DNA of 64,000 bases from an uncultured Prevotellaceae bacterium (lineage in GTDB: Bacteria > Bacteroidota > Bacteroidia > Bacteroidales > Bacteroidaceae), in the NCBI GenBank assembly GCA_902775605.1, contig CACYNE010000003.1, positions 40,038-104,037 on the forward strand, read 5' to 3'. Positions 1 through 64,000 of the stretch are shown piece by piece. Made by a program: the position numbers and the translations under genes. Each line of letters begins with the position of its first letter. Within the stretch, counting starts at the first letter, position 1. The notes below the pieces were generated by a model, which was given only the letters and a program-made list of their open reading frames with translations, did no database searches and was not told where the DNA came from.

Positions 1-475
1 TCAATGCGGTAACCGATGTCAGGATGGTGACGATGGAAAGGACTTTGAAGTTCAGCTTCTTACGGAGTTGATTACGCTGAACAATATTGAAGGCATAGAT
101 GAACAAAACGATTCCTTGAATTCTCAAGACATCACTCAACAAGGGGATGTCATAGAACTCAGCTATAAAGGGAGCCGACAAGTAGAGTACGGCATAGAGT
201 ACCACCGACAGACCTATGTTCCAAAAGAAGATGGTGGAATAGTCCGTCTGTGTGGGATTCTTCTTCTGAATAAGTGCAGACCCGAAGCCACCGTCAATGA
301 ATGATTCTGCCAAAAGCATGAAAATCATCAGCATGCCTATGCAGCCATAGTCGTAGGGGGTAAGCAGACGTGCAAGGATGATACCCGAGACGAACTGAAT
401 CAGCATTGTAGAGTATTTCTGTAGTGCAGTCCACAGAATGCCATATGTAGCTTTTTGCTTTAGACTCTTGGCCAT
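1..475 (-). CDS. Polysaccharide flippase (Wzx/MATE-like), cut by the window edge
   Basis: Only the N-terminal ~158 codons are present; the frame is open to base 1. The start (M-A-K-S-L-K-Q-K-A-T) is the ATG whose complement lies at 473-475. Translation gives the amphipathic lead and first membrane helices of lipopolysaccharide/O-antigen flippases, including 'GIILARLLTPYDYG' near residue 30 and 'FIDGGFGSALIQKK' near residue 60, which are typical of the WzxC-like branch of the MOP superfamily. Such proteins flip undecaprenyl-linked glycans across the inner membrane. Its sugar substrate cannot be inferred because the rest of the locus lies outside the window. Confidence 0.85.
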   Translation of the reverse strand, partial: MAKSLKQKATYGILWTALQKYSTMLIQFVSGIILARLLTPYDYGCIGMLMIFMLLAESFIDGGFGSALIQKKNPTQTDYSTIFFWNIGLSVVLYAVLYLSAPFIAEFYDIPLLSDVLRIQGIVLFIYAFNIVQRNQLRKKLNFKVLSIVTILTSVTAL

Positions 476-692
476 AAGCTATCTTGTATATCGACTTTTT
501 GAAAGTTATTATCACTTTACCCAAAGGATTCACCTGCTTCTGGTGGCATCATAGCCGAAAAAGGCAGATTTTAAGCGCAAAAGTAAAAAAAATGATACAC
601 TTTTCGTTGTTTCTGAAGTAAAAACTCTCCTCTAAGGCCGCATTTTAACTTTTTTTCAGGATATAACGGGCAGAAAAAGGTGGAAGATGAAC

Positions 693-728
693 AAAAAAGG
701 GCATCCACACGCATGTGGATGCCCTTTT
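693..728 (-). terminator. Rho-independent terminator, probably bidirectional
   Basis: Perfect 11-bp stem (699-709 against 714-724, GGGCATCCACA / TGTGGATGCCC) with a CGCA loop, preceded by A6 and followed by T4. It ends the minus-strand gene at 771-1814. Apart from this hairpin and an AT-rich stretch, 476-770 holds nothing recognisable. Confidence 0.85.
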
Positions 729-770
729 GCTGTGTTTGAGGTTCTTGACCTCAGACGATTTGGCTGGTCA

Positions 771-1814
771 TCAATTCTCAGGGTCTTCACCGTCATTACC
801 GTTTCCGCCGCCATTGTTGTTACCGGAATTTCCTCCAGTATTGTCGCCGGATGTACTGCCTGTGTTACCACCTGTGTTCGAATCGCCACCGCCGTTTGTT
901 GAAGAACCACCGTTAGTGGTGGCGGTAGGAGCAGGCTGAAGAACCTCTTTGCCATTCAAGAAACGCTCCAGACCAACAGGATAGGTAGAAATGGCCTCTG
1001 TGAAGGTTGGTGTGGCGCTGGTCACGTTAAACTGAGCACGACTGCGAAGCCAGTTGCCATTCACGTGGCGTGAGGAAATGGCTGCCATGTAGGTGTTGGC
1101 GGTGGTAGCACCAGCAGCCAGTTCTGACAACAGGCGAATCTCAACCTTCAGGGTGTTTGACGTGAAAGAGAGTGCTGCAGAAGTAGCGTCGCCGGTTACT
1201 GCGATGACGAAAGACTCCAACACCGTGGCACCACTCATGTAGGTGAAACGCACGGCTCCAAAACCGTAAGTGCTGTCAGACTTTGGGAACATCACTGCGA
1301 TGGTACAGATATCGCCGTAGTTCTTACAGCCCATGGCTTCAGCCACCTCAGCAATGCTTCCGCCTGCGGTCGTTGCCATATTCACCGTCACCTTCTTGTT
1401 GGCCACGTTAATGCTGCCAATCTCTGCATCGACAAGTGCCTTGGGGAGGGAACCTTCAGAGATGATGTAGCTGCCAGGAACAAGACCAGGCTGCTGGTAC
1501 TTGTTGAATCCAAAGAAGCCATTGTCATACTCCTTGCTAATCTGGATTTGCTTCATGTTTGCGGACATGAATTCAACCATACAGGCTTTGCCGGCAGGCT
1601 TGCCTTCGAATGATTGGTCACAGATGGACTTCATTGCCGAGTAAGCGGCACCAGCGGTGCTCAGCAAACAGCGCTGGGTCATCTGAGGAAGAGTACGAGG
1701 GTTCTTACCACCCTCCACGCGATCTTTCGTGATTTGTTTTCCGTCAACAACACTAAAGGTGTGAGACTTGGTACTGCCACGACGCAAACCGAAATAAGAA
1801 GTAGATGTTGCCAT
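771..1814 (-). CDS. DUF6266-like protein with Gly/Asn/Ser-rich C-terminal tail
   Basis: 347 residues, no signal peptide. The N-terminal ~45 residues contain R-R-G-S, V-V-D-G-K-Q and K-N-P-R-T-x-x-Q-M-x-Q-R, a pattern resembling the DUF6266 family of Bacteroidetes; this match is from memory. The middle (about residues 60-290) is beta-rich and alanine/threonine-rich with no recognised motif. The last ~50 residues are low-complexity G/N/S/T repeats ending in D-P-E-N. The same kind of tail with the same last four residues ends the HU-like protein at 42412-42993. The gene is a single transcription unit with its own promoter and terminator. Function unknown. Confidence 0.75.
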   Translation of the reverse strand: MATSTSYFGLRRGSTKSHTFSVVDGKQITKDRVEGGKNPRTLPQMTQRCLLSTAGAAYSAMKSICDQSFEGKPAGKACMVEFMSANMKQIQISKEYDNGFFGFNKYQQPGLVPGSYIISEGSLPKALVDAEIGSINVANKKVTVNMATTAGGSIAEVAEAMGCKNYGDICTIAVMFPKSDSTYGFGAVRFTYMSGATVLESFVIAVTGDATSAALSFTSNTLKVEIRLLSELAAGATTANTYMAAISSRHVNGNWLRSRAQFNVTSATPTFTEAISTYPVGLERFLNGKEVLQPAPTATTNGGSSTNGGGDSNTGGNTGSTSGDNTGGNSGNNNGGGNGNDGEDPEN

Positions 1815-1957
1815 CTTAATATGGTGCCAATGAGAAAAGCACTACTCAGCAGTTAGAACCGTTTTTTCTTCGATATCATTAATCGGACTTAAATCGGAGG
1901 TACATCGGAGGTACTCCCTCGGTTCTCCGGCCTTGTTTCTGGCCCTCATTGACGATG

Positions 1958-1988
1958 CAAAGGTACAACATTTGAGGACCCAAAACAA
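1958..1988 (-). promoter_or_regulatory. Bacteroidetes-type promoter for the 771-1814 gene
   Basis: On the minus strand a TTG (1986-1988) is followed after 20 bp by TACCTTTG (1958-1965), matching the TTG-N19/20-TAnnTTTG consensus. It leaves a 5' leader of about 140 nt. Confidence 0.7.
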
Positions 1989-2017
1989 GAGAATTTAAGT
2001 ATTTGATTATTAGTGAC

Positions 2018-2096
2018 TTACGGCATTTTACGGCGTCTTACGCCGACTTGCGGAATAGTATTTTTCACCGCCGTTTTTACTGACGGAAACTTACGG
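2018..2096. repeat. Array of TTACGG-type motifs in 10-bp phase
   Basis: TTACGG-like hexamers start at 2018, 2028, 2038 (TTACGC) and 2048 (TTGCGG), then again at 2081 (TGACGG) and 2091 (TTACGG). The 10-bp step puts all copies on one helix face. The array lies just upstream of the promoter at 1958-1988 and downstream of the 2102-3019 stop, so it could be a protein-binding array controlling the DUF6266-like gene. Confidence 0.6.
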
Positions 2097-2101
2097 AATG
2101 A

Positions 2102-3019
2102 TTATTTGCCCCAATTGATAAGATTGGCAGGGTTTACCATAAATTCTTGGCGGTCTCTGTTCTTTCCAATCAGGAAATCCTGGATTTGTTCCTTTAACAA
2201 AACACGGTCGTTGACGATGACCTGTTGAAAGGTGGTTCTTAGAAGAATGGCAAAATTATAGTATTTCTCTCCTTTGGTATATTCATTGTTACGAATGGTT
2301 TTCCAACAGGAGATGTCATTATCGCGTAACGACTTGTTCACATCTCTGCTAAATACAAAATGATGCTCCTTGTCCCATCCGCAGTGATATTGAAGGTTGA
2401 CCCACTTCAGAAACTCTTTTTGCTCGCAATCTTCTTTTATCCACTTCAGGTGCAGGAATACTTTGTAGGCCACAAACCATTCCACTCGACCTGTTTTCTT
2501 GAATGTCAGCCTGTCCAAAGCCTTTTTGACCTTCTGCCCCCTGACCCTTTCATCAAAGATGTCGTCAAGGCTGTCGTCATAGGAGAGTTCCTCTGCCAGT
2601 GGCTCTGCCATTCTCGGACGGTTGTTCTCATCACTGGCAAATCGCTGATTGCGTTTGGCGGAATATGGACTGGGAGATTGTACCGCATACATCAGTTCAC
2701 GGCATACTGTAAACAGGGCTGCATCGTGAAGAGAAATACCACATTCTTCTATCTGGACTTTTAATGTGAGACATACAGAACACGTTCTTTCTGTGGGAGG
2801 AAGGACCTTCACCCCCAACTTAATCAGGTTCCAATAAATATCCACATCGGGTGCTTTTCTATAGCCTGTTATGAAATTTTCATGCTCAAGCGCATCCAGA
2901 AAATCTTGCCAGGTCAGAGTTGCTCCTGTTAAGCAAATTGTAGTCACATCTCTTACCTCAACATTGTTCCAGACGGCCCCTTCCAAAAAATTATGGCTTG
3001 TCAGCTGACTATTTGCCAT
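2102..3019 (-). CDS. Unknown protein with a C-terminal 'WVN' domain
   Basis: 305 residues, soluble, not recognised. Residues ~165-265 contain W-F-V near 181, then K-W-I-K-E near 192, F-L-K-W-V-N near 203 and Y-N-F-A-I-L-L-R later. The same order of motifs occurs in the C-terminal half of the protein at 45136-46050 (Y-W-V-V, G-W-I-K-Q, F-C-Q-W-V-N, R-D-L-A-F-L-L-K), so the two share a domain. The N-terminal ~100 residues differ between them. DUF6043 is a possible family name from memory, not verified. The gene stands alone between non-coding stretches. No function can be given. Confidence 0.7.
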   Translation of the reverse strand: MANSQLTSHNFLEGAVWNNVEVRDVTTICLTGATLTWQDFLDALEHENFITGYRKAPDVDIYWNLIKLGVKVLPPTERTCSVCLTLKVQIEECGISLHDAALFTVCRELMYAVQSPSPYSAKRNQRFASDENNRPRMAEPLAEELSYDDSLDDIFDERVRGQKVKKALDRLTFKKTGRVEWFVAYKVFLHLKWIKEDCEQKEFLKWVNLQYHCGWDKEHHFVFSRDVNKSLRDNDISCWKTIRNNEYTKGEKYYNFAILLRTTFQQVIVNDRVLLKEQIQDFLIGKNRDRQEFMVNPANLINWGK

Positions 3020-3252
3020 TTCATCGCAGGCTTTATTCTCATATGCTACGACAGGATGACTGTGGGTTTCAATCTGATAATTTAAGTGCTGTCTTCACTT
3101 TCTTTCTGAATGGTAATAATCAGAGTTCCAATTTGCATGGCAACATCCTTGTCATATTTTATCACCTGATAAGGTGGCTGCAAAGGAACGTATAATGTGC
3201 TTACAATTTTATTCACCATAATCTTGATAAATAAATTGAGTGCAAAATTACT

Positions 3253-3290
3253 AAAAAATCCCCATATTCAGACTGAATACGGGGAAATTT
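3253..3290. terminator. Inverted repeat, possible bidirectional terminator
   Basis: CCCCATATTCAG pairs with CTGAATACGGGG (3260-3284; one mismatch, very short loop), with A6 before it and an AAATTT run after it. It lies in the 358-bp gap 3020-3377, which otherwise contains only a promoter-like TATCTTTGC on the minus strand near 3340. Confidence 0.5.
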
Positions 3291-3377
3291 ATAGGTTATT
3301 TGACTTCCTAGCTCGCTTAATCGCGGCTTTCACGGTGCAAAGATATTTTTTTTCACATTAAAGCACTTTCCGTCAGT

Positions 3378-3950
3378 TTAGAACTTATATCTCAGTCCGG
3401 CACAGAGCAGGCCTTTTTCCCCCACACCAGCCTCGACGAAGCCACGGAACTGCTGACCACCGAACTCGGCACCCAAAGCTATGGCCTGGAACATAAAAGC
3501 AGTCAGTGTCTCGTCTTTTGCGTTGGGGTCATTGGCCTTCGCATTGTCATTACAAGAAATAGAGCAGAACATCACACCAGCAGAGAGGGCAGAATACATG
3601 CCGAAGCCTTTCTTGCGCAGCCAATTGAACTTCACCGACGGCATCACCGTGAAAAAGGTCTCGGTGAGGTCTTCCTGATGTGTTTTGTCGTCTTCGGCCT
3701 TACAACCGGCAAATGCGGTAACAGCACCTAAACCAATGCCGGGTGAGACGTTGTAATAATACTCCACACCTATGGGACCCCAGAACGAAGCCTGGTCGCC
3801 TGCAGCGACTGACCACACACTGGTGACGAATGAAAGGACGTTGGATGCTGAGCCCACGCCATAGAAAACACCAACTTCGTGTTTTTCTTCCTGTGCCTGT
3901 ACGCCCATGCAGAGCAGAGCTACACACATTGTTACAAAAATCTTTTTCAT
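3378..3950 (-). CDS. Outer-membrane beta-barrel protein
   Basis: 190 residues starting with a clear signal peptide (M-K-K-I-F-V-T-M, hydrophobic core, cleavage after V-Q-A). The mature part alternates aromatic/glycine strands such as 'GVEYYYNVSPGIGLGAV' and ends in L-R-Y-K-F; a terminal aromatic residue is typical of barrels recognised by BamA. Length and composition fit small OmpW/PorT-type 8-stranded barrels of Bacteroidales. No ligand can be inferred. It stands alone between the 3253-3290 hairpin and the decayed GH2 gene. Confidence 0.75.
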   Translation of the reverse strand: MKKIFVTMCVALLCMGVQAQEEKHEVGVFYGVGSASNVLSFVTSVWSVAAGDQASFWGPIGVEYYYNVSPGIGLGAVTAFAGCKAEDDKTHQEDLTETFFTVMPSVKFNWLRKKGFGMYSALSAGVMFCSISCNDNAKANDPNAKDETLTAFMFQAIALGAEFGGQQFRGFVEAGVGEKGLLCAGLRYKF

Positions 3951-4028
3951 ACGCTATTTGTTTTATTTATCAATTGCCTTTGCCCAAAATATCCCTTGCC
4001 AGCGAGTTTAATGCAATGCTGCGTTTTC

Positions 4029-4815
4029 TCAATTATTAAAAGACAAGTTGACGCGTGAGGCCTTCAGCCCTTTCCCCTGCAGGGTGATGGTGGCCTTACC
4101 TTTCTTGCCTGTGCTTCTGACCACGAGCAGGGCACGACCCTTCCAAGCCTTGTGCGTGCTGTCGGTGTAGCGGTCGCAGTCCTTGATGTCGGCATTGCCG
4201 AAACCGATGAGTGTAGCAGGACCGCTGACGGAAGCCGTTAACTCGTTGGCAGCAAGGGGATTGAACGTGCCGTTGGCATCTGTCAGCTCTATGGTGATGA
4301 AAGCAAGATCCTGTCCGTCGGCCTTTAGCGCTGTGCGGTCGGCTGTCAGGCGGATGGTCTTGGCTTCATCGGCTGTACTAAGTGTTTTGATGCGTCCCCA
4401 ACATGTCTGAGCACGTAGTGTGCCCGCTTCATAAGGCACGGTAAAGACGGCTTTGAACTCTGTGCTTTGACTGACATTCTTGGTATCGATGAGCTTGTCA
4501 TTGAGGAAGAGCTTAACTTGTGGATCTTTCGTATAAACTTCCACCTCGATGTTCTTACTCTCGTGGCCGGGCCATGTCCAGCTCTCATAGGTAGGCCATA
4601 CACTCCACATCGTGGTGTGTATCTTTCCGTAGTAGCCATCAGGCTCCTTCACAGCCAGATATAGACCATTATCGTCTATTGGCGTGGAACTCATCTGGCC
4701 ATCCCTCCATTCATGCTCTGGCATGTCCATGGTTTTTCTCCACAACATCTCGCGGTAGTGGCTGATGGGCTTGCGCTGACCTGTGAGGTCGAAATAGTGA
4801 TAAAATCTGTTTCAT
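4029..4815 (-). pseudogene. Remnant of a GH2 beta-galactosidase (C-terminal part)
   Basis: The open frame encodes the C-terminal end of a Bacteroidales glycoside hydrolase family 2 enzyme: 'HYFDLTGQRKPISHYREMLW' just past the catalytic barrel, a DUF4982-type domain (EVEVYTK...VKLFLNDK...FTVPYEAGTL), and a Big-like C-terminal domain (LTADRTALKADGQDLAFITI). Intact enzymes are about 800-1000 residues; here ~260 remain, without the catalytic barrel. The frame runs into a stop (TGA, 4812-4814). A start-like ATG at 4813-4815 with an A-rich leader reads M-K-Q-I-L-S and then goes out of frame, suggesting an internal deletion that joined the old signal-peptide start to the 3' end. An ATG at 4746-4748 could still give a 239-residue product. 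Confidence 0.8.
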
Positions 4816-4837
4816 TTTTATAGTTATTGATACTAAG

Positions 4838-7411
4838 TCAGAACGTGAGCGACACGCCGTAGCGGATGCCCCAGTGAGGTGCTGTGGGCAGATTCTTGTA
4901 GGTGAGTCGCTTCACCCATTCCACGCGGAAGAACTTGAAGATGTTATGAACACCGACCACCATTTCTGCATAGGGGTGGTTAAATGTCATGATGTTCACA
5001 CCATCGGGGAAATACATCAGGCGCGGGTTGCCCGCATTCTCTGGCAGGTAGGGGTTGTTCTTGTCTGTGAGTTCGCCCCACAGCATGCGCAGACCCAGAT
5101 ATTCGCGCCAATAGAGTTTCTTGGCCAGCGGGATGCGGTTGAGAATCTTGCCGTTCAAATCCCAAGCCAGCATCAGCGAGGCATAGCGGTCGTTGAGAAA
5201 CTCCATTGTGTTGATAAGGCTGAACGTGCGAGGCTGCTGGATGTACGAGGGGTTGGCAGCGGGCATGATGAGGAGCGGGTAGGGCACCTGGTCCCATTGG
5301 ATGCCGCCCTTGATGTCAACGTCGAACTTTCCCCAGCTGTTCAGCCAGAAACGCTTGAAGATATGTGCCTCGGTGAAATGGAAGTTGTAATCGCCGCCCA
5401 GCACGCCGTTGAAGCCCATGGTATGACGGATGCTGAACACGGGGGCATCGAGGTTGATGACGCGACGACGCAGCTTGTTGTTGATATATGTCTCGCCAGG
5501 GGCGTAGCGCAGGAAGACAGACGCCTCTGTGGTGCGAAGATATTCGCCATTGCCCGTCTTGTTGAAGTTGGGCATATATGGCTTGTCCAACGTCTGGAAC
5601 GACATGTTGCCGAAGGCCTCGTTTTCCTCAATCTTTCCACTGACGATAGCTTTGAGTCCCCAGTCTGTCTCATATTCGAAGGCAGCCTGCTGACGATTGT
5701 ACGACATCATCTTGTTTGTTTCTGCCCATTTCATGGCCACGAAGATGTTGTCCTTGTCAGATTCCATAAAGCGATCGCCTGGCGAACAGATGTCCTGTGA
5801 TGACTGCAGGGTGAGCGTGCGTCGCGGGAACTCATGCGGCAGGTATTTCTTGGCATTGAGCGAGTAGGTCATTTCCGCATTGTAATAGTTGCGGTGACTG
5901 CTCCATCCGTGGGCATAATAGCCAGAGAGGAACAAGTGTTTGTTCAGATTGGCAGTGGTTTTTGCACTGAGACGCGTGCGCCATCCATCCACATAGTTTC
6001 TTGTGATGAATGTGTTGACGGGACAGATATCAATATAGTTTGGGTCGCCCGTCTCCATCGAATTCTCAAAGAGCGTCTTGAATCCATAGATGATGTATTT
6101 GAAGCCCTTCATGTTCTCGATGTTCTGCATGAACTTGTCCATCGAGTTCTCGCTCTTGGTGAGCTCTACCTGGCGATACTGGTCCCAGAACTTCTTGTCA
6201 CGCATTTGTGCGTCAGCCTCTGTTACCTCGTCTTTCTTGCCACGGAAAATCTTATTGGGCACCTCGTCGAAGTCGTATTCCGAATAGCGGGTGATGCGTG
6301 TAACGAGAGCGCTCGCACTGAGAAACTCGAACAGCTTCAACTCCGTCACCATATCATCCTGCGTGAGAACCCATTGTCCATCAGGCAACTTCTCGTATTC
6401 CTGCATCACCTGTATGTTCTCCACGAAGTTGACGTTGCTTTGCTTCGGAATGGTCAGTTGGCAGCGACGTAAATGAAGAGTGGAGTCCTTAATAATGTAG
6501 AGGTCACCACGGAATCCCATATCCTGCATGTTGTTGGGCACGAAAGACAGGTGTATGCAACTGTCCATACCGATGGCCAGCGTGTCTTCTATATAAAAGC
6601 GGTAGAAGCCGATACCCGTCTCTGACATAGGCGAGGTGAAAGGACGTTGTAGCAATCGCACATCGTCCTGATAGAGATCCACGTTGGTAAAGACATCCTT
6701 CACCACGGTGTTGATGATGTCGCCCGTCTGGAAATAGTCGTTGATGCCTGTGGATGTCTGCCCCTGAATGATGGTCTTCTCGTCGTGGGGCGACTTGCGA
6801 TAGAACTTCTGTGAGACCGTCTCGTCCACGCTGACAGGAAGCACCAGCTTGTTCGTATAGGGACTGACTTCCACCTGATCCAGCAACCAAGGCTTTTTCG
6901 AGAAAGGAGGATTCTCCAATTGGGTAGGAGTCAAGTCGTTGACAGCCACCGTGAGGCGCTCATATTTATTATAGCGATAGAAGTCGTTGTTGCTGAGGTC
7001 TGTCTTTTTCTTCGCAGCCACCACGCGACGCATCAATTCCACGGCGGGGTTGTCCTTGCGGCTGTAGCGATTGCGCCTGGCCTTGACGGTGACGCCCTCT
7101 AACTGCTTGGCATCCGGCTTCAGCGAGATGTTGAGATGACGGCGGGTGCGACTGTTGATAGAGATGATGCGCGTCTTATAGCCCACGGCACTCACCGTGA
7201 TGTTCCATCCCTCGTGGCGCTCAATGCTGTATTTTCCCCACACGTCGGCCACAGCCGAGATGTTGTGTCCCTTATATACGATGCTGGCAAAAGAAATCGA
7301 GTCGCCCGTTTCCTCATCAATCACAGCGCCACTGATGCGCGCCTGCTGCTGAGCGCTGATGGTCAAACACGATATCAGCGTGATGAAAAGAAGGGCGACT
7401 CGCTTTGCCAT
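4838..7411 (-). CDS. DUF5686 / carboxypeptidase-regulatory-like outer-membrane protein
   Basis: 857 residues with a signal peptide (M-A-K-R-V-A-L-L-F, cleavage near A-Q-Q). Residues ~25-100 form a CarboxypepD_reg-like domain (ARISGAVIDEETGDSISFAS, KPDAKQLEGVTVKARR), followed by the DUF5686 region and a long beta-rich C-terminus ending in S-L-T-F, as expected of a barrel. The family is widespread in Bacteroidetes and resembles TonB-dependent receptors without a clear plug; no substrate is established. It is probably co-transcribed with the small membrane protein upstream (24-bp gap). Confidence 0.85.
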   Translation of the reverse strand: MAKRVALLFITLISCLTISAQQQARISGAVIDEETGDSISFASIVYKGHNISAVADVWGKYSIERHEGWNITVSAVGYKTRIISINSRTRRHLNISLKPDAKQLEGVTVKARRNRYSRKDNPAVELMRRVVAAKKKTDLSNNDFYRYNKYERLTVAVNDLTPTQLENPPFSKKPWLLDQVEVSPYTNKLVLPVSVDETVSQKFYRKSPHDEKTIIQGQTSTGINDYFQTGDIINTVVKDVFTNVDLYQDDVRLLQRPFTSPMSETGIGFYRFYIEDTLAIGMDSCIHLSFVPNNMQDMGFRGDLYIIKDSTLHLRRCQLTIPKQSNVNFVENIQVMQEYEKLPDGQWVLTQDDMVTELKLFEFLSASALVTRITRYSEYDFDEVPNKIFRGKKDEVTEADAQMRDKKFWDQYRQVELTKSENSMDKFMQNIENMKGFKYIIYGFKTLFENSMETGDPNYIDICPVNTFITRNYVDGWRTRLSAKTTANLNKHLFLSGYYAHGWSSHRNYYNAEMTYSLNAKKYLPHEFPRRTLTLQSSQDICSPGDRFMESDKDNIFVAMKWAETNKMMSYNRQQAAFEYETDWGLKAIVSGKIEENEAFGNMSFQTLDKPYMPNFNKTGNGEYLRTTEASVFLRYAPGETYINNKLRRRVINLDAPVFSIRHTMGFNGVLGGDYNFHFTEAHIFKRFWLNSWGKFDVDIKGGIQWDQVPYPLLIMPAANPSYIQQPRTFSLINTMEFLNDRYASLMLAWDLNGKILNRIPLAKKLYWREYLGLRMLWGELTDKNNPYLPENAGNPRLMYFPDGVNIMTFNHPYAEMVVGVHNIFKFFRVEWVKRLTYKNLPTAPHWGIRYGVSLTF

Positions 7412-7434
7412 AGTCGTTGGCTTTTGATAGATGT

Positions 7435-8001
7435 CTATTCTCCGTTGTATTGGAATACGCCTCCCAAGTCGGGGTTCTCACCAAAATATTCCTCGTCAAC
7501 GCTGGTGTTGATGGCAGGTGTGTTGTATTCCTTTCTCATGGGACCTACGCGAAGCAGGAAGTCATTGAAGTTTGCCGTGGGAATGACGATGCCGAAGATG
7601 CCGATGGCGCAACGCACGCCCTCCACGCGGAAGTTGTTATACAGACGCATGGTGGAGAAAATCGTGTGATTGTGGTACTCCAGGCGGTTGTATTTTTCGA
7701 AGGCCTGCATGATTTCATTGTCATGAATAGCCGTGTCGGCCGACGAGAAGATATAGCTGATGTTGTTCAGCGTCTCGTCAATACCATCAACCAGCAAACT
7801 GTCATTGTCTTGAATGCACTGGTGAATATCATCCCTCGTCTCATTGTACATCGTCTCTTCCGACGGACAAGTGATGACAGCAATGATAAACAGGATGCCC
7901 ATGATGGCCAAGCCAATGATGGTGCGTCCCAGACAACTGTGTAGGAACTCGGTAAAGATTGATTCCTTTTTGCGGTATGATCCGCGGTCTGCTTGATTCA
8001 T
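7435..8001 (-). CDS. Small membrane-anchored protein, possibly DUF4359-like
   Basis: 188 residues with one strong membrane segment near residues 26-45 (TIIGLAIMGILFIIAVITCP) and an acidic soluble C-terminal part. The segment followed by P-S-E-E-T and the later 'CAIGIFGIVIP' motif resemble DUF4359; this assignment is from memory and weak. It lies 18 bp after folE in the same direction and 23 bp before the DUF5686 gene, so it probably belongs to the same transcript. Function unknown. Confidence 0.65.
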   Translation of the reverse strand: MNQADRGSYRKKESIFTEFLHSCLGRTIIGLAIMGILFIIAVITCPSEETMYNETRDDIHQCIQDNDSLLVDGIDETLNNISYIFSSADTAIHDNEIMQAFEKYNRLEYHNHTIFSTMRLYNNFRVEGVRCAIGIFGIVIPTANFNDFLLRVGPMRKEYNTPAINTSVDEEYFGENPDLGGVFQYNGE

Positions 8002-8019
8002 AGTAGTTAATGATATTGA

Positions 8020-8604
8020 TTAGATTCCGTGTGAAATGAGGTTCATAAACTCCTGGCGTGTCTTGGCCTGTTCGAAGGCACCGCTGAACTCGCTGGTTGT
8101 TGTGATAGAGTTCTGCTTCTCTACGCCTCGCATCTGCATGCACATGTGCTTGGCTTCTACGACAACCATCACACCCAGGGGATGCAAGGTCTCTTCGATA
8201 CACTGGCGAATCTGCATAGTCATGCGTTCCTGCACCTGCAGGCGATGGCTGAAGATGTCCACCACGCGTGCAATCTTCGACAAACCTGTGATATAGCCGT
8301 TAGGGATGTAAGCCACATGCACCTTGCCGTACATGGGTAGCAGGTGATGCTCGCACAGCGAGAAGAAGTCGATATCCTTGACGATGACCATGTGGTTGTA
8401 GTCTTCCTTGAAGAGGGCACCTGTGAGCACCTCGCGTGCATCCATCTCATAGCCACGTGTCAACACCTGCATGGCCTTTGCCACGCGGATAGGTGTTTTC
8501 TGCAATCCCTCGCGGGTGGGATCCTCACCCAGCAGTTCGAGTATTCTCTTATAATGTGAGGCCAGTTCCTCGAGGCCTTCTCTGTATTCCGGTTCTATTG
8601 TCAT
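8020..8604 (-). CDS. folE: GTP cyclohydrolase I
   Basis: 194 residues, normal length. It makes 7,8-dihydroneopterin triphosphate from GTP, the first step of folate (and queuosine-type) synthesis. The zinc site is visible: C84 and H87 in 'SLCEHHLLP' and a third cysteine in '[10 protein letters not shown]'. The substrate-binding '[19 protein letters not shown]' block is intact. It is the last gene of the recognisable DUF1599 - BT_3928 - tpiA - SPOR - folE run, 7 bp after the SPOR gene, an order I recall from other Bacteroidales. Confidence 0.96.
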
Positions 8605-8611
8605 TCTATAA

Positions 8612-9295
8612 TTATTGTGATAGTGTGATTTTTCCTTTCACGATAGTGGCTGCATCGTAACCCAACTTGCGAACCTCGTGAAGTTTCTCGCGAGCCTCCT
8701 CGTAGGTACGATAGTTGCCCAATCGACAAATCCAGCGAGGCGAATAGAAGTGCACATAGACCTCTTCGCCAGGGAACAGGCTCCTGAGCGAGTTGCCTGC
8801 CTGTTCGGCACGCTGTCTGTCACGACGAGTGTTGCCACCGGCAAAGACCTGGATGCGGTAACCAGTGGTTTTATACGTATGTTTGTTCGTCTGCTCTTCT
8901 GAGTCAGGCGTCATTTCTTTCTGCTCTATGACTTCCGGCTGCTTCACTTCTGCTTTCTGCTGTTTAGCTTCATTTTTCTGCTGCTTAGCGTCAGCCTTCT
9001 GCTGTTTTGCCTCAGCTTTCTGCTGTTTGGCTTCAGCCTTCAGTTGTTTGTCATCGGCCTTCTGTGATGCTGCGGGCTTCTTTGGTTGAAGCTGTGTGTT
9101 CACAGTTGGCTTGACAACGTTTTTGGGTGTTGAGCTTACGGTGCCGTTCACCAGTTCATCGATGGCAGCATCCTGATGAATGGTCACGGTTCCCTGTCCC
9201 TGCGCAGTTTTCTGTATGCGCTGAGTAAAAGTCTGTGCATCGGCACTGATAGCAATGCCGACACACAGGAGAAGAATAGTGATGAAATGCTTCAT
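8612..9295 (-). CDS. SPOR-domain periplasmic protein
   Basis: 227 residues: signal peptide (M-K-H-F-I-T-I-L-L, cleavage near A-D-A), then a Lys/Gln/Ala-rich linker with about six copies of a K-A-E-A-K-Q-Q heptad at residues ~78-120 (a 21-bp tandem repeat in the DNA), then a C-terminal SPOR domain (~145-220; '[19 protein letters not shown]', '[14 protein letters not shown]'). SPOR domains bind denuded septal peptidoglycan, so a role in cell division or envelope maintenance is likely. The heptad repeat makes a long helix and may vary in copy number between strains. Confidence 0.85.
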
Positions 9296-9319
9296 CTAAA
9301 AATCAATTATGTTTTTCGA

Positions 9320-10078
9320 TTACTTGAAGGCATCGATAATGCCCTTGAAGTCAGCAGCCTTCAGTGAAGCGCCACCAATCAGACCACCGTCGATGTCGGG
9401 CTTAGCAAACAGCTCAGGAGCGTTGCTTGCCTTGCAAGAACCACCATAGAGGATTGTGGTGTCGTCAGCTACGGCCTGGCCGTATTTCTCAGCGATGATT
9501 GAACGGATGTAAGCGTGGATCTCCTCAGCCTGCTCAGCAGTAGCGGTCTTGCCAGTACCGATGGCCCAGATGGGCTCGTAGGCGATAACGATCTTGCGGA
9601 AGTCCTCCTCAGAGAGGTTGAATACTGAACCCTCGAGCTCGGCCTTAACGACCTCGTTCTGCTTGCCAGCCTCGCGCTCCTCGAGAGACTCACCGATGCA
9701 GAAGATGACCTTCAGGTCGTTCTTCTGTGCCAGCAGCACCTTCTCCTTCAGGATCTCAGGAGTCTCCTTGTAGTACTCACGACGCTCAGAGTGGCCCAGG
9801 ATGACATACTGAGCACCAGTGCTCTTTACCATCTCGGCAGAAACCTCACCAGTGAAAGCACCCTTCTCCTTGTCAGCGCAGTTCTCAGCACCCAGTCCGA
9901 TGATGTCCTGATCGAGGAACTGTGCGATAGAAGCGAGGTGGATGAATGGTGTGCAGATGACCACACCACAGTTGGGCTTCTCAGCCTTCAAAGTCTCATT
10001 CAGCTCCTTTGCCAGAGCGATACCATCCTGGAGATTCATGTTCATCTTCCAGTTACCTGCAACAATTTTCTTTCTCAT
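9320..10078 (-). CDS. tpiA: Triosephosphate isomerase (internal start inside the fused frame)
   Basis: Starting at the ATG complementary to 10076-10078 gives 252 residues, the usual TIM length. It interconverts dihydroxyacetone phosphate and glyceraldehyde 3-phosphate in glycolysis. Catalytic residues are in place: K in 'GNWKMN', H in 'ILGHSERR', E in '[11 protein letters not shown]', and the phosphate-binding 'GGS' and 'GLIGGASL' loops. An A-rich AAAAAAGAAGTAAAA leader precedes the ATG, a typical Bacteroidetes initiation context, so independent translation is likely even though the upstream frame is continuous with it. Confidence 0.95.
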
Positions 10079-11245
10079 TTTTACTTCTTTTTTGTTGATA
10101 TAACCAATTAGTTTCTTACGTTTTCTTATCCATTTGGTCCATGCCCACATGCGGTCGGCAATGCTGAGCAGCACCAGGGGCAGCACGAACCAGAGCAGTA
10201 TCATGATGATGCGTTGCGCCACGGAATCGTCAGGCAGGTGTCCCAGAGGCAACTCCTCCAAGGGCTTGTCCAACTCATACTCGTCTGGCAGCATGTTATG
10301 GCTCCATTTCTGAATGATGACGCCGTCCTTCAGTAGCACCAGTCCTGGGTTGCTGCGTATGATGGTCTTCAGCGTGGTGCCATCGGTCAGGCAGAACGGA
10401 TATTCCGCACCCGTCACGTCGCGCCACAATCCGATGGCCTTCTCGCCGCTGGCTGTGAGGCCGTAGAACGGATAGCCATAGTCCTGCGCATATTCATAGA
10501 CCTGATTGATGAGGTCCAGCTGCGAGTCGTCGGCCTTCTCCAAATAGGGTGCCACCAGCAGGAACGTATAGCCCTCGCTGCCCAGTATCTGTTCGGTGAT
10601 GTCCTCGCCGTCGTCAGTCTTCTCGATGAAGAAGTCGGCATAGGGCGATTCCTCACCTTCCATCATCTTGTTCCACCCTGTGCGCAGGTCAGAGCCCACA
10701 TGATAGGGACGGAAGTCGAACTGAGGCCTGTCATAAAGGCTCCATGCCGAGATGGTCAGCGTGAAGAGGATAGAGTAGTTGACCACTATCCATTGGTTCG
10801 ACTCGCTGATGAAACGCACCATCTTTTCGGGCCATCTCACTACCACAACAGCTGCTGCGAGCAACACCACGTTCTTCCAGAAAGTCTGCCAGTTGGTCAG
10901 TACCACCGCATCGCCAAAGCAACCACAGTCGCTGATGGGATTGGCCAGTGCTAACCAGAGCGTCAACGGTGTCATCACCGCCATGATGATCACTGCAAGT
11001 CTCGAACTCAATCTGCGTCTGACGGCAAACAGCAGGAAGATGCCAATGCAAAATTCCGTTGCCGACATTGCCACCGACAGGCCCAGTGCTGCCATCTCCG
11101 GCAGTTGCACGCCCAGTTGCATGGCGTACAGATAGTCTTCAATCTTGTACTGCGTGCCCAGTGGGTCAACGGCCTTCACGAATCCCGAGAGGATAAAGAC
11201 CGCAGCCAGCAACAGGCGACACAGGTTGACTATCGTCGTTTTCAT
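9320..11245 (-). CDS. BT_3928-family membrane protein read through in frame into triosephosphate isomerase
   Basis: One uninterrupted 641-codon frame. Residues ~1-380 match the BT_3928 family: a DoxX/MauE-like four-helix membrane domain ([20 protein letters not shown]; conserved '[12 protein letters not shown]' near residue 105), a thioredoxin-like periplasmic region, then a final helix. Residues 390-641 are a complete TIM. In relatives I recall the two as separate adjacent genes. Here no stop lies between K-W-I-R-K-R-K-K-L and M-R-K-K-I-V-A-G. Either the stop was lost and a membrane-tethered TIM is made, or TIM is translated mainly from its own ATG at 10078. The start overlaps the DUF1599 stop by 4 bp (ATGA). 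Confidence 0.8.
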
Positions 11246-11787
11246 TTCTTCAACTTGATGAGTCCGAAGACCGCATAGTTGATGATGTCCATATAGTTGG
11301 CGTCAATACCCTCGCTGATGAGGGTCTGTCCGCTCAGGTTCTCAATCTCCTTGATACGCTCAATCTTGGTGAGGATCAAGTCCGTATAGCTGCTCACGCG
11401 CATGCCTCGCCACGCCTCGTCATAGTCGTGGTTCTTGCGCTTCATCAGTTCCAGTGCCTCGTGGGCATAGTGGTCATAGAGCGCCATAGCCGCGTTGTTG
11501 TCCATATCCACCGTGTCGGCGAATCCTTTCTCCAGCTGAATCAGTCCTACGATGCCGTAGTTGATCAGCGCCACGAACTCAGGTCTGATGCCTTCGCCCA
11601 CCAGCGACTCCTGTTTAATCTCCAGCGAGCGGATGCGCTTGGCTTTGATAAAGAGCTGGTCCGTCAGCGATGCCGGACGCAGGATGCGCCACGACGCCCT
11701 GTAGTCGTGCAGTTTCTTTGAGAAAATGTCACGGCATTCAGCGATGGCTGCCTCAAACTCAGCGTTAGTCTTTTCAAACTTGTTCAT
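11242..11787 (-). CDS. DUF1599 protein
   Basis: 181 residues from M-N-K-F-E-K. The frame is open further upstream to 11853, but that extension would overlap a TACCTTTG promoter box (11797-11804) and encodes a low-complexity F/L/S stretch, so the internal start is chosen. The protein is a tandem duplication: '[31 protein letters not shown]' repeats as '[31 protein letters not shown]', each followed by a '[12 protein letters not shown]'-type helix. DUF1599 is a MazG-like all-alpha Bacteroidetes family of unknown substrate; nucleotide pyrophosphatase activity is only a family-level guess. First gene of the tpiA-folE operon. Confidence 0.85.
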
Positions 11788-11796
11788 AATCGGCTG

Positions 11797-11804
11797 CAAA
11801 GGTA
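11797..11804 (-). promoter_or_regulatory. -7 promoter box of the DUF1599-folE operon
   Basis: TACCTTTG on the minus strand, only 9 bp from the chosen ATG, so the mRNA would have almost no leader. The purine-rich GTGAAGAGTGAAGAG stretch just upstream resembles the dispersed low-complexity repeats seen elsewhere in the window. Confidence 0.55.
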
Positions 11805-11889
11805 CGAAAAAAAGTGAAGAGTGAAGAGCGAAAAGTGAAAAAAATGCTGCCACATCATGCTATTCGTGATTTGCGACAACTTTTTTTTC

Positions 11890-12249
11890 TTATAATTCAT
11901 TCATTTTTACCCTGATATACTTGATTTTTGCGCCCAACATATTCCACTGCACTTGCAGTGAGTCGCGCTTCACGCGCAGCAGTGTCAGGTCGGTCAATTC
12001 CTGCTCTGTGGCTTTTAGTGCCGCCTTGTGGGCCTCCACCTCCACCTTCTTGCGTTCAAACTCCGCTTTGACGGCCTCCAGTGTTGAGTCTACGATGGCC
12101 AGTTCCCGTTGGGCAGCCTCCAGACTTGAGTCCTGCTTGTGTTTCAGGGCCTCTCGTCTTTGTTCTATCTCGTCTCTGCGAGAGTCGCGACATGCTGTGG
12201 TGAGCAGTGTGGCAGCGATGATAGTCATACCTATTAAATACTTTTTCAT
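11890..12249 (-). CDS. Coiled-coil lipoprotein
   Basis: 119 residues from M-K-K-Y-L-I-G (M-E-M-K-K two codons earlier is possible). A lipoprotein signal peptide ends in a lipobox L-T-T-A-C at residue ~20. The rest is one long charged helix (EQRREALKHKQDSSLEAAQ through VKMNEL) with strong coiled-coil character. Probably an inner- or outer-membrane-anchored periplasmic lipoprotein; no family was recognised. It stands alone, divergent from cca. Confidence 0.7.
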   Translation of the reverse strand: MKKYLIGMTIIAATLLTTACRDSRRDEIEQRREALKHKQDSSLEAAQRELAIVDSTLEAVKAEFERKKVEVEAHKAALKATEQELTDLTLLRVKRDSLQVQWNMLGAKIKYIRVKMNEL

Positions 12250-12328
12250 CTCCATTTTGTTATGCGTTATTTTGATGGCAAAGTTACTAAAAAAAATTAA
12301 ATAGAGGCAGTAAGTTCAGTTTTTTTAG

Positions 12329-12336
12329 TAATTTTG
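12329..12336 (+). promoter_or_regulatory. -7 promoter box of cca
   Basis: TAATTTTG, matching TAnnTTTG, 26 bp upstream of the cca ATG. Confidence 0.6.
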
Positions 12337-12362
12337 CAGCCCGAAAACTTGAAAAGCAAGAA

Positions 12363-13790
12363 ATGAAGTTATTTAGCGACGAAGAATTGGCAGAGATTCT
12401 GGATCAGGAAATCTTCCACCAGATTAGCGAAGCAGCCGACCGTTTGGGGTTGGAATGCTATGTTGTTGGTGGTTATGTCCGTGACATTTTCCTGGAGCGC
12501 CCATCAAACGATATTGATGTCGTGGTGGTGGGTAGCGGCATCAGTGTGGCCAAGGAATTGAAGCGTATATTGGGACATAAGGCCCATTTGTCTGTGTTCA
12601 AGAATTTCGGCACTGCGCAGGTGAAGTTTCATGATACCGAGGTGGAGTTTGTAGGTGCTCGCAAAGAGAGTTACAGCCACGATTCGCGCAAGCCTATTGT
12701 CGAAGACGGCACTCTGGAGGACGACCAGAATCGTCGTGACTTCACCATTAATGCGATGGCTATCTGTTTGAATAAGAGTCGCTTTGGTGAACTTGTTGAC
12801 CCCTTTAATGGTTTGGCCGATTTGGAGGATGGCATCATTGCCACACCTCTGGAGCCAGGCATCACCTTCAGCGACGACCCTCTGCGCATGATGCGCTGTG
12901 TTCGTTTCGCCACTCAGTTGAATTTTCAGATTGAGGATGAGACCTTCGAGGCTCTGGAGCGTATGGCCGAGCGCATCAAGATTGTCAGTGGCGAGCGCAT
13001 TGAGGTAGAGCTTAACAAAATTATGCTCTCACCCGTACCCAGCAAGGGTTTTGTCGATTTGCAGCGTTGTGGTCTGCTGAACATTATCCTGCCAGAGGTT
13101 GCAGCACTCGACATTGTGGAGCAGAAGAACGGACGCGCCCATAAGAACAACTTCTATCACACCCTTGAGGTGCTCGATAATGTAGCTAAGAAGTCTGACA
13201 AGCTGTGGCTCCGTTGGGCAGCTTTGCTCCACGATGTGGGCAAGACCAAGTCAAAACGCTGGGATCCAGCCATCGGTTGGACCTTCCACAACCATAATTA
13301 TATTGGTGCAAAGATGGTGAATGACATCTTCCGCCGCTTGAAGTTGCCCTTGGGTGCCGAGATGAAATACGTTCAGAAACTCGTTGACCTGCACATGCGC
13401 CCCCAGGTGATTGCCGATAGCGAGGTAACGGACTCTGCCGTACGCCGTCTGTTGAACGATGCCGGCGACGATATCGACGATCTGATGACCCTCTGTGAGG
13501 CTGATATCACCTCGAAGAACGAGACGCGCAAAAAGATGTTCCTCGAGAATTTCCGTATGGTGCGTGAAAAATTGGCCGACTTGCAGGAGAAAGACTATAA
13601 GCGTCTGCTCCAGCCCGTGATTGACGGTAATGAGATTATGTCGCTCTTCCATCTGAAGCCTTCACGCGAGGTGGGCGTCTTGAAGCAATATCTCAAGGAC
13701 GCTGTTCTTGATAATAAAGTAGAGAACGAGCGCGAACCCCTGATGCGGTTGCTCATGGAGAAAGCCCAACAGATGGGATTGAAAATATAA
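12363..13790 (+). CDS. cca: CCA-adding tRNA nucleotidyltransferase / poly(A) polymerase family with HD domain
   Basis: 475 residues. Class II nucleotidyltransferase head (residues ~28-160) with 'VVGGYVRDIFL' and the catalytic D-x-D in 'NDIDVVVVG'; the R-R-D-F-T-I-N-A-M motif follows near residue 125. A C-terminal HD phosphohydrolase domain starts near residue 255 ('HTLEVLDNVAKK', 'LLHDVGKTKSKRW', 'HNHNYIGAKM'). The protein adds or repairs the 3' CCA of tRNAs; the HD part is found in many bacterial members. Own promoter and strong terminator make it monocistronic. A distinct poly(A) polymerase role cannot be excluded from sequence. Confidence 0.92.
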   Translation: MKLFSDEELAEILDQEIFHQISEAADRLGLECYVVGGYVRDIFLERPSNDIDVVVVGSGISVAKELKRILGHKAHLSVFKNFGTAQVKFHDTEVEFVGARKESYSHDSRKPIVEDGTLEDDQNRRDFTINAMAICLNKSRFGELVDPFNGLADLEDGIIATPLEPGITFSDDPLRMMRCVRFATQLNFQIEDETFEALERMAERIKIVSGERIEVELNKIMLSPVPSKGFVDLQRCGLLNIILPEVAALDIVEQKNGRAHKNNFYHTLEVLDNVAKKSDKLWLRWAALLHDVGKTKSKRWDPAIGWTFHNHNYIGAKMVNDIFRRLKLPLGAEMKYVQKLVDLHMRPQVIADSEVTDSAVRRLLNDAGDDIDDLMTLCEADITSKNETRKKMFLENFRMVREKLADLQEKDYKRLLQPVIDGNEIMSLFHLKPSREVGVLKQYLKDAVLDNKVENEREPLMRLLMEKAQQMGLKI

Positions 13791-13797
13791 AAGTTAA

Positions 13798-13829
13798 GAG
13801 GTCGCAAAACGGTTGCGGCCTCTTTTTTT
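13798..13829 (+). terminator. Terminator of cca
   Basis: GAGGTCGCAA pairs with TTGCGGCCTC (one G-U), loop AACGG, then a T7 run. Confidence 0.9.
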
Positions 13830-13904
13830 ATCTGTTGATTCCTTGTTTCGTTGAAAAATAAAGGCAGTTGGTTGAATAAATTCGTCAGGAAAGCCTTTAT
13901 TTCT

Positions 13905-13912
13905 TATCTTTG
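13905..13912 (+). promoter_or_regulatory. -7 box for the 13946-15807 gene pair
   Basis: TATCTTTG followed by C, 33 bp before the chosen ATG at 13946. Confidence 0.65.
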
Positions 13913-13945
13913 CAACACCATAACGAACTACATACTTTATATAAG

Positions 13946-14317
13946 ATGAGAACTGTTGTTTTTGGATTAATGATTATCATTGGTGTACTCTCGGCTCACG
14001 CCGGTGAGTACACCTTTATTACTTTTGAGTTGAACGATGGCACTAAGGCCTCCGTACCAGTCACATCACTCACTATGACCATCAGTGGCAATACATTGAA
14101 GGCGGGTTCCGAGACCTTTGTCCTGACCAATCTTTCAAAGATGTATTTCACCAATACCAATGAGAGCACCGCCATCGATGAAGTGACCACCGATACCCTC
14201 GACGAAGCTGCTGAGATTTACGACCTGAAGGGTCATAAGGTGACAAAGGACCAGATGAAGCGCGGCATCTATGTGGTGAAGACGAAGACAAAGACCTTTA
14301 AAATGATTGTGAAATGA
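13946..14317 (+). CDS. Small secreted protein with C-terminal sorting-like tail
   Basis: 123 residues from M-R-T-V-V-F-G; the in-frame ATG at 13910 is rejected because it overlaps the promoter. Signal peptide with cleavage after S-A-H-A-G. The mature part is short and beta-rich. The C-terminus 'AEIYDLKGHKVTKDQMKRGI' plus Y-V-V-K resembles the C-terminal domains of type IX secretion cargo and other Bacteroidales surface proteins. It overlaps the next gene by 4 bp (ATGA) and both mature proteins begin with a similar strand/SLTM-like pattern, so the two probably work together at the cell surface. Confidence 0.75.
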   Translation: MRTVVFGLMIIIGVLSAHAGEYTFITFELNDGTKASVPVTSLTMTISGNTLKAGSETFVLTNLSKMYFTNTNESTAIDEVTTDTLDEAAEIYDLKGHKVTKDQMKRGIYVVKTKTKTFKMIVK

Positions 14318-15807
14318 AAAAACTGTATATCATTCTCGTCTCTCTCGTGCTGTCCCTCTCGGCTCTGGGACAGACCCTTCGTGTCAGCTTGGGTAGCGTC
14401 ACTTATCTGTTCCCCGCTGCTGAGACTGGCGATATGAACTTTACGAATAGTCAGACGCTGACCATTATGGGCAAGGCGTTGGCCCTCAGTGAGATAAGCG
14501 AAATGACCGTTGACGAATCGACAGTGCAGGATAACGCCGTGAGTATTGTCTATAGTGGTACTTCGGCCACTGTCATCGTCAGTGGCAATGTGGCTCAGTA
14601 TGTCGTGCCCACCATCAATGGCGCCCATGTGAGCATTGAGCAGACCAACACCGCCGATATTGACGGCGACGAGATTACCTACACCCTCACGGGCTCAACT
14701 ACCAATGGCTCTTTCTCGCTGAATGGCTCGTATAAGTGTACCATCGCTCTTGATGGTCTCACGATGACCAATCCCAGTGGTGCCTGCCTCAACATCACCA
14801 ATGGCAAGCGCATCCAGATCAGTGCCAAGAAGAATACTGAGAACACCCTTACCGATGGCGCCAATGGCACGCAGTCGGGCTGCATCTACAGCAAGGGACA
14901 GATCCAGTTGCAGGGCAATGGCACCCTCAATGTGGCAGGCAAGACCAAGCATGCCATCAAGAGTGGCGACTATATACGCATTAAAAATATCACGCTGAAC
15001 ATCACCCAGGCCAAGAAAGACGGTATCTCGTGCAACGAGTATTTCCTCATGCAGAGCGGCACCGTGAACATCAGTGGTGTGGGCGATGAGGGTATTCAGT
15101 GCGAGCTCGATGGCACCACCTCAACAGGTCAGACCAACGACCATGAGGATGAGGACAGCGGAAACATCTATATCGAAGGCGGCACGCTGACGGTGAAAAA
15201 CACCAAGGGCGAAGGTATCGAGAGCAAAGGCGAGTTGTATATCACGGGTGGTGAGGTCACGGTCAATGCGAAGGATGATGCCATCAATGCTGCCAGCCAT
15301 ATCACCATCAGTGGAGGCGTTGTCTATGCCTGTGCCACCAACAACGATGGCATCGATGCCAATGGCAACTGCTATATCGAGGGTGGCATCATTTTCGCCA
15401 TCGGTGCCCGTCAGCCCGAGGTGGCCATTGATGCCAATACCGAGCGCAACTTCAAACTCTACGTCACTGGCGGCACCATCATCGCCATCGGTGGACTGGA
15501 ACGAGGCAGCAGTCTCACCCAGACCTGCTATCAGTCCTCGTCGTGGAGTAGCAACAGGTGGTATGCCCTCACTGTTGATAATCAGACCATTGCTTTCAAG
15601 ACTCCATCCAGCGGTGGCTCAGGTCTCGTTGTCTCTGGTACATCAACGCCCACGCTGAAGCAGAATGTCACTGTGAGCGATGGCACCCAGGTCTTTGGCG
15701 GCAACGGATATACCAATGCCACAGTCACTGGTGGCAGCAACGTCACCCTTTCCACCTATAACAACAATGGTGGCGGTGGCCCTGGTGGTGGTCCTTGGGG
15801 ATGGTAA
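14314..15807 (+). CDS. Secreted DUF4353 / Cthe_2159-type carbohydrate-binding beta-helix protein
   Basis: 497 residues with a signal peptide (M-K-K-L-Y-I-I, cleavage near L-G-Q). From ~residue 110 a right-handed beta-helix built of G-x-x-x-I/L-x-V ladders ('CIYSKGQIQLQGNGTLNV', 'GISCNEYFLMQSGTVNI', 'GIESKGELYITGGEVTV') matches the Cthe_2159 carbohydrate-binding family (PF14262), described as polygalacturonate-binding and pectate-lyase-like. The last residues are glycine-rich (GGGGPGGGP). It lies directly upstream of a LytS/LytTR two-component pair (45-bp gap), an arrangement in which the regulator may control this surface operon; that is inference. Confidence 0.85.
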   Translation: MKKLYIILVSLVLSLSALGQTLRVSLGSVTYLFPAAETGDMNFTNSQTLTIMGKALALSEISEMTVDESTVQDNAVSIVYSGTSATVIVSGNVAQYVVPTINGAHVSIEQTNTADIDGDEITYTLTGSTTNGSFSLNGSYKCTIALDGLTMTNPSGACLNITNGKRIQISAKKNTENTLTDGANGTQSGCIYSKGQIQLQGNGTLNVAGKTKHAIKSGDYIRIKNITLNITQAKKDGISCNEYFLMQSGTVNISGVGDEGIQCELDGTTSTGQTNDHEDEDSGNIYIEGGTLTVKNTKGEGIESKGELYITGGEVTVNAKDDAINAASHITISGGVVYACATNNDGIDANGNCYIEGGIIFAIGARQPEVAIDANTERNFKLYVTGGTIIAIGGLERGSSLTQTCYQSSSWSSNRWYALTVDNQTIAFKTPSSGGSGLVVSGTSTPTLKQNVTVSDGTQVFGGNGYTNATVTGGSNVTLSTYNNNGGGGPGGGPWGW

Positions 15808-15852
15808 ACACAATAAAACAGATTCTGTCACGTTATAAATAGTAGTAATAAT

Positions 15853-16995
15853 ATGATGTACTGGATGAAGCAGTCGCGACAGGAAAATCTGATTTATCTG
15901 GCAGTGTGGGTCCTGCTCTTTGCGGCCCCACTGCTTAGTCTCTACGTGCGGACGGTCAGCGATGCCAACGAGGTGTTTGACTGGTCGGAGGTGTTTCTCG
16001 TGTGGCGCATGTTTGTGATCTATCTGCTGCTTTTCCTAGTACATAATTTTCTGTTGGCTCCGCTTTTGATTCACGCCCATCGTCGCGTGATGTATTTCTC
16101 CATTGTGACAATGGTAATGGCGGCATTTATCGTTTATCAGTGCAGCACTAAACCACATTTCAATGCCCACATGGGGCACCGGCCTCCGCCCCACATGGAG
16201 CAGGAGATGAAGGACCGCCCTCATCCGCCCTTTGCCGACAAGCATGATCGCAGAGAGCCCAGGCCTCGCGAGTTTCGTCGCCAGTCGCCCCCACCCATCG
16301 TTGGCGAGCGCGACATCCTGTCCATCGTCGTGCTGCTGCTGATGTTTGGTGCCAACCTGGGCATCAAGGGCTATTTCCGCAGTCGTGAGGATCGCAAACG
16401 ACTGGTCGAACTGGAGCATCAAAACCTTGAACAGCAACTGGAATATCTGCGTTATCAGATCAATCCCCACTTCTTCATGAACACCCTCAACAACATTCAT
16501 GCCCTCGTTGATATTGACCCCCAGAAGGCGCAGGAAACCATTGTTGAATTGTCGCGCATGATGCGCTTCGTGCTCTATGAGGGCGATAAGAAGGGCGTGC
16601 CCCTGAGCAAGGAGATGGACTTCATCCGCACTTATGTCAAGCTGATGCAGTTGCGCTATACCGACAAGGTTATCATCACCCTTGACCTGCCTACCGAGGT
16701 GCCTGATCGCACTCTGCCGCCCCTGCTGCTCATCTCGTTTGTTGAGAATGCCTTTAAGCATGGCGTCAGCTATCTCCATGAATCGTTTATCGAAATCAAG
16801 GCCACTGTCGAGGACGACCACCTGCACTTTATCTGTCGCAACTCTAAGGCAGAGACACCCAACAAGGAGAAGGGTGGGGTGGGACTGGCCAATGTCCGCA
16901 AGCGCCTCAACCTGCTCTACGACCGTGCCTACTCATTGCGCATCTGCGATGATGCCGATATTTATACTGTTGAACTCAATATCCCCCTCACATAA
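15853..16995 (+). CDS. LytS-family sensor histidine kinase
   Basis: 380 residues. Four membrane helices (about residues 12-32, 45-72, 77-98, 153-172), then a His_kinase domain with the phospho-accepting histidine in 'YQINPHFFMNTLNNIH' (~residue 205) and a HATPase_c domain ('LLLISFVENAFKHGVS', 'GVGLANVRKRL'). Between helices 3 and 4 is an unusual His/Pro/Arg-rich loop of ~50 residues (GHRPPPHME..., RPHPPFADKHD...), possibly a metal or pH sensor. It ends 9 bp before the LytTR regulator, its evident partner. Confidence 0.92.
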   Translation: MMYWMKQSRQENLIYLAVWVLLFAAPLLSLYVRTVSDANEVFDWSEVFLVWRMFVIYLLLFLVHNFLLAPLLIHAHRRVMYFSIVTMVMAAFIVYQCSTKPHFNAHMGHRPPPHMEQEMKDRPHPPFADKHDRREPRPREFRRQSPPPIVGERDILSIVVLLLMFGANLGIKGYFRSREDRKRLVELEHQNLEQQLEYLRYQINPHFFMNTLNNIHALVDIDPQKAQETIVELSRMMRFVLYEGDKKGVPLSKEMDFIRTYVKLMQLRYTDKVIITLDLPTEVPDRTLPPLLLISFVENAFKHGVSYLHESFIEIKATVEDDHLHFICRNSKAETPNKEKGGVGLANVRKRLNLLYDRAYSLRICDDADIYTVELNIPLT

Positions 16996-17004
16996 TCTTT
17001 CAAT

Positions 17005-17772
17005 ATGATCCGCTGTCTTGCCATCGATGATGAGCCCCTGGCTCTCAGTCAACTTGTTAGTTATATCAGCAAGGTGCCTTTCCTCGTCCTTGCCGGCCAG
17101 TGCCAGAGTGCCCTTGAGGCCCGTGCTTTTCTTGAACACGACACAGTCGATGCTATCTTCTGCGACATCAATATGCCCGATCTCAACGGCATGGATTTTG
17201 TCAAGTCGCTCACGGCGCCCCCATTGGTTGTGTTCACCACCGCCTATTCTGAATATGCTGTCGAGGGTTTTCGTGTCAACGCCGTAGATTACCTGCTTAA
17301 GCCTTTCGGCCTGCAGGACTTCCAGCGTGCGGCCAATCGTGTCTTCGAAAGGTGGAAAGCGGAAAGTGGAAGGTGGAAAGAGAATACACAATCCACCACA
17401 AACAATCCTCCTTCTACCTCCAACCTTTCACCTTCCTCTCTTGAGAACGATTTCCTTTACCTCAAGACCGATTATCGTGTGGTGAAGGTGGCCATTGCTG
17501 ATATCCGCTATATTGAGGGTATGAGCGAATATCTCAAGGTGTGGGTCGAAGGCGAGCCGAAGCCTATCATCACCCTCTTGGCTATGAAAAAAATAGAGGA
17601 GCGGCTTCCTGGCACCTTCATGCGCATTCACCGCTCCTATATTGTCAATCTCAATAAAATCCAGGAGGTCAACAAAAACCGCATCATTCTCGACGCTCGG
17701 ACCAACCTGCCTGTGGGCGACCTCTATAAAGAGGCTTTTCAGCGTTATCTGCAGAGTCGCTTCGTCAGCTGA
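17005..17772 (+). CDS. LytTR-family response regulator
   Basis: 255 residues: REC domain (1-118; acidic D8-D9, phospho-acceptor D54 in 'FCDINMPDLNG', K in 'YLLKPFG'), a linker, and a LytTR DNA-binding domain (~155-250; 'YLKTDYRVVKVAIADIRYIE', 'FMRIHRSYIVNLNKI'). The linker (residues ~117-150) is a W-K/G/E then S/T/N/P-rich stretch encoded by an imperfect palindrome of purine-rich and pyrimidine-rich arms (17350-17445), looking like an in-frame repeat insert. Partner of the kinase just upstream. Confidence 0.93.
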   Translation: MIRCLAIDDEPLALSQLVSYISKVPFLVLAGQCQSALEARAFLEHDTVDAIFCDINMPDLNGMDFVKSLTAPPLVVFTTAYSEYAVEGFRVNAVDYLLKPFGLQDFQRAANRVFERWKAESGRWKENTQSTTNNPPSTSNLSPSSLENDFLYLKTDYRVVKVAIADIRYIEGMSEYLKVWVEGEPKPIITLLAMKKIEERLPGTFMRIHRSYIVNLNKIQEVNKNRIILDARTNLPVGDLYKEAFQRYLQSRFVS

Positions 17773-17813
17773 TTACAACTTTCTGCTCTTGACGCTCCCC
17801 CGTCATCATCATC

Positions 17814-18359
17814 CTATTTTTCTGCCAGGAAGAAAGGCATGCCCATCACGGAAGTCTCGCTGACCAGCTGGAACTGAGCTGTGGGGTTCTCACGATGGTA
17901 AGTGCTCACGTAGTTCACGCTGTCGCCAGGAATCAGAGAGTAAACCATGCGATCCAGAGGCTGGTCGAAGCACTGCTCCTTGTCGTTGTAGCGGCTGTAC
18001 TCTGCGCGATAGCTGCTGTAGGTCAACGTGTAGTTGTGGCGACCGGCTGTCATCCAGTTCTTCTCGTTCTCGTTCCAGATATAAGTCACCTTGCTCTCCA
18101 GCGTGCCGTTGGCGTCGTAGGTGTACTCATACTTACGGTGTGGTTTCAGTGTCACATTACCCTTGCGGCCCTTCACCTGTTTGTAAACAAACATCGCAGT
18201 GATGTCGTCACCCTGGCGCTCGGCGTTGAAGGCGTAATCACTCTTTGACTTGTTGGTCACTTCCTCGTAAACGTTGTTAACGGTCTCTGAGGTCAGAACT
18301 TGTGCCTTGGCACTCATGGCGGCAACGCACATCATTGTTGCAAATACTAACTTTTTCAT
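17814..18359 (-). CDS. DUF3836 secreted protein
   Basis: 181 residues with a signal peptide (M-K-K-L-V-F-A-T, cleavage after A-K-A). The mature part carries the YD-like strand pattern of DUF3836, a Bacteroides/Prevotella family: 'YEYTYDANGTLESKVTYIWN', 'YTLTYSSYRAEYSRYN'. Role unknown. It ends 42 bp from the convergent response regulator. Upstream (18360-18625) is AT-rich sequence without a recognised feature. Confidence 0.8.
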   Translation of the reverse strand: MKKLVFATMMCVAAMSAKAQVLTSETVNNVYEEVTNKSKSDYAFNAERQGDDITAMFVYKQVKGRKGNVTLKPHRKYEYTYDANGTLESKVTYIWNENEKNWMTAGRHNYTLTYSSYRAEYSRYNDKEQCFDQPLDRMVYSLIPGDSVNYVSTYHRENPTAQFQLVSETSVMGMPFFLAEK

Positions 18360-18625
18360 TGTTATTCGATTTTAAAATTTAATTGTTTCTATCCGTTAGA
18401 CGCTCAGTCCTTTCGATTTATTACAGACTTTCGCGTTTTTTTTGAAATATTTTTTTTCGATGCTCTTCTGCGTCGTTCTTTTGTCCATTAGACGTAGCGT
18501 GGTTGCGGAAAAGTTGCAGCGAATATGAAAAAAATTTTTTTTCTTTATTTTTTTATTTTCCGTGCAACTTTTGCCCTTTTTTATCCGTCTAACAATATAA
18601 TTCACCATATAAAAAAGGAAAAAAT

Positions 18626-18943
18626 ATGTTACTATCAACAACCCCCACAATTGAAGGTCATACCATTCGCGAATATAAAGGAGTGGTGACTGGCGAAACG
18701 ATTATCGGTGCAAACATCTTCAAGGATCTCTTCGCAGGCATACGCGATATAGTAGGTGGACGCGCCGGCAGTTACGAACGTGTGCTCGCTGAGGCTAAGG
18801 ACACATCCATGCGCGAGATGATGCAGCGTGCACAGGCCATGGGTGCCAATGCCATCGTCGGCATCGACATCGACTATGAGACCGTAGGCAACGGCGGCTC
18901 CATGCTGATGGTTGCCACCAGCGGCACTGCAGTGGTTATTTAA
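18626..18943 (+). CDS. YbjQ/UPF0145 heavy-metal-binding-domain protein
   Basis: 105 residues, the full length of the family. Conserved blocks '[23 protein letters not shown]', '[12 protein letters not shown]' and '[14 protein letters not shown]' are all present. Family members form pentamers; a metal-binding role is suggested but not proven. An AAGGAAAAAAT ribosome-binding site precedes the ATG. Monocistronic, with a strong terminator right after. Confidence 0.93.
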
Positions 18944-18954
18944 TTAAGAAAACA

Positions 18955-18989
18955 TCAAAAAAAAGCGCTCCATATGGGGCGCTTTTTTT
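18955..18989. terminator. Bidirectional terminator after the YbjQ gene
   Basis: GCGCTCC pairs with GGGGCGC (one G-U) around ATAT, with A-rich sequence before and T7 after. A short 10-bp-phased TATGACGC pair follows near 19098-19117. Confidence 0.85.
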
Positions 18990-19124
18990 GTTTCTTGTCA
19001 ACATCGATGTGTTTTTTATAACGTGTTTTTTTGCTTCTGCAAACTATATGTTTTACTTGTAAATAACAGGCGTTTTTCTGTGTCAATGCGCACTTTCTAT
19101 GACGCCATATGACGCTTTACGCTA

Positions 19125-19415
19125 TTATTTTACTTTCAAATAACTCTTCAGTGAGGTGACATAGTTCTCGAAGGCCTTGAGGCCCTGGGGCGTGATGCGA
19201 CACAAGGTGCAGGGCTTCTTGCCTTTGAATGTCTTCTCTACCTCAATATAGCCCGCCGATGAGAGCTTGTCAATCTGCACACTCAGGTTGCCGGCGGTGG
19301 CTCCCGTCTGCTCTTTGATGTAGGGGAACTCGGCCTCCTCGGCACTGACCAGCATTGACATGACGGCCAGTCGGAGCTCGGAGTGGAGTAGAGGATCTAA
19401 CGTGGGGAACATCAT
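19125..19415 (-). CDS. HTH_34 winged-helix transcriptional regulator
   Basis: 96 residues, one winged helix covering almost the whole protein: 'LHSELRLAVMSMLVSAEEAE', recognition region 'TGATAGNLSVQIDKLSSAGY', wing 'VEKTFKGKKPCTLCRITPQG'. This is the MarR/ArsR-like HTH_34 family, often paired with a membrane protein. Its start overlaps the stop of the upstream membrane protein by 4 bp, so the two are co-translated and probably control one another. Confidence 0.88.
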   Translation of the reverse strand: MMFPTLDPLLHSELRLAVMSMLVSAEEAEFPYIKEQTGATAGNLSVQIDKLSSAGYIEVEKTFKGKKPCTLCRITPQGLKAFENYVTSLKSYLKVK

Positions 19416-20107
19416 AGGCGCTGTTTTTTTACAATCAAACCAGGAATGGTCAGGCCGACAAGGGCAAACAGGAAGATGGTGAAGCAGGGAATGACGAAAG
19501 AAACTAAGGCCATTCCTGCAGGCGTTACCCCTCCGAAAACTATAAGCAGACGCTGACTAATCTCAAGGGTTTCCCATCCGAAGCAACCCAAACCGCCGAT
19601 GATACCAAAGACAACCAGCCAGCGCTGTTTCAGGATATGCCCCGTGATGGTGATGGCCATTCCCATGAGCAGCACAATGATTGGAGCCACTTTGAGGTTG
19701 ACGACGGCATATTCGCTTGGCGGCAGAATGCGACCGGCGATGAAGTTGAAGATGATGGCACTGGCAAAGAAGCCAAGGACAAAGATGGCAAAGGTGGACC
19801 ATGTCTTGGCAACCATCGTGCCAACGAGGCTCACGGGTGCTTTCGCGTGTTCCTTATTATGCTTGCGTGAGAAGAGCCAGATGATGATGGGCAGGATGAA
19901 CCAGAGCAGATGGCCTATGCCCATCAAGCCGTTGCTGGCTGCAAGGATATTGACGATGCCAACAAGGATGGCCATGCTCATGGTGCAGATGCCACCAATG
20001 AAAAGGCTGTCGCCCATTTCCTTGGATACGGTGCGACGACTCTGTGCTATCTGCTGGGTGATGATTTCAAGACTGCGCTCGGCAGTCAGATTGCTGTTTT
20101 CTTCCAT
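19412..20107 (-). CDS. Six-helix integral membrane protein
   Basis: 231 residues from M-E-E-N-S-N-L-T. The frame opens at 20212, but that start lies at the promoter box (20217-20224), so the internal ATG is chosen. About six membrane helices (for example 'GGICTMSMAILVGIVNILAA', 'LLWFILPIIIWLF', 'FAIFVLGFFASAIIFNFIAG'). Function not recognised; genes of this kind typically precede HTH_34 regulators in Bacteroidetes. Confidence 0.75.
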   Translation of the reverse strand: MEENSNLTAERSLEIITQQIAQSRRTVSKEMGDSLFIGGICTMSMAILVGIVNILAASNGLMGIGHLLWFILPIIIWLFSRKHNKEHAKAPVSLVGTMVAKTWSTFAIFVLGFFASAIIFNFIAGRILPPSEYAVVNLKVAPIIVLLMGMAITITGHILKQRWLVVFGIIGGLGCFGWETLEISQRLLIVFGGVTPAGMALVSFVIPCFTIFLFALVGLTIPGLIVKKQRL

Positions 20108-20216
20108 TGTTTTAATGATTCTTTGTTGATAATGGTTTTTAAAATTCTCTTTTGTACTGCGGCTGTCCTCCTGCAGAAAGGACAGTTTAAGTACATTGCG
20201 TTTCGAAATCACGATG

Positions 20217-20224
20217 CAAAGATA
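20217..20224 (-). promoter_or_regulatory. -7 box of the membrane protein/HTH_34 operon
   Basis: TATCTTTG followed by C on the minus strand, about 110 bp before the ATG at 20107. Confidence 0.6.
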
Positions 20225-20330
20225 AATAAGTTTATTTTATAAACCAAATTATTTCGCAAATAATTTATCAGATTAACTGAAATTTAACAAATGGAAGGGT
20301 TGTTTCGCCCTGGGCGATGATGCTAAAAGA

Positions 20331-20939
20331 CTATAGGTCGCACTTATAGCCGATGGTGAGCAGGAGGACGCTGTTGCGGATACTGCCGTTGCTGAACCAG
20401 GCGTTTCTGATCTGGTCGTCCTTGTTCATCTTGGTGAGACCGAGGTGATAGCGGAGCTCCAGGAACCAGAGATCGCCGTCATCGTCAGTATAGCAGTTCC
20501 AGTTTAGGGCGAGGGGAGCCGAGAGACTGAAGGTCTTGAGATCGCTGGCATAGTTGGTGCTGTTCATGCGAGCACTGAGGATGAAGTCGGGCTGGATGCC
20601 GGCTTTCAGCGTGAAGGGACCGGCACTGAAATTCATCAGAACGGGTACGCTGAGCACGTCGAGCCAGAGGTCCTTGTCGGCATCCAAGAAGCCCACACTC
20701 TGATAGGTGTTAGTAATGCCTGCTGAGGGTGCGAACCAGTCGGTGAGGTTGTAGCCCACCTCGGCATTGAAGGCCAGGGCCCAGCGGGTTTTTACATCCT
20801 TGACGTCGCCCGCAAAGGTGGACATGCCACCACCAAGGGCATAGGATGAATACCACTCGCCCTGACGAATCTGTGCCTGGGCTGCGAAATTGCCGCAAAG
20901 GAGTACAGCGGCAAGGAGCAGGAATCTAACTGTTTTCAT
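20331..20939 (-). CDS. PorT-like outer-membrane beta-barrel protein
   Basis: 202 residues with a signal peptide (M-K-T-V-R-F-L-L-L, cleavage after A-Q-A). Alternating strands such as 'GGGMSTFAGDVKDVKTRWAL', 'FNAEVGYNLTDWFAPSAGI' and the last strand 'LLLTIGYKCDL' fit an eight-stranded barrel of the PorT/outer-membrane-beta-barrel group. The C-terminal residue is leucine rather than aromatic. It lies 22 bp after the SulP gene in the same direction and may be co-transcribed. Confidence 0.75.
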   Translation of the reverse strand: MKTVRFLLLAAVLLCGNFAAQAQIRQGEWYSSYALGGGMSTFAGDVKDVKTRWALAFNAEVGYNLTDWFAPSAGITNTYQSVGFLDADKDLWLDVLSVPVLMNFSAGPFTLKAGIQPDFILSARMNSTNYASDLKTFSLSAPLALNWNCYTDDDGDLWFLELRYHLGLTKMNKDDQIRNAWFSNGSIRNSVLLLTIGYKCDL

Positions 20940-20961
20940 AGATTAACAAGGTCTTAATTTT

Positions 20962-22638
20962 CTATTTTACAATTTCACGAGCACGTGCCAGTGCCAGGTC
21001 GATGTGGTTACAGATGTTCTCTTCGCCCAAGAGCTTGGGGAATCCGTTGCGGTTGAGCACAGCCTCCACCTTCTCGCTGACACCCGAGAGAACCACGGTG
21101 ATGCCTTCCTTCTGGCTCATCAGGCACATGTTCTCAAGGTTGTGCAGACCCGTAGAGTCGATGAAGGGTACCTTACGCATGCGAATGATGCGCACCTTGG
21201 GACGCTTGCCGAAGCCTCCCATGAGGTCCTCGAACTTGTTGCCGGCACCAAAGAAGTAAGGACCGTTGATCTCATAGACCTCAACACCTGCTGGGATGGT
21301 GAGGTGCTCCAAATTGCCACGCTCCATGTCAGCATCCTCATTGAGGTCAATCTCGTCGTAAACGGCCTTGACGTCGGTGGTCTCAGACATACGCTTCATG
21401 AACAGCAGGCAAGCGCAGACGATGCCTACCTCGATAGCGATGGTGAGGTCGAAGATGATGGTGAGCAGGAATGTGAGGATGAGCACGGTGACATCGCTCT
21501 TGGGATTACGCATTAGGGCGGCAAACGAACGCCAGCCGCTCATGCCATAGCTCACCACGACGAGCACGCCGGCCAGACAGGCCATGGGGATGTACTGGGC
21601 CAGGGGCATGAGGAACAGGAAGATAAGCAACAGCACCACGGCATGGATGATGCCGGCGATGGGGGTGCGTCCACCATTATTTATATTGGTCATGGTACGG
21701 GCGATGGCGCCTGTGGCGGGGATGCCGCCGAAGATGGGCGACACGATATTGGCCACGCCCTGACCGATGAGTTCAGTGTTGGAGTTATGATGATCGCCAA
21801 TGACACCGTCGGCCACGGTGGCAGAGAGCAGACTCTCGATGGCACCCAGGATGGCGATGGTCATTGCAGGGGCAACAAGGCCCTTGATGGTCTCCCAGGT
21901 AAGTTCGGGCACCACGGCGTCGGGCAACTGTGACGAGATGCTGAATCGGTCGCCAATGGTCTCGATAGAGGTGACACCGGCATATTGCTTCAGCACCAGC
22001 ACAACCACCGTCATGACGATGATGGCAATGAGCGAACCGGGGATGCGCTTGCTGAACTTAGGCGCAGTGGCGATGATGGCCACGCTGACCAAGCCCACAC
22101 CAGCACTCCAGGGGTCGATGTGCGTCAGGTTTTGGAAATAGGCTATCCACTTCTCGATGAAGTCGCTGGGCACGCTGGCCATATCCATGCCAAGCAGATC
22201 CTTGACCTGGGTGGTGAAGATGGTGACGGCGATACCACTGGTGAAGCCAACGATGATGGGATAGGGGATGTACTTGATGATGGTGCCAAGGCGCAGTAGG
22301 CCAAAGCCAATGAGGAAGACACCTGCCATCAGTGTGGCGATGGTGAGGCCCTGCATGCCATACTGATTGATGATGCCGGCCACGATGACGATGAACGCAC
22401 CGGTGGGACCACCAATCTGTACCTTGCTGCCGCCGAGGGCAGAGATGGCGAAACCAGCCACAATGGCGGTGATAATACCTTTTTCGGGTGACACACCGCT
22501 GGCAATACCAAAGGCAATGGCCAGAGGCAGGGCTACGATGCCCACAATGAGACCGGCCATGAGGTCGGCCATGAATGTCTGTTTGTTGTAGTTCTTAAGA
22601 GTCGAAAATAATTTCGGCTTGAAATCGAAAGTTTTCAT
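20962..22638 (-). CDS. SulP-family anion transporter with STAS domain
   Basis: 558 residues from M-K-T-F-D-F-K-P; the frame is open to 22731, but the extension crosses the promoter box. Ten or more membrane helices with the SulP signature 'DLMAGLIVGIVALPLAIAFG' and 'GPTGAFIVIVAGI', then a C-terminal STAS domain (~residues 440-555; 'VYEINGPYFFGAGNKFEDLM', 'FIDSTGLHNLENMC', where the S/T-G-L loop is conserved). Likely imports sulfate, bicarbonate or a carboxylate; the substrate cannot be fixed from sequence. Confidence 0.93.
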   Translation of the reverse strand: MKTFDFKPKLFSTLKNYNKQTFMADLMAGLIVGIVALPLAIAFGIASGVSPEKGIITAIVAGFAISALGGSKVQIGGPTGAFIVIVAGIINQYGMQGLTIATLMAGVFLIGFGLLRLGTIIKYIPYPIIVGFTSGIAVTIFTTQVKDLLGMDMASVPSDFIEKWIAYFQNLTHIDPWSAGVGLVSVAIIATAPKFSKRIPGSLIAIIVMTVVVLVLKQYAGVTSIETIGDRFSISSQLPDAVVPELTWETIKGLVAPAMTIAILGAIESLLSATVADGVIGDHHNSNTELIGQGVANIVSPIFGGIPATGAIARTMTNINNGGRTPIAGIIHAVVLLLIFLFLMPLAQYIPMACLAGVLVVVSYGMSGWRSFAALMRNPKSDVTVLILTFLLTIIFDLTIAIEVGIVCACLLFMKRMSETTDVKAVYDEIDLNEDADMERGNLEHLTIPAGVEVYEINGPYFFGAGNKFEDLMGGFGKRPKVRIIRMRKVPFIDSTGLHNLENMCLMSQKEGITVVLSGVSEKVEAVLNRNGFPKLLGEENICNHIDLALARAREIVK

Positions 22639-22680
22639 TACTTTTCTTTTATCCTTGTGATATCCTTGTGAAATCGAGTG

Positions 22681-22688
22681 CAAAGTTA
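22681..22688 (-). promoter_or_regulatory. -7 box of the SulP gene
   Basis: TAACTTTG followed by C on the minus strand, 43 bp before the ATG. Confidence 0.6.
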
Positions 22689-22816
22689 TACAAAAAAATG
22701 GAAAAGAAAAGACTGTGTGCGATAACAACAATAAAAAAATATCATTTTCTTGATTTATATCGGGCTAAAGAAGTAAAAAAATGACCATTTTCGATGGTTG
22801 TTTACCAATTATTCAC

Positions 22817-22824
22817 TATCTTTG
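22817..22824 (+). promoter_or_regulatory. -7 box of the histidine phosphatase gene
   Basis: TATCTTTG, 48 bp before the ATG at 22872. Confidence 0.6.
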
Positions 22825-22871
22825 TGGCTGAAATCAATAAACATTACTACGCAACATAATTATTTAGTTCA

Positions 22872-24149
22872 ATGAAAAGAATCTTCCATGTCCTTATCCT
22901 ATGGACAATTGCCCTCTCTTCATGGGCACAGGGCGTTTCGGCGCTTGAACAGGTGAAGGCCGACCCAAGAAAAAGCTACGGCACGGACTATCCCTATTCG
23001 TTTGAGAAGGTGACGCTGACCAAGGCTCCCAGTGGCTATGCGCCGTTTTACATCAGTCACTACGGACGTCACGGATCGCGTTACTACTGGAACGATATGC
23101 TGTATCGCGAACTGGACTCACTTCTCACCAAGGCGCATCGCCAGCATCAGCTCACCGCCGATGGTGAGGCTTTCCGCGTGAAGTTCATGGCTGCCAAGGA
23201 CGAGTTGGCAACGGGTGTGAGCGAGTTGAGCGACCTGGGATGGGAGCAGCATCAGTTCATTGCCAGGACGATGTACAACAACTTCGAGGAGATGTTTAAG
23301 AAGGGTGGCGACATCTATGCCATCTCGTCGCTTACGGGTCGCTGCGTGCTCAGCATGGCGTCGTTCTGTCAGGAGCTTACTCAGTGTAACCCCAAGATTG
23401 AGATTCGCATGGAGTCGGCACGTAAGGTGCTGGACGGCGTGAAGCCCGATGACCGTCAGAACCCCTTGCGACTGAAGTTCCCCAAGTCGCATCCGCGCTT
23501 TGAGCAGAACCGCAAACAGTTCCAGTATAACGACAACCTGCGCGAGAAGATTGTTGCGCGCGTGTTTACCAGCACCGAAGGTCTGCCGGGCAATGTACAG
23601 CATATTGGCAGCAACCTCATCAACCTCTATACCTCGCTGCCCAGCATCGGCCACGACGGCATGATGGGCAACATTATCAAGGACGAGGAGATGGCTGCGC
23701 GCTGGGAGAACGAGAATCTGGGAGGATATACCTGGGTGTTTGAGCCTCGCTATGATATGGCACCCATCCTGCGCGATATCATCAACAAGGCAGAAAACAT
23801 TGTCAGTGGCAAGAGCAACCGTCTGGCCGACCTGCGCTTTGGTCATGACACCTGTCTGGGACCGCTCACCGTGTTGATGGGCATCAATGGTGCCGACAAG
23901 GACCCGGAGGATCCCTATGAGGTGAAGAACTGCTACCAGAACTGGCAGACGGGCAAGGCCTCAAACCTGCAACTCATCTTCTATCGCAGCAAGAAGCAGG
24001 GCGAGCCCATTCTCATCAAGTGTCTGCTCAACGGCAAGGAGTCAACGCTGCCCTTGCCCGCCGACCGCTATCCTTATTATAAATGGGACGATTTCAAGAC
24101 CTACTATCAGAAAGTGGTTGACAACGCTATATCGCTCGCAACACGTTAA
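22872..24149 (+). CDS. Secreted histidine phosphatase (MINPP/phytase-like clade)
   Basis: 425 residues with a signal peptide (M-K-R-I-F-H-V-L, cleavage near S-W-A-Q). The catalytic R-H-G-x-R motif is in 'ISHYGRHGSRYYW' (~residue 60) and the proton-donor H-D in 'DLRFGHDTCLGPLTVLMGI' (~residue 323), which places it in branch 2 of the histidine phosphatase superfamily. Bacteroidales members include an inositol polyphosphate phosphatase, so phosphate release from phytate or inositol phosphates in the periplasm or on vesicles is likely. Its 3' end overlaps the convergent mfd stop by 23 bp. Confidence 0.87.
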   Translation: MKRIFHVLILWTIALSSWAQGVSALEQVKADPRKSYGTDYPYSFEKVTLTKAPSGYAPFYISHYGRHGSRYYWNDMLYRELDSLLTKAHRQHQLTADGEAFRVKFMAAKDELATGVSELSDLGWEQHQFIARTMYNNFEEMFKKGGDIYAISSLTGRCVLSMASFCQELTQCNPKIEIRMESARKVLDGVKPDDRQNPLRLKFPKSHPRFEQNRKQFQYNDNLREKIVARVFTSTEGLPGNVQHIGSNLINLYTSLPSIGHDGMMGNIIKDEEMAARWENENLGGYTWVFEPRYDMAPILRDIINKAENIVSGKSNRLADLRFGHDTCLGPLTVLMGINGADKDPEDPYEVKNCYQNWQTGKASNLQLIFYRSKKQGEPILIKCLLNGKESTLPLPADRYPYYKWDDFKTYYQKVVDNAISLATR

Positions 24150-27100
24150 CTGCCTCGCCCACCGTGGGCACTTCCGTAACCACCATCGAGCGCTTGCCGT
24201 TCTGCTCTCGCAGATTACAGCGACGCACGTTGGTGGTTGCGTATTCTATGACGCGACCAAAGGCCTCGCTCTGATAGAACGGACTGCGGGCGTTGCTCAC
24301 GAAATATAGGAACATGCGGCCTTGCTTCAGCATAATCTTCTCGCAGCCCAGGCGCTTGCCATAGCGACGGAGGGCCACCACCTGCAGTAGTTCCTCGGCC
24401 TGCGGGGGTAGGGGACCGAAGCGGTCGATGAGTCGCTGGCGATAGGCCTCTAACTCCTGGTCGTTGCGGGTATTGTCCAACTCGCGATAAAGCAGCATGC
24501 GCTCTGAGTCGCTGGGCACATACTGGTCGGGGAAGTACATCTCGAGGTCTGACTCGAGGTTGCAGTCAGCGACAAAGTCGCTGGAGAAATGGCTAGAATC
24601 TCTAGAGTCTCTAGATTCTCTAGAATTTCTAGAAGATCTAGATTCTCCTAGATTGGAGTCATTGGCAGCCTCGGCTTCGGGTTCCTCGTTTCTCAATTCT
24701 GCCATTGCCTCATTGAGAATCTTCTGATAGGTCTCGTAGCCCAGGTCAGAGATAAAGCCACTTTGCTCGGCACCAAGCAGGTTGCCGGCACCGCGGATGT
24801 CGAGGTCCTGCATGGCGATATTGATGCCGCTGCCCAAATCGGAGAAGTTCTCCAGAGCCTCCAGGCGCCGACGGCTATCTACAGGCAGGGCCGACAAAGG
24901 GGGCGCCAACAGATAACAGAATGCCTTGCGATTGCCTCGGCCCACACGACCACGCATCTGGTGCAGGTCGGAGAGTCCGAAATACTGGGCACTGTTGATG
25001 ATGATGGTGTTGGCGTTGGGGATGTCGATGCCATTCTCGACGATGGTGGTCGAGAGCAGCACGTCGTAGTCGTAGTTAGAAAAGTCGAGGATAATCTTTT
25101 CAAGTTCCTCGGGCTTCATCTGACCATGACCGACGGCGACGCGGCAATCGGGGATGTACTTATGAATCATCTCGGCGATATGGGTCAGGTCGCTGATGCG
25201 ATTGTTGACGAAATAGACCTGTCCGTTGCGACTCATCTCAAAGTTGATGGCATCGGTGACAATCTCGGCCGAGAAGGTATGTATCTCTGTCTGAATAGGA
25301 TAGCGATTGGGCGGGGGCGTCTGGATGACGCTCAGGTCTCTCGCGCCCACCAACGAGAATTGCAGGGTGCGAGGAATGGGCGTGGCACTCATGGTGAGGG
25401 TATCGACATTGGTCTTCATTTGGCGCAGCTTTTCCTTGGTCGATACGCCAAACTTCTGTTCTTCGTCGATGATAAGCAGTCCTAAGTCCTTGAACTTCAC
25501 GCTCTTGCTGATGAGTTTGTGGGTGCCAATCAAGATATCCACCTTTCCCTCGGCCAAGTCCTTCAAAAGGGCTGTAGTCTGTTTGGTGGTGCGGGCACGC
25601 GTGAGGTAGTCCACCTTCACAGGCATATCCTTCAGTCGGCCCATGAAGGTGCGGTAGTGCTGATAGGCCAATACGGTGGTGGGCACCATCACGGCCACCT
25701 GCTTACCATCGACGGCAGCCTTGAAGGCGGCACGCACGGCCACCTCGGTCTTACCAAAGCCCACATCGCCGCACACCAGACGGTCCATGGGTTTCTGCAT
25801 CTCCATATCGGCCTTCACATCCTGCGTGGCTTTGAGCTGGTCGGGGGTGTCCTCATAGAGGAACGACGCCTCGAGCTCGTGCTGCAGATAGGTATCATGG
25901 CTGAAGGCAAAGCCCTTCTGATGCTTACGGGCAGCATAGAGTTTGATGAGGTCGCGGGCAATGTCCTTGATATGTTTCTTTGTGCGCTCCTTCAGACGCT
26001 CCCACTGGCCTGTGCCCAAGGTGGACATGCGAGGTTGCTGACCATCTTCCTGCGACTTGTACTTCGATACCTTATATAAAGAATGGATGCTGACATAGAT
26101 GGCGTCGCCACGCTGGTAGATAATCTTGATCATCTCCTGATATTGCTGGCTATTGGTTGATGACTGTTGGCCATTAGCAATAGGCATGCGTACCAGTCCG
26201 CCAAACTTGCCGATGCCGTGGTCCACATGCACCACGTAGTCGCCCACCTCAAACTGCTGAATCTCCTTCAGCGTCAGGGCCACCTTGCCACTGCGGGCCT
26301 TGTCGCTCTTGAGGTTGAACTTATGGAAGCGGTCGAATATCTGATGGTCGGTAAACAGGCACAGGCGGGCATCGGTATCAATGAAACCCTCGTGAAGGGT
26401 CTTGTCAACGGGGATGAACTCTATGCCTTGCTTCATCTCGGCAAAGATGTCCTTCAGACGCTCCTGCTGCTTTGCGCTGTCAGCAAGAATATAGAGCTTA
26501 AAGCCCTGCAGCAGATAGTCCTCCAAGGACTGCGTCAATAGCTCGAAGTTCTTGTGGAACAGGGGCTGAGGCTTGATGTTGAATTTGAGGTTTGAGGTTT
26601 CTAATCTCATACCCCCCAAATAAATCTTGCGGAAGGGATCGGCATCGGCAGCAAACTGTGAGCCAGTGATAATTTGGCTGTCGCGTTGCATTTCCTTCTC
26701 AATCTGGCGCTGCTCCATCTCAGTGGCTTCGGCCATTCGTTCCTGCATGGCCTGTTGTGAGAAGCCGTCCTGATAGATGCGTTCGATGGACTCGCGAATG
26801 AACTGAAGGTCTCGCGTCACCAGCAGGGTATCGTTGGGCAGGAACTTCAGGATAGACTCTTTCTCTTCGACGGCGGTAAGTTCGGGCACGATGTCCACGC
26901 TGTTGCAGCGCTCCTTTGACAACTGGTTCTCCACCTCGAAGGTGCGGATGGAGTCGATGTCGTCGCCAAAGAAATCGATGCGGAATGGGTATTCGTTGCT
27001 GTAGGAATAGACGTCGAGGATGGAGCCGCGAAGGGCAAACTGACCTGGTTCATAGACATAGTCCACCTCGCGGAAGCCAAAGTCGCGCAGCGTCTTGCAG

Positions 27101-27567
27101 ATGTTGTCAACTTGGATACTCTGATCCTGGGTGAGCGACAACCGTCTGGAGTCCAACTGCTTACGCGTGACAACCATCTCGGCCAAAGCCTCGGGATAAG
27201 TCACGATATAGAGCAGGTCGTGGTGGGTGGCATGCGATAGTACCTCTGTGCGGAGAATCTCGCTGGCAGGGTCCTTCTGGCCATACTTGATGGCGCGCTT
27301 ATAACTGGAAGGGAAAAACAATACCTGCTTGTCGCCCATTACCTGACAGAGGTCGTGATAGAGATAGCCGGCCTCATCGACATCCTGCATCACAAAGAGC
27401 AATTTGCTGTTGACTTTCTGTGCCAGGGCGCTGAAGGTCATCGCGATGGATGATGCCAAGAGACCCTCAAGGGAAATCGTCTTGATGGATGATTTCTCGA
27501 TGGCCTTTGCCAATGCAGCCACCTGTGGCTTCATGGCATAAAGAGTCTGTAGTTCTTGTATATTCAT
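24127..27567 (-). CDS. mfd: Transcription-repair coupling factor
   Basis: 1146 residues. UvrB-like N-terminal part ('GLLASSIAMTFSALAQ', 'VLFFPSSYKRAIKYGQ'), CarD-like RNA polymerase-interaction domain (~residues 470-540, 'VGDYVVHVDHGIGKFGGLV'), then the RecG-like translocase with Walker A 'GDVGFGKTEVAV', Walker B 'LLIIDEEQKFG' and 'MSATPIPRTL', and the TRCF C-terminal domain. It removes stalled RNA polymerase and recruits UvrA. Two unusual inserts: an S/R/D-rich stretch (24590-24655) made of TCTAGA-type repeats before the C-terminal domain, and a Q/S/N-rich stretch (26150-26195) after the CarD-like part. Confidence 0.97.
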   Translation of the reverse strand: MNIQELQTLYAMKPQVAALAKAIEKSSIKTISLEGLLASSIAMTFSALAQKVNSKLLFVMQDVDEAGYLYHDLCQVMGDKQVLFFPSSYKRAIKYGQKDPASEILRTEVLSHATHHDLLYIVTYPEALAEMVVTRKQLDSRRLSLTQDQSIQVDNICKTLRDFGFREVDYVYEPGQFALRGSILDVYSYSNEYPFRIDFFGDDIDSIRTFEVENQLSKERCNSVDIVPELTAVEEKESILKFLPNDTLLVTRDLQFIRESIERIYQDGFSQQAMQERMAEATEMEQRQIEKEMQRDSQIITGSQFAADADPFRKIYLGGMRLETSNLKFNIKPQPLFHKNFELLTQSLEDYLLQGFKLYILADSAKQQERLKDIFAEMKQGIEFIPVDKTLHEGFIDTDARLCLFTDHQIFDRFHKFNLKSDKARSGKVALTLKEIQQFEVGDYVVHVDHGIGKFGGLVRMPIANGQQSSTNSQQYQEMIKIIYQRGDAIYVSIHSLYKVSKYKSQEDGQQPRMSTLGTGQWERLKERTKKHIKDIARDLIKLYAARKHQKGFAFSHDTYLQHELEASFLYEDTPDQLKATQDVKADMEMQKPMDRLVCGDVGFGKTEVAVRAAFKAAVDGKQVAVMVPTTVLAYQHYRTFMGRLKDMPVKVDYLTRARTTKQTTALLKDLAEGKVDILIGTHKLISKSVKFKDLGLLIIDEEQKFGVSTKEKLRQMKTNVDTLTMSATPIPRTLQFSLVGARDLSVIQTPPPNRYPIQTEIHTFSAEIVTDAINFEMSRNGQVYFVNNRISDLTHIAEMIHKYIPDCRVAVGHGQMKPEELEKIILDFSNYDYDVLLSTTIVENGIDIPNANTIIINSAQYFGLSDLHQMRGRVGRGNRKAFCYLLAPPLSALPVDSRRRLEALENFSDLGSGINIAMQDLDIRGAGNLLGAEQSGFISDLGYETYQKILNEAMAELRNEEPEAEAANDSNLGESRSSRNSRESRDSRDSSHFSSDFVADCNLESDLEMYFPDQYVPSDSERMLLYRELDNTRNDQELEAYRQRLIDRFGPLPPQAEELLQVVALRRYGKRLGCEKIMLKQGRMFLYFVSNARSPFYQSEAFGRVIEYATTNVRRCNLREQNGKRSMVVTEVPTVGEAVNVLRAI

Positions 27568-27581
27568 TTTAAAATGCGTTG

Positions 27582-27589
27582 CAAAGGTA
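27582..27589 (-). promoter_or_regulatory. -7 box of mfd
   Basis: TACCTTTG followed by C on the minus strand, 14 bp before the mfd ATG. Confidence 0.6.
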
Positions 27590-27652
27590 TAAATTTTATG
27601 TGAGAACGGAAAGAAAAATATGTTTTTCCTTTGTTGTTTGCGCTATTAATCG

Positions 27653-27660
27653 TATCTTTG
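27653..27660 (+). promoter_or_regulatory. Promoter of the glycosyltransferase gene
   Basis: TATCTTTG preceded by a TTG about 19 bp upstream, 23 bp before the ATG at 27684; divergent from mfd. Confidence 0.65.
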
Positions 27661-27683
27661 TAGTCACTAAACAAAGAATGCAG

Positions 27684-28433
27684 ATGAACACAAGCGACAG
27701 TATTGTCATTATTCCTACTTATAACGAGAAGGAAAATATTGAGAAGATTATCCGCGCCGTCTTTGGCCTGGAAAAGTGCTTCCACATCCTAATTATTGAC
27801 GATGGCTCTCCCGATGGCACTGCCAAGATCGTGAAAGACTTGATGGCCAGCGAGTTTGGCGATAGGCTGTTTCTCGTGGAGAGAAAGGGCAAGTTGGGAT
27901 TGGGAACTGCCTATATCGCAGGATTCAAATGGGCTTTGGAGCGCGATTACGAATATGTATTTGAGATGGACGCTGACTTCAGTCACGATCCCAACGACCT
28001 GCCCCGCCTCTATGCGGCTTGTCATGACGAAGGCAACGATGTGGCTATCGGTTCGCGCTATGTCAGTGGCGTGAATGTGGTGAACTGGCCTATGGGTCGT
28101 GTGTTGATGAGTTATTTCGCCTCGAAGTATGTGAAGTTTGTCACGGGATTCCCCATCCACGACACCACTGCTGGATTTAAGTGCTATAAGCGTCGTGTGC
28201 TGGAGACCATCGAGCTCGACAAGATTCGCTTTAAGGGCTATGGCTTCCAGATTGAGATGAAGTTTACCGCTTGGCGCATCGGCTTTAAGATTAAAGAGGT
28301 GCCCGTCATCTTTGTCAATCGTCAGGAGGGTGTCAGCAAGATGTCGGGTGGCATCTTTGGTGAGGCGTTCTTCGGCGTGATGCGTCTGCGCTGGGACGGC
28401 TGGACGCGCAAGTATCCGAGGATTGTAAGTTAG
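27684..28433 (+). CDS. Polyprenol-phosphate mannose synthase-like GT2 glycosyltransferase
   Basis: 249 residues from M-N-T-S-D-S (M-Q-M two codons earlier is possible); the long N-terminal frame from 27579 covers the promoter and is rejected. GT2 fold with 'VIIPTYNEKENIEKII', 'LIIDDGSPDGTA' and the metal-binding D-A-D in 'FEMDADFSHDPNDLP'; 'VIFVNRQEGVSKMSGGI' near the C-terminus. No C-terminal membrane helices, as in the soluble DPM1 type. It transfers a sugar, probably mannose from GDP-mannose, to a polyprenyl phosphate at the inner membrane. Confidence 0.92.
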   Translation: MNTSDSIVIIPTYNEKENIEKIIRAVFGLEKCFHILIIDDGSPDGTAKIVKDLMASEFGDRLFLVERKGKLGLGTAYIAGFKWALERDYEYVFEMDADFSHDPNDLPRLYAACHDEGNDVAIGSRYVSGVNVVNWPMGRVLMSYFASKYVKFVTGFPIHDTTAGFKCYKRRVLETIELDKIRFKGYGFQIEMKFTAWRIGFKIKEVPVIFVNRQEGVSKMSGGIFGEAFFGVMRLRWDGWTRKYPRIVS

Positions 28434-28434
28434 C

Positions 28435-28512
28435 GGTTGGTTATTGGCTATTGGCTGTTAGTTATTAGCAGTTTTCCAAATGCCAAAGGCTAACAGCCAA
28501 TAGCCAACAACC
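28435..28512. repeat. Long imperfect inverted repeat between convergent genes
   Basis: Left arm 28435-28461 and right arm 28490-28512 share 18 bp of perfect complementarity (core TTGGCTATTGGCTGTTAG and its complement) around a 28-bp loop. There is no T-run, so it is not a standard terminator, although it lies between the converging glycosyltransferase and plsC stops. It has the TATTGGCT composition also seen in the mfd insert at 26150-26195. Confidence 0.75.
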
Positions 28513-28516
28513 AAAA

Positions 28517-29275
28517 TCACTGATCCGGATTCTCCACGAATCCCTGATATTCAGGCACGAGGGCAGACATGACGCTGTCGTAGGCCTGATTTTTTGTGGC
28601 CTCTACATTCTCGTTGCCCTGACCCACAGGATAGATAGGGTCGTGAATGGTGAGCGTGAGGCGATGCCAGCGTACGAACTTCATGTCGCGCATGCGAGGT
28701 AGAACGTCAAAAGAACCATTGATGGTGAGGGGCACTACGGGCAACTGTAACTCGTCGGCCAGCATGAAAGCACCTTTCTTGAACACGCCCATGTGACCTG
28801 TGAACGAACGAGAGCCCTCTGGGAAGACGGTGAGGCTGGTGCCTCCCTTCAATGTTTGGCGAGCCTGGTCGTAGGTGGCCTTGATCTTCTTGGGACCGCG
28901 TTTGTCAACAAAGATCTGATGACTCTTCATGCAGGCGAAGCCCACGAAGGGAATTTTCTTCAACTGATATTTCATCATCCACTTGAAATGGCGATTCAGA
29001 TGGCCATAGATGAGGAAAATGTCAAAGGCACCCTGGTGGTTGGCCACAAAAACGTATGACTCCTTGGGGTCCAGACGATGACGTCCCTCCACCTTGACGG
29101 GGATGAGGAGTGCCCACAGAATGATGCGGGCCCACAGGCGTGGGGGATAGTTGGCCCAGAAATGGCCAAAGCCCAAGGCACAGCCAATGATGATGGCGGT
29201 GCAGATAACTACGGTGTCGATGACGATGATGGGTAGGGCAATCAGTAACTGATAGAGGTTGTAGAGGTATTTCAT
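28517..29275 (-). CDS. plsC: 1-acyl-sn-glycerol-3-phosphate acyltransferase
   Basis: 252 residues. N-terminal membrane helix, then the acyltransferase box H-x4-D in 'VANHQGAFDIF' (~residue 79), the 'FVDKRGPKK' block and the glycerol-phosphate motif 'VFPEGSRSFTG'; 'VPLTINGSFDVLP' follows. It adds the second acyl chain to make phosphatidic acid at the inner membrane. It overlaps the phosphoesterase upstream by 4 bp (ATGA). Confidence 0.93.
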   Translation of the reverse strand: MKYLYNLYQLLIALPIIVIDTVVICTAIIIGCALGFGHFWANYPPRLWARIILWALLIPVKVEGRHRLDPKESYVFVANHQGAFDIFLIYGHLNRHFKWMMKYQLKKIPFVGFACMKSHQIFVDKRGPKKIKATYDQARQTLKGGTSLTVFPEGSRSFTGHMGVFKKGAFMLADELQLPVVPLTINGSFDVLPRMRDMKFVRWHRLTLTIHDPIYPVGQGNENVEATKNQAYDSVMSALVPEYQGFVENPDQ

Positions 29276-30270
29276 TTGTTGTTCTTTGATTTTCTTAGGG
29301 TGATGACAGCTATCTCGGCAGGGATGCCAAAGCGGAAAGGCACAACGCCTGAGAGTCCGCTGGTGACATAGAGATAGCGTCCGTTGAGTTTATAGAGCCC
29401 GTAAGTCTCGTGGAAAGCCAATGAGGCAGGTGACCAACCCAGGATAGAGAATTGTCCGCCATGGGTGTGTCCACTCAGGGTGAGCTGGGTATGACTGTGG
29501 GGGAGAATCTTTCTGCACCATGAGGTGGGATCGTGTTCGAGCATCACCACGAAGTCCTGACGAGTCACGCCATAAAGGGTTTCCTGCAGGTCGCCATTCT
29601 GAGGGAAGCGTTTGCCATCGCCATCGTTGTCCATGCCGGCAATGAGAATCTTCTCTTTGCCTCGACGGATGGTGCGACGCTCGTTGACCAGCAGGTCCCA
29701 TCCCAGTTCGTCGTCCCAGGCAGCGCGTACGTTCATCGAGTCGTATTTCTCGTACTCATTTCCTTTGAAGTACATGGGATAGTCGTGATTGCCAATCACC
29801 GAGAAAATGCCGTCCTTAGCCTTAATGCGCTTGAGGATTTTATCCACATGGAGCACCTCGCTGGGAATCTTGTTCTGCAGGTCGCCTGTAAAAACCACCA
29901 TGTCGGCCTTCTGGGCATTGATGCTGTCAACGGCATCTTCCAATAGCTTCAGGCGAGAACCGGTCAACGTGCCAACATGCGCATCGCTGAACTGTACTAT
30001 CTTATAGCCGTCGAACGCTTCGGGGAGGTCGTCGAAGGTGAGTTCGATGTGGCGCACTCTCAACTCGTTGACACCGATATAGGAGCCATAGATGAAGACG
30101 AGCCAGAAGAAGAGTAGGGGAGCGGCGACGGCATATTTCAGCCAGCGGCGCTTGCTCTTTCGCCAGAGAAGGCCCGTCAGAATGGTCAGCACAATGAAAA
30201 AGGCCCATCCTATATATATATAGGTGTCAGGCTCGAGCAGAGTACGGGTTGTGGTAAATATCGGGTTCAT
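29272..30270 (-). CDS. Membrane-anchored calcineurin-like metallophosphoesterase
   Basis: 332 residues. Two N-terminal membrane helices ('TYIYIGWAFFIVLTILTGLL', 'YAVAAPLLFFWLVFIYG'), then the five metallophosphoesterase motifs: 'VQFSDAHVGT', 'VVFTGDLQNK', 'SVIGNHDYPMYF', 'VMLEHDPTSW' and 'LTLSGHTHGGQFSI'. Similar to the YkuE/YaeI group; substrate unknown, with lipid phosphates such as UDP-diacylglucosamine only a general possibility. Overlaps plsC and the MetH-activation gene by 4 bp each, so all three are one operon. Confidence 0.92.
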   Translation of the reverse strand: MNPIFTTTRTLLEPDTYIYIGWAFFIVLTILTGLLWRKSKRRWLKYAVAAPLLFFWLVFIYGSYIGVNELRVRHIELTFDDLPEAFDGYKIVQFSDAHVGTLTGSRLKLLEDAVDSINAQKADMVVFTGDLQNKIPSEVLHVDKILKRIKAKDGIFSVIGNHDYPMYFKGNEYEKYDSMNVRAAWDDELGWDLLVNERRTIRRGKEKILIAGMDNDGDGKRFPQNGDLQETLYGVTRQDFVVMLEHDPTSWCRKILPHSHTQLTLSGHTHGGQFSILGWSPASLAFHETYGLYKLNGRYLYVTSGLSGVVPFRFGIPAEIAVITLRKSKNNK

Positions 30271-31049
30271 AAGTTTGCTATTAAGAATTTTCTCATGTCA
30301 TTGATGGACATCTGTCGGCGCTGGGCATAGTCTTCCAACTGGTCTACACCAATGCGTCCAATGTTGAAATAGTGAGCCTCAGGATGACTGAGCATCAGTC
30401 CGCTGACGCTGGCGTGGGGGCGCATGGCGCCACTCTCGGTCAGGGTGATGCCTATCTGCTGCATGTTGAGTAGGTCGTTCAGCAGGAAGTTCATGCTGGT
30501 GTCGGGCAGCGAGGGATAGCCTACTGCGGGACGGATGCCCACAAACTTCTCCAGCTGCATGTCGTGGATGCTCAGTTGCTCGTCCTTGGCATAGCCCCAA
30601 TAGTGCTTCCGCACCTCCTCGTGCATGCGTTCTGCTGCAGCCTCGGCCAGTCGATCGGCCAGAAGCTGCGCCATAATCTTGTCATAGGGGTCGTTGTCAA
30701 AGTCGGTCTCCATGCCTGCGTCCACACTGGTGGCGAAGACTCCCACCTGGTCGGCCTCCCTGCTGACGAAATCCGCCAGACAAAGGAAATTGCTCTCGGA
30801 CTCCTGTTGACGAAGGAAGGGCAGATGGATGCCGTGCTCTTCTATCACGATGTCGTCGCCTTCTGCGTGAGCATCGACAATCTGAAACAAGGCGTGGGCG
30901 TAGTATCTGTCCTTGATTGACGCAAGAAACGCCTCTGCCTCGCTCTTGATGTGCGCCTTCTGCTCTTCGTCCTTGAGTTGCCAGGCGAAGAAGAAATAGG
31001 CCCAGTTGATATAGGGCGTCAGTGTGGTGATATCGTAGGTCAGTTTCAT
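30267..31049 (-). CDS. Stand-alone methionine synthase activation domain
   Basis: 260 residues from M-K-L-T-Y-D-I; the frame is open to 31178 but this start overlaps the pyrC stop by 4 bp (ATGA). It is the Met_synt_B12 (activation) domain of MetH: 'ADRLAEAAAERMHEEVRKHY', 'WGYAKDE', 'VGIRPAVGYPSLPD', 'GITLTESGAMRPHASVSGL', 'SHPEAHYFNIGRIGVDQLED'. In most bacteria this domain ends MetH and rebinds S-adenosylmethionine to reactivate oxidised cobalamin; here it is a separate protein, so it probably serves a MetH lacking that domain elsewhere. Confidence 0.92.
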   Translation of the reverse strand: MKLTYDITTLTPYINWAYFFFAWQLKDEEQKAHIKSEAEAFLASIKDRYYAHALFQIVDAHAEGDDIVIEEHGIHLPFLRQQESESNFLCLADFVSREADQVGVFATSVDAGMETDFDNDPYDKIMAQLLADRLAEAAAERMHEEVRKHYWGYAKDEQLSIHDMQLEKFVGIRPAVGYPSLPDTSMNFLLNDLLNMQQIGITLTESGAMRPHASVSGLMLSHPEAHYFNIGRIGVDQLEDYAQRRQMSINDMRKFLIANL

Positions 31050-32395
31050 CTGAATATCAGTGGCTGACCAATATATGCGTGGTCCACCACACCATTTTGA
31101 TATACCAGATGTCCGTTGCAGAAGGTCTTTTCCACACGCCAATTGTATGTGTGGCCTTCCATCGGACTCCATTTGCATTTACTTTCTATAATATCGGTGG
31201 TCACCGTCCAATGGGTCTTGGGACGTACGATGGTGAGGTCGGCCTGATAGCCCTTGCGGATAAAACCACGATTTCTGACCTCAAAGAGTGAGGCGGGGTT
31301 GTGAGCCATAAGTTGCACCAGACGTTCGATGGTGAGTACCTTTTCATCAACCAGCTCGAGCATGGTGGGCAGTGAAAACTGTACCATAGGCATGCCGCTG
31401 GCTGCTTTGGCACAGCCACCCTGCTTCTGCGAGAGCAGATGGGGAGCATGGTCGGTGGCGATGGTGGTGATGCGTCCGTCGTTGAGTGACTGGCGCAGCA
31501 TGAACTGATCCACAGGACTCTTGATGGCGGGGTTCACCTTAATGCGAGCTCCCAGACGTTCGTGGTCGAGCATCGAAAAGAAGAGGTGGCCCACGGTGAC
31601 CTCGGCGGTGATGTTTGCTGCGACACTATTGCTGCCTACAGGACTGATGGGGATAAGCTCCAGTTCTTCGGCAGTCGAGATGTGGGCCACATGCAGGCGG
31701 GCCTGGTGTTTCTTGGCCAACTCTACTGCTTTGGTCGTTGAGGCCACGCAAGCCTCTTCACTGCGAATCAGGGCATGAAGGGATACCTGTGGGTCGTCGC
31801 CCCAGGCCTTCTTAGCTTCCTCCATGTTGCGATTTATAATCGCGGTGTCCTCGCAATGCGCCATGATGGGCAATTTCGCTTGGGAAAAGATGCGGTTCAA
31901 GGCCTCGTCACGATCCACCAGCATGTTGCCGGTACTGCTGCCCATAAAGAGTTTGATGCCTGGTATGCGGTGGATGTCGAGTTGGTCGAAGAGTGCTGTA
32001 TTGTCGTTGGTGGCACCAAAGAAAAAGGTGTAGTTCACATGACTCTCCTTCGCTGCTCTCTGGAACTTGTCGTCGAGGGCCTCCAATGTGGTGGTTTGTG
32101 GCACTGTGTTGGGCATTTCGAAATACGAGGTAACTCCTCCGGCAGCTGCTGCACGGCTCTCGCTGTCGATGTCGGCTTTCTCTGTCAAGCCGGGCTCGCG
32201 GAAATGCACATGCGTGTCAATGATACCTGGTAAAATGAAGCATCCTGAAGCATCTATGGTCTGTTCCACAGGTGCTTCAGGATGTTGGCCTTTCTTTAAT
32301 ATCTCGATAATCTTCTCGTCCTCGATGACTAATGAGCCCTCGAAGCACTTTCCTTCATTGACTATTTGTCCTCCCTCAATCAGCGTTTTCATCAC
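31046..32395 (-). CDS. pyrC: Dihydroorotase
   Basis: 449 residues, class I length. Metal-binding H-x-H in 'IDTHVHFREPGLTEK', further metal ligands in 'PIMAHCEDTAII' and 'LHVAHISTAEEL', and the active-site D in 'TIATDHAPHL'. The position equivalent to the carboxylated lysine reads 'GIKLFMGSSTGN'. It closes carbamoyl aspartate to dihydroorotate in pyrimidine synthesis. It overlaps the DUF4369 gene upstream by 20 bp. Confidence 0.95.
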   Translation of the reverse strand: MMKTLIEGGQIVNEGKCFEGSLVIEDEKIIEILKKGQHPEAPVEQTIDASGCFILPGIIDTHVHFREPGLTEKADIDSESRAAAAGGVTSYFEMPNTVPQTTTLEALDDKFQRAAKESHVNYTFFFGATNDNTALFDQLDIHRIPGIKLFMGSSTGNMLVDRDEALNRIFSQAKLPIMAHCEDTAIINRNMEEAKKAWGDDPQVSLHALIRSEEACVASTTKAVELAKKHQARLHVAHISTAEELELIPISPVGSNSVAANITAEVTVGHLFFSMLDHERLGARIKVNPAIKSPVDQFMLRQSLNDGRITTIATDHAPHLLSQKQGGCAKAASGMPMVQFSLPTMLELVDEKVLTIERLVQLMAHNPASLFEVRNRGFIRKGYQADLTIVRPKTHWTVTTDIIESKCKWSPMEGHTYNWRVEKTFCNGHLVYQNGVVDHAYIGQPLIFR

Positions 32396-33044
32396 CCGTA
32401 GCTATTTTATAGAACTCCTCTACGTCGGCACGGCGCTTGAACGTCTCAGGGGCTTTACTCATGATATGCTCAATCTGAGGAACCGACGAGCTCATCTGCA
32501 CAAAGACAAACGGACCCAGCACGTTCTCGAAGTTCTCGACCACGAAGTCGGTCACCAAGCTGTCTTCCTGACGAACGATGACGGAACTCTCTTCTGTCAG
32601 CGTGCGGTTAATCTCGTCCTCATCGATGCCATCGAGCAGCATCTGACTGTAGCGATGGTCCAGTTCCTTCATGCGGTTGTTCAACTGGTCGTGCTTCTCA
32701 AGGAAGTCATACAGTTTCTCGTTGAGCGTGGTGCCAGTCACCTTCTGCTGAGCATTGTCAATATGAATACTGATATGGCCTTTTTCAACCACTAAGGGCA
32801 TGATGCTCTGGTCGCCCATAAAGAGCGAAGCCATCTGAGTGGTGTCTATCGACCCACTGAAACGGAATTTACCGTGCACCACTTCGCACGAGTCCATATT
32901 GGTCAGCTCTTTGTCTTTGAGAACCTTCAGGTAGAGTTTGCTGCCATCCAACTGGGGTACCGACGACGAACCTTCAATCACGTAGGAGTCGGCACACGAA
33001 GTAAGAGTAGCTACTAAAGTAGCGATAAGTATCAGTTTTTTCAT
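32376..33044 (-). CDS. DUF4369 lipoprotein
   Basis: 222 residues from M-K-K-L-I-L-I. Lipobox L-T-S-C near residue 17. 'YVIEGSSSVPQLDGSKLYLK', 'VVHGKFRFSGSIDTTQMASL' and 'PLVVEKGHISI' are typical of DUF4369, which often precedes a thioredoxin domain in Bacteroidetes; here the thioredoxin part is absent and a helical region follows. Exposed in the periplasm; function unknown. 3' end overlaps pyrC. Confidence 0.82.
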   Translation of the reverse strand: MKKLILIATLVATLTSCADSYVIEGSSSVPQLDGSKLYLKVLKDKELTNMDSCEVVHGKFRFSGSIDTTQMASLFMGDQSIMPLVVEKGHISIHIDNAQQKVTGTTLNEKLYDFLEKHDQLNNRMKELDHRYSQMLLDGIDEDEINRTLTEESSVIVRQEDSLVTDFVVENFENVLGPFVFVQMSSSVPQIEHIMSKAPETFKRRADVEEFYKIATGDENAD

Positions 33045-33133
33045 ATATAACATTGTGTAACAATGTGCAAATGTACGATGATATCTTGAACTGAGAAAAA
33101 AAATTTGCGCAATTTAAAACAATTGCGCAATTT

Positions 33134-33535
33134 TTATTTATTTTTTGCTTCTTTTTCTAGCTCGTGATCTATTCTGAACGTGGTATAGAGCTGAAGGATG
33201 GCTGCCAGGAGCAGCAAAACCACCCAGTTGTTCTTCACATAATTCAGATAATAGATCCAGTCGAGGCCCAATGAGTTGCCCTGATTGGCAAACATCAGTA
33301 CGGCCGTAAACAGGAACAGCACATCGCTGACCAGCATGATGCGGCGCAGGCGGCGGATAATCAGGTTGCCCCCCTCATAGTGTTGCAGCATCTGCATGCT
33401 GGCAAAGCACATGGCTCCCATGGCATAGACATAGGGAAACCACGTCCATTTGAATAGTCCCATCACAGCACCTGCCAGCATCAGCAGGGCGCCCACCACA
33501 AAGATGGCGGTTTGTATCTTATTCAGTTGTTTCAT
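33134..33535 (-). CDS. Small four-helix membrane protein
   Basis: 133 residues, four predicted helices ('AIFVVGALLMLAGAVMGLF', 'FPYVYAMGAMCFASMQML', 'IMLVSDVLFLFTAVLMFA', 'WVVLLLLAAILQLYTTF'). I do not recognise the family by number, although such a protein beside the DivIC-like gene is familiar in Bacteroidales. It overlaps the DivIC-like gene upstream by 17 bp, so it is translationally linked with it. Confidence 0.75.
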   Translation of the reverse strand: MKQLNKIQTAIFVVGALLMLAGAVMGLFKWTWFPYVYAMGAMCFASMQMLQHYEGGNLIIRRLRRIMLVSDVLFLFTAVLMFANQGNSLGLDWIYYLNYVKNNWVVLLLLAAILQLYTTFRIDHELEKEAKNK

Positions 33536-33869
33536 TAGCGTCGTTTGTTTTTACGGCTTCTTCATCGTCTATCAATACGAAGATGTCCTCGTCGGGCGTC
33601 TTCATGAAATAACGCTCGCGAGCAATACGTTCCATTGCCTTCGGATTGCTTTGCAGTTGGTGAATCTGGGCTTGATCGCGCTGATACTCACTCTCGTAGA
33701 ACTCAATCTCATCCTTCAGTTCGTTGATGAGAATCTTGTTCTTCAGGTGTGACCATACGCTGTTGGAGCCTCCAAAGCCAATCAATACGATGCCACATAC
33801 CAATACCACTATATATTTAATATATGGTATGGCGAGGAATGCCTTTGCTGTTTCTTTAATCTTCTTCAT
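33519..33869 (-). CDS. DivIC/FtsB-like septum formation initiator
   Basis: 116 residues: one N-terminal membrane helix ('YIKYIVVLVCGIVLIGFGG'), a periplasmic coiled coil ('INELKDEIEFYESEYQRDQA'), then the conserved 'MERIARERYFMKTPDEDIFV' end. This is the architecture of the divisome proteins DivIC/FtsB, which join FtsL and FtsQ/DivIB at the septum. Lies 34 bp after dnaX. Confidence 0.9.
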   Translation of the reverse strand: MKKIKETAKAFLAIPYIKYIVVLVCGIVLIGFGGSNSVWSHLKNKILINELKDEIEFYESEYQRDQAQIHQLQSNPKAMERIARERYFMKTPDEDIFVLIDDEEAVKTNDANETTE

Positions 33870-33903
33870 ATCGTTATAGTAGCAAATGGTTCATTTCTTT
33901 TTC

Positions 33904-35712
33904 TTATGCCAGTTCCAAGTCGAACATCTTTTGGAGTAGCGCCACGGATGGACTCTTCGAGGCCATCAACTCATATTGCTCCTTTCGAGTCAGGATCTTG
34001 TGCTCTTTTTTCTCTGCTACACGCATCGACAGGGTGATGTCGTCATTGTGCAGATATAGTTTCAGTGTGCTCAGGATGCTGCCTTTGATGACTTCCATCT
34101 CGTCCCTCACAATTTCATTGGGCACCACTACCTCCAACTGGGGCATCTCAACGATGATTGGGTTCATGTTCTTCATGCGAGCAGCCAATCCGCTGAGTTT
34201 CTGGGGCATACGGTTGCACATTGACAACCATTGCAGTTCCAGCATGTCCTGCGAGAAGGTCTCGTGCTGACTGGTCTTCTTGTCGTCCACGCCAGGTGTG
34301 CCAGGCAGTATCTGCATCTTCTTGTTCTGCTGACGCAGGTTGCTCCACGACAGACCAAGACTTGCGGTCTTGAGGGTCGGGCGCTTGGAGCCTTGGGTGT
34401 CTTGGGCGCCTTGGGTGTTTTGTGTGGGCTGTGGGCTTTGTTGGCTCAGTGGGCTTTGTGGGCTTTGTGGGGTCTGAGAACTCTGACTATTCTGAGGCTG
34501 ACTCTTCGGCGCAGCCACGGCCACCTGTGGAGCCGTTTGCTTAGGCTTTGCCTGCTGAATCAGATGCTTAAACAGGGATTTCAATCTTCTGGGCTGACGC
34601 CCACTGGCGTCTCCTTCCGCAGGTTGTGTGATCTGAGCCACCTCGATGAGAGTCAACTCCACCAACAGACGCTTGTTTGACGACTGGCGGTAGTTAATGT
34701 CACACTGGTTCATGCGACGCAGTGCCTCGTAGCAGAAGTTCTGGTTCACCTTCTGTGCCTGTGCTTCATAGCGTTGCTTGGCCTGCTCGCTCACCTCCAG
34801 CAAAGGCAATGTCTGTGGGTCCTTTGCCATCAGCACGTTGCGCACATGCTTGGCCAGTCCCTGAATCAATAGTCCTCCGTCGAAGCCGTTGTTCAGAACA
34901 TTGTTCAGCAGTACCATGATGTCGCTCACTTTGTTCTCCACTGCCAAGTCGATGATACGGAAGTAGTTGTCCGAGTCGAGCACGTTCAGGTCTTCAATCA
35001 CCTTCTGATAAGTGATGTTGCCCTGACAGAACGATGCTGCTTGGTCGAAAATAGAGAGGGCGTCGCGCATGCCACCGTCAGCCTTCTCGGCAATCACGGC
35101 GAGTGCCTCGTCCTCGAAGGTGATACCTTCTTTCTGTGCCACATATTTTAGGTGGTCGATGGTGTTCTGCACCGTCATGCGCTCGAAGTCATAAATCTGA
35201 CAACGAGAAAGAATGGTGGGGAGAATCTTATGCTTCTCTGTAGTGGCCAGGATGAAGATGACGTGTGCGGGCGGTTCCTCCAGCGTCTTCAGAAAGGCGT
35301 TGAATGCTGCTGTTGACAACATGTGCACCTCGTCGATGATAAACACCTTGTACTTGCCCACCTGCGGCGGAATGCGTGTCTGCTCCATCAGCGTCTTGAT
35401 GTGTTCCACCGAGTTGTTTGAGGCAGCGTCGAGCTCGAAGATGTTCAGTGAGCGCTGTTCGTTGAACGACTGACAGCTCTCGCACTCGTTGCATGCCTCA
35501 CCCTCTGCCGTGGGGTTCTGACAGTTGATGGCCTTTGCAAAGATACGGGCGCAGGTGGTCTTACCCACTCCTCGCGGACCGCAAAACAGGTAGGCATGCG
35601 CCAGTTTGCCACTCTTCACAGCGTTCTTCAGCGTCGTGGTCAGCGCCAGCTGTCCCACCACCGTATCAAACGACATCGGCCTATATTTTCTTGCCGAAAC
35701 AATATATTCCAT
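33904..35712 (-). CDS. dnaX: DNA polymerase III subunit gamma/tau
   Basis: 602 residues. AAA+ clamp-loader motor: Walker A 'FCGPRGVGKTTCARIF', a four-cysteine zinc module (CQNPTAEGEACNECESC), Walker B 'VFIIDEVHMLS', sensor I 'FILATTEKHKI' and the S-R-C finger 'LSRCQIYDF'. A Q/S/P-rich linker (residues ~395-445, repeats of Q-S-P-Q and T-Q) made of TTGTGGGC-type tandem DNA joins it to a tau-like C-terminal domain. I saw no obvious A7-type slippery site for a gamma frameshift. Confidence 0.96.
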   Translation of the reverse strand: MEYIVSARKYRPMSFDTVVGQLALTTTLKNAVKSGKLAHAYLFCGPRGVGKTTCARIFAKAINCQNPTAEGEACNECESCQSFNEQRSLNIFELDAASNNSVEHIKTLMEQTRIPPQVGKYKVFIIDEVHMLSTAAFNAFLKTLEEPPAHVIFILATTEKHKILPTILSRCQIYDFERMTVQNTIDHLKYVAQKEGITFEDEALAVIAEKADGGMRDALSIFDQAASFCQGNITYQKVIEDLNVLDSDNYFRIIDLAVENKVSDIMVLLNNVLNNGFDGGLLIQGLAKHVRNVLMAKDPQTLPLLEVSEQAKQRYEAQAQKVNQNFCYEALRRMNQCDINYRQSSNKRLLVELTLIEVAQITQPAEGDASGRQPRRLKSLFKHLIQQAKPKQTAPQVAVAAPKSQPQNSQSSQTPQSPQSPLSQQSPQPTQNTQGAQDTQGSKRPTLKTASLGLSWSNLRQQNKKMQILPGTPGVDDKKTSQHETFSQDMLELQWLSMCNRMPQKLSGLAARMKNMNPIIVEMPQLEVVVPNEIVRDEMEVIKGSILSTLKLYLHNDDITLSMRVAEKKEHKILTRKEQYELMASKSPSVALLQKMFDLELA

Positions 35713-35734
35713 TTCTTAGTTCTTAGTTTTGCTT

Positions 35735-35821
35735 GCAAAGGTACGAATAAGCGAGCAAAAAACCAAATATAATTTGGGTTTTTTCGAGCGAGAGTACCTT
35801 CGGGTCTTCAGCCCCAAGGGT
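35735..35821. repeat. Structured intergenic element, copy 1
   Basis: Starts with GCAAAGGTACGAATAAGCGAGC and ends with the imperfect inverted pair GTACCTTCGGG...CCCCAAGGGTAC; an internal AAACCAAATATAATTTGGGTTT hairpin lies between. The second copy is inverted at 56063-56156. Its left end doubles as the dnaX promoter. Confidence 0.75.
35736..35766 (-). promoter_or_regulatory. Promoter of dnaX
   Basis: TACCTTTG (35736-35743) with a TTG 20 bp upstream (35764-35766) on the minus strand, contained in the structured element. Confidence 0.65.
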
Positions 35822-35823
35822 AC

Positions 35824-35864
35824 AAAAAAATCCCGATAGCCACATTGGTTATCGAGATTTTTTT
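35824..35864 (-). terminator. Terminator of asnA
   Basis: ATCCCGATAGCC pairs with GGTTATCGAGAT around ACATT, followed on both sides by A/T runs; it ends the minus-strand asnA transcript. Confidence 0.75.
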
Positions 35865-35910
35865 ATGATGATTTCTTTTTCTCGTTGTCAGAAAGCGTGG
35901 CCATGCGCCA

Positions 35911-36948
35911 TTAAATGAGCGGCATGCCCATCTTCTTGCAGGTTTCGCGCATCTCCTCAGGCCAGATAGAAGCCTGAATCTCACCGATATGAGCCTTATG
36001 GAGCAATACCATGCACAGGCGACTCTGACCGATACCACCACCAATGCTCAGGGGCAGACGGTCGTTGAGGAGTTGCTGATGGAAATAGAGCTTCTCACGC
36101 TCCTGCTTGCCCTCAATCTCGAGCTGGCGCAGCAGACTCTCCTTGTCCACACGAATACCCATTGATGAAAGTTCGAACGAGCGACCCAGTACGGGATACC
36201 AGATGAGGATATCGCCGTTGAGGCCCTTGCGTCCGTCCTCGGCCACCGTGCTCCAGTCGTCATAGTCGGGGGCACGTCCGTCGTGCTTCTCGCCGTTTGC
36301 CAACTTACCGCCGATACCAATCACGAAGACGGCACCGTATTTCTCGCAGATGGCATCCTCACGCTCCTTGGGTGTCTTGTCGGGATACATCTCCAGCAGT
36401 TCCTCAGCATGGATGAAATGAATCTGCTCGGGCAGGAAAGGCTTGATTTGGGGATAGCTCTCACAAACCAGATATTCCGTGCGACGGATGGCTGCATAGA
36501 TGCGCTCCACGATATTCTTCAGGAAGGCCAGCGTGCGGTCTTCGCGGCGGATGACGGCCTCCCAGTCCCATTGGTCCACATAGAGTGAGTGCAGGTTGTC
36601 CAGTTCCTCGTCGGCACGGATAGCGTTCATATCCGTATAGATGCCGTAGCCTGGCTCTACCTCATACTCAGCCAATGTCAGTCGCTTCCATTTAGCCAGC
36701 GAGTGCACCACTTCGGCACGGGCGTCGCCCAGGTCCTTGATGGGGAAGGTGACAGCACGCTCCACACCATTGAGGTCGTCGTTGATACCCAGTCCCTTCA
36801 GTACGAACAGAGGGGCTGTGACACGACGAAGGCGGAGCTCCGTTGAGAGGTTCTGCTGAAAAAACTCCTTGATTAATTTGATGCCCTGCTCGGTCTGTCT
36901 CATATCGAGCAGGCGCTGATAGGCTATGGGTTCGATGACTTGACTCAT
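35911..36948 (-). CDS. asnA: Aspartate-ammonia ligase
   Basis: 345 residues, the normal length for AsnA, a class II aminoacyl-tRNA synthetase-like enzyme that makes asparagine from aspartate, ammonia and ATP. Visible blocks: 'QRLLDMRQTEQGIKLIKEFF', 'ELRLRRVTAPLFV', 'VHSLAKWKR', 'YGIYTDMNAIRADE', 'LDNLHSLYVDQWDWE' and the motif 3 'SIGGGIGQSRLCMVLL'. Own promoter and terminator; monocistronic. Confidence 0.96.
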   Translation of the reverse strand: MSQVIEPIAYQRLLDMRQTEQGIKLIKEFFQQNLSTELRLRRVTAPLFVLKGLGINDDLNGVERAVTFPIKDLGDARAEVVHSLAKWKRLTLAEYEVEPGYGIYTDMNAIRADEELDNLHSLYVDQWDWEAVIRREDRTLAFLKNIVERIYAAIRRTEYLVCESYPQIKPFLPEQIHFIHAEELLEMYPDKTPKEREDAICEKYGAVFVIGIGGKLANGEKHDGRAPDYDDWSTVAEDGRKGLNGDILIWYPVLGRSFELSSMGIRVDKESLLRQLEIEGKQEREKLYFHQQLLNDRLPLSIGGGIGQSRLCMVLLHKAHIGEIQASIWPEEMRETCKKMGMPLI

Positions 36949-36980
36949 ATGTACTTTTGCATTTGTTTCAAAATTGCATG

Positions 36981-36988
36981 CAAAGGTA
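36981..36988 (-). promoter_or_regulatory. -7 box of asnA
   Basis: TACCTTTG followed by C on the minus strand, 32 bp before the ATG. Confidence 0.6.
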
Positions 36989-37183
36989 CACTATTAATAT
37001 TAATTTGCAAAACATTTGGGTGAAAATATTCTCAAACAGTCATAAATTTCTGATTTTTGATAACTATTTGTCATGCACGCGCGATAATAATAAGGACGAC
37101 CCTAATCTTTGGCATTTTACTGCGTTTTATGACTAATCCCGCACTTTTGTCCACAGAAGCGGTCTTGAATCCAGCTTTTTTTG

Positions 37184-37191
37184 TAACTTTG
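37184..37191 (+). promoter_or_regulatory. -7 box of the PL11 gene
   Basis: TAACTTTG followed by C, 33 bp before the ATG at 37225. Confidence 0.6.
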
Positions 37192-37224
37192 CACGCAGAT
37201 AAATACTAACTATTCGCAAAAACA

Positions 37225-40200
37225 ATGAGAAAACTATTTCTTTTCATCGTGGCGCTGATGCTGACTCTTGGCACTCAGGCCCAACGAATGACCGACAAAT
37301 TGGATCGTGGCCTTGTGGCCATGAAGGTAAGCGGTGGCGTGTTCCTCAGTTGGAGAATACAGGCCGACGAATACTACAACGTGACTTATAATGTCTATCG
37401 CGACGGCGTGGCAGTGGCTGAGAACTTGCAGACGAGCAACTTTACCGACCCGCAGGGCACCTCGACCAGCACCTATACGGTGGCTGCTGTGGTGAAGGGA
37501 CAAGTACAGGCGCAGAGTGAAGCCAGGAAACCCTGGACGTCGAGCTACAAGGAGATTCAGTTGAAACACGAGGGTATCAAGAGTACGTTGGTACCCAATG
37601 ATGCCTGCTGTGCTGACGTTGATGGCGATGGCGAGTTGGAGATTCTGATGAAGTTCGACAACTTGAGCGAGATGCAGCAGTCCTATCCCAAGGATGGTCC
37701 TGTGATTGGCGGTGTGGCCACCAAGGAATACAGCATCATTGAGTGTCTGAAGATGGACGGCACCCGCCTGTGGTGGATGAACTGTGGTCCTAACATGGGC
37801 GACTTCCAGAACAACGAGCAGAACATCGTGGCCTACGACTGGGACCAGGACGGCAAGGCCGAGGTGGTGATGCGTGCCTGCGACGGTTCTACCATCCACA
37901 TGGCCGATGGTACCACCTATACTGTGGGTAATGCCTCTGTCAATGTGCGTGGCGCCACAGGTGGCGGCACCAACTGGTTTGTCATCACCACGGGCGAGTA
38001 TCTGCTTTATATGAATGGTGAGACAGGACAGCCCTACCAGCGTCTGTCTTATCCTCTGCGACTTCTCGAGGATGGCGAGAACGATGTCAACAAGGCGTGG
38101 GGCGATGGCTATGGTCACCGTGCCTCGAAGCACTTCTTCGGTGCGCCTTATTTCGATGGTCGCAAGCCCAGCATCTTCATTGCCCGCGGCATCTACACCC
38201 GTCATAAGATGATTGCCTATGACGTGAATCCTAATACCCACACGCTGACAGAGCGTTGGCGTTGGTTCAACAATACCAATGGCCCTTGGAAGGGACAGGG
38301 CTATCATAACTACTGCGTGGCCGATGTTGACCTGGACGGGCGCGACGAGATTGTCTTTGGGTCGATGGTTATTGATGACAACGGCAAAGGCCTCTCTACC
38401 ACTGGCTTCGGACACGGTGATGCCGAACAGGTGGGTGACCTCAATCCCTATCACCACGGACAGGAGGTCTTTGCCTGCATGGAGGACAATCCTGGCACGA
38501 ACTATCGTGACGCCACCACCTCGAAGGTGTATTTCCGCTATGTGGCTGGCCGAGATGTAGGTCGCTGCATGGCCGGCAACTTCTCGAATACTTATCCTGG
38601 CAGCATCTGCACCCCCACAGGTGCCAAGCCGCTGAGCTCGGTGACGGCTGCCGTGAACAACAACCTCGTGGAGGACGGTATCAACCAGAACTTCCGCATC
38701 TATTGGGATGGTGACCTGTGCGAGGAGACCTTCAACTATCTGAATGGCAAGAATACCGAGGGCTGCATTGCCAAGTATGGCTCGTGGAGTCCCATCTATA
38801 CCTGTGCTGGTTCGCAGACCAACAACGACACCAAGGGCACACCCTGTTATCAGGGTGACATCCTGGGTGACTGGCGCGAGGAAATCATCATGCGCACGGC
38901 CAATAATAATATCCGCATCTATTCTACTCCCACGCCCACCAAATGGCGCATTCCCTCGCTGTGGTACGATCATCAGTATCGCAATGCGATGGTGTGGCAG
39001 ATGTGTGGTTATAACCAGCCCCCACGTCCCAGTTACTTCTTGGGAGAGCTCGAAGGCATCACGATGGCTCCGCCTCCTCTCACAATGACTGGTCGTACTG
39101 AGGTGCTGTCAGGTGGCACCATTGGCAGCAGTCTGAACGGCCAGCATGTCTTGGTGTGCGAGACGAAGAATAGCAACGTCACCATCGAGGCTGGTGCTCA
39201 GCCTGATGTGCTGACCTTCAATGTGCCCACATGGGTGCAGGGTACGGCAGCCAGCGAGAGTACTAATCAGAACACGAAGATCAACTATACCACTTATACC
39301 TGCACCGTTGCTGGTGCTGGCATCAGTGGCACAGGCACCCTGGTGAAGCAGGGCGACGGCGTGCTGGTGCTGCCTAAGGCCGACTTTACCCATACGGGCG
39401 AGACCAATGTGTGGGGTGGTACCCTCCAGTTCGACGGCACCATGAAGCAGTCGCCCCTGTGGCTGAATCGTCACACAGAGCTGATTTCCGATGGTGGACA
39501 GTTCCAGAGCATCAAGGCCGACTACGGTTCTGTCATTCGTCCTGGCGGCAATGACCATCAGGGCACCATCACTGTCGATACCCTGTCGCTGGGCTTTGGC
39601 TCGCGTCTCTCAGTCGATCTCTATAGCGCTAATCAGCAGGCTGATGTGGTGAAGACAAAAGTACTGAAGATTGAGCGTAAGACAGGTTCTTTTTGGACTC
39701 AATTCGGTCCTGATGACCTGATGCCTGTCATCGTGCTCAATGGCCATTTGGCTGATGGTGAGACGATGCTCACCGCTGGCAAGTATGTCATCGCAGAGGT
39801 CGAGACGCTGGAAGGCGATGTGGCCAACCTTACCATCGAGGGTCTGAACACCCAGAAGCGCAACCTCATCATTGAGGATGGTAAACTGATGGTTGAGATT
39901 GTTGGTATGCGTGACCCAGGATACATCACCTGGTATGGCGATGTGAACAACAAGTGGGATGTGGCTGAGACGCCTAATTTCCAGATAGGTGGTGGTGATG
40001 ATATCGAGAGCACCACCTTCGTCTCAGGCGACCAAGTGACTTTCTCTAATAATGCTCTTACAAAGACTGTCAATGTGGTTACTGAGGTTTATCCTTCTAC
40101 GATTCTTGTTAATCACAGTTCTTCTACCTACACCTTCACTGGCAATGGTTCCATTGGTGGCTCGGCCGAGTTGGTCAAGCAGAATGAAGGTACATTGACT

Positions 40201-41601
40201 ATGAATGGCGAGAACAGCTATACGGGTGGTACTCACCTCATGGGTGGTGTTACCAAGGTGAAGAAACTGGCCAACCAGTATTCTGCTACGGGCAACTTGG
40301 GTGGTGTCACCACTAAGGCTACCTTGTTTACCATCGAGGATGGTGCTACATTGATGACCACAGCTGCTGTAGAACAAGGCTCGCCAATGCAGATGAATGG
40401 CGAAGAGGGTGGTATCATTAATAACTCAGCTGATTTCATTGTGAGCAAGGCCATTAGTGGTACAATGCTTACCAAGAAGGGTACAGGTTGGATGAAACTC
40501 GGTGTTAACAACACGGCTCTCAACAGATTGGTTATTGCTGCAGGTACCGTTCAGTGTCAGGGTATAGGTACACCTGCCAAGACTGTTGAGTTCCAGGGAG
40601 GTACGTTGAACGAAAGTACCAGTTCCAGCTATACGATTGATGTTCCAGAGGGTAAGACAGGTACTTGGTATATGGCCAATCGCTCTACCTATAGTAATAA
40701 GGTGATAGGTAAGGGCACACTCAATGCATATTGTGTCACAGAGAAAGGCACCAACTATTATGCCACTCGTACGCCTGTGCAATGTAACTTTAGCGAGTTT
40801 GAAGGAACGCTGAAACCCTCGTCAAGTCTCGATGATGCCAGTTGTCTGCGCTTCACACTCAACACCAGCACGGGTATGCCAAAGGGTACGATGAACATCG
40901 CCGCCAGCGTGGAGGTACAGAATAGTGGTAAGACCTTCCGTATCGGTAAAGTCACAGGTACTGGTAAACTTGGTGGCAGCTGCACCTTCAGCAATGGAAG
41001 CAGCGTGGGAGCCAACACCTGGCAGGTGGGCAACGCCGAGGACTGGAGCACCAGCGTCAAGGTTACCTCGAATGCCAACTTCGTGAAACTGGGCACAGGT
41101 AAGATTACCTGGAACGGCGCCAGCGATAATACTGGTACCACCTCTGTCAACGAGGGTGAGCTGAAGTTGGGTGCCAACGCCCAACTCGGTACTGGCAAAC
41201 TCACTGTGGCCCAGAATGGCGTGCTGACATTCACCAGTAAGCCCAAGGCTTTGAAGAACGCATCAGTTGTCTTCAATGGCACGCTGCGTATCGAGATTAA
41301 TGCTGGTCACACCCTGCATGTGGGCGACAGCATCCAGCTGTGGACCACCAAGACTTTCTCAGGTGCACCTACCGTTGAAAACTCCAACGGCATCGAGTGG
41401 GACGCCAGCCGCCTCAAGGATGGCTACCTCTTCGTCAAGGCAATTAATACTGGCATCCGTACGCAGACCATCGACCTCGAGGCCCATCCCTCTGACATCT
41501 ATGACCTGCGTGGCCAGTTGGTTCGCAAGTCTGCTACCACAGTCCAGGGCCTCAAGCCTGGTGTCTATGTCGTCGAGGGTCGCAAGATCGTTGTTCGATG
41601 A
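37225..41601 (+). CDS. PL11 rhamnogalacturonan lyase with beta-helix repeats and surface-sorting tail
   Basis: 1458 residues. Signal peptide (M-R-K-L-F-L-F-I, cleavage after T-Q-A). Residues ~20-630 are a complete PL11 lyase: 'MTDKLDRGLVAMKVSGGVFL', FnIII-like 'YNVYRDG', then beta-propeller blades with calcium-type D-x-D-x-D-G loops ('ADVDGDGELEIL', 'YDWDQDGKAEVVMRA', 'VADVDLDGRDEIVFG', 'DILGDWREEII'). It cuts rhamnogalacturonan I of pectin. Residues ~640-1390 form G/T/N-rich ladders like passenger-associated transport repeats ('KQGDGVLVLPKADFTHTGET', 'YTGGTHLMGG'). The end 'IYDLRGQLVRKSATTVQGLK' plus P-G-V-Y-V-V is a sorting-type tail. No SusC/D pair is next to it. Confidence 0.9.
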   Translation: MRKLFLFIVALMLTLGTQAQRMTDKLDRGLVAMKVSGGVFLSWRIQADEYYNVTYNVYRDGVAVAENLQTSNFTDPQGTSTSTYTVAAVVKGQVQAQSEARKPWTSSYKEIQLKHEGIKSTLVPNDACCADVDGDGELEILMKFDNLSEMQQSYPKDGPVIGGVATKEYSIIECLKMDGTRLWWMNCGPNMGDFQNNEQNIVAYDWDQDGKAEVVMRACDGSTIHMADGTTYTVGNASVNVRGATGGGTNWFVITTGEYLLYMNGETGQPYQRLSYPLRLLEDGENDVNKAWGDGYGHRASKHFFGAPYFDGRKPSIFIARGIYTRHKMIAYDVNPNTHTLTERWRWFNNTNGPWKGQGYHNYCVADVDLDGRDEIVFGSMVIDDNGKGLSTTGFGHGDAEQVGDLNPYHHGQEVFACMEDNPGTNYRDATTSKVYFRYVAGRDVGRCMAGNFSNTYPGSICTPTGAKPLSSVTAAVNNNLVEDGINQNFRIYWDGDLCEETFNYLNGKNTEGCIAKYGSWSPIYTCAGSQTNNDTKGTPCYQGDILGDWREEIIMRTANNNIRIYSTPTPTKWRIPSLWYDHQYRNAMVWQMCGYNQPPRPSYFLGELEGITMAPPPLTMTGRTEVLSGGTIGSSLNGQHVLVCETKNSNVTIEAGAQPDVLTFNVPTWVQGTAASESTNQNTKINYTTYTCTVAGAGISGTGTLVKQGDGVLVLPKADFTHTGETNVWGGTLQFDGTMKQSPLWLNRHTELISDGGQFQSIKADYGSVIRPGGNDHQGTITVDTLSLGFGSRLSVDLYSANQQADVVKTKVLKIERKTGSFWTQFGPDDLMPVIVLNGHLADGETMLTAGKYVIAEVETLEGDVANLTIEGLNTQKRNLIIEDGKLMVEIVGMRDPGYITWYGDVNNKWDVAETPNFQIGGGDDIESTTFVSGDQVTFSNNALTKTVNVVTEVYPSTILVNHSSSTYTFTGNGSIGGSAELVKQNEGTLTMNGENSYTGGTHLMGGVTKVKKLANQYSATGNLGGVTTKATLFTIEDGATLMTTAAVEQGSPMQMNGEEGGIINNSADFIVSKAISGTMLTKKGTGWMKLGVNNTALNRLVIAAGTVQCQGIGTPAKTVEFQGGTLNESTSSSYTIDVPEGKTGTWYMANRSTYSNKVIGKGTLNAYCVTEKGTNYYATRTPVQCNFSEFEGTLKPSSSLDDASCLRFTLNTSTGMPKGTMNIAASVEVQNSGKTFRIGKVTGTGKLGGSCTFSNGSSVGANTWQVGNAEDWSTSVKVTSNANFVKLGTGKITWNGASDNTGTTSVNEGELKLGANAQLGTGKLTVAQNGVLTFTSKPKALKNASVVFNGTLRIEINAGHTLHVGDSIQLWTTKTFSGAPTVENSNGIEWDASRLKDGYLFVKAINTGIRTQTIDLEAHPSDIYDLRGQLVRKSATTVQGLKPGVYVVEGRKIVVR

Positions 41602-41627
41602 TTGGCAGGCGGCTTTAGCCAAGATTA

Positions 41628-42176
41628 ATGACCATTCAAATCACATACAGATGGACACGGAGGCTGTCACTGCGCATCGTCAAAAACGGCGATGTGCATG
41701 TGTCAGCCCCCGTTGGTTTATCAAGAAAGGAAATAGAACGGTTTGTTGAGTCCCACCGCGAGTGGATTGCGGAGGCCAGAAACAAAACGTTGGAGAGAGA
41801 AAACCGTCGGGCCGCCTTCTATGGACAGCTGCCGCTGAATACAAAGGCGCAGGTGATTGAGGCCTCTCAGCGATTGAAGACACTTATTGAACCGATGGTG
41901 GAACACCACGCAAAAGAGATGGGGGTGAAGCCTTCGGTGATACGCTTCAAACCCACCATCTCTCGTTGGGGACAATGTGATGTCAAAGACCGTTCTATCA
42001 GTTTCTCTACCTATCTTTTACTTTTGCCCGAGTGGTGCATTGAGCATGTCGTGGTTCACGAACTCTGTCATTTGTTAGAGCCCAGCCACAATGCCCGTTT
42101 CCACTCTTTGATGGATAAGTATTATCCCCGTTGGCGCGAGGCCAGAAAAGAGACGCGACGACTCTGTCGGTCTTAG
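41628..42176 (+). CDS. YgjP-like (DUF45/M48-type) metallopeptidase
   Basis: 182 residues. Zinc motif H-E-x-x-H in 'VVHELCHLLEPSHNARFH' (~residue 147), with the typical 'KPTISRWGQCD' and 'LLLLPEWCIEHVV' lead, as in the YgjP/WLM-like family. Cytoplasmic, no signal peptide. Substrate unknown. It lies 26 bp after the PL11 gene and may be co-transcribed by read-through; the terminator at 42194-42233 follows. Confidence 0.92.
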   Translation: MTIQITYRWTRRLSLRIVKNGDVHVSAPVGLSRKEIERFVESHREWIAEARNKTLERENRRAAFYGQLPLNTKAQVIEASQRLKTLIEPMVEHHAKEMGVKPSVIRFKPTISRWGQCDVKDRSISFSTYLLLLPEWCIEHVVVHELCHLLEPSHNARFHSLMDKYYPRWREARKETRRLCRS

Positions 42177-42193
42177 AAAGAAGATTAAAGCAA

Positions 42194-42233
42194 CAAGGGC
42201 GGGCGCATTTTATTTTGCGTCCGTCCCTGTTTT
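42194..42233. terminator. Bidirectional terminator
   Basis: GGGCGGGCGCA pairs with TGCGTCCGTCCC (G-U pairs) around a T/A loop, with AACAA on one side and TTTT on the other. It serves the metalloprotease (+) and the HU/smalltalk transcript (-). Confidence 0.8.
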
Positions 42234-42246
42234 AATGCAGTTGCCT

Positions 42247-42357
42247 TTAGAATGGCCCATGCCCCATGCAACTTGTGGTGGTCAGTGTGGTGAGGATGGC
42301 GCTGAGCACCGATACCACAATCTGAATCACTGTCTTCCAACTTTCCTTGTTCTTCAT
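42247..42357 (-). CDS. Smalltalk protein
   Basis: 36 codons: M-K-N-K-E-S-W-K, a hydrophobic stretch (V-I-Q-I-V-V-S-V-L-S-A-I-L-T-T-L), then T-T-T-S-C-M-G-H-G. This is the small Bacteroidales 'smalltalk' protein, whose helix and T-S-C-M-G-H end are diagnostic. It could be a tiny lipoprotein or membrane peptide, because the T-T-S-C is lipobox-like. It follows the HU-like gene by 54 bp, the usual partner, and the spacer is a tandem of TTTTTTAC-type pyrimidine repeats. Function unknown. Confidence 0.88.
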   Translation of the reverse strand: MKNKESWKTVIQIVVSVLSAILTTLTTTSCMGHGPF

Positions 42358-42411
42358 ATAACCTCCTTTCCTTTTTTTACTTTTTTACCTTTTTACTTTT
42401 TTACCTTCAAA

Positions 42412-42993
42412 TCAGTTCTCAGGGTCGTCGTCACCTCCGCCGGGGTTGTCGTTGCCGCCCTGATTGCCGCTGGTAGAGCCTCCATTGCCAGTGTTCTCAG
42501 ACTCCCCTCCCGGACGGGAGGGGTCGGGGGTGGGTTCGTTCTCAGGGTCCTCCACGTTGCCGTCGTCGGTCGAGGTCACGCGCTTCACTTCCTTGCCGTC
42601 CTTGTCGTAGCAGGTGATCTGCACGGCAGTCGATGCCAGTTCGTCCTTCAGGTCGGTGTTGGGCGTGAAGATGATGCGGCGGCTTGAAATCAGGCCAGCC
42701 TTTACGTCGTTCACGTTGGCCACACTCTTGGCGCGCAGGCCGAATCGCATGGTGCCCAGTCCTGGCAGAGCCACGCTGTGGCCCTCGGTTGCCCATGCCT
42801 TAATCACCTCGCCGGCTGCGTCCCAGCAAGCCTGCATCACGCCTCGACTCACGCCTGAGCGGAGAGCCGCCTCCTTAATCACCTTGTCCTGAGCCAGTGC
42901 CGTGTAGAGCTCGGGCATCATCACGTAACGATACGTGTCGGCATACTTGCCAATCTTAATCAACTGTTCCTTTGCTTTTACTTTCAGTGCCAT
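42412..42993 (-). CDS. HU-like (HU-HIG) DNA-binding protein with Gly/Asn tail
   Basis: 193 residues. Residues ~1-125 are an HU/IHF-type fold ('DKVIKEAALRSGVSRGVMQA', 'EGHSVALPGLGTMRFGLRAK', 'SRRIIFTPNTDLKDELAS'), as in the HU-HIG family of Bacteroidales. The C-terminal ~45 residues are low-complexity and end in D-P-E-N, as in the 771-1814 protein. The tail includes a perfect DNA hairpin (CCCCTCCCG / CGGGAGGGG, near 42505-42524) encoding P-D-P-S-R-P-G-G, which looks like an inserted palindromic repeat. Such genes go with smalltalk and BT4734/DUF3987 proteins; here that partner gene is at 47013. Confidence 0.88.
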   Translation of the reverse strand: MALKVKAKEQLIKIGKYADTYRYVMMPELYTALAQDKVIKEAALRSGVSRGVMQACWDAAGEVIKAWATEGHSVALPGLGTMRFGLRAKSVANVNDVKAGLISSRRIIFTPNTDLKDELASTAVQITCYDKDGKEVKRVTSTDDGNVEDPENEPTPDPSRPGGESENTGNGGSTSGNQGGNDNPGGGDDDPEN

Positions 42994-43148
42994 AATTTCA
43001 TGGTTTTAAATTGTTAATACTAAGGTTACTTTCTCCGTCGTCAGTCAGACTTCATTTTTCGGCTCCAACTGGATTTTTTATTCTCGCTAGCTAAAGAAAT
43101 ATTTTTTCCTAACTAGAGCGTTAAAAATCTATCTTTCTTCTGACAATG

Positions 43149-43179
43149 CAAAGGTACGAAGAAAACCGTAGGTAGCCAA
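43149..43179 (-). promoter_or_regulatory. Promoter of the HU/smalltalk unit
   Basis: TACCTTTG (43149-43156) with TTG 20 bp upstream (43177-43179) on the minus strand. Leader of about 150 nt. Confidence 0.7.
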
Positions 43180-43292
43180 AAATCGGGATGCCGTAAGGCC
43201 CGATTTTTAGCACGATAAGCGCCCTTATTCGCAGACAGCTCGAATCGTGACAATGACATCGTGACAAAGTGACAATAAGCATCTGCGAATAT
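43178..43292. repeat. Structured region upstream of the HU promoter, with TGAC array
   Basis: Three nested signals: an inverted repeat AAAATCGGG...CCCGATTTT (43178-43206), an outer TATTCGCAGA...TCTGCGAATA pair (about 43226-43290), and between its arms TGAC repeated four times with spacers of 2, 4 and 4 bp (43248-43273). The last is the same motif as in the 40-bp inverted repeat at 43375 and 49350, with the two 4-bp spacers swapped. Confidence 0.7.
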
Positions 43293-43374
43293 GCCGATTT
43301 TTAGGTTACAATAATATATTATAATAATATGTATTGTAAATATTCTACTCCACATTTTTCCTGTATGTTGGAAT

Positions 43375-43414
43375 CTCCTTAATGTCACGATGTCACTTTG
43401 TCATTGTCACTTTT
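43375..43414 (-). repeat. 40-bp inverted repeat, left copy
   Basis: Exactly complementary to 49350-49389. Contains four TGAC motifs (read on the minus strand) spaced 6, 8 and 8 bp. The rest of 43000-43499 has the HU leader, the promoter, the array above and AT-rich sequence; no gene is convincing. Confidence 0.92.
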
Positions 43415-43453
43415 TGATGTATGCTTTCAAATTCTGCGAAAAGAATATTTTTC

Positions 43454-43478
43454 TTCCAAAATGTTTGGAAATTTGGAA
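43454..43478. promoter_or_regulatory. Probable operator of the solo XRE regulator
   Basis: Palindrome TTCCAAA-ATG-TTTGGAA (43454-43470) followed by a third TTTGGAA half-site (43472-43478), overlapping the -33 TTG of the promoter. Fits autorepression by the XRE protein; inference. Confidence 0.55.
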
Positions 43479-43495
43479 TAAATATATTACTTTTG
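43465..43495 (+). promoter_or_regulatory. Promoter of the solo XRE regulator
   Basis: TTG (43465-43467), 20 bp, TACTTTTG (43488-43495), very close to the ATG at 43500 (near-leaderless mRNA). Confidence 0.65.
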
Positions 43496-43499
43496 CAGC

Positions 43500-43802
43500 A
43501 TGAACGAAAAGAAATTGGCCCAGCTGAAGACCGGGTCGCAGCATTTTGATGAGAAGTATGGTTCTGCCGGCTCCCCCAGCCGTATAGAGTTCGAGGCCAA
43601 AGCCAAGGCCTGGTATTACGCCGAGTTGTTGCGCGACGAGCGCAAGCGTCAGAAACTTACCCAGCAGCAGTTGGGCGAGCGTATCGGTAAAAAGCGTGAA
43701 TACATCTCGTCGCTTGAGCAAGGACAGACGGACATGCAGCTCAGCACGTTTATGCTTATTGCCAATGCGCTTGGATTGCGATTCTCTTTGGTCGTAGGAT
43801 AG
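43500..43802 (+). CDS. XRE-family HTH protein (HigA-like)
   Basis: 100 residues. The helix-turn-helix is at ~45-97 ('KRQKLTQQQLGERIGKKREY', 'ISSLEQGQTDMQLSTFMLIA'); the N-terminal part 'GSAGSPSRIEFEAKAKAWYY' is typical of HigA/HipB-like antitoxins whose toxin is normally adjacent. No HigB/RelE-like frame exists next to it, so it is a solo regulator or a lone antitoxin. A palindromic operator lies in its promoter. Confidence 0.88.
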   Translation: MNEKKLAQLKTGSQHFDEKYGSAGSPSRIEFEAKAKAWYYAELLRDERKRQKLTQQQLGERIGKKREYISSLEQGQTDMQLSTFMLIANALGLRFSLVVG

Positions 43803-44025
43803 TATCGATAAAACGATAGTTCCGTCATAATGGCCAGTACCTTGTTTCGAGGTGCTGGTTTTTGTATTTATATGGCTTGAGTCCAGACACTTTATTAAAA
43901 GATGTGTATTTTTGCGCAAAGTGTTTTGAATTAAAAATTATATTTGGGATTTTGTTTTACCAGACAGTTCCTGTTAATAATAATTAATAATACATCCAAA
44001 ACGCAACTTTTAGAATAAATCTGAT

Positions 44026-44033
44026 TACTTTTG
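44026..44033 (+). promoter_or_regulatory. -7 box of the XRE-ImmA/IrrE operon
   Basis: TACTTTTG, 44 bp before the ATG at 44078. The gap 43803-44077 shows nothing else. Confidence 0.55.
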
Positions 44034-44077
44034 TTGCCTAAAAGAAATTTCTTTATTTTATCCAGTTCTCAGCTATT

Positions 44078-45133
44078 ATGAATTACAAGGAAACATTCGG
44101 GCGAAGGCTAAAGAGCGCCCGGTTAATGAAAAGGTTAACGATGGATGAACTATCAAAGCGTACAAATGGCGAGGTGAGCAAACCAAACATCTCGAAGTAC
44201 GAGGCTGGCAAGATGATGCCGTCCTCTAAGGTTCATATTGCGCTGGCAAAAGCTCTCGGAATGGACTTCGACTACTTCTTCCGCCCAGTGACGGTGCAGA
44301 TAACCCGCCCCGCAGACTATCGCAAAAAGGCGAAGCTAACTAAGGGCGATGAGTATGCCATCAACGAGGAGGTGAAGGACAAGGCCGAGCGTTATCTGGA
44401 GATTGAGGATACGCTGGGTATCAGCATGACGTTCGACTACGACCTAAGTGACATCGTGGTATCGACCCGTCAGGATGTAAAGCGCGTGGTGGCCCGCATT
44501 CGTAAAGATTGGAATTTGGGACTAGGACCGATTAGCAACATTATTGACCTGCTGGAGTCTCACGGTCTGCGTGTGATAGAGATTGAGGCTCCCGATGCAT
44601 TCGACGGCATGTGCATATTTGTTGGGGAAAAGAAACCTGTTCTGGTGCTCAACAAGCATTACACCGTGGAGCGCAAACGATTCAATACGCTGCACGAATT
44701 TGGTCACTCTGTTATGCGGATGGATGATAGTCTCTCGCAAAAGGAAAAGGAGTCACTATGCCATTATTTTGCTGGCGAGATGCTCCTTTCATCGGAAGTG
44801 CTTCATCAGGTGTTTGGCACACGTATTAATAAGGTGTTCTTGAATGAAATAGGTCATCTGCAGACTCAGTTTGGCATCAGCATTGATGCCATCTTCCACC
44901 GTCTGAAGGATGAGGGCATTATGAGTGATGTGTTCTATCGCGAGTTCTGCATCAAAAAGAACACGAGTCCGAAGTTGAAGGCTTGGGCGAATACCTCGAC
45001 TTATCTGGGCGAAGAAACCTCATACAGGTTCTCGCGTATGGTGTATCGTGCCTTAGCTGAAAACCTCATCAGTGAAGAAAAGGCAAATGAAATTCTTGGA
45101 ACTAACGAAATATCTTATATCGACAATAAATAG
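44078..45133 (+). CDS. XRE regulator fused to ImmA/IrrE metallopeptidase
   Basis: 351 residues. N-terminal HTH (residues ~5-65; 'SARLMKRLTMDELSKRTNGE', 'PNISKYEAGKMMPSS'), middle linker, then an ImmA/IrrE (COG2856) peptidase with H-E-F-G-H at residues 206-210 and 'KESLCHYFAGEMLLSSEVL' supplying the third ligand region. This fusion acts as a repressor/antitoxin in phage-like and toxin-antitoxin modules; ImmA-type peptidases cleave repressors. The next gene starts 2 bp after its stop, the usual toxin position. Confidence 0.93.
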   Translation: MNYKETFGRRLKSARLMKRLTMDELSKRTNGEVSKPNISKYEAGKMMPSSKVHIALAKALGMDFDYFFRPVTVQITRPADYRKKAKLTKGDEYAINEEVKDKAERYLEIEDTLGISMTFDYDLSDIVVSTRQDVKRVVARIRKDWNLGLGPISNIIDLLESHGLRVIEIEAPDAFDGMCIFVGEKKPVLVLNKHYTVERKRFNTLHEFGHSVMRMDDSLSQKEKESLCHYFAGEMLLSSEVLHQVFGTRINKVFLNEIGHLQTQFGISIDAIFHRLKDEGIMSDVFYREFCIKKNTSPKLKAWANTSTYLGEETSYRFSRMVYRALAENLISEEKANEILGTNEISYIDNK

Positions 45134-45135
45134 AT

Positions 45136-46050
45136 ATGATTAAAACTATTGTAGTTGCCGAACGGGCAACAATCGACCATTTTAGTATTGACAGGATAAT
45201 GAATGCCATCGTCAAGTCATTCACGACCGTAAACGAACCTACAGTTATTGGGGATGCCACAAGAATTCTTGGCAAACTAATGATGACCCAATACACATTC
45301 GAGGATTTGGGAGGTAAAATGAAAGCACAAGTACACGACGGACAAAGACACGGCATGTTTGAAGTGATGGATTTGGAAGGTGACACTTGGAGCGAGTTCC
45401 TGGATTTCCGCCAACCCTACAGCAGCAGTATATCGTGGGAGCAGAGTGCTGCGCTGTATTGGTCACAGAAGATTCCTGATTGCTGGTTGGTGAGCGAGTC
45501 GGAACAAGTACTGGATTTTGCTCAAGACTTGGGCGTACCGATTATGACTATTGACGAGATGCAAGAGGCCTTTTTTGCAGACGAGGTATTCGAGACTGCT
45601 CAGGACTGTCCACCGCCATCTGTTGTTGTGGGGCCATTCGACCCTCGTGTAGATGCTGACAAGGTAGAGGCTGCCTTTAGTGATAGGTTGGATGGCGATT
45701 TGGCTGTACTTAAACAGAAGTCGTATTGGGTGGTTGTCTGCGTGCTCTTCGAGTGGTTCGGCTGGATTAAACAGCGTAAGCGTGCTGACTTCTGCCAGTG
45801 GGTGAATGCACATTTTCACTTCGAGAACCCTATTGTTGCCGAGATTGACTTAAAGTCTGCCACTAATAAAATAAATGTAAAGGAGCGCAACCTTGAACTT
45901 TGGCCTAACAACCAATACCGAGACCTTGCCTTCCTTCTGAAAGACATGTTCTTTGGCGAACGTCAGGGGCTGTCAAATGGCTTTTATGTTTATGCCAACG
46001 AGCCTCAATTTTTAAAGCAAGGAAAGACGTGGACACGTAAAGACTGGTAG
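45136..46050 (+). CDS. Unknown partner of the ImmA/IrrE protein (possible toxin), C-terminal 'WVN' domain
   Basis: 304 residues. Residues ~100-145 ('SAALYWSQKIPDCWLVSESE', 'DLGVPIMTIDEM') recall PIN-like folds, which often pair with XRE-ImmA/IrrE, but the acidic active site is not clear. Residues ~176-265 share motif order W-V-V, W-I-K, F-x-x-W-V-N, L-A-F/I-L-L-K/R with the 2102-3019 protein. It ends before a strong terminator. A toxin role is inferred from position only. Confidence 0.75.
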   Translation: MIKTIVVAERATIDHFSIDRIMNAIVKSFTTVNEPTVIGDATRILGKLMMTQYTFEDLGGKMKAQVHDGQRHGMFEVMDLEGDTWSEFLDFRQPYSSSISWEQSAALYWSQKIPDCWLVSESEQVLDFAQDLGVPIMTIDEMQEAFFADEVFETAQDCPPPSVVVGPFDPRVDADKVEAAFSDRLDGDLAVLKQKSYWVVVCVLFEWFGWIKQRKRADFCQWVNAHFHFENPIVAEIDLKSATNKINVKERNLELWPNNQYRDLAFLLKDMFFGERQGLSNGFYVYANEPQFLKQGKTWTRKDW

Positions 46051-46090
46051 GCTCGTTATACCTTCCGATATACTTTCCAAACAATGGAAT

Positions 46091-46130
46091 ATACCCGATA
46101 TACCTTAGTGTGTATCGGGTATTTTTTTTC
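46091..46130 (+). terminator. Terminator of the XRE-ImmA pair
   Basis: ATACCCGATA pairs perfectly with TATCGGGTAT, followed by T8. Confidence 0.9.
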
Positions 46131-46153
46131 TCTCTATGCTAAGAAGAACACGC

Positions 46154-46161
46154 TACTTTTG
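46154..46161 (+). promoter_or_regulatory. -7 box of the DUF3987 cassette
   Basis: TACTTTTG followed by C, 41 bp before the ATG at 46203. Confidence 0.6.
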
Positions 46162-46202
46162 CATTGTCAATCGACCACTAAAGGCGTTGACAAAGCAAGA
46201 TT

Positions 46203-46478
46203 ATGGTGACAAAGATTTTAAAAGTAGTGGCCCAGACAGAACCTGTCTACGTGCCGAGTAAGAAACAATCGGACGGCCAACTGGCCAAGTCGATGATCAG
46301 GCTCAAAGAGCTTGGTGGTGATTATGAGGATGAGTACATCTGCGCGATGTTCGGCAACCTCGCTCTCTGTAAGTTTGCTGTAGGAAAAACCGTTATTGCT
46401 TCGCTGCGCTTTCAGACGCACGAACTGAACGGGTCGGTATTTCAAGACGTAGTGGCAAACGATATTCAAAACATCTAA
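46203..46478 (+). CDS. Small possible OB-fold protein (DUF3127-like)
   Basis: 91 residues. The strand pattern ('TKILKVVAQTEP', 'DEYICAMFGNLALCKFAVGK', 'VIASLRFQTHELNGSVFQD') resembles DUF3127-type single-strand-binding OB folds, where a conserved E/N-G near the end is also seen (H-E-L-N-G). The match is weak. First gene of the cassette with the BT4734/DUF3987 protein, 94 bp before the next gene. Confidence 0.65.
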   Translation: MVTKILKVVAQTEPVYVPSKKQSDGQLAKSMIRLKELGGDYEDEYICAMFGNLALCKFAVGKTVIASLRFQTHELNGSVFQDVVANDIQNI

Positions 46479-46572
46479 TTATTAACATGGGTTGAAGTCG
46501 AGAGAATCAATTGAGCATCAGCAATGATGTAGGCGCCTTTCTCGAAAACTTCTCTCGCAATTCAATCCAAAA

Positions 46573-47025
46573 ATGGCAAGAAAAAATTGTAAAGTCCAGC
46601 AGATTCTGGCTGGCGAAGTGAGTATGGACACTCAGACAAAGTTCCACGTAAACGGTGATGTGAACATTTATCCTTGCGGATGGGTGGACGAACAGGTGAC
46701 TAACGGCGGCAAGCGTCAACCAAAGGGTCGAATGACCATCGAGGAGGACGGCACAAGTTTCTTCAAGGCTTACCGCATGAACACGGGTCCGAAGCGCGAA
46801 CTGCTGTATGAGACGCGCCACGCCTGTGTGGAGATGACTCGTCCGCTGTATCGCACCGACCGTCCGTCGCACCGACGCAGACTCGACATGGAGTACGTGT
46901 ACGTGACGTTCAAGTTTCCGAAGAACCTGGGACTGGCGCTGATGAAGTCGCTCTTTGCGGAGGAGGCAGACGAGGTGATGTCGTATCTTAAAACAAGGAA
47001 GGAGGAAACAATATGGGAAGACTAA
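46573..47025 (+). CDS. Unknown protein of the DUF3987 cassette
   Basis: 150 residues, basic, no signal peptide, not recognised. Regions 'FHVNGDVNIYPCGWVDEQ' and 'DMEYVYVTFKFPKNLGLALM' are beta-rich, the C-terminus is helical. It overlaps the DUF3987 gene by 13 bp, so the two are translated together. Confidence 0.7.
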   Translation: MARKNCKVQQILAGEVSMDTQTKFHVNGDVNIYPCGWVDEQVTNGGKRQPKGRMTIEEDGTSFFKAYRMNTGPKRELLYETRHACVEMTRPLYRTDRPSHRRRLDMEYVYVTFKFPKNLGLALMKSLFAEEADEVMSYLKTRKEETIWED

Positions 47026-49379
47026 TAGCACTCAACCCGCGTCAGAACAAGGAGCAAACAAGGGCATTAGTACAGGAATGCCAGCTCCACGACTACGACA
47101 CTTTGACTCGTGAGCCGCGTCTCAGCAATCTGGCCAAGCGCATCAGCGATGCGACCGACGATGATGAGCAACGAAGACTGAAAGGCTATCTGCCGTTCCG
47201 CTGTCCGCACTACAGCCGCTTCCGTGATAACTATCGCGACCGCGAGCATATAGATGCTGAGTCGTTTACTTGGCAGACGTGCGTGGATATTGACGACCCC
47301 GAATTGGTGGAACATGCCAACGTGATGTCGGAAAAGCTGGATGTGCAGATAGGCGGCGAGTGGCAGGGCATGATGTTGCACAAGGACTACTCGGCTCGCA
47401 AGAAGCTTCACATTGATATCCGTCTGCCGTTGGGCATGACGGTACCCGAGGCGCAGCGTGCCTACTGCAAGGCGCTGAGTACGGACGGCGTGACCATCGT
47501 AGCCGATACGTCGTGCTTCACACCTGAGAGGTTTATCTATATCACGCCTGCGGAGTACGAGATTTATCGTGCCGACGGATGGTATGAGCAGCTTTCTGAG
47601 GAAGAAATCATGGCTCGTAGGAAGGCCTATACGGATAGAGGTCTGAGCATCGATGGAAGAACTGAGGATGGGGCGTATTATGATAGTGAAGAGTGTAGAG
47701 TGAAGAGTGTAGAGTTTGCTACCGCACAAGACAATTCTCAACTCTCAATTCTCAACTCTCAATTTAAATTTCCACAGGAATTTAAGGACATTCCTTATAC
47801 CTCTATTATCGCTGAGTATTGGCGTAGAACGGGTGGTGAACCTTCCGAGGGTGAGCGCAACAAGCGACTGCATCAGTTGGCAGCTAATCTCAGGGCTATC
47901 TGCGATAACTCGGAGGAGTGGCTGCTGGAGGTGATGCCTCGCTACGGACTGTCAGCGCAGGAGATGAAGGGTATCATCCACTCGGCTTGCAAGGAGCCTA
48001 CCAAGGGGTCGCGATTGATAGACCAGATCATCGAAAGCGAAAGGTCGAGAATGAAGAGCGAAGAGATGGATGCCGAGGCCGTACAGGAAGAGACTGGCGT
48101 GAGGGTAAATATGAAAGCCCTGCCTGTAGGTCTGAAGGAATCGCTCACGGGTGTACCCGTCTCGATGCACATGCCGGTGCTCTGTTCGGTGTTGCCTTTG
48201 GCGGCGGCCTATGCCGACCAAGTGGAGGTGCGCTATTGTGACGGCGAGATGCAGAAGTTGGGCATGATGTCGATTATCTACGGCGAACAGGCCTCGGGAA
48301 AGTCGGTGTGTAAACATGCCGTGAACATCTGGAAGCGTCAGTTCGACGAGGAGGATGCCTTGGCTCGCAAGCGTGAGGATGAATGGAAGGAGCGCAAGAA
48401 GAGTCGCAAGGCCAACGAGAAGGCTCCCGAAGACCCGAAGGTGTTGATTCGCGTGGTGCCCGTGACGGTGAGCTGTTCTACGCTATTGAAGCGCTTGAAG
48501 AATGCCAACGGGCACACCTTGTACAGCTTTGGCGAGGAGCTGGACACGCTGCGCAAGACCAACGGTGCCGGCTCGTGGTCGTCGAAGTACGACATCTACC
48601 GACTGGCTTTCGACCCGATTGACTCGGAGTGGGGTCAGGATTACAACAGCGACCAAGCCGAGAGTGGTGTCGTGAAAGTGGCGTATAACTGGTCGATGCT
48701 GGGAACAAGTGGGGCCGTCAGGAAGTGCTTCAAGTCGGACAACGTAGAGAACGGTCTTTCGAGCCGTATCCTGCTGGCTGAGATGCCCGACACCTCGTTT
48801 GCCAAGATGCCTCGCTACGGGCGTCGCTCCGTGGAGGACGAGGCGAGGATTCAGGAGGCGGTGACACGATTGCGCTCGTTTAGCGGCTATGTGGATACCC
48901 CTCGACTGCGCAAGGCTATCGACGGGTGGGTGGAAGAGCAGCGCGTGGTGGCGCTGAAGGATATCGACCACGTGAAGGATACCTACCGCCGTCGTGCTGC
49001 GGTCATCGGCTTCCGTTGTGGAGTCATCTTCCACCTGCTTTCGGGCAGGGCGAAAGAAAGCAACGCCTGTGTGGAGTTTGCGGTGATGATGGCCAGTTAC
49101 TGTCTGCAACAGCAAATCAAGGTGTTTGGTGTGGCCCTGCAGAATCAGTATGTGGATGCTGAGACGGAGTGCCAGCGATATGGCAAGAACAACAGTATCT
49201 TCGACCAGTTGCCACCCACGTTTACGGCTGATGATCTGGCAGCCTTGAAGCCTGGCAATGTGCCTCGCAACAGCATTATCAAAATCATCTCGCGCTGGAA
49301 TCGCGACGGCTGGGTGGAGAAGGTAGACTCGAAGTTGTGGTCGAAGAAGAAAAGTGACAATGACAAAGTGACATCGTGA
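47013..49379 (+). CDS. BT4734-like N-terminal / DUF3987 P-loop protein
   Basis: 788 residues. Residues ~75-190 are a BT4734/VirE_N-like, primase-type domain ('CVDIDDPEL', 'KKLHIDIRLP', 'SCFTPERFIYITP'); a helical 'PrimC-like' stretch follows, then DUF3987 with a P-loop 'YGEQASGKSVCKH' (~residue 424) and a winged-helix end. In Bacteroidales this family goes with HU-like, smalltalk and amidase genes. Role unproven; replication initiation of a mobile element or a defence ATPase are both possible. Residues ~225-255 are an in-frame purine/pyrimidine palindrome (E-E-C-R-V-K-S, then S-I-L-N-S-Q). The last codons lie in the 40-bp inverted repeat. Confidence 0.85.
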   Translation: MGRLIALNPRQNKEQTRALVQECQLHDYDTLTREPRLSNLAKRISDATDDDEQRRLKGYLPFRCPHYSRFRDNYRDREHIDAESFTWQTCVDIDDPELVEHANVMSEKLDVQIGGEWQGMMLHKDYSARKKLHIDIRLPLGMTVPEAQRAYCKALSTDGVTIVADTSCFTPERFIYITPAEYEIYRADGWYEQLSEEEIMARRKAYTDRGLSIDGRTEDGAYYDSEECRVKSVEFATAQDNSQLSILNSQFKFPQEFKDIPYTSIIAEYWRRTGGEPSEGERNKRLHQLAANLRAICDNSEEWLLEVMPRYGLSAQEMKGIIHSACKEPTKGSRLIDQIIESERSRMKSEEMDAEAVQEETGVRVNMKALPVGLKESLTGVPVSMHMPVLCSVLPLAAAYADQVEVRYCDGEMQKLGMMSIIYGEQASGKSVCKHAVNIWKRQFDEEDALARKREDEWKERKKSRKANEKAPEDPKVLIRVVPVTVSCSTLLKRLKNANGHTLYSFGEELDTLRKTNGAGSWSSKYDIYRLAFDPIDSEWGQDYNSDQAESGVVKVAYNWSMLGTSGAVRKCFKSDNVENGLSSRILLAEMPDTSFAKMPRYGRRSVEDEARIQEAVTRLRSFSGYVDTPRLRKAIDGWVEEQRVVALKDIDHVKDTYRRRAAVIGFRCGVIFHLLSGRAKESNACVEFAVMMASYCLQQQIKVFGVALQNQYVDAETECQRYGKNNSIFDQLPPTFTADDLAALKPGNVPRNSIIKIISRWNRDGWVEKVDSKLWSKKKSDNDKVTS

Positions 49380-49389
49380 CATTAAGGAG
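49350..49389 (+). repeat. 40-bp inverted repeat, right copy
   Basis: Exact complement of 43375-43414. Encodes the end of the DUF3987 protein (S-D-N-D-K-V-T-S) and runs on through the stop to the DUF5675 ribosome-binding site (AAGGAGG). Confidence 0.92.
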
Positions 49390-49397
49390 GTATCGAT

Positions 49398-49844
49398 ATG
49401 GAACTGATATTGACAAGAATAGCAAAGCGCAAGACCTACACCATTGGTAGGCTTGCCATCCGCAAGGAAGTGAACGACGAGTACTTGGCAGGCGCTGCCG
49501 ACGAGTATTTCTGTGACACACTGGAACCCACTTGGCGCGACTACGCCCACGGCGGCCGCAAAATAAAAGGCCGCTCGGCCATCCCTGAAGGCCGCTACGC
49601 GGTAGTCATTTCATGGAGTCCGAAGATGAAGGCGTGGCTACCCATCTTGCTGGGTGTGCCGAATTTCGAGGGCATCCGCATCCATGCTGGCAACACCGCC
49701 GAGGATACCGCAGGATGCATTCTCGTAGGCAAAAACAAGCTTGTAGGACAAGTAGTTGACTCTCGCATCTGGCTGCATCGGTTGAAGCAGAAAATCGTGG
49801 AAGCCAAGGACCGAGGCGAGGCTGTGTGGATTACCATCCGCTAA
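49398..49844 (+). CDS. DUF5675 peptidoglycan-hydrolase-like protein
   Basis: 148 residues. The DUF5675 pattern is clear: 'YFCDTLEPTWRDY', 'IPEGRYAVVISWSPKM', 'IRIHAGNTAEDTAGCILVG' (H, D, T and C of the presumed active site). DUF5675 is related to L,D-transpeptidase/endolysin-like proteins and commonly replaces the N-acetylmuramoyl-alanine amidase of HU/DUF3987 cassettes. Strong AAGGAGG upstream. Last gene of the cassette. Confidence 0.87.
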   Translation: MELILTRIAKRKTYTIGRLAIRKEVNDEYLAGAADEYFCDTLEPTWRDYAHGGRKIKGRSAIPEGRYAVVISWSPKMKAWLPILLGVPNFEGIRIHAGNTAEDTAGCILVGKNKLVGQVVDSRIWLHRLKQKIVEAKDRGEAVWITIR

Positions 49845-49852
49845 ACTAAATT

Positions 49853-49886
49853 AGGGGCGACATCCGCGATGGATGCCGTCCCTTTA
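49853..49886 (+). terminator. Terminator of the DUF3987 cassette
   Basis: GGGGCGACATCC pairs with GGATGCCGTCCC (loop GCGAT), then TTTA. Downstream, 49887-50091 is AT-rich and without a gene. Confidence 0.75.
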
Positions 49887-50091
49887 AAGATTTCAAGATT
49901 GCCTTTCATCACGAGACCTCGATGGCCTTGGTAACAATTCCTTAAACTCCTTTAAATTTCCCCAAATATAATATGGTGGTTTCAAGAAAAATAGCCAGGG
50001 AATTCTAGGCTTGTTTAACGCTTTCTATTGCACATTATCTTAAATAATGTGTAAAAATGTAGTAAAACGTAATATTATCGAAAAGATTTCG

Positions 50092-50099
50092 TAACTTTG
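50092..50099 (+). promoter_or_regulatory. -7 box of the hsdM operon
   Basis: TAACTTTG, 23 bp before the GTG of the small frame and 154 bp before hsdM. Confidence 0.55.
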
Positions 50100-50121
50100 T
50101 AGCATATTACGCTAACTAGGA

Positions 50122-50256
50122 GTGAACATTTACTCTAAGAATATAGATGAAATAATAAAAGCAGCTAGAGAATTAAATCCAGAAATCAAAATATATCAAA
50201 TGACAACAGACCCTGAGGCATTTAAGCTGAAGGAAAAAGAAATAGAAGAAATATGA
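50122..50256 (+). CDS. Possible 44-residue leader protein overlapping hsdM
   Basis: A GTG-initiated frame (M-N-I-Y-S-K-N-I-D-E-I, ...E-K-E-I-E-E-I) runs from just after the promoter and ends in a TGA that overlaps the hsdM ATG (ATGA, 50253-50256), as in translationally coupled genes. Charged and helical. It may also be a 3' remnant of a lost gene. The GTG start is unsupported by a good spacing of the AGGAG before it. Confidence 0.4.
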   Translation: MNIYSKNIDEIIKAARELNPEIKIYQMTTDPEAFKLKEKEIEEI

Positions 50257-52064
50257 TTAATATAAGAAAACTTGAAGCAGAATTATGGGAGTCGGCAGAC
50301 CTCTTGAGACAGGGAAGTAAGCTGACGAGTAGTCAGTATTGTATGCCTGTGCTTGCTCTGTTGTTTCTACGCTATGCCTACAGTCGCTATAAGATGGTGG
50401 AGGCAGAGATATTGCAGAGCCGTCCGATGCGAGGTGGGCGTGTGATGCCTGTCGAGCCAAGCGACTTTGCAGCCAAGAGTGCGCTCTATCTCCCTAAGGA
50501 AGCTCAGTTCGACTATCTGGTGAATCTGCCCGATAATATTGCTGCTGCAGAATTGAAAAGCAAGGACGGTCATGCCATCAACTCCTTAGGCGAGGCTGTG
50601 AACAATGCCATGCAGCTGGTGGAGGACCAAAGCGAACAACTGACTGGCGTGCTGCCTAAGACCTATACCAGCTTTGCTGATGACCTGTTGCGCGAGCTGC
50701 TCCGTATATTCAACAATAAGACCATCGACGAAGTTGGTGGTGATGTAATTGGCCGCATCTACGAATACTTCCTTTCCAAGTTCGCCAAGGCCGTAGCTAG
50801 CGATGATGGTGTGTTCTTCACGCCAAAGTCATTAGTAAAAATGCTGGTTAATGTGCTGGAACCCAAGCAGGGTGTGATGCTTGATCCAGCCTGTGGTAGT
50901 GGTGGTATGTTTGTGCAGACAGGCGACTTTGTGAACCAGTCTGGCCTCAATGCCAACACCAGCATGACGTTCTTCGGACAGGAGAAGGTTGAATATAACG
51001 CCCAGCTCTGCTTGATGAATATGGCTGTGCATGGATTGAACGGTAAGATAGTTTCTGGCGACGAAGCCAACTCGTTCTATCATGATGCCCACAACCTCGC
51101 TGGTAAGTGCGACTATGTGATGGCTAATCCACCATTTAATGTGGATAAGGTGAAAGCTGAGTCGGCTTCTGCTGCAGGACGTCTGCCCTTTGGTTTGCCA
51201 GGCGTAAATGCCAAGACCAAAGAGATTGGCAATGCCAACTATCTCTGGATTAGCTATTTCTATGCCTACTTGAACGAACACGGTCGGGCGGGATTCGTAA
51301 TGGCGAGCTCGGCTACCGATAGCGCCAACAAAGACCGTGATATCCGTGAGAAACTGGTGCGCACAGGCGATGTGGATGTGATGGTCAGCGTAGGCAACAA
51401 CTTCTTCTATACGCTGTCATTACCTTGTTCACTGTGGTTCTTTGATCGCAATAAGAATGCTGACATTCGTGATAAGGTACTCTTCATTGACGCCCGTAAT
51501 TACTATACGGTTGTTGACCGCACCCTGAACGAATGGACAGAATGGCAGCTGCGTAATCTGCAGGCCATTGTTCATCTGTATCGTGGCGAGAAAGATAAGT
51601 ATCAGCAGTTGTTGGCCGATTATAAGGCTGTATTAGGTGACACAACGGTTGCTTCTGCTCAAAAGGCACTTGATGAGCAGAAGGCCGCAGCCAAAGAGGC
51701 AATTGCAAACGCTCAGCGTAAGGAAAAGAAACGTATCGAGGCTGAACAAAAAGTGCTAATCGACGAACTCGAAGATATACTTGAAACAGCCCGTCAACAT
51801 GAATGGCTCACAGAAAAGTTTGGCGATGGCGAATATCAAGACGTGCTGGGTCTCTGCAAGATTGCAACCATACAGGAGATTGAGGAAAAGAACTATTCTC
51901 TCACTCCAGGTGCCTATGTTGGCGTTGCTGAAGTGGAAGACGACGGCGTAGATTTCCACGAGCGTATGAATGAAATCCATGCCGAACTCGCCTCACTCAA
52001 CAAAGAGGCAAACGTGCTAATGAGCGAGATCATGAAGGAATGGGACAACCTAAACACGAAGTAA
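50253..52064 (+). CDS. hsdM: Type I restriction-modification methyltransferase
   Basis: 603 residues. HsdM N-terminal helical domain (residues ~5-140), then the N6-adenine methyltransferase: motif I 'LDPACGSGGMFVQT' (~residue 210), motif IV 'YVMANPPFNVD' (~residue 287). The C-terminal ~130 residues are a charged coiled coil ('DEQKAAAKEAIANAQRKEKK'). It methylates adenine at a site set by an HsdS subunit. No HsdS or HsdR is encoded next to it: 3 bp downstream is a DUF1016 nuclease. Either the locus is a remnant, or the specificity comes from elsewhere. Confidence 0.93.
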   Translation: MINIRKLEAELWESADLLRQGSKLTSSQYCMPVLALLFLRYAYSRYKMVEAEILQSRPMRGGRVMPVEPSDFAAKSALYLPKEAQFDYLVNLPDNIAAAELKSKDGHAINSLGEAVNNAMQLVEDQSEQLTGVLPKTYTSFADDLLRELLRIFNNKTIDEVGGDVIGRIYEYFLSKFAKAVASDDGVFFTPKSLVKMLVNVLEPKQGVMLDPACGSGGMFVQTGDFVNQSGLNANTSMTFFGQEKVEYNAQLCLMNMAVHGLNGKIVSGDEANSFYHDAHNLAGKCDYVMANPPFNVDKVKAESASAAGRLPFGLPGVNAKTKEIGNANYLWISYFYAYLNEHGRAGFVMASSATDSANKDRDIREKLVRTGDVDVMVSVGNNFFYTLSLPCSLWFFDRNKNADIRDKVLFIDARNYYTVVDRTLNEWTEWQLRNLQAIVHLYRGEKDKYQQLLADYKAVLGDTTVASAQKALDEQKAAAKEAIANAQRKEKKRIEAEQKVLIDELEDILETARQHEWLTEKFGDGEYQDVLGLCKIATIQEIEEKNYSLTPGAYVGVAEVEDDGVDFHERMNEIHAELASLNKEANVLMSEIMKEWDNLNTK

Positions 52065-52067
52065 GTT

Positions 52068-53156
52068 ATGGCAAACGAGATAAAACCAATAGTGCCAACT
52101 GATATTTCAGCAATGGGTGCAGTAGTTGGAAATTTGATGGCTGACCTCCGCCAAATCATTGACGAAGCGCGAATCCATGTGGCATCTACAGCCAACTATG
52201 AGCTTACCATGATGTACTGGCATATTGGCGAGCGAATCAACCGCGATGTACTTGGAAATGAGCGAGCTGATTATGGAAAACAAATTGTCGCGACAGTGTC
52301 ACGACAATTACAGAATATCTACGGTCACAAAGGCTTTGATGTGAAAAACCTGTATCGTCATATGCAGTTCGCAACCCTTTTTCCCGATTCTCAGATTGTC
52401 TCGACAGCGTCGCGACAATTATCATGGTCGCATTTCGTGGAGCTACTGCCATTGAAGGACGAACTGCAACGTGATTATTATTTCACGCTGGCATCAGCCA
52501 ATAGATGGAGCGTTCGTCAGCTTCGCAAAGAAATTGATGGAATGCTATACGAGCGTACTGCATTGTCTTCAAAGCCTGAGGAAGTTGTAAAACAGGAACT
52601 TGCCAATGTTAGAGATAATAAAGTTGTTTCTCCTGATGTTGTATTCAAAAGCCCTTATTTCCTTGAATTTACTGGGTTAAAAGGCTTGTATAGCGAGAAG
52701 GACTTGGAAGATAGTCTTGTCGCACATCTGGAACAGTTCATTCTTGAACTCGGAAATGGGTTCTGTTTTGCTGAGCGTCAAAAGCGTATGATTATTGACG
52801 GAGAGGATTTCTATCTTGACCTGCTATTCTATCACCGCAAACTACATCGCCTTATTGCCATTGATCTGAAACTCGGTCGTTTCAAAGCTCAATACAAAGG
52901 TCAAATGGAGCTGTATCTACGCTGGTTAGAACAGAATGAAATGGAGCCTGGAGAAGAAACACCACTTGGTCTTTTACTCTGTACAGAAGGTAGTGAGGAA
53001 CAGATTGAACTACTCCAACTCGACAAAACGGGAATAAAGGTCGCTCAGTATATGACAGAATTGCCTCCGCGTGATGTCCTCGTACAACAGATACAGAAGT
53101 CCCTTGAAGTTGCAAAAGCTAAATGGGGAAATGAAAGAAAGGAGGATGAAGAATGA
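52068..53156 (+). CDS. DUF1016 (YhcG) PD-(D/E)xK nuclease family protein
   Basis: 362 residues. N-terminal DUF1016 domain ('LMADLRQIIDEARIHVASTA', 'WHIGERINRDVL', 'GFDVKNLYRHMQF') and the C-terminal nuclease domain with the core 'FYLDLLFYHRKLHRLIAIDL' and K-L-G: the D and D-x-K of the PD-(D/E)xK site are present. YhcG-type proteins are common in type I restriction loci and are predicted to act on DNA. 3-bp gap after hsdM and a 4-bp overlap with the next frame make one operon. Two palindromes (52283-52309, 52394-52420) encode its I-V-x-T-x-S-R-Q-L repeats. Confidence 0.92.
   Translation: MANEIKPIVPTDISAMGAVVGNLMADLRQIIDEARIHVASTANYELTMMYWHIGERINRDVLGNERADYGKQIVATVSRQLQNIYGHKGFDVKNLYRHMQFATLFPDSQIVSTASRQLSWSHFVELLPLKDELQRDYYFTLASANRWSVRQLRKEIDGMLYERTALSSKPEEVVKQELANVRDNKVVSPDVVFKSPYFLEFTGLKGLYSEKDLEDSLVAHLEQFILELGNGFCFAERQKRMIIDGEDFYLDLLFYHRKLHRLIAIDLKLGRFKAQYKGQMELYLRWLEQNEMEPGEETPLGLLLCTEGSEEQIELLQLDKTGIKVAQYMTELPPRDVLVQQIQKSLEVAKAKWGNERKEDEE
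52283..52309. repeat. Palindrome in the DUF1016 gene, copy 1
   Basis: AATTGTCGCGACA pairs with TGTCACGACAATT with one mismatch. Encodes I-V-A-T-V-S-R-Q-L. Confidence 0.8.
52394..52420. repeat. Palindrome in the DUF1016 gene, copy 2
   Basis: ATTGTCTCGAC pairs with GTCGCGACAAT with one mismatch; 111 bp after copy 1, encoding I-V-S-T-A-S-R-Q-L. Confidence 0.8.
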
Positions 53157-53383
53157 GCGGGATGTCAGGGGACTGTCCCTTGCCATCCTTGAGGGTGCTA
53201 GATACAATATGCTCCCACATGCCAAGAATCAGTAAGCCCGCTGGCTATTGGACCAAGGCCCGATGTTTCAGGGAGGCTAAGAAAAACAAAAGCATGAGTG
53301 AGTTCCGTAAAAATTGCCCAAGTGCTTTTAATATAGCTTGGAGAAATGGCTGGATAGAAGAGATTCGTGTTTTTTTGAAATAA
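53153..53383 (+). CDS. Short protein with one copy of the GYWTK repeat
   Basis: 76 residues. Residues ~31-74 (GYWTKARCFREAKKNK..., WRNGWIEEIRVFL) are one unit of the ~45-residue repeat that builds the next protein. The first ~25 residues (MSGMSGDCPLPSLRVL...) come from a stretch (53158-53180) with the dispersed GGGGACTG-type repeat and look unrelated, so the true start may be an internal ATG near 53219 (M-P-R-I-S-K-P). The first ATG overlaps the DUF1016 stop (ATGA). The protein stops in a repeat unit, 7 bp before the next gene, so it may be the broken 5' end of it. Confidence 0.6.
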   Translation: MSGMSGDCPLPSLRVLDTICSHMPRISKPAGYWTKARCFREAKKNKSMSEFRKNCPSAFNIAWRNGWIEEIRVFLK

Positions 53384-53390
53384 AAGATAT

Positions 53391-54941
53391 TTGATCATGA
53401 AGAAAAATAATACACACGATAGTGGCTATTGGACTAAAGATAGATGTAAAGAAGAAGCAAATAAATATGCTTCACGTTGTGAATTTCAAGACAAGGCTGG
53501 TGGAGCATATAGCGCAGCAAAAAGAAATAGATGGTTAGATGAGGTTTGTTCACATATGGAAGGCGATAATCATTTGCCAGGGTATTGGACGAAAGAAAGA
53601 TGTATTGAAGAAGCAAGTAGATTTACAAAGAAAAGTACATTTCGTAAAGAATGCCAAGGTGCATACGGTTCTGCATGGAAGAATGGTTGGCTTGAAGAAA
53701 TCTGTATGCACATGAATCAAACACAGACACGAGGGTATTGGACGAAAGAAAGATGTATTGAAGAAGGCAAAAAATATAGCAGAAGAAGTGATTTTAGAAA
53801 AGGTGGGAAAGGAGCCTATAATGCAGCATATACTAAAGGTTGGTTAGAAGAAGTATGTGCTCATATGGATAAGCCATACCAATATACGAAAGAGGAATGT
53901 CGAGTTATCGCATTAAAATATAATGTTGAAAGGTATTGGCGTATCAATGAAAGTGCTTCCTATTTGCAAGCAGAAAAAAACGGATGGCTATCTGAATTGA
54001 CAAACCACATGAAAAAGATGCACCGCTATACGAAAGATGAATGTAGAGTAGAGGCGCTAAAATATACAACACGAAATGAATTTTGCGAACTTTCCCCCCA
54101 ACATTATTTCCGAGCCTGTAGTAAAAACTGGATTCAAGAGATATGTCAGCATATGAAACGACAGGGAAATTTGATATACCGTAAAATATATGTGTTTGAG
54201 TTTAAAGATAATCATGCGTATGTAGGCTTGGCACAAAAGCCAGAAGAGAGAGAAAAGGAACATTTATCTGCAAAGAATTCTGGCGTTTATAAGTATGTTA
54301 AGGAAACTAATTGTCCATACGAATTTAAGGTGCTAACGGATTTTTTGTCAAGAGATGAAGCTGCAGAACAAGAGGATATTTGGATTAAGAAATATGCAGA
54401 AGCAGGATGGCAGATGATTAATATTAGACCGGGAGGTGATTTAGGGGGATGTCCAAGAAAATACACGAAGGAGTATTGTACAAAAATTGCAAAGAAATAT
54501 CGATATCGATACGATTTCATAAAAGGCGATAAAGATGCATATGAGGGAGCTCGTAGATATGGCTATCTTGATGAGGTGTGTGCTCATATGAAGCCCAAGC
54601 GTCAGATGCCAACCAAAGATGAGTATAGAGAAATTGCTCTAAAATATAAAACCACAGCAGAATTTAGTAAGAATGACCTGAATGCCTATAGGTATATCAT
54701 TCGTCATGGGTGGTTCGACGAGCTATGTTCTCATCTTGCAACAAGGCACTATTGGACAGACGCGGAAGTCATTGCAGAATCTGCAAAATACAATAATCCG
54801 CATGAGTTTAGAAAGGGGAACCCCAAGGCATATGACTATGCGAAGAGGCACGACATAATGGTAAAATGCTGCGAACAGATGAATAAGAAATTAACCAAAT
54901 CAAGGGACACTCAGGGACTGGCACCTGTCATTCTGATGTAA
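53391..54941 (+). CDS. GIY-YIG nuclease embedded in eight ~45-residue repeats
   Basis: 516 residues. Repeats of the form (G-Y-W)T-K-x-x-C-x-x-x-A-x-K-Y...F...A-Y-x-x-A-x-x-x-G-W-L-x-E-x-C-x-H-M occur at about 10-54, 63-107, 113-157, 162-205, 209-251, 359-401, 407-449 and 452-495. Between units 5 and 6 (residues ~256-350) is a GIY-YIG domain: 'RKIYVFEFKDNHAYVGLA' (K-I-Y and Y-V-G), R in 'EEREKEH', E in 'AAEQEDIWI' and N in 'MINIRPGG' match the catalytic set. Such repeats accompany GIY-YIG in phage-type endonucleases and may bind DNA. The sequence is more AT-rich than its neighbours, suggesting transfer. Confidence 0.85.
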   Translation: MIMKKNNTHDSGYWTKDRCKEEANKYASRCEFQDKAGGAYSAAKRNRWLDEVCSHMEGDNHLPGYWTKERCIEEASRFTKKSTFRKECQGAYGSAWKNGWLEEICMHMNQTQTRGYWTKERCIEEGKKYSRRSDFRKGGKGAYNAAYTKGWLEEVCAHMDKPYQYTKEECRVIALKYNVERYWRINESASYLQAEKNGWLSELTNHMKKMHRYTKDECRVEALKYTTRNEFCELSPQHYFRACSKNWIQEICQHMKRQGNLIYRKIYVFEFKDNHAYVGLAQKPEEREKEHLSAKNSGVYKYVKETNCPYEFKVLTDFLSRDEAAEQEDIWIKKYAEAGWQMINIRPGGDLGGCPRKYTKEYCTKIAKKYRYRYDFIKGDKDAYEGARRYGYLDEVCAHMKPKRQMPTKDEYREIALKYKTTAEFSKNDLNAYRYIIRHGWFDELCSHLATRHYWTDAEVIAESAKYNNPHEFRKGNPKAYDYAKRHDIMVKCCEQMNKKLTKSRDTQGLAPVILM

Positions 54942-54970
54942 GAAGGAAGAGGGATGATGGAAGATGTCTG
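54904..54970. repeat. Dispersed repeat, copy A
   Basis: GGGACACTCAGGGACTGG and the next 7 bases (25 bp, 54904-54928) are identical to 55829-55853; a TGATGTAAGAAGGAAGAGGG (54934-54953) is identical to 60731-60750. Together they look like one mobile palindromic repeat family. A degenerate third part lies near 55005-55030. Confidence 0.75.
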
Positions 54971-55091
54971 ATAATGATAACTCCAAATCGCAGCTAAGAA
55001 GACACTAGGGACTGGCATCTGCCATGTAATAACAAAGCACCCTTCCATTTCGGGAGAGTGCTTCATATTACCAATACCACAAAGGGGGAGA

Positions 55092-55433
55092 TTACATTGC
55101 AACTTTAACTTCCTTTGCCAAAACTTGGCGGACAAAAGCGTTGAGGGTGATGCCAGCCTCTTGGGCAAGCATGGCTATGGCACTATGGATCTCTGGAGAA
55201 ACGCGTACGTTGAACGAGCCGCTGTATGGTTTGCGTGGCTCAACGTTCCTTGCTTCGCAAAGAGCAAGATAGTCGTCGATAGCACCTTCGAAATCCTTAC
55301 GTAGCTCCTCGATATCAGAGCCTTCGTAGGTAATGGCATCCTTGCTCATTCCCTGAACCTTACCAAAGAGACAATTATCCTCTTCGCTATATTCTACACT
55401 TCCAGTGTAGCCTTTGTACTTTAAATATCCCAT
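55092..55433 (-). CDS. hicB: HicB-family antitoxin
   Basis: 113 residues. Degraded RNase H-like fold at the N-terminus ('YTGSVEYSEEDNCLFGKVQG', 'YEGSDIEELRKDFEGAIDDY') and a ribbon-helix-helix domain at the C-terminus ('SFNVRVSPEIHSAIAMLAQE', 'LNAFVRQVLAKEV'), as in the HicB-like group that both binds its own promoter and neutralises HicA. Two bases after hicA; same transcript. Confidence 0.93.
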   Translation of the reverse strand: MGYLKYKGYTGSVEYSEEDNCLFGKVQGMSKDAITYEGSDIEELRKDFEGAIDDYLALCEARNVEPRKPYSGSFNVRVSPEIHSAIAMLAQEAGITLNAFVRQVLAKEVKVAM

Positions 55434-55435
55434 AA

Positions 55436-55708
55436 TTAACCCTCCTTTTTATCAAAATAACCATTTACTTCTAAAAAACTGTACACTTGGCGCATAACGT
55501 AACCTTTGATGATGTTAGACGGATGCGGTTTGTGCATGATATAGCTGTTGCCATCGTTTTCGTTTATAAATTCTATTCTGGAACCAGATGTAGCTCCTTT
55601 ATTACTAAGAGAGAATCCACAACCCTTGAATACTGCCACCATTTCATCGAAAGTGAAGTCTCTGGGCAGAGTCCTAAATCGTTGTAGAAGTTTATCTTTC
55701 TTGTTCAT
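55436..55708 (-). CDS. hicA: HicA-family mRNA interferase toxin
   Basis: 90 residues from M-N-K-K-D-K-L-L; the frame is open seven codons further up but that region overlaps the promoter box. dsRBD-like HicA fold: 'FTFDEMVAVFKGCGFSLSNK', 'GATSGSRIEFINE', 'NSYIMHKPHPSN'. The classical G-S-H catalytic histidine reads G-S-R here, with the histidine in H-K-P-H-P, as in a Bacteroidetes subgroup. Expected to cut mRNA when free of HicB. Confidence 0.92.
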   Translation of the reverse strand: MNKKDKLLQRFRTLPRDFTFDEMVAVFKGCGFSLSNKGATSGSRIEFINENDGNSYIMHKPHPSNIIKGYVMRQVYSFLEVNGYFDKKEG

Positions 55709-55726
55709 TGTAACTGATTTTGGTTG

Positions 55727-55734
55727 CAAATGTA
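55727..55734 (-). promoter_or_regulatory. -7 box of hicAB
   Basis: TACATTTG followed by C on the minus strand, 19 bp before the hicA ATG. Confidence 0.6.
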
Positions 55735-55818
55735 ACTAAAAATAGTTATACAACCAAATCTTTTTTGTTTTTTTTGTATATATGTGTTCTCATTTCTCAC
55801 TATCAAGACATTCAAGAA

Positions 55819-55880
55819 GGGACACTCAGGGACACTCAGGGACTGGCACCTGTTGAAGGTGTATGATGTAAGAGGGAAGA
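55819..55880. repeat. Dispersed repeat, copy B
   Basis: GGGACACTCA occurs twice in tandem, then the 25-bp block shared with 54904-54928, then TGATGTAAGAGGGAAGA-type sequence. The block 55740-56176 holds this repeat, a terminator-type direct repeat and the structured element below, but no gene. Confidence 0.75.
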
Positions 55881-55938
55881 TGGAAGAGGAAAGATGAAAG
55901 AGGGAAAAGGGGTGACGGAAGATGGCTGATGAAGATAG

Positions 55939-55971
55939 ATCCCAACTGCAGCAATGTGGTTGGGATTTTTA
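55939..55971 (+). terminator. Terminator-like direct repeat, copy 1
   Basis: CCCAAC / GTTGGG hairpin with a TGCAGCAATGTG loop and T5; 26 bp (55939-55964) are identical to 61909-61934. No upstream + strand gene ends here, so it may be left over from an insertion or rearrangement. Confidence 0.7.
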
Positions 55972-56062
55972 TTATCTGATTGTGACTCTGAAAGTTGTAT
56001 ATTTTAACATTGAGGGAGACATAAATAAGCGAAGAAAAGAGACGGAATGATGGGAATTTTTC

Positions 56063-56156
56063 GTACCTTTGGCTTTGCCGAAGGTACTTCCGTTCGACAA
56101 AATGAAAGAAAATGTTTTTTCTTTCGTTTTTGTGCTCACTTATTCGTACCTTTGCA
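56063..56156. repeat. Structured intergenic element, copy 2
   Basis: Inverted relative to 35735-35821. Begins with GTACCTTTGGC...GCCGAAGGTAC and ends with ATTCGTACCTTTGC; the middle is AAAGAAAATG... hairpin-like. Its right end (TACCTTTG at 56147-56154) forms a promoter pointing right. Confidence 0.72.
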
Positions 56157-56176
56157 GGCCGAAAAAGTAAGTAGTA

Positions 56177-56389
56177 ATGGTTGAGTATCGATTTAGAATT
56201 TCTGGGGTGCACTATGCTGCCAATCCTGAAGCCGAGGCCGGCATGCCGGATACGGAGGAGATGCATGTGCGCACGCGTGAGATGCTCAGCTGCCCAGACC
56301 CTGGGCATCCACACCCTTTGTCCCCAGAACAACGAAGACTGGACACTGTTTCCAGAGATTCAGGCGTTGTTGCAATGATAATCCGTTAA
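56177..56389 (+). pseudogene. Short frame, probably a frameshifted remnant
   Basis: 70 residues (M-V-E-Y-R-F-R-I-S-G-V-H-Y...). After ~40 residues the neighbouring frame (ending 56378: ...G-I-H-T-L-C-P-Q-N-N-E-D-W-T-L-F-P-E-I-Q) reads more like protein than the current one, suggesting a frameshift. 'RFRISGVHYAANPEAE' recalls the start of HIRAN-type domains, but only faintly. Its promoter is the end of the structured element. No function assigned. Confidence 0.35.
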
Positions 56390-56470
56390 AGAACCTTAAA
56401 CCTCAATAATGATGCGTTATGTTTTGCGACGTTGATTGTTATATAGGCAAAAACCATACGTAAAACGTTT

Positions 56471-56995
56471 ATGCAAGAAGCACAATTCACAGATGTAGTT
56501 ACCCGCCTGCGCCCACAACTCATGAGTCTTGCACGCGGCATCCTCCACGACGACGAGGAGGCGGCAGATGCCGTACAGGATGCACTTGTCTCGCTATGGC
56601 GCATGGGCGACAGGGTACAGCAGGCCACAGAGGCCGAACGACTGGCGATGCGTATCACACGTAACGTCAGCCTGAACAAGCTAAAACGCCGGTCTTTTGT
56701 CATTGCCGCCCTGGACAACATGCCCAGCGACACGGTTCGTCCGCTGACAGCCCGACAGGACAATCCGCATGAAAGCATGGAGCGACAGGAAACGGAACGC
56801 CAGGTCAACGATGCCATTGCTGCCCTGCCTAAGAATCAGCAGGCAGTCATTCTGCTGCATCACATGGACGGTCTATCCTATCAGCAGATTGCGGCTATAC
56901 AGGGAAGCACAGAGAGTGCTGTCCGCATGACTGCCAGTCGCGCCAAGGCAAACCTTATGACTAGTTTAAAACAACCAAAACAAGAAGCATCATGA
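56471..56995 (+). CDS. ECF RNA polymerase sigma factor
   Basis: 174 residues. Sigma-70 region 2 ('LMSLARGILHDDEEAADAVQ', 'DALVSLWRM') and region 4 ('ALPKNQQAVILLHHMDGLSY', 'QQIAAIQGSTESAVRMTASR'). Overlaps the next gene by 4 bp (ATGA). It controls, with the next two genes, a cell-surface signalling operon. Confidence 0.93.
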   Translation: MQEAQFTDVVTRLRPQLMSLARGILHDDEEAADAVQDALVSLWRMGDRVQQATEAERLAMRITRNVSLNKLKRRSFVIAALDNMPSDTVRPLTARQDNPHESMERQETERQVNDAIAALPKNQQAVILLHHMDGLSYQQIAAIQGSTESAVRMTASRAKANLMTSLKQPKQEAS

Positions 56996-57519
56996 ATACG
57001 AATCACAACATATCCACCGACGAACAGCTATGGAACGAGGTGCTGGACGTCCTGCATGATAACCGTCGTGAACTGACTGACGAGGAAATCGAAAAGCTCA
57101 CGAGTGAACCCAAGCCATCACGCCGTTGGATGCGCATAGCAGCCTCATTTATTGCTGTCGCCCTGCTCAGCGGACTGGCCTATGCTGCCTATCATTTCCT
57201 TTCTCCACAGTCAACAGAACCGTCAACGGAAACAACAATAGCCGAGTCTAAGACAGATGATGCCAGTTCCACCGATGATGCCCTGGTGCGTTTTGCGGAT
57301 ATCCGTTTGGACAGCATCCTCACGGTGGTGGGCAGTCATTACCGCCATCAGGTGTGCTTCCAGGAAGAGGCGCTGCGTGATCTCCGTTTCACCATCGCCT
57401 GGGATAGCGTACAGCCGTTAGGCATTTTCCTCGACAACGTGAATGAGTTTGAGGGACTGCGCCTTTCTGACGAGCGCGATACCATCTTTGTTCATGCAGA
57501 GAAGGAGGTAGAGCCATGA
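56992..57519 (+). CDS. Anti-sigma-like membrane protein with DUF4974-type periplasmic domain
   Basis: 175 residues. N-terminal cytoplasmic ~45 residues, one membrane helix (residues ~47-67, 'IAASFIAVALLSGLAYAAYH'), a S/T-rich linker, and a C-terminal STN/DUF4974-like domain ('VRFADIRLDSILTVVGSHYR', 'AWDSVQPLGIFLDNVNEF'). It has the ends of a FecR-type anti-sigma but not the FecR beta domain. Co-translated with both neighbours (ATGA overlaps). It probably holds the sigma factor and senses the receptor. Confidence 0.8.
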   Translation: MNTNHNISTDEQLWNEVLDVLHDNRRELTDEEIEKLTSEPKPSRRWMRIAASFIAVALLSGLAYAAYHFLSPQSTEPSTETTIAESKTDDASSTDDALVRFADIRLDSILTVVGSHYRHQVCFQEEALRDLRFTIAWDSVQPLGIFLDNVNEFEGLRLSDERDTIFVHAEKEVEP

Positions 57520-60500
57520 AGCGCATCACCTTATTATTAATAATGGTGGGCATCGTTATGAGTGCTTCGGCACAAACACTTTCCTTGGCTGACGCATTGG
57601 CCCGACTGAACCAACAGCAGGATGACTACGAGATATCCTTTATCCACAACGACCTGGAGCACCTGCAGGTGGTAGCCAACACACAGGGACTGAGTGTGCC
57701 TAAGGCCGTCAAGCAAATGACGAAAGACCAACCCGTGCGTGTCGTCACCAAAGGAAAGCAGATATATGTGCAATACAAGCCGAAGTCTGACAAACGCTTT
57801 CTGGTGCTGCAAGGCAAGGTGAAGGACTACGTGACACACCTTGACCTGCCCCATGCTGCCGTTCGCCTGCTAAATGCCGATGGGGTCTGTATTGATTCCT
57901 GCGAGGCTATCTCTTATATGCAGTATGGCAACAATACACCCATAGAACTAGCAAACTTTGCTTTCAGAGTACCTGCACGACCCACGAAATATACGATTCA
58001 AGCCAGCTATGTGGGCTTTAAGCCTACCGAAATGCCCTATGAACTGAGCAATATCTACCGTCGTGAACAACGTCGCGGTCTGCCTCCCGTCTATATGAAG
58101 CGCGAATCAAAGATGCTGAAGGAGGTGGTTGTCACTTCTACCAAAGTGCAGTTCTACTATAAAGGCGACACGCTGGTGTTTAATGCCGATGCCTTTGAAC
58201 TGGCCGAGGGCTCTATGCTCGATGCATTGGTAAAGCAGTTGCCTGGCATCGAACTGAAAGAGGGTGGCCGCATCTATCACAACGGCAAGTATGTGGATGC
58301 GCTGCTCCTCAACGGCAAGGACTTTTTCCGTGGCGACCACACCATCATGCTCGACAACCTGCCGGCCTATACGGTGAAGAACATCCAGATCTATGATAAG
58401 TGGGGCGACAAGAGTGAGTTTCTTGGACAGCAGGTGGCTGGAGACAACCGCTATGTGATGGACGTGAAACTCAAAAAGGAATACAGCATCGGCACACTTG
58501 CCAACGCAGAAGCAGGTGGCGGAACGGAGGAACGCTGGCTGGCCAGACTCTTTGCCCTGCGCTTCTCGGACCACTCGCGCATCGCAGTCTATGCCACCGC
58601 CAACAACCTGAATGGAGACACCAAGCCAGGCGAGACCGGCAGTTGGAATCCCCAGCGCATCAAGGACGGCGGACAAATGAGACAGAAACAAGCCGGCATC
58701 GACTATAACGTGGAGGACCGCAACAGCAAGTGGAAAGCCGACGGCAACCTGCAGGTGACTCATACCGACCTGAATCGCGAGGTCAACACCAATCGCCAGA
58801 ACTACCTGGCCACGGGTGATACTTACGAACGCATGACTAATGCCAACAGGAACAAGAACCTGAGGTTGAATACCAGTCACCATTATTATCGGGATTTCAA
58901 GATGTGGAACCTCGATATTAGTCCCTCACTCAACTATCAGAAGTTCAACAATACTGACCGTAGTATCGCCTCGGCTTTCTATCAGAACGACAGTCTCATC
59001 CACCGCAATCTGCAACGGGGTATTGCCGAGGGGCACGCTCTTGATGGAGAACTACGTCTCAGCAGTACGTTGAAGTTTCACCACAGTCCCGACTGGGCTT
59101 CACTTGACGCCGAGGCTAGTTTCACCGACCAGCAGGAGGACCGCTATCATCGGCAGTCTGTTGAGTATGCTGCAACATCGTCGCAGCCCTCAGAATGCCT
59201 CAACCGCTACTACCGCAACCACCCCAACCGCTCATGGCATGCGAGGGGTGGCGGCACCTATCAGATCAACTTCACCCAGCTCATCCGGCTGCAGTTGAAC
59301 GTGAACTATACTCACAACGACCGCCGACACGAGTCGTCGCTCTTCGATATCGACACCACCTACGCCCTCGGTCAGTTGCCGTCCGCTCACGAATACGAGC
59401 AGCACATTGATCGTCGCAACAGTTATACGAGTCATTTCTCTGAAGACATCTACGACTTCAGCCCCCGACTGTTCTATAACGCCTATAGCGAAGACGAGAC
59501 TGGTCAGAAGAAGTGGTGGGCGCAACTCGGCTTCCCCGTTACCATCGTTCGTCAGAAGCTCCGTTATAAGCGTGGCGACATCGACACACTCGTCACTCGC
59601 AACACCATGCCCTTCAACATCTGGGACTGTTTTGTCCAGTATAGCACTATGAATAAAAAGACAGGTCATGCCCAGAAACTGCTCCTAGAGTATATGGCCC
59701 AGACCTCAACACCTGATTTGCTGAACCTCGTCGATATGCACGATGATACTGACCCACTGAACATCCGCCTGGGTAATAACAGTCTGCGCAATGCTGTCAA
59801 CCACCAGTTCTCGTTCTATCACCAATGGGGAAACGCTAACAGTAAAGAGACAAGCCATCAGTACCGTCTCAGTTACACAATCATTCAAAATGCCCTTGCG
59901 ATGGGTTATCATTACGACCGCGCCACAGGTGTACGCTCCTGGCAGGCCGACAATGTGAACGGCAACTGGAATGCTGCTGCCGACTATCGTTTCAACACAG
60001 TCATTGGCAAGAAGCATCCGCTGCGCCTCAATGTCAGTCCGAGTATCAGTTTCCAGCACAGCGTGGACCTGATAGACCAAGCGCGTAGCACCGTCAACAC
60101 GCTTTCTTTCAACAACACGCTGAATCTCTCCTATAAGATTGGACAGCACGCACTCACCTTCAAGAGTACCACGCTTTGGCAGCGTTTCAGCAGTCAGCGC
60201 ACGGACTTTGAGACGCAGCAGCCCTTGACGCTTACCAATGGGATGACAGCAATCGTAAAACTGCCTTGGAACTTGGAACTGAGTAGCGACATGACGCTCT
60301 ACAGCCGTACGGGCTATGCCGACTCACAACTCAACACCAACGACCTGGTGTGGAATGCTCGACTGGCGCGCCCATTCCTCAAGGGAAGGCTGGTGGTGAT
60401 GCTCGACGGCTTCGACATCCTTGGTCAACTGGACAACGTAACCCGCAACGTCAATGCGCAAGGCCGTACAGAAACCTATACCAATGTCATGCCTCGCTAC

Positions 60501-60551
60501 GCATTACTCCACGTAACATACAGATTCAACAGGCTGCCGAAAAAGAGATAA
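57516..60551 (+). CDS. TonB-dependent receptor-like outer-membrane protein with STN domain
   Basis: 1011 residues: signal peptide (cleavage near A-S-A-Q), STN domain (~20-90; 'LSLADALARLNQQQDDYEIS'), carboxypeptidase-regulatory-like region (~95-190), a plug-like part ('FNADAFELAEGSMLDALVKQ', 'LPGIELKEGGRIYHNGKYVD'), then a large barrel ending in T-Y-R-F-N-R-L-P-K-K-R. The STN domain signals to the anti-sigma protein encoded upstream. The substrate is unknown. The 3' end of the operon has the palindrome array. Confidence 0.85.
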   Translation: MKRITLLLIMVGIVMSASAQTLSLADALARLNQQQDDYEISFIHNDLEHLQVVANTQGLSVPKAVKQMTKDQPVRVVTKGKQIYVQYKPKSDKRFLVLQGKVKDYVTHLDLPHAAVRLLNADGVCIDSCEAISYMQYGNNTPIELANFAFRVPARPTKYTIQASYVGFKPTEMPYELSNIYRREQRRGLPPVYMKRESKMLKEVVVTSTKVQFYYKGDTLVFNADAFELAEGSMLDALVKQLPGIELKEGGRIYHNGKYVDALLLNGKDFFRGDHTIMLDNLPAYTVKNIQIYDKWGDKSEFLGQQVAGDNRYVMDVKLKKEYSIGTLANAEAGGGTEERWLARLFALRFSDHSRIAVYATANNLNGDTKPGETGSWNPQRIKDGGQMRQKQAGIDYNVEDRNSKWKADGNLQVTHTDLNREVNTNRQNYLATGDTYERMTNANRNKNLRLNTSHHYYRDFKMWNLDISPSLNYQKFNNTDRSIASAFYQNDSLIHRNLQRGIAEGHALDGELRLSSTLKFHHSPDWASLDAEASFTDQQEDRYHRQSVEYAATSSQPSECLNRYYRNHPNRSWHARGGGTYQINFTQLIRLQLNVNYTHNDRRHESSLFDIDTTYALGQLPSAHEYEQHIDRRNSYTSHFSEDIYDFSPRLFYNAYSEDETGQKKWWAQLGFPVTIVRQKLRYKRGDIDTLVTRNTMPFNIWDCFVQYSTMNKKTGHAQKLLLEYMAQTSTPDLLNLVDMHDDTDPLNIRLGNNSLRNAVNHQFSFYHQWGNANSKETSHQYRLSYTIIQNALAMGYHYDRATGVRSWQADNVNGNWNAAADYRFNTVIGKKHPLRLNVSPSISFQHSVDLIDQARSTVNTLSFNNTLNLSYKIGQHALTFKSTTLWQRFSSQRTDFETQQPLTLTNGMTAIVKLPWNLELSSDMTLYSRTGYADSQLNTNDLVWNARLARPFLKGRLVVMLDGFDILGQLDNVTRNVNAQGRTETYTNVMPRYALLHVTYRFNRLPKKR

Positions 60552-60571
60552 CTCGTTATTCAAAACAAAAA

Positions 60572-60664
60572 TCACGCCGTGATTAAACAAAATCATGGCG
60601 TGATTTTTTATTTTCACGACGTGATTTTATATTTTCACGTCGTGATTTTAATAATTCATCGTGA
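60572..60664. repeat. Palindrome array with 21-bp period / tandem terminators
   Basis: Units start at 60572, 60593, 60614, 60635 and 60656, exactly 21 bp apart: TCACGCCGTGA, TCATGGCGTGA, TCACGACGTGA, TCACGTCGTGA and a shortened TCATCGTGA. Each is itself nearly palindromic, and unit 1 pairs with 2, unit 3 with 4 to form hairpins followed by T-rich sequence, so the array may act as two terminators after the receptor gene. Confidence 0.85.
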
Positions 60665-60682
60665 TAATCCTAAGAAAAACTC

Positions 60683-60750
60683 GTGGATGTCACGGGGACT
60701 GGTGAGTGACATATTTTGATATAAGATGTATGATGTAAGAAGGAAGAGGG
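60683..60750. repeat. Dispersed repeat, copy C
   Basis: GGATGTCACGGGGACTGG (also near 53160-53178 as GGATGTCAGGGGACTG) then TGATGTAAGAAGGAAGAGGG (60731-60750), identical to 54934-54953. The stretch 60751-61001 is AT-rich and contains an imperfect inverted repeat near 60823-60852 (ACAATGCTAAAGC / CTTTGCATTGT). Confidence 0.65.
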
Positions 60751-61001
60751 TTCATCTTTTCCTTCTTTTTTTTTATTCTTCCCCATGTAACATTTGACTA
60801 TGTCGAATTCCGTCACGACTCGACAATGCTAAAGCAAGCTTTGCATTGTGCTCACTGCTCCGTTATTTTCGGATTTTGCATACTATATAAGTAGATTTAG
60901 AGTCCCTTAATCGCTCGGCCTTTGGACGCTTGCTACCAACGGGACGCAAGAATGCAGGGAATAAAAAAAGTTTTTTCTTTGTGTTTTTTCTTTATTATTA
61001 G

Positions 61002-61009
61002 TAAATTTG
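61002..61009 (+). promoter_or_regulatory. -7 box of the BRO-N gene
   Basis: TAAATTTG with a TTG 20 bp upstream, only 9 bp before the ATG at 61019. Confidence 0.6.
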
Positions 61010-61018
61010 CAAACGATT

Positions 61019-61885
61019 ATGGGAAAGAAAGAATTGATTCAGCTGTTTGGAGAACAGAAAGTGCGAACAAAGTGGGATGATGAGAAGCAGAAATGGTACT
61101 TCTCTATCGTCGACGTATGTGGGGTGCTGACGGATCAGCCAGACGAGAAGCATGCGAGAAACTATTGGAAGGTACTTAAACACAGACTTAAAAAAGAGGG
61201 AAATGAAACGGTTACAAATTGTAACCAGTTGAAACTTCGTGCTGCTGACGGCAAGATGCGACTGACCGATGTGGCTGACATGGAGCAGATGTTCCGATTG
61301 ATTGAGTCTATACCTTCGAAGAAGGCTGAGCCTTTCAAACAGTGGATGGCAGAAGTGGCTGCACGACGCGTTGACCAGATGCAAGACCCAGAGTTGAACT
61401 TTGAACAGGCTTATGCTGACTATCGCAGGTTGGGCTATTCTGATAAATGGATTAACCAGCGACTGAAGAGCATTGAGGTACGCAAGGAACTGACGGATGA
61501 ATGGGACAGGGCTGGCGTGAAAGAGGGGCAGCAGTATGCCTCGCTGACAGATATTATCACCCAGGCTTGGAGTGGAAAAACCACGAGACAGTATAAGCAG
61601 TACAAGGGATTGAAGAAGGAGAGTCTGCGCGACAATATGACGAACATTGAATTGGCGCTGAATATTTTGGCTGAGGCCTCTACCACAGAAATCAGCAAGG
61701 CTCAGAACCCAAAGGGATTCAAGCAGAGTGCCGAGGTGGCTCGCAAGGGCGGAAAGATTGCTGGTGATGCCAGGAAGAAACTGGAATCACAGATTGGCCG
61801 TTCTGTGATTACACGCGAAAAGGCCTCAGATTACCTGCCACCGGCAGACAGGATTCTGGAGTTGCCAGAGGAAACTGAAGATTGA
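61019..61885 (+). CDS. BRO-N domain protein, DinD-like
   Basis: 288 residues from M-G-K-K-E-L-I-Q. N-terminal BRO-N domain ('VRTKWDDEKQKWYFSIVDVC', 'HARNYWKVLKHRLKKEG', 'QMFRLIESIPSKKAEPFKQW'), and a C-terminal part 'LRDNMTNIELALNILAEAST', 'GKIAGDARKKLESQIGRSVI' as in DinD-like proteins. These occur in prophages and stress-response genes; DNA binding is likely. Own promoter and a strong terminator; a stand-alone accessory gene. Confidence 0.87.
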   Translation: MGKKELIQLFGEQKVRTKWDDEKQKWYFSIVDVCGVLTDQPDEKHARNYWKVLKHRLKKEGNETVTNCNQLKLRAADGKMRLTDVADMEQMFRLIESIPSKKAEPFKQWMAEVAARRVDQMQDPELNFEQAYADYRRLGYSDKWINQRLKSIEVRKELTDEWDRAGVKEGQQYASLTDIITQAWSGKTTRQYKQYKGLKKESLRDNMTNIELALNILAEASTTEISKAQNPKGFKQSAEVARKGGKIAGDARKKLESQIGRSVITREKASDYLPPADRILELPEETED

Positions 61886-61908
61886 TTTTCAAAATTTAAC
61901 TAATATCT

Positions 61909-61941
61909 ATCCCAACTGCAGCAATGTGGTTGGGCTTTTGT
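61909..61941 (+). terminator. Terminator of the BRO-N gene, direct repeat copy 2
   Basis: CCCAAC / GTTGGG hairpin followed by CTTTTG; first 26 bp identical to 55939-55964. Confidence 0.75.
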
Positions 61942-61990
61942 TTTACCAAATGTTTCCCCATTTTATCAATTCTGCCATTACAATATCTTT

Positions 61991-62191
61991 GTGAAGGCAG
62001 TTATCAGGAGTCGAAGCATTCCATTTGCCATCAGGGGCGCAAAGACGGCTCAGCCCAGTGCGCTCGACCTGTTTATGCAGCAACGCAGGGCTGCGGAAGC
62101 CAGCAAGGAGCCTGAGATGACGCTGGATGAAATCAATGCAGAGATTCGCGCGGCAAGGGAAGAACGACGTAAAAAGCAGCAGATGGTATGA
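61991..62191 (+). CDS. Probable antitoxin of a PIN-type module
   Basis: 66 residues, GTG start. 'AIRGAKTAQPSALDLFMQQ' and the acidic/basic helix 'MTLDEINAEIRAAREERRKK' resemble small antitoxins that precede COG1569-type PIN toxins. Its stop overlaps the start of the PIN frame by 4 bp (ATGA, 62188-62191). A TATCTTTG box covers the GTG, so the exact start is uncertain. Its toxin is broken. Confidence 0.65.
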   Translation: MKAVIRSRSIPFAIRGAKTAQPSALDLFMQQRRAAEASKEPEMTLDEINAEIRAAREERRKKQQMV

Positions 62192-62343
62192 TATACGTTG
62201 TGATTGACACCAACGTACTGGTGTCAGCTTTGATAACGAAAAATCCAGAGGCTGCTACTGCAAAGGTGGAAAAGGCTGGCGAATTCGTAGAAAACGGCAC
62301 CACTAAGGCTGTGTTTAAAAAGACTGGCCGCGCCATGCGCTGA
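62188..62343 (+). pseudogene. Truncated PIN-domain toxin (COG1569-like)
   Basis: 51 residues. The first ~25 (M-I-Y-V-V-I-D-T-N-V-L-V-S-A-L-I-T-K-N-P) are the canonical PIN N-terminus with the first acidic residue; from ~residue 27 the sequence (E-K-A-G-E-F-V-E-N-G...) no longer looks like the family, and it stops at half length or less. The remaining acidic residues of the nuclease are missing. 62344-62481 shows no intact frame. Confidence 0.7.
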
Positions 62344-62481
62344 CGCCGTATCACCGTAACATGAACATTTAGAGAATATGACAAACGTAGATATACGCCT
62401 CGTGGCACCTACTGGCTCCACTTCGCAGTTCGTCCTCCAAGTCAGGAGAATCGCCGTAAGGTTGCGTTTTTGCGAGCGTAG

Positions 62482-62610
62482 ATGAGCTTGCTCAATCTAC
62501 CGAGCCTTAGCAAGCTCGAACGAAGTTCAAAATCAGTGTTCAAGGAAAATGGTTTGGTGTATGATGTGAAGGGCATATTGCCGCGTGACATCGTGGACGG
62601 CAGACTATAG
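62482..62610 (+). pseudogene. C-terminal remnant of a nucleotide-sugar dehydrogenase
   Basis: The last 22 residues 'VFKENGLVYDVKGILPRDIV' plus D-G-R-L match the C-terminal end of UDP-sugar dehydrogenases of the VipA/TviB/WecC type. The 42-codon frame upstream reads as unrelated sequence containing a 9-bp inverted repeat (GAGCTTGCT/AGCAAGCTC). Probably all that remains of a deleted gene. Confidence 0.5.
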
Positions 62611-62632
62611 TTGCTGAACGCTGATATAAAGT

Positions 62633-62665
62633 AAAAAAGGTAAGGGCTACCCCCTTACCTTTTTT
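62633..62665 (-). terminator. Terminator of gltD
   Basis: Perfect GGTAAGGG / CCCTTACC stem, CTACC loop, with A6 before and T6 after. Confidence 0.92.
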
Positions 62666-62676
62666 ATTGTCATACT

Positions 62677-64000
62677 CTATTTCAGGAAGGCGTCAACCTT
62701 CTTGGCAATCTGTCTTCCTGAAGCCATGGCGCGAACTACGAGGCTGGCACCATTGGCAGAGTCACCACATACGAATACGTTTTTGGGGTACTCAGGATGC
62801 TCAGGCTTCAAGAATCCCATAGCCAGCAGCACCAACTCGGCCTTGATGATTTCGGGCTTGCCCTTCTCAACCATGATGGGGCGACCGCCCTCTGGGTTGG
62901 GCTTCCAGTCAATCTCCTGAACCTTTACGCCGGTGAGCTTACCGTCCTTACCGATGAACTCGAGAGTATTGATGTTCCAACGACGGGTACAGCCTTCTTC
63001 GTGCGAAGAGGTAGTCTTGAGGGTGCGAGGCCAGTTGGGCCAGGGGTTCTGGGGATCTTCAGGACCTTCCACAGGCTTAGGCATAATCTCAATCTGAGTC
63101 ACGCTCTTGCAGCCCTGACGATGGGCAGTACCAATACAGTCAGAACCGGTATCGCCGCCACCGATGACGAGGACGTCCTTACCCTTAGCTGTTACGCGCT
63201 CATCTTTGCTGAACTCCATACCAGCCAGCACACGATTCTGCTGAGACAGCATCTCGAGGGCGAAGTGAACACCCTTCAATTCGCGGCCTGGGGCCTTGAG
63301 GTCTCTAGCCGTTGGCGTTCCAGTGGCGATTACGACAGAGTCGAAATCGCTGGCTAGTTTTTCTAGCCCGGCTAGATCATCTAGTTTTATGGCTGCGCCA
63401 TACTTAAACTCGATGCCCTCCTGCTCCAGCAAATTGATGCGGCGATCGATGATGGCCTTATTCAGTTTGAAGTTGGGGATACCATAGCGGAGCAAGCCGC
63501 CTGCAGCCTCGTTCTTCTCGAATACTGTTACCTTGTAACCCATCAGGTTTAGGTCGTTGGCAGCAGCCAGTCCGGCAGGACCTGCACCAATCACAGCCAC
63601 CTTCTTGCCATTACGCTGGATGTCGGTCTTGGGCTGGATGAAACCCTCCTGGAATGCCATCTCAGTGATGGCGCACTCGTCCTCACGATTGGTAGTTGGC
63701 TCGTGGTTAAAACGGTTGAGTACACAGGCCTTCTCGCACAGGGCGGGACAGATGCGGCCAGTGAACTCTGGGAAGGGGTTAGTGCTGTTGAGCAGGCGGT
63801 AAGCCAACTCCCAGTCGCCTTTGTACAAAGCATCGTTCCACTCTGGGGCTTTGTTGCCCAGCGGACAGGCCCAGTGGCAGAAGGGCACGCCACAGTCCAT
63901 GCAGCGCGATGCCTGCAGTTTACGTTCGCGAGTGCTGAGCGTCTGCTCTACCTCGCCAAAGTCGTGGATTCTATCGTGAATCGGACGGTATCCCGCCTCC
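62677..64000 (-). CDS. gltD: Glutamate synthase small subunit, cut by the window edge
   Basis: At least 441 codons; the frame is open to base 64000, with 'EAGYRPIHDRIHDFGEVEQT' ahead of the in-frame M-D-C-G at 63900, so the ATG at 63900 is internal. Iron-sulfur cysteine motifs at the N-terminus (C-M-D-C-G-V-P-F-C-H-W-A-C-P, GRICPALCEKAC), FAD-binding 'VIGAGPAGLAAANDLNLMG' and NADPH-binding 'VIGGGDTGSDCIG'. It passes electrons from NADPH to the GltB large subunit. Five CTAG sites cluster in 63302-63393 (around 'LDDLAGLEKLAS'), like those in the mfd insert. Confidence 0.95.
   Translation of the reverse strand, partial: EAGYRPIHDRIHDFGEVEQTLSTRERKLQASRCMDCGVPFCHWACPLGNKAPEWNDALYKGDWELAYRLLNSTNPFPEFTGRICPALCEKACVLNRFNHEPTTNREDECAITEMAFQEGFIQPKTDIQRNGKKVAVIGAGPAGLAAANDLNLMGYKVTVFEKNEAAGGLLRYGIPNFKLNKAIIDRRINLLEQEGIEFKYGAAIKLDDLAGLEKLASDFDSVVIATGTPTARDLKAPGRELKGVHFALEMLSQQNRVLAGMEFSKDERVTAKGKDVLVIGGGDTGSDCIGTAHRQGCKSVTQIEIMPKPVEGPEDPQNPWPNWPRTLKTTSSHEEGCTRRWNINTLEFIGKDGKLTGVKVQEIDWKPNPEGGRPIMVEKGKPEIIKAELVLLAMGFLKPEHPEYPKNVFVCGDSANGASLVVRAMASGRQIAKKVDAFLK

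Follow-up and report, generated by a model that had tools for sequence, protein, structure and literature searches.

In type I restriction-modification systems, HsdM alone, without the target-recognition subunit, neither methylates nor restricts. One report has several HsdS subunits of S. aureus interacting with a conserved HsdM, and HsdS of S. epidermidis working only with its paired HsdM (PMC6918075). For T5orf172 homing endonucleases, which are of the GIY-YIG type, another report gives repeated DUF723/CapR DNA-binding domains (PMC10448857). The locus studied here lies in a 64-kb stretch of bacterial DNA, which as a whole we call the window. An earlier note had described it as a tight operon of an adenine methylase, a DUF1016 protein and two GYWTK-repeat frames with a GIY-YIG nuclease, and had offered two readings: a decayed type I locus, or another kind of defence system, with the repeats for DNA recognition. 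Our comparisons support the first. The locus is very probably the front half of an ordinary type I system, severed in the third gene, and a shortened nuclease gene of phage type has come to lie behind the break by chance. The four genes are probably not a co-evolved operon, and the repeat/GIY-YIG protein has no functional tie to HsdM. What is new here is an uncharacterised 44-aa repeat; overall, the rest of the locus is ordinary.

Gene content of the locus

Table 1. Features of the locus, in window coordinates
Feature	Position	Strand	Basis
TAACTTTG, putative -7 promoter box	50092..50099	+	Fits the Bacteroidota -7 promoter consensus TAnnTTTG (sequence only)
DUF2971 gene 3' stub, last ~45 codons	50116..50256	+	Match to the complete protein of C66 (tblastn)
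hsdM, type I adenine methyltransferase subunit, 603 aa, frame intact	50253..52064	+	Pfam, PADLOC; 96.4% aa identity to L154
DUF1016/YhcG PD-(D/E)XK nuclease, 362 aa	52068..53156	+	Pfam, PADLOC; 97.0% aa identity to L154, 97.8% to L157
hsdS stub, ATGAGCG	53153..53159	+	Start codon overlaps DUF1016 stop, as in L053 and L154
76-aa ORF (hsdS stub, junction and truncated repeat frame)	53153-53383	+	ORF list
28-nt near-palindrome at junction	53161..53188	.	Self-complementarity; second copy at C2:210-237
5'-truncated GYWTK-repeat frame (tail of one unit, one whole unit)	53196..53383	+	Similarity to L152
GYWTK-repeat protein with GIY-YIG domain, 516 aa	53391..54941	+	Pfam, phrog_20046, repeat HMM
Repeat at GYWTK gene 3' end, 74% like part of junction palindrome	54903..54931	.	

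The ORFs and Pfam confirmed the gene content claimed for the locus (Table 1). HsdM has the N6 methylase and HsdM_N domains by which a type I subunit is recognised (Pfam N6_Mtase 2.7e-75, HsdM_N 5.1e-13; PADLOC MTase_I 1.2e-271). The DUF1016 protein matches DUF1016_N (5.8e-44) and YhcG_C (1.3e-43) in Pfam and PDC-S02 (1.4e-123) in PADLOC, with no PDB match at E 0.01. The spacings also agree with those claimed (4-bp overlap, 3- to 7-bp gaps): a 3-nt gap separates hsdM from DUF1016, DUF1016 overlaps the 76-aa frame by 4 nt, and 7 nt lie between the 76-aa and 516-aa frames, the latter with a TTG start and an in-frame ATG downstream at 53397. As the earlier note had it, specificity and restriction subunits are absent: tblastn with 10 HsdS and 5 HsdR queries found no convincing hsdS or hsdR in the window (best E 0.05; best for HsdR, E 0.11). 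All that the locus has of hsdS is the stub, and HsdR occurs in the assembly only on contigs C4, C76 and C2.

Upstream of hsdM there is nothing but the 3' stub of a DUF2971 gene, whose stop overlaps the hsdM start by ATGA. The stub corresponds to residues 209-244 of a protein encoded on contig C66 (64% identity, E 3.9e-9, tblastn), where the gene is whole (L016 2334-3095; Pfam DUF2971 2.2e-6, PADLOC PDC-S31 4.3e-33). By this alignment the left end of the hsdM segment is shown to be broken inside a DUF2971 gene, and 50122-50256 was rejected as a gene of the system.

Type I relatives of the hsdM-DUF1016 pair

Window HsdM is 81-96% identical to that of type I loci of the same genus (L154, L053, L048 and others), which have the same gene order; in L154 and L053, DUF1016 is 86-97% identical and overlaps the next gene by the same ATGA. 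These loci run on into hsdS and hsdR, whereas the window ends after the first two hsdS codons. L154, the closest relative found for the pair, continues with hsdS, two accessory genes and hsdR; Pfam bears out its hsdS and hsdR. It is colinear with the window from 50243 to 53157 at 88.3%, and the two diverge inside the hsdS start (ATGAG); L053 shares 51804-53159 and then runs on into its own hsdS. A remnant is recognised by just such colinearity with complete loci up to a defined break. Among 17 other loci of this HsdM/DUF1016 clade, 10 have hsdM, hsdS and hsdR, two end at a contig end and five are broken; the GYWTK gene is absent from the stretches examined at all 17.

DUF1016 is at home in the genus as an accessory gene of type I loci, and it does not replace hsdR, since the two coexist in complete loci. 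This bears on a rival explanation in the line of the earlier note's second reading: a genuine new defence system in which HsdM marks self, while unmarked DNA is recognised and cut by the repeat/GIY-YIG protein together with DUF1016. The open frames of HsdM, DUF1016 and the 516-aa protein would suit such a system, as would the full conservation of six GIY-YIG positions described below and the matches of DUF1016 and DUF2971 to PADLOC defence candidates. However, the four-gene order was found in none of the other genomes examined, the repeat gene has lost its 5' part at the junction, and the overlap that seems to couple it to DUF1016 is the old hsdS start codon. With neither gene order nor junction found elsewhere, we rejected the proposal, to which we give almost no credence. 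The window resembles MADS in having an HsdM-like methylase, but with 46 bits this HsdM falls short of the cut-off for MAD2 (720), the one component that the comparison covered.

Frame damage and measurable relaxed selection were sought in HsdM and DUF1016, and neither was seen. On the branches that lead to the window and to L154 from their common ancestor, amino-acid-changing and silent codon changes number 11/74 and 7/106 in HsdM (Fisher p 0.13) and 2/20 and 6/22 in DUF1016 (Fisher p 0.44); relaxed selection was accordingly dropped as a sign of decay. Both results weigh against a broken locus, and mean that the loss happened not long ago or that the two genes retain some function.

The junction between the hsdS stub and the repeat gene

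To the right of the break, similarity is to the GYWTK gene of another genome (L152) and starts at 53196, in mid-repeat: 53196-53369 is 79% identical in nucleotides to L152 7838-8012, and the L152 repeat ORF has one more unit upstream. Since homology to L154 ends in the hsdS start and that to L152 begins within a repeat, a single junction has cost both hsdS and the repeat gene part of their DNA. By these alignments, the "4-bp overlap" goes back to the start codon of hsdS, the 76-aa ORF is a chance product of 53153-53195 joined to the truncated repeat frame, and the repeat gene owes its close spacing to the hsdS that once stood there. A convincing "new defence operon" can come from a single junction of two broken genes, with its tight spacing inherited from a gene that has vanished.

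The 38 nt between the two homologies contain the near-palindrome (22/27 positions self-complementary; RNA hairpin of -13.0 kcal/mol, with 3/500 mononucleotide shuffles as low). Its further copy in the assembly lies ahead of another type I locus. It was rejected as an abundant genome-wide repeat, the 17-nt core having two occurrences in the assembly at ≤2 mismatches. The right-hand variant occurs at six places at ≤3 mismatches, three of them at this locus (control, 1), and further copies of the 3'-end repeat lie at 55007 and 55838.

The junction rests on one assembly, 86% complete in 83 contigs, and a scan of 397 other genomes of the genus did not turn it up (21 of these genomes matched in the scan, and 12 of the 21, all but nine weak ones, were read). 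That it occurs in no second genome, together with the exact repetition of the palindrome on C2, could point to an assembly chimera. Yet what follows on the right is a GYWTK gene without another copy in the assembly, not sequence from C2, and 28 nt is little for an assembler to misjoin on; we regard a chimera as very unlikely. Very unlikely too is that the GIY-YIG gene homed into hsdS through its own activity. Its phage relatives do insert between genes, and it is flanked on either side by related repeats; but at the junction the gene lacks its own 5' end, tblastn found no hsdS or hsdR remnant elsewhere in the window, downstream included, and a homing insertion would split its target rather than delete it.

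We prefer a chance join of two broken genes, in which the breaks come from sequence comparison and the mode of origin is inferred. From an ancestral order hsdM - DUF1016 - hsdS - accessory genes - hsdR, hsdS has gone after its second codon, and hsdR with it, at the point that the near-palindrome marks; the 5' part of the GYWTK gene has gone too, and the HsdM and DUF1016 frames are still open. From type I biochemistry, HsdM without its target-recognition subunit should leave the locus unable to methylate or restrict.

The GYWTK-repeat/GIY-YIG protein and its distribution

The 516-aa protein consists of five repeats, a GIY-YIG domain (residues 266-337, nt 54186-54401; Pfam 4.8e-8) and three repeats. 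An iterated HMM seeded with these eight units of 43-44 aa also finds one unit, outside the seeds, in the 76-aa frame (8.9e-19), and both frames match the phage family phrog_20046, of unknown function (1.1e-77 and 3.4e-11). The model of that family has 302 positions, whereas the window protein has more repeats and sits in a bacterial locus. The conserved Tyr, Arg, Glu and Asn of GIY-YIG homing endonucleases are present: Y267, Y277, G279, R287, E328 and N344, among which we presume the catalytic residues to lie, are identical in all 21 sequences of a hand-selected alignment (19 of 37 IMG/VR loci, L101 and the window). Pfam detects the GIY-YIG domain in 16 of the 21 and T5orf172 in none. As a profile, the alignment gave six weak GIY-YIG-type matches among solved structures (best E 0.03), and no structural relative was accepted.

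The family is otherwise stand-alone and sporadic, occurring in 26 phage records, 37 IMG/VR loci and 13/399 family genomes (this one included). The 37 came from a viral scan with the alignment as query (the window protein alone found none) and contain no matches to this genome's HsdM, HsdS, HsdR, DUF1016 or Fic (tblastn, E 1e-4). A scan of genome contigs gave a single locus, the stand-alone L089 gene, 60% identical in amino acids (L089/L101) to the 516-aa protein. BLAST searches with this genome's three kinds of HsdM found no hsdM in the flanks examined of 17 other bacterial GYWTK loci in 16 genomes, those of L091, L095, L097, L098, L099 and the Fic side of L031 ending at contig ends. Type I accessory families do lie near two of the 17 (L096, Fic and DUF1016; L031, Fic), which may weigh against a gene without ties to type I loci; Fic, HicA/HicB and Y1_Tnp were confirmed as well. 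In two phage comparisons (RHph_TM3_3_9 vs Y5A, R11Z vs ValKK3), relatives of the gene fill slots that are empty in a sister phage. A gene otherwise alone and in phages does not support a defence system with repeats for DNA recognition. One weak match, G001 (51 aa, one internal stop), has no GYWTK protein among its ORFs of at least 80 aa and was kept out of the counts; it may be a remnant.

These relatives, the phage mobility and what has been published on the architecture of GIY-YIG-type homing endonucleases with repeats suggest that the protein is probably a homing-type endonuclease, whose repeats would bind DNA like beads on a string and whose GIY-YIG domain would cut. Like the T5orf172 enzymes (PMC10448857), the family is phage-borne and strings a GIY-YIG-type nuclease with repeated modules, whereas its 44-aa unit has no covering Pfam model that we found. 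A relative in the genus, L031, has DUF723 (6.1e-10) and CapR (8e-7) domains by Pfam, the kinds of DNA-binding domain given for those enzymes; DUF723 in L030 and a PIN domain in its neighbour were sought and not shown.

Conserved C7, C41 and H43 of the 44-aa repeat might bind metal. Hypervariable columns (statistics from 269 of 321 distinct units) hinted at a TALE-like code, which a matched-repeat test did not support: in columns 8, 18, 21, 25, 29 and 32, conservation between matched repeats was not in excess (33 array pairs, some overlapping or doubtful). Arrays have 2-13 units per protein among those listed, beside GIY-YIG nucleases, DEAD/ResIII helicases (L126, L128) or no detected engine. 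We tentatively suggest that the repeat, "YWTKE...AY..A...GWLDEIC.HM", could be a DNA-binding module not described before, which phages would assemble into arrays and couple to various engines. If so, phages would have in it a new, recombinable scaffold for DNA targeting, landed here by chance beside a broken restriction locus. The family merits a name and a structure.

Other type I genes in the assembly

Complete HsdS and HsdR in a neighbouring locus, with an HsdM of the same clade, had been named in the earlier note as evidence against its proposal, and this is largely what we found. C76 carries an HsdM 93% identical to that of the window, with Fic, hsdS and the start of hsdR, in which the contig ends; complete loci are found in other genomes. 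HsdM of the window could then methylate by borrowing an HsdS such as that of C76. That the orphan HsdM, perhaps with DUF1016, has been kept by working in trans in this way is compatible with a broken type I locus, although we think it rather unlikely. The 93%-identical HsdM of C76 beside an HsdS and the lack of detected relaxation in HsdM agree with it, as does the S. aureus case given above; the S. epidermidis case does not (both PMC6918075), and C76, a 5.2-kb contig of a fragmented assembly, may be another strain's. An orphan HsdM-DUF1016 pair without a sign of relaxation is useful for asking whether type I systems of these bacteria share HsdM. A third hsdM lies on C66. The transporter gene of C66 occurs a single time at that identity (next best 56%), which fits C66 belonging to this genome.

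A probable decayed type I locus

The earlier note's description of the operon as four closely spaced frames was borne out by reading the sequence, and domain searches confirmed the HsdM, DUF1016/YhcG and GIY-YIG assignments (see table). The window is G000:C3:40038-104037 of an assembly of 2.99 Mb in 83 contigs, 86% complete.

Coordinates of the features discussed (window positions unless a contig or locus is named)
Position	Feature	Remark
44078-49844	ImmA-type and DUF5675 genes	close to the operon
50116-50256	DUF2971 gene	last part only
50253-52064	hsdM
52068-53156	DUF1016 gene
53153-53383	76-aa frame
53391-54941	516-aa GYWTK-repeat/GIY-YIG frame
50243-53157	colinear with L154
53159	L053 diverges
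53196	similarity to L152 starts	mid-repeat
55092-55729 (-)	HicB/HicA toxin-antitoxin pair	Pfam 1.7e-21 and 4.6e-7
C2:210-237	further copy of near-palindrome	L018
L153 about 6300	near-palindrome in G710	27 identical nt
L048 7549-8004	Y1_Tnp transposase gene
L126 1878-3980	repeats behind ResIII/DEAD helicase domain	viral
L128 4786-7101	repeats behind ResIII/DEAD helicase domain	viral
L140 699-1448	annotated DNA methylase	Rhizobium phage RHph_Y60

Two readings had been offered, a decayed type I locus and a new defense system in which the repeats provide DNA recognition. HsdM of the window type occurs in 13 of 150 genomes of the genus, its own included (E up to 1e-100). We compared 17 loci, 12 from the other HsdM-bearing genomes and five with a DNA match to the DUF1016 end (398 genomes searched). 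Ten (L048-L054, L154, L156 and L157) carry hsdM, hsdS, hsdR and accessory genes, counting L156, though its DUF1016 is a fragment, and L157, though its HsdM is ~50 aa short. A contig end interrupts two (L055, L056). The remaining five (L057, L058, L059, L155, L158) are damaged or have no hsdM, and among them L058 and L059 look like one locus in two genomes. Because DUF1016 co-occurs with HsdR, it is an accessory gene and not a substitute nuclease; Fic proteins occupy the same slots in type I loci of the genus. Across L048-L054 and L154-L158 the accessory genes (DUF1016, Fic, Y1_Tnp transposase) are interchangeable, and a shared GGAGG...ATGA overlap often couples them to hsdS.

In L154, which has the closest hsdM-DUF1016 pair found (HsdM 96.4%, DUF1016 97.0% identity), hsdS, two further genes and hsdR come after the pair. 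The window departs from it inside ATGAG, where the start of hsdS overlaps the stop of DUF1016; this, with the ten complete loci, upholds the reading as a decayed type I locus. The rival reading found no support: none of the 17 clade loci has a GYWTK gene within the stretch examined, and hsdM lies beside none of 17 other bacterial GYWTK loci, in the flanks examined (the 12 other genomes from the profile search described below plus G044, G035, G592 and G706, the last a 63-aa fragment; 16 genomes).

On the right side, the frame of the repeat locus L152 extends one repeat further upstream than its homology to the window. The 38 nt between the left and right homologies contain a 28-nt near-palindrome, of which the assembly holds one further copy, inside a small ORF before a second type I locus; it also occurs just behind a gene in G710, another genome of the genus. 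Since the left divergence falls in the hsdS start and the right homology begins mid-repeat, hsdS has lost all but its start and the repeat gene its beginning, and the 76-aa frame is a chance fusion. L152 also has a short repeat frame before a longer one, so the second boundary, 53383/53391, may be older. Judging by the sequence, the left end of the locus is broken too, within the DUF2971 gene, a whole copy of which precedes hsdM on contig C66.

Fate of the window HsdM

The earlier note had asked whether hsdS and hsdR lie elsewhere; HsdS and HsdR both have matches on contigs C4, C76 and C2 of the assembly. C76 encodes an HsdM 93% identical to that of the window, alongside Fic, hsdS, a gene of 133 aa and the beginning of hsdR, and C66 holds a third hsdM copy. 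The set on C76 thus provides a possible HsdS partner for the window HsdM. PMC6918075 describes a shared HsdM in S. aureus and strict HsdM-HsdS pairing in S. epidermidis. Changes since the split from L154 gave no significant sign of relaxed selection. The strong difference in dS from L154 (hsdM 1.30, DUF1016 0.25) points to a mosaic locus.

The GYWTK repeat family

The repeats form a real family: an HMM built from the eight units in the window protein, and iterated across the fetched loci, aligned 685 rows, of which 321 are distinct. Among the strongest positions of the repeat are Y-W-T, A11, Y14, F20, Y28, H43 and M44. C7 and C41 also recur often (70% and 64%), and the most variable positions include 8, 18, 21, 25, 29 and 32. 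The repeats tested negative for a TALE-like code. Pfam GIY-YIG matched 16 of 21 aligned sequences, in which other matches were scattered and weak, one being to a NUMOD-like domain (5.9e-6); NCBIfam gave no match for the three members tried. In two viral loci the repeats sit behind helicase domains. The family matches phrog_20046, itself of unknown function. No paper was found in open-access full text for phrog_20046, YWTKE or YWTKERC, which is no proof of an undescribed family.

A profile search of 399 genomes from the bacterial family detected the repeat family in 13, counting the window's own, and in 8 of 30 genera; G330:C32, which holds the closest repeat homologue, is from the same bacterial family. 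The nearest homologue (L089/L101, 60%) has no hsdM, Fic or DUF1016 alongside in the flanks examined; Fic lies near the GYWTK genes of L031 and L096, in L096 with a 28-29% DUF1016. An IMG/VR scan gave 37 loci, and tblastn found the family in 26 of 50,697 phage records, at up to 11 places per record among the matches listed.

Family genes come and go in phages. In RHph_TM3_3_9 the primase gene is flanked by one on each side, and RHph_Y5A has neither at those places. In Vibrio phage R11Z two stand in tandem, with copies of a 43-48-nt sequence as spacers; ValKK3 has this sequence once and lacks the genes. Homing endonucleases behave in the same way, and PMC10448857 describes homing endonucleases of the GIY-YIG type in which DUF723/CapR domains are repeated; L031 has both of these domains. 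We infer that the 44-aa repeats may bind DNA.

In RHph_Y60, an annotated DNA methylase fills the primase-side slot of the RHph_TM3_3_9 GIY-YIG repeat gene. In the window, the HicB/HicA pair lies 3' of the repeat gene. ImmA-type and DUF5675 genes also lie close to the GYWTK gene of L030, and the large gene between them matches BT4734-like_N there versus, weakly, DUF3987 in the window.
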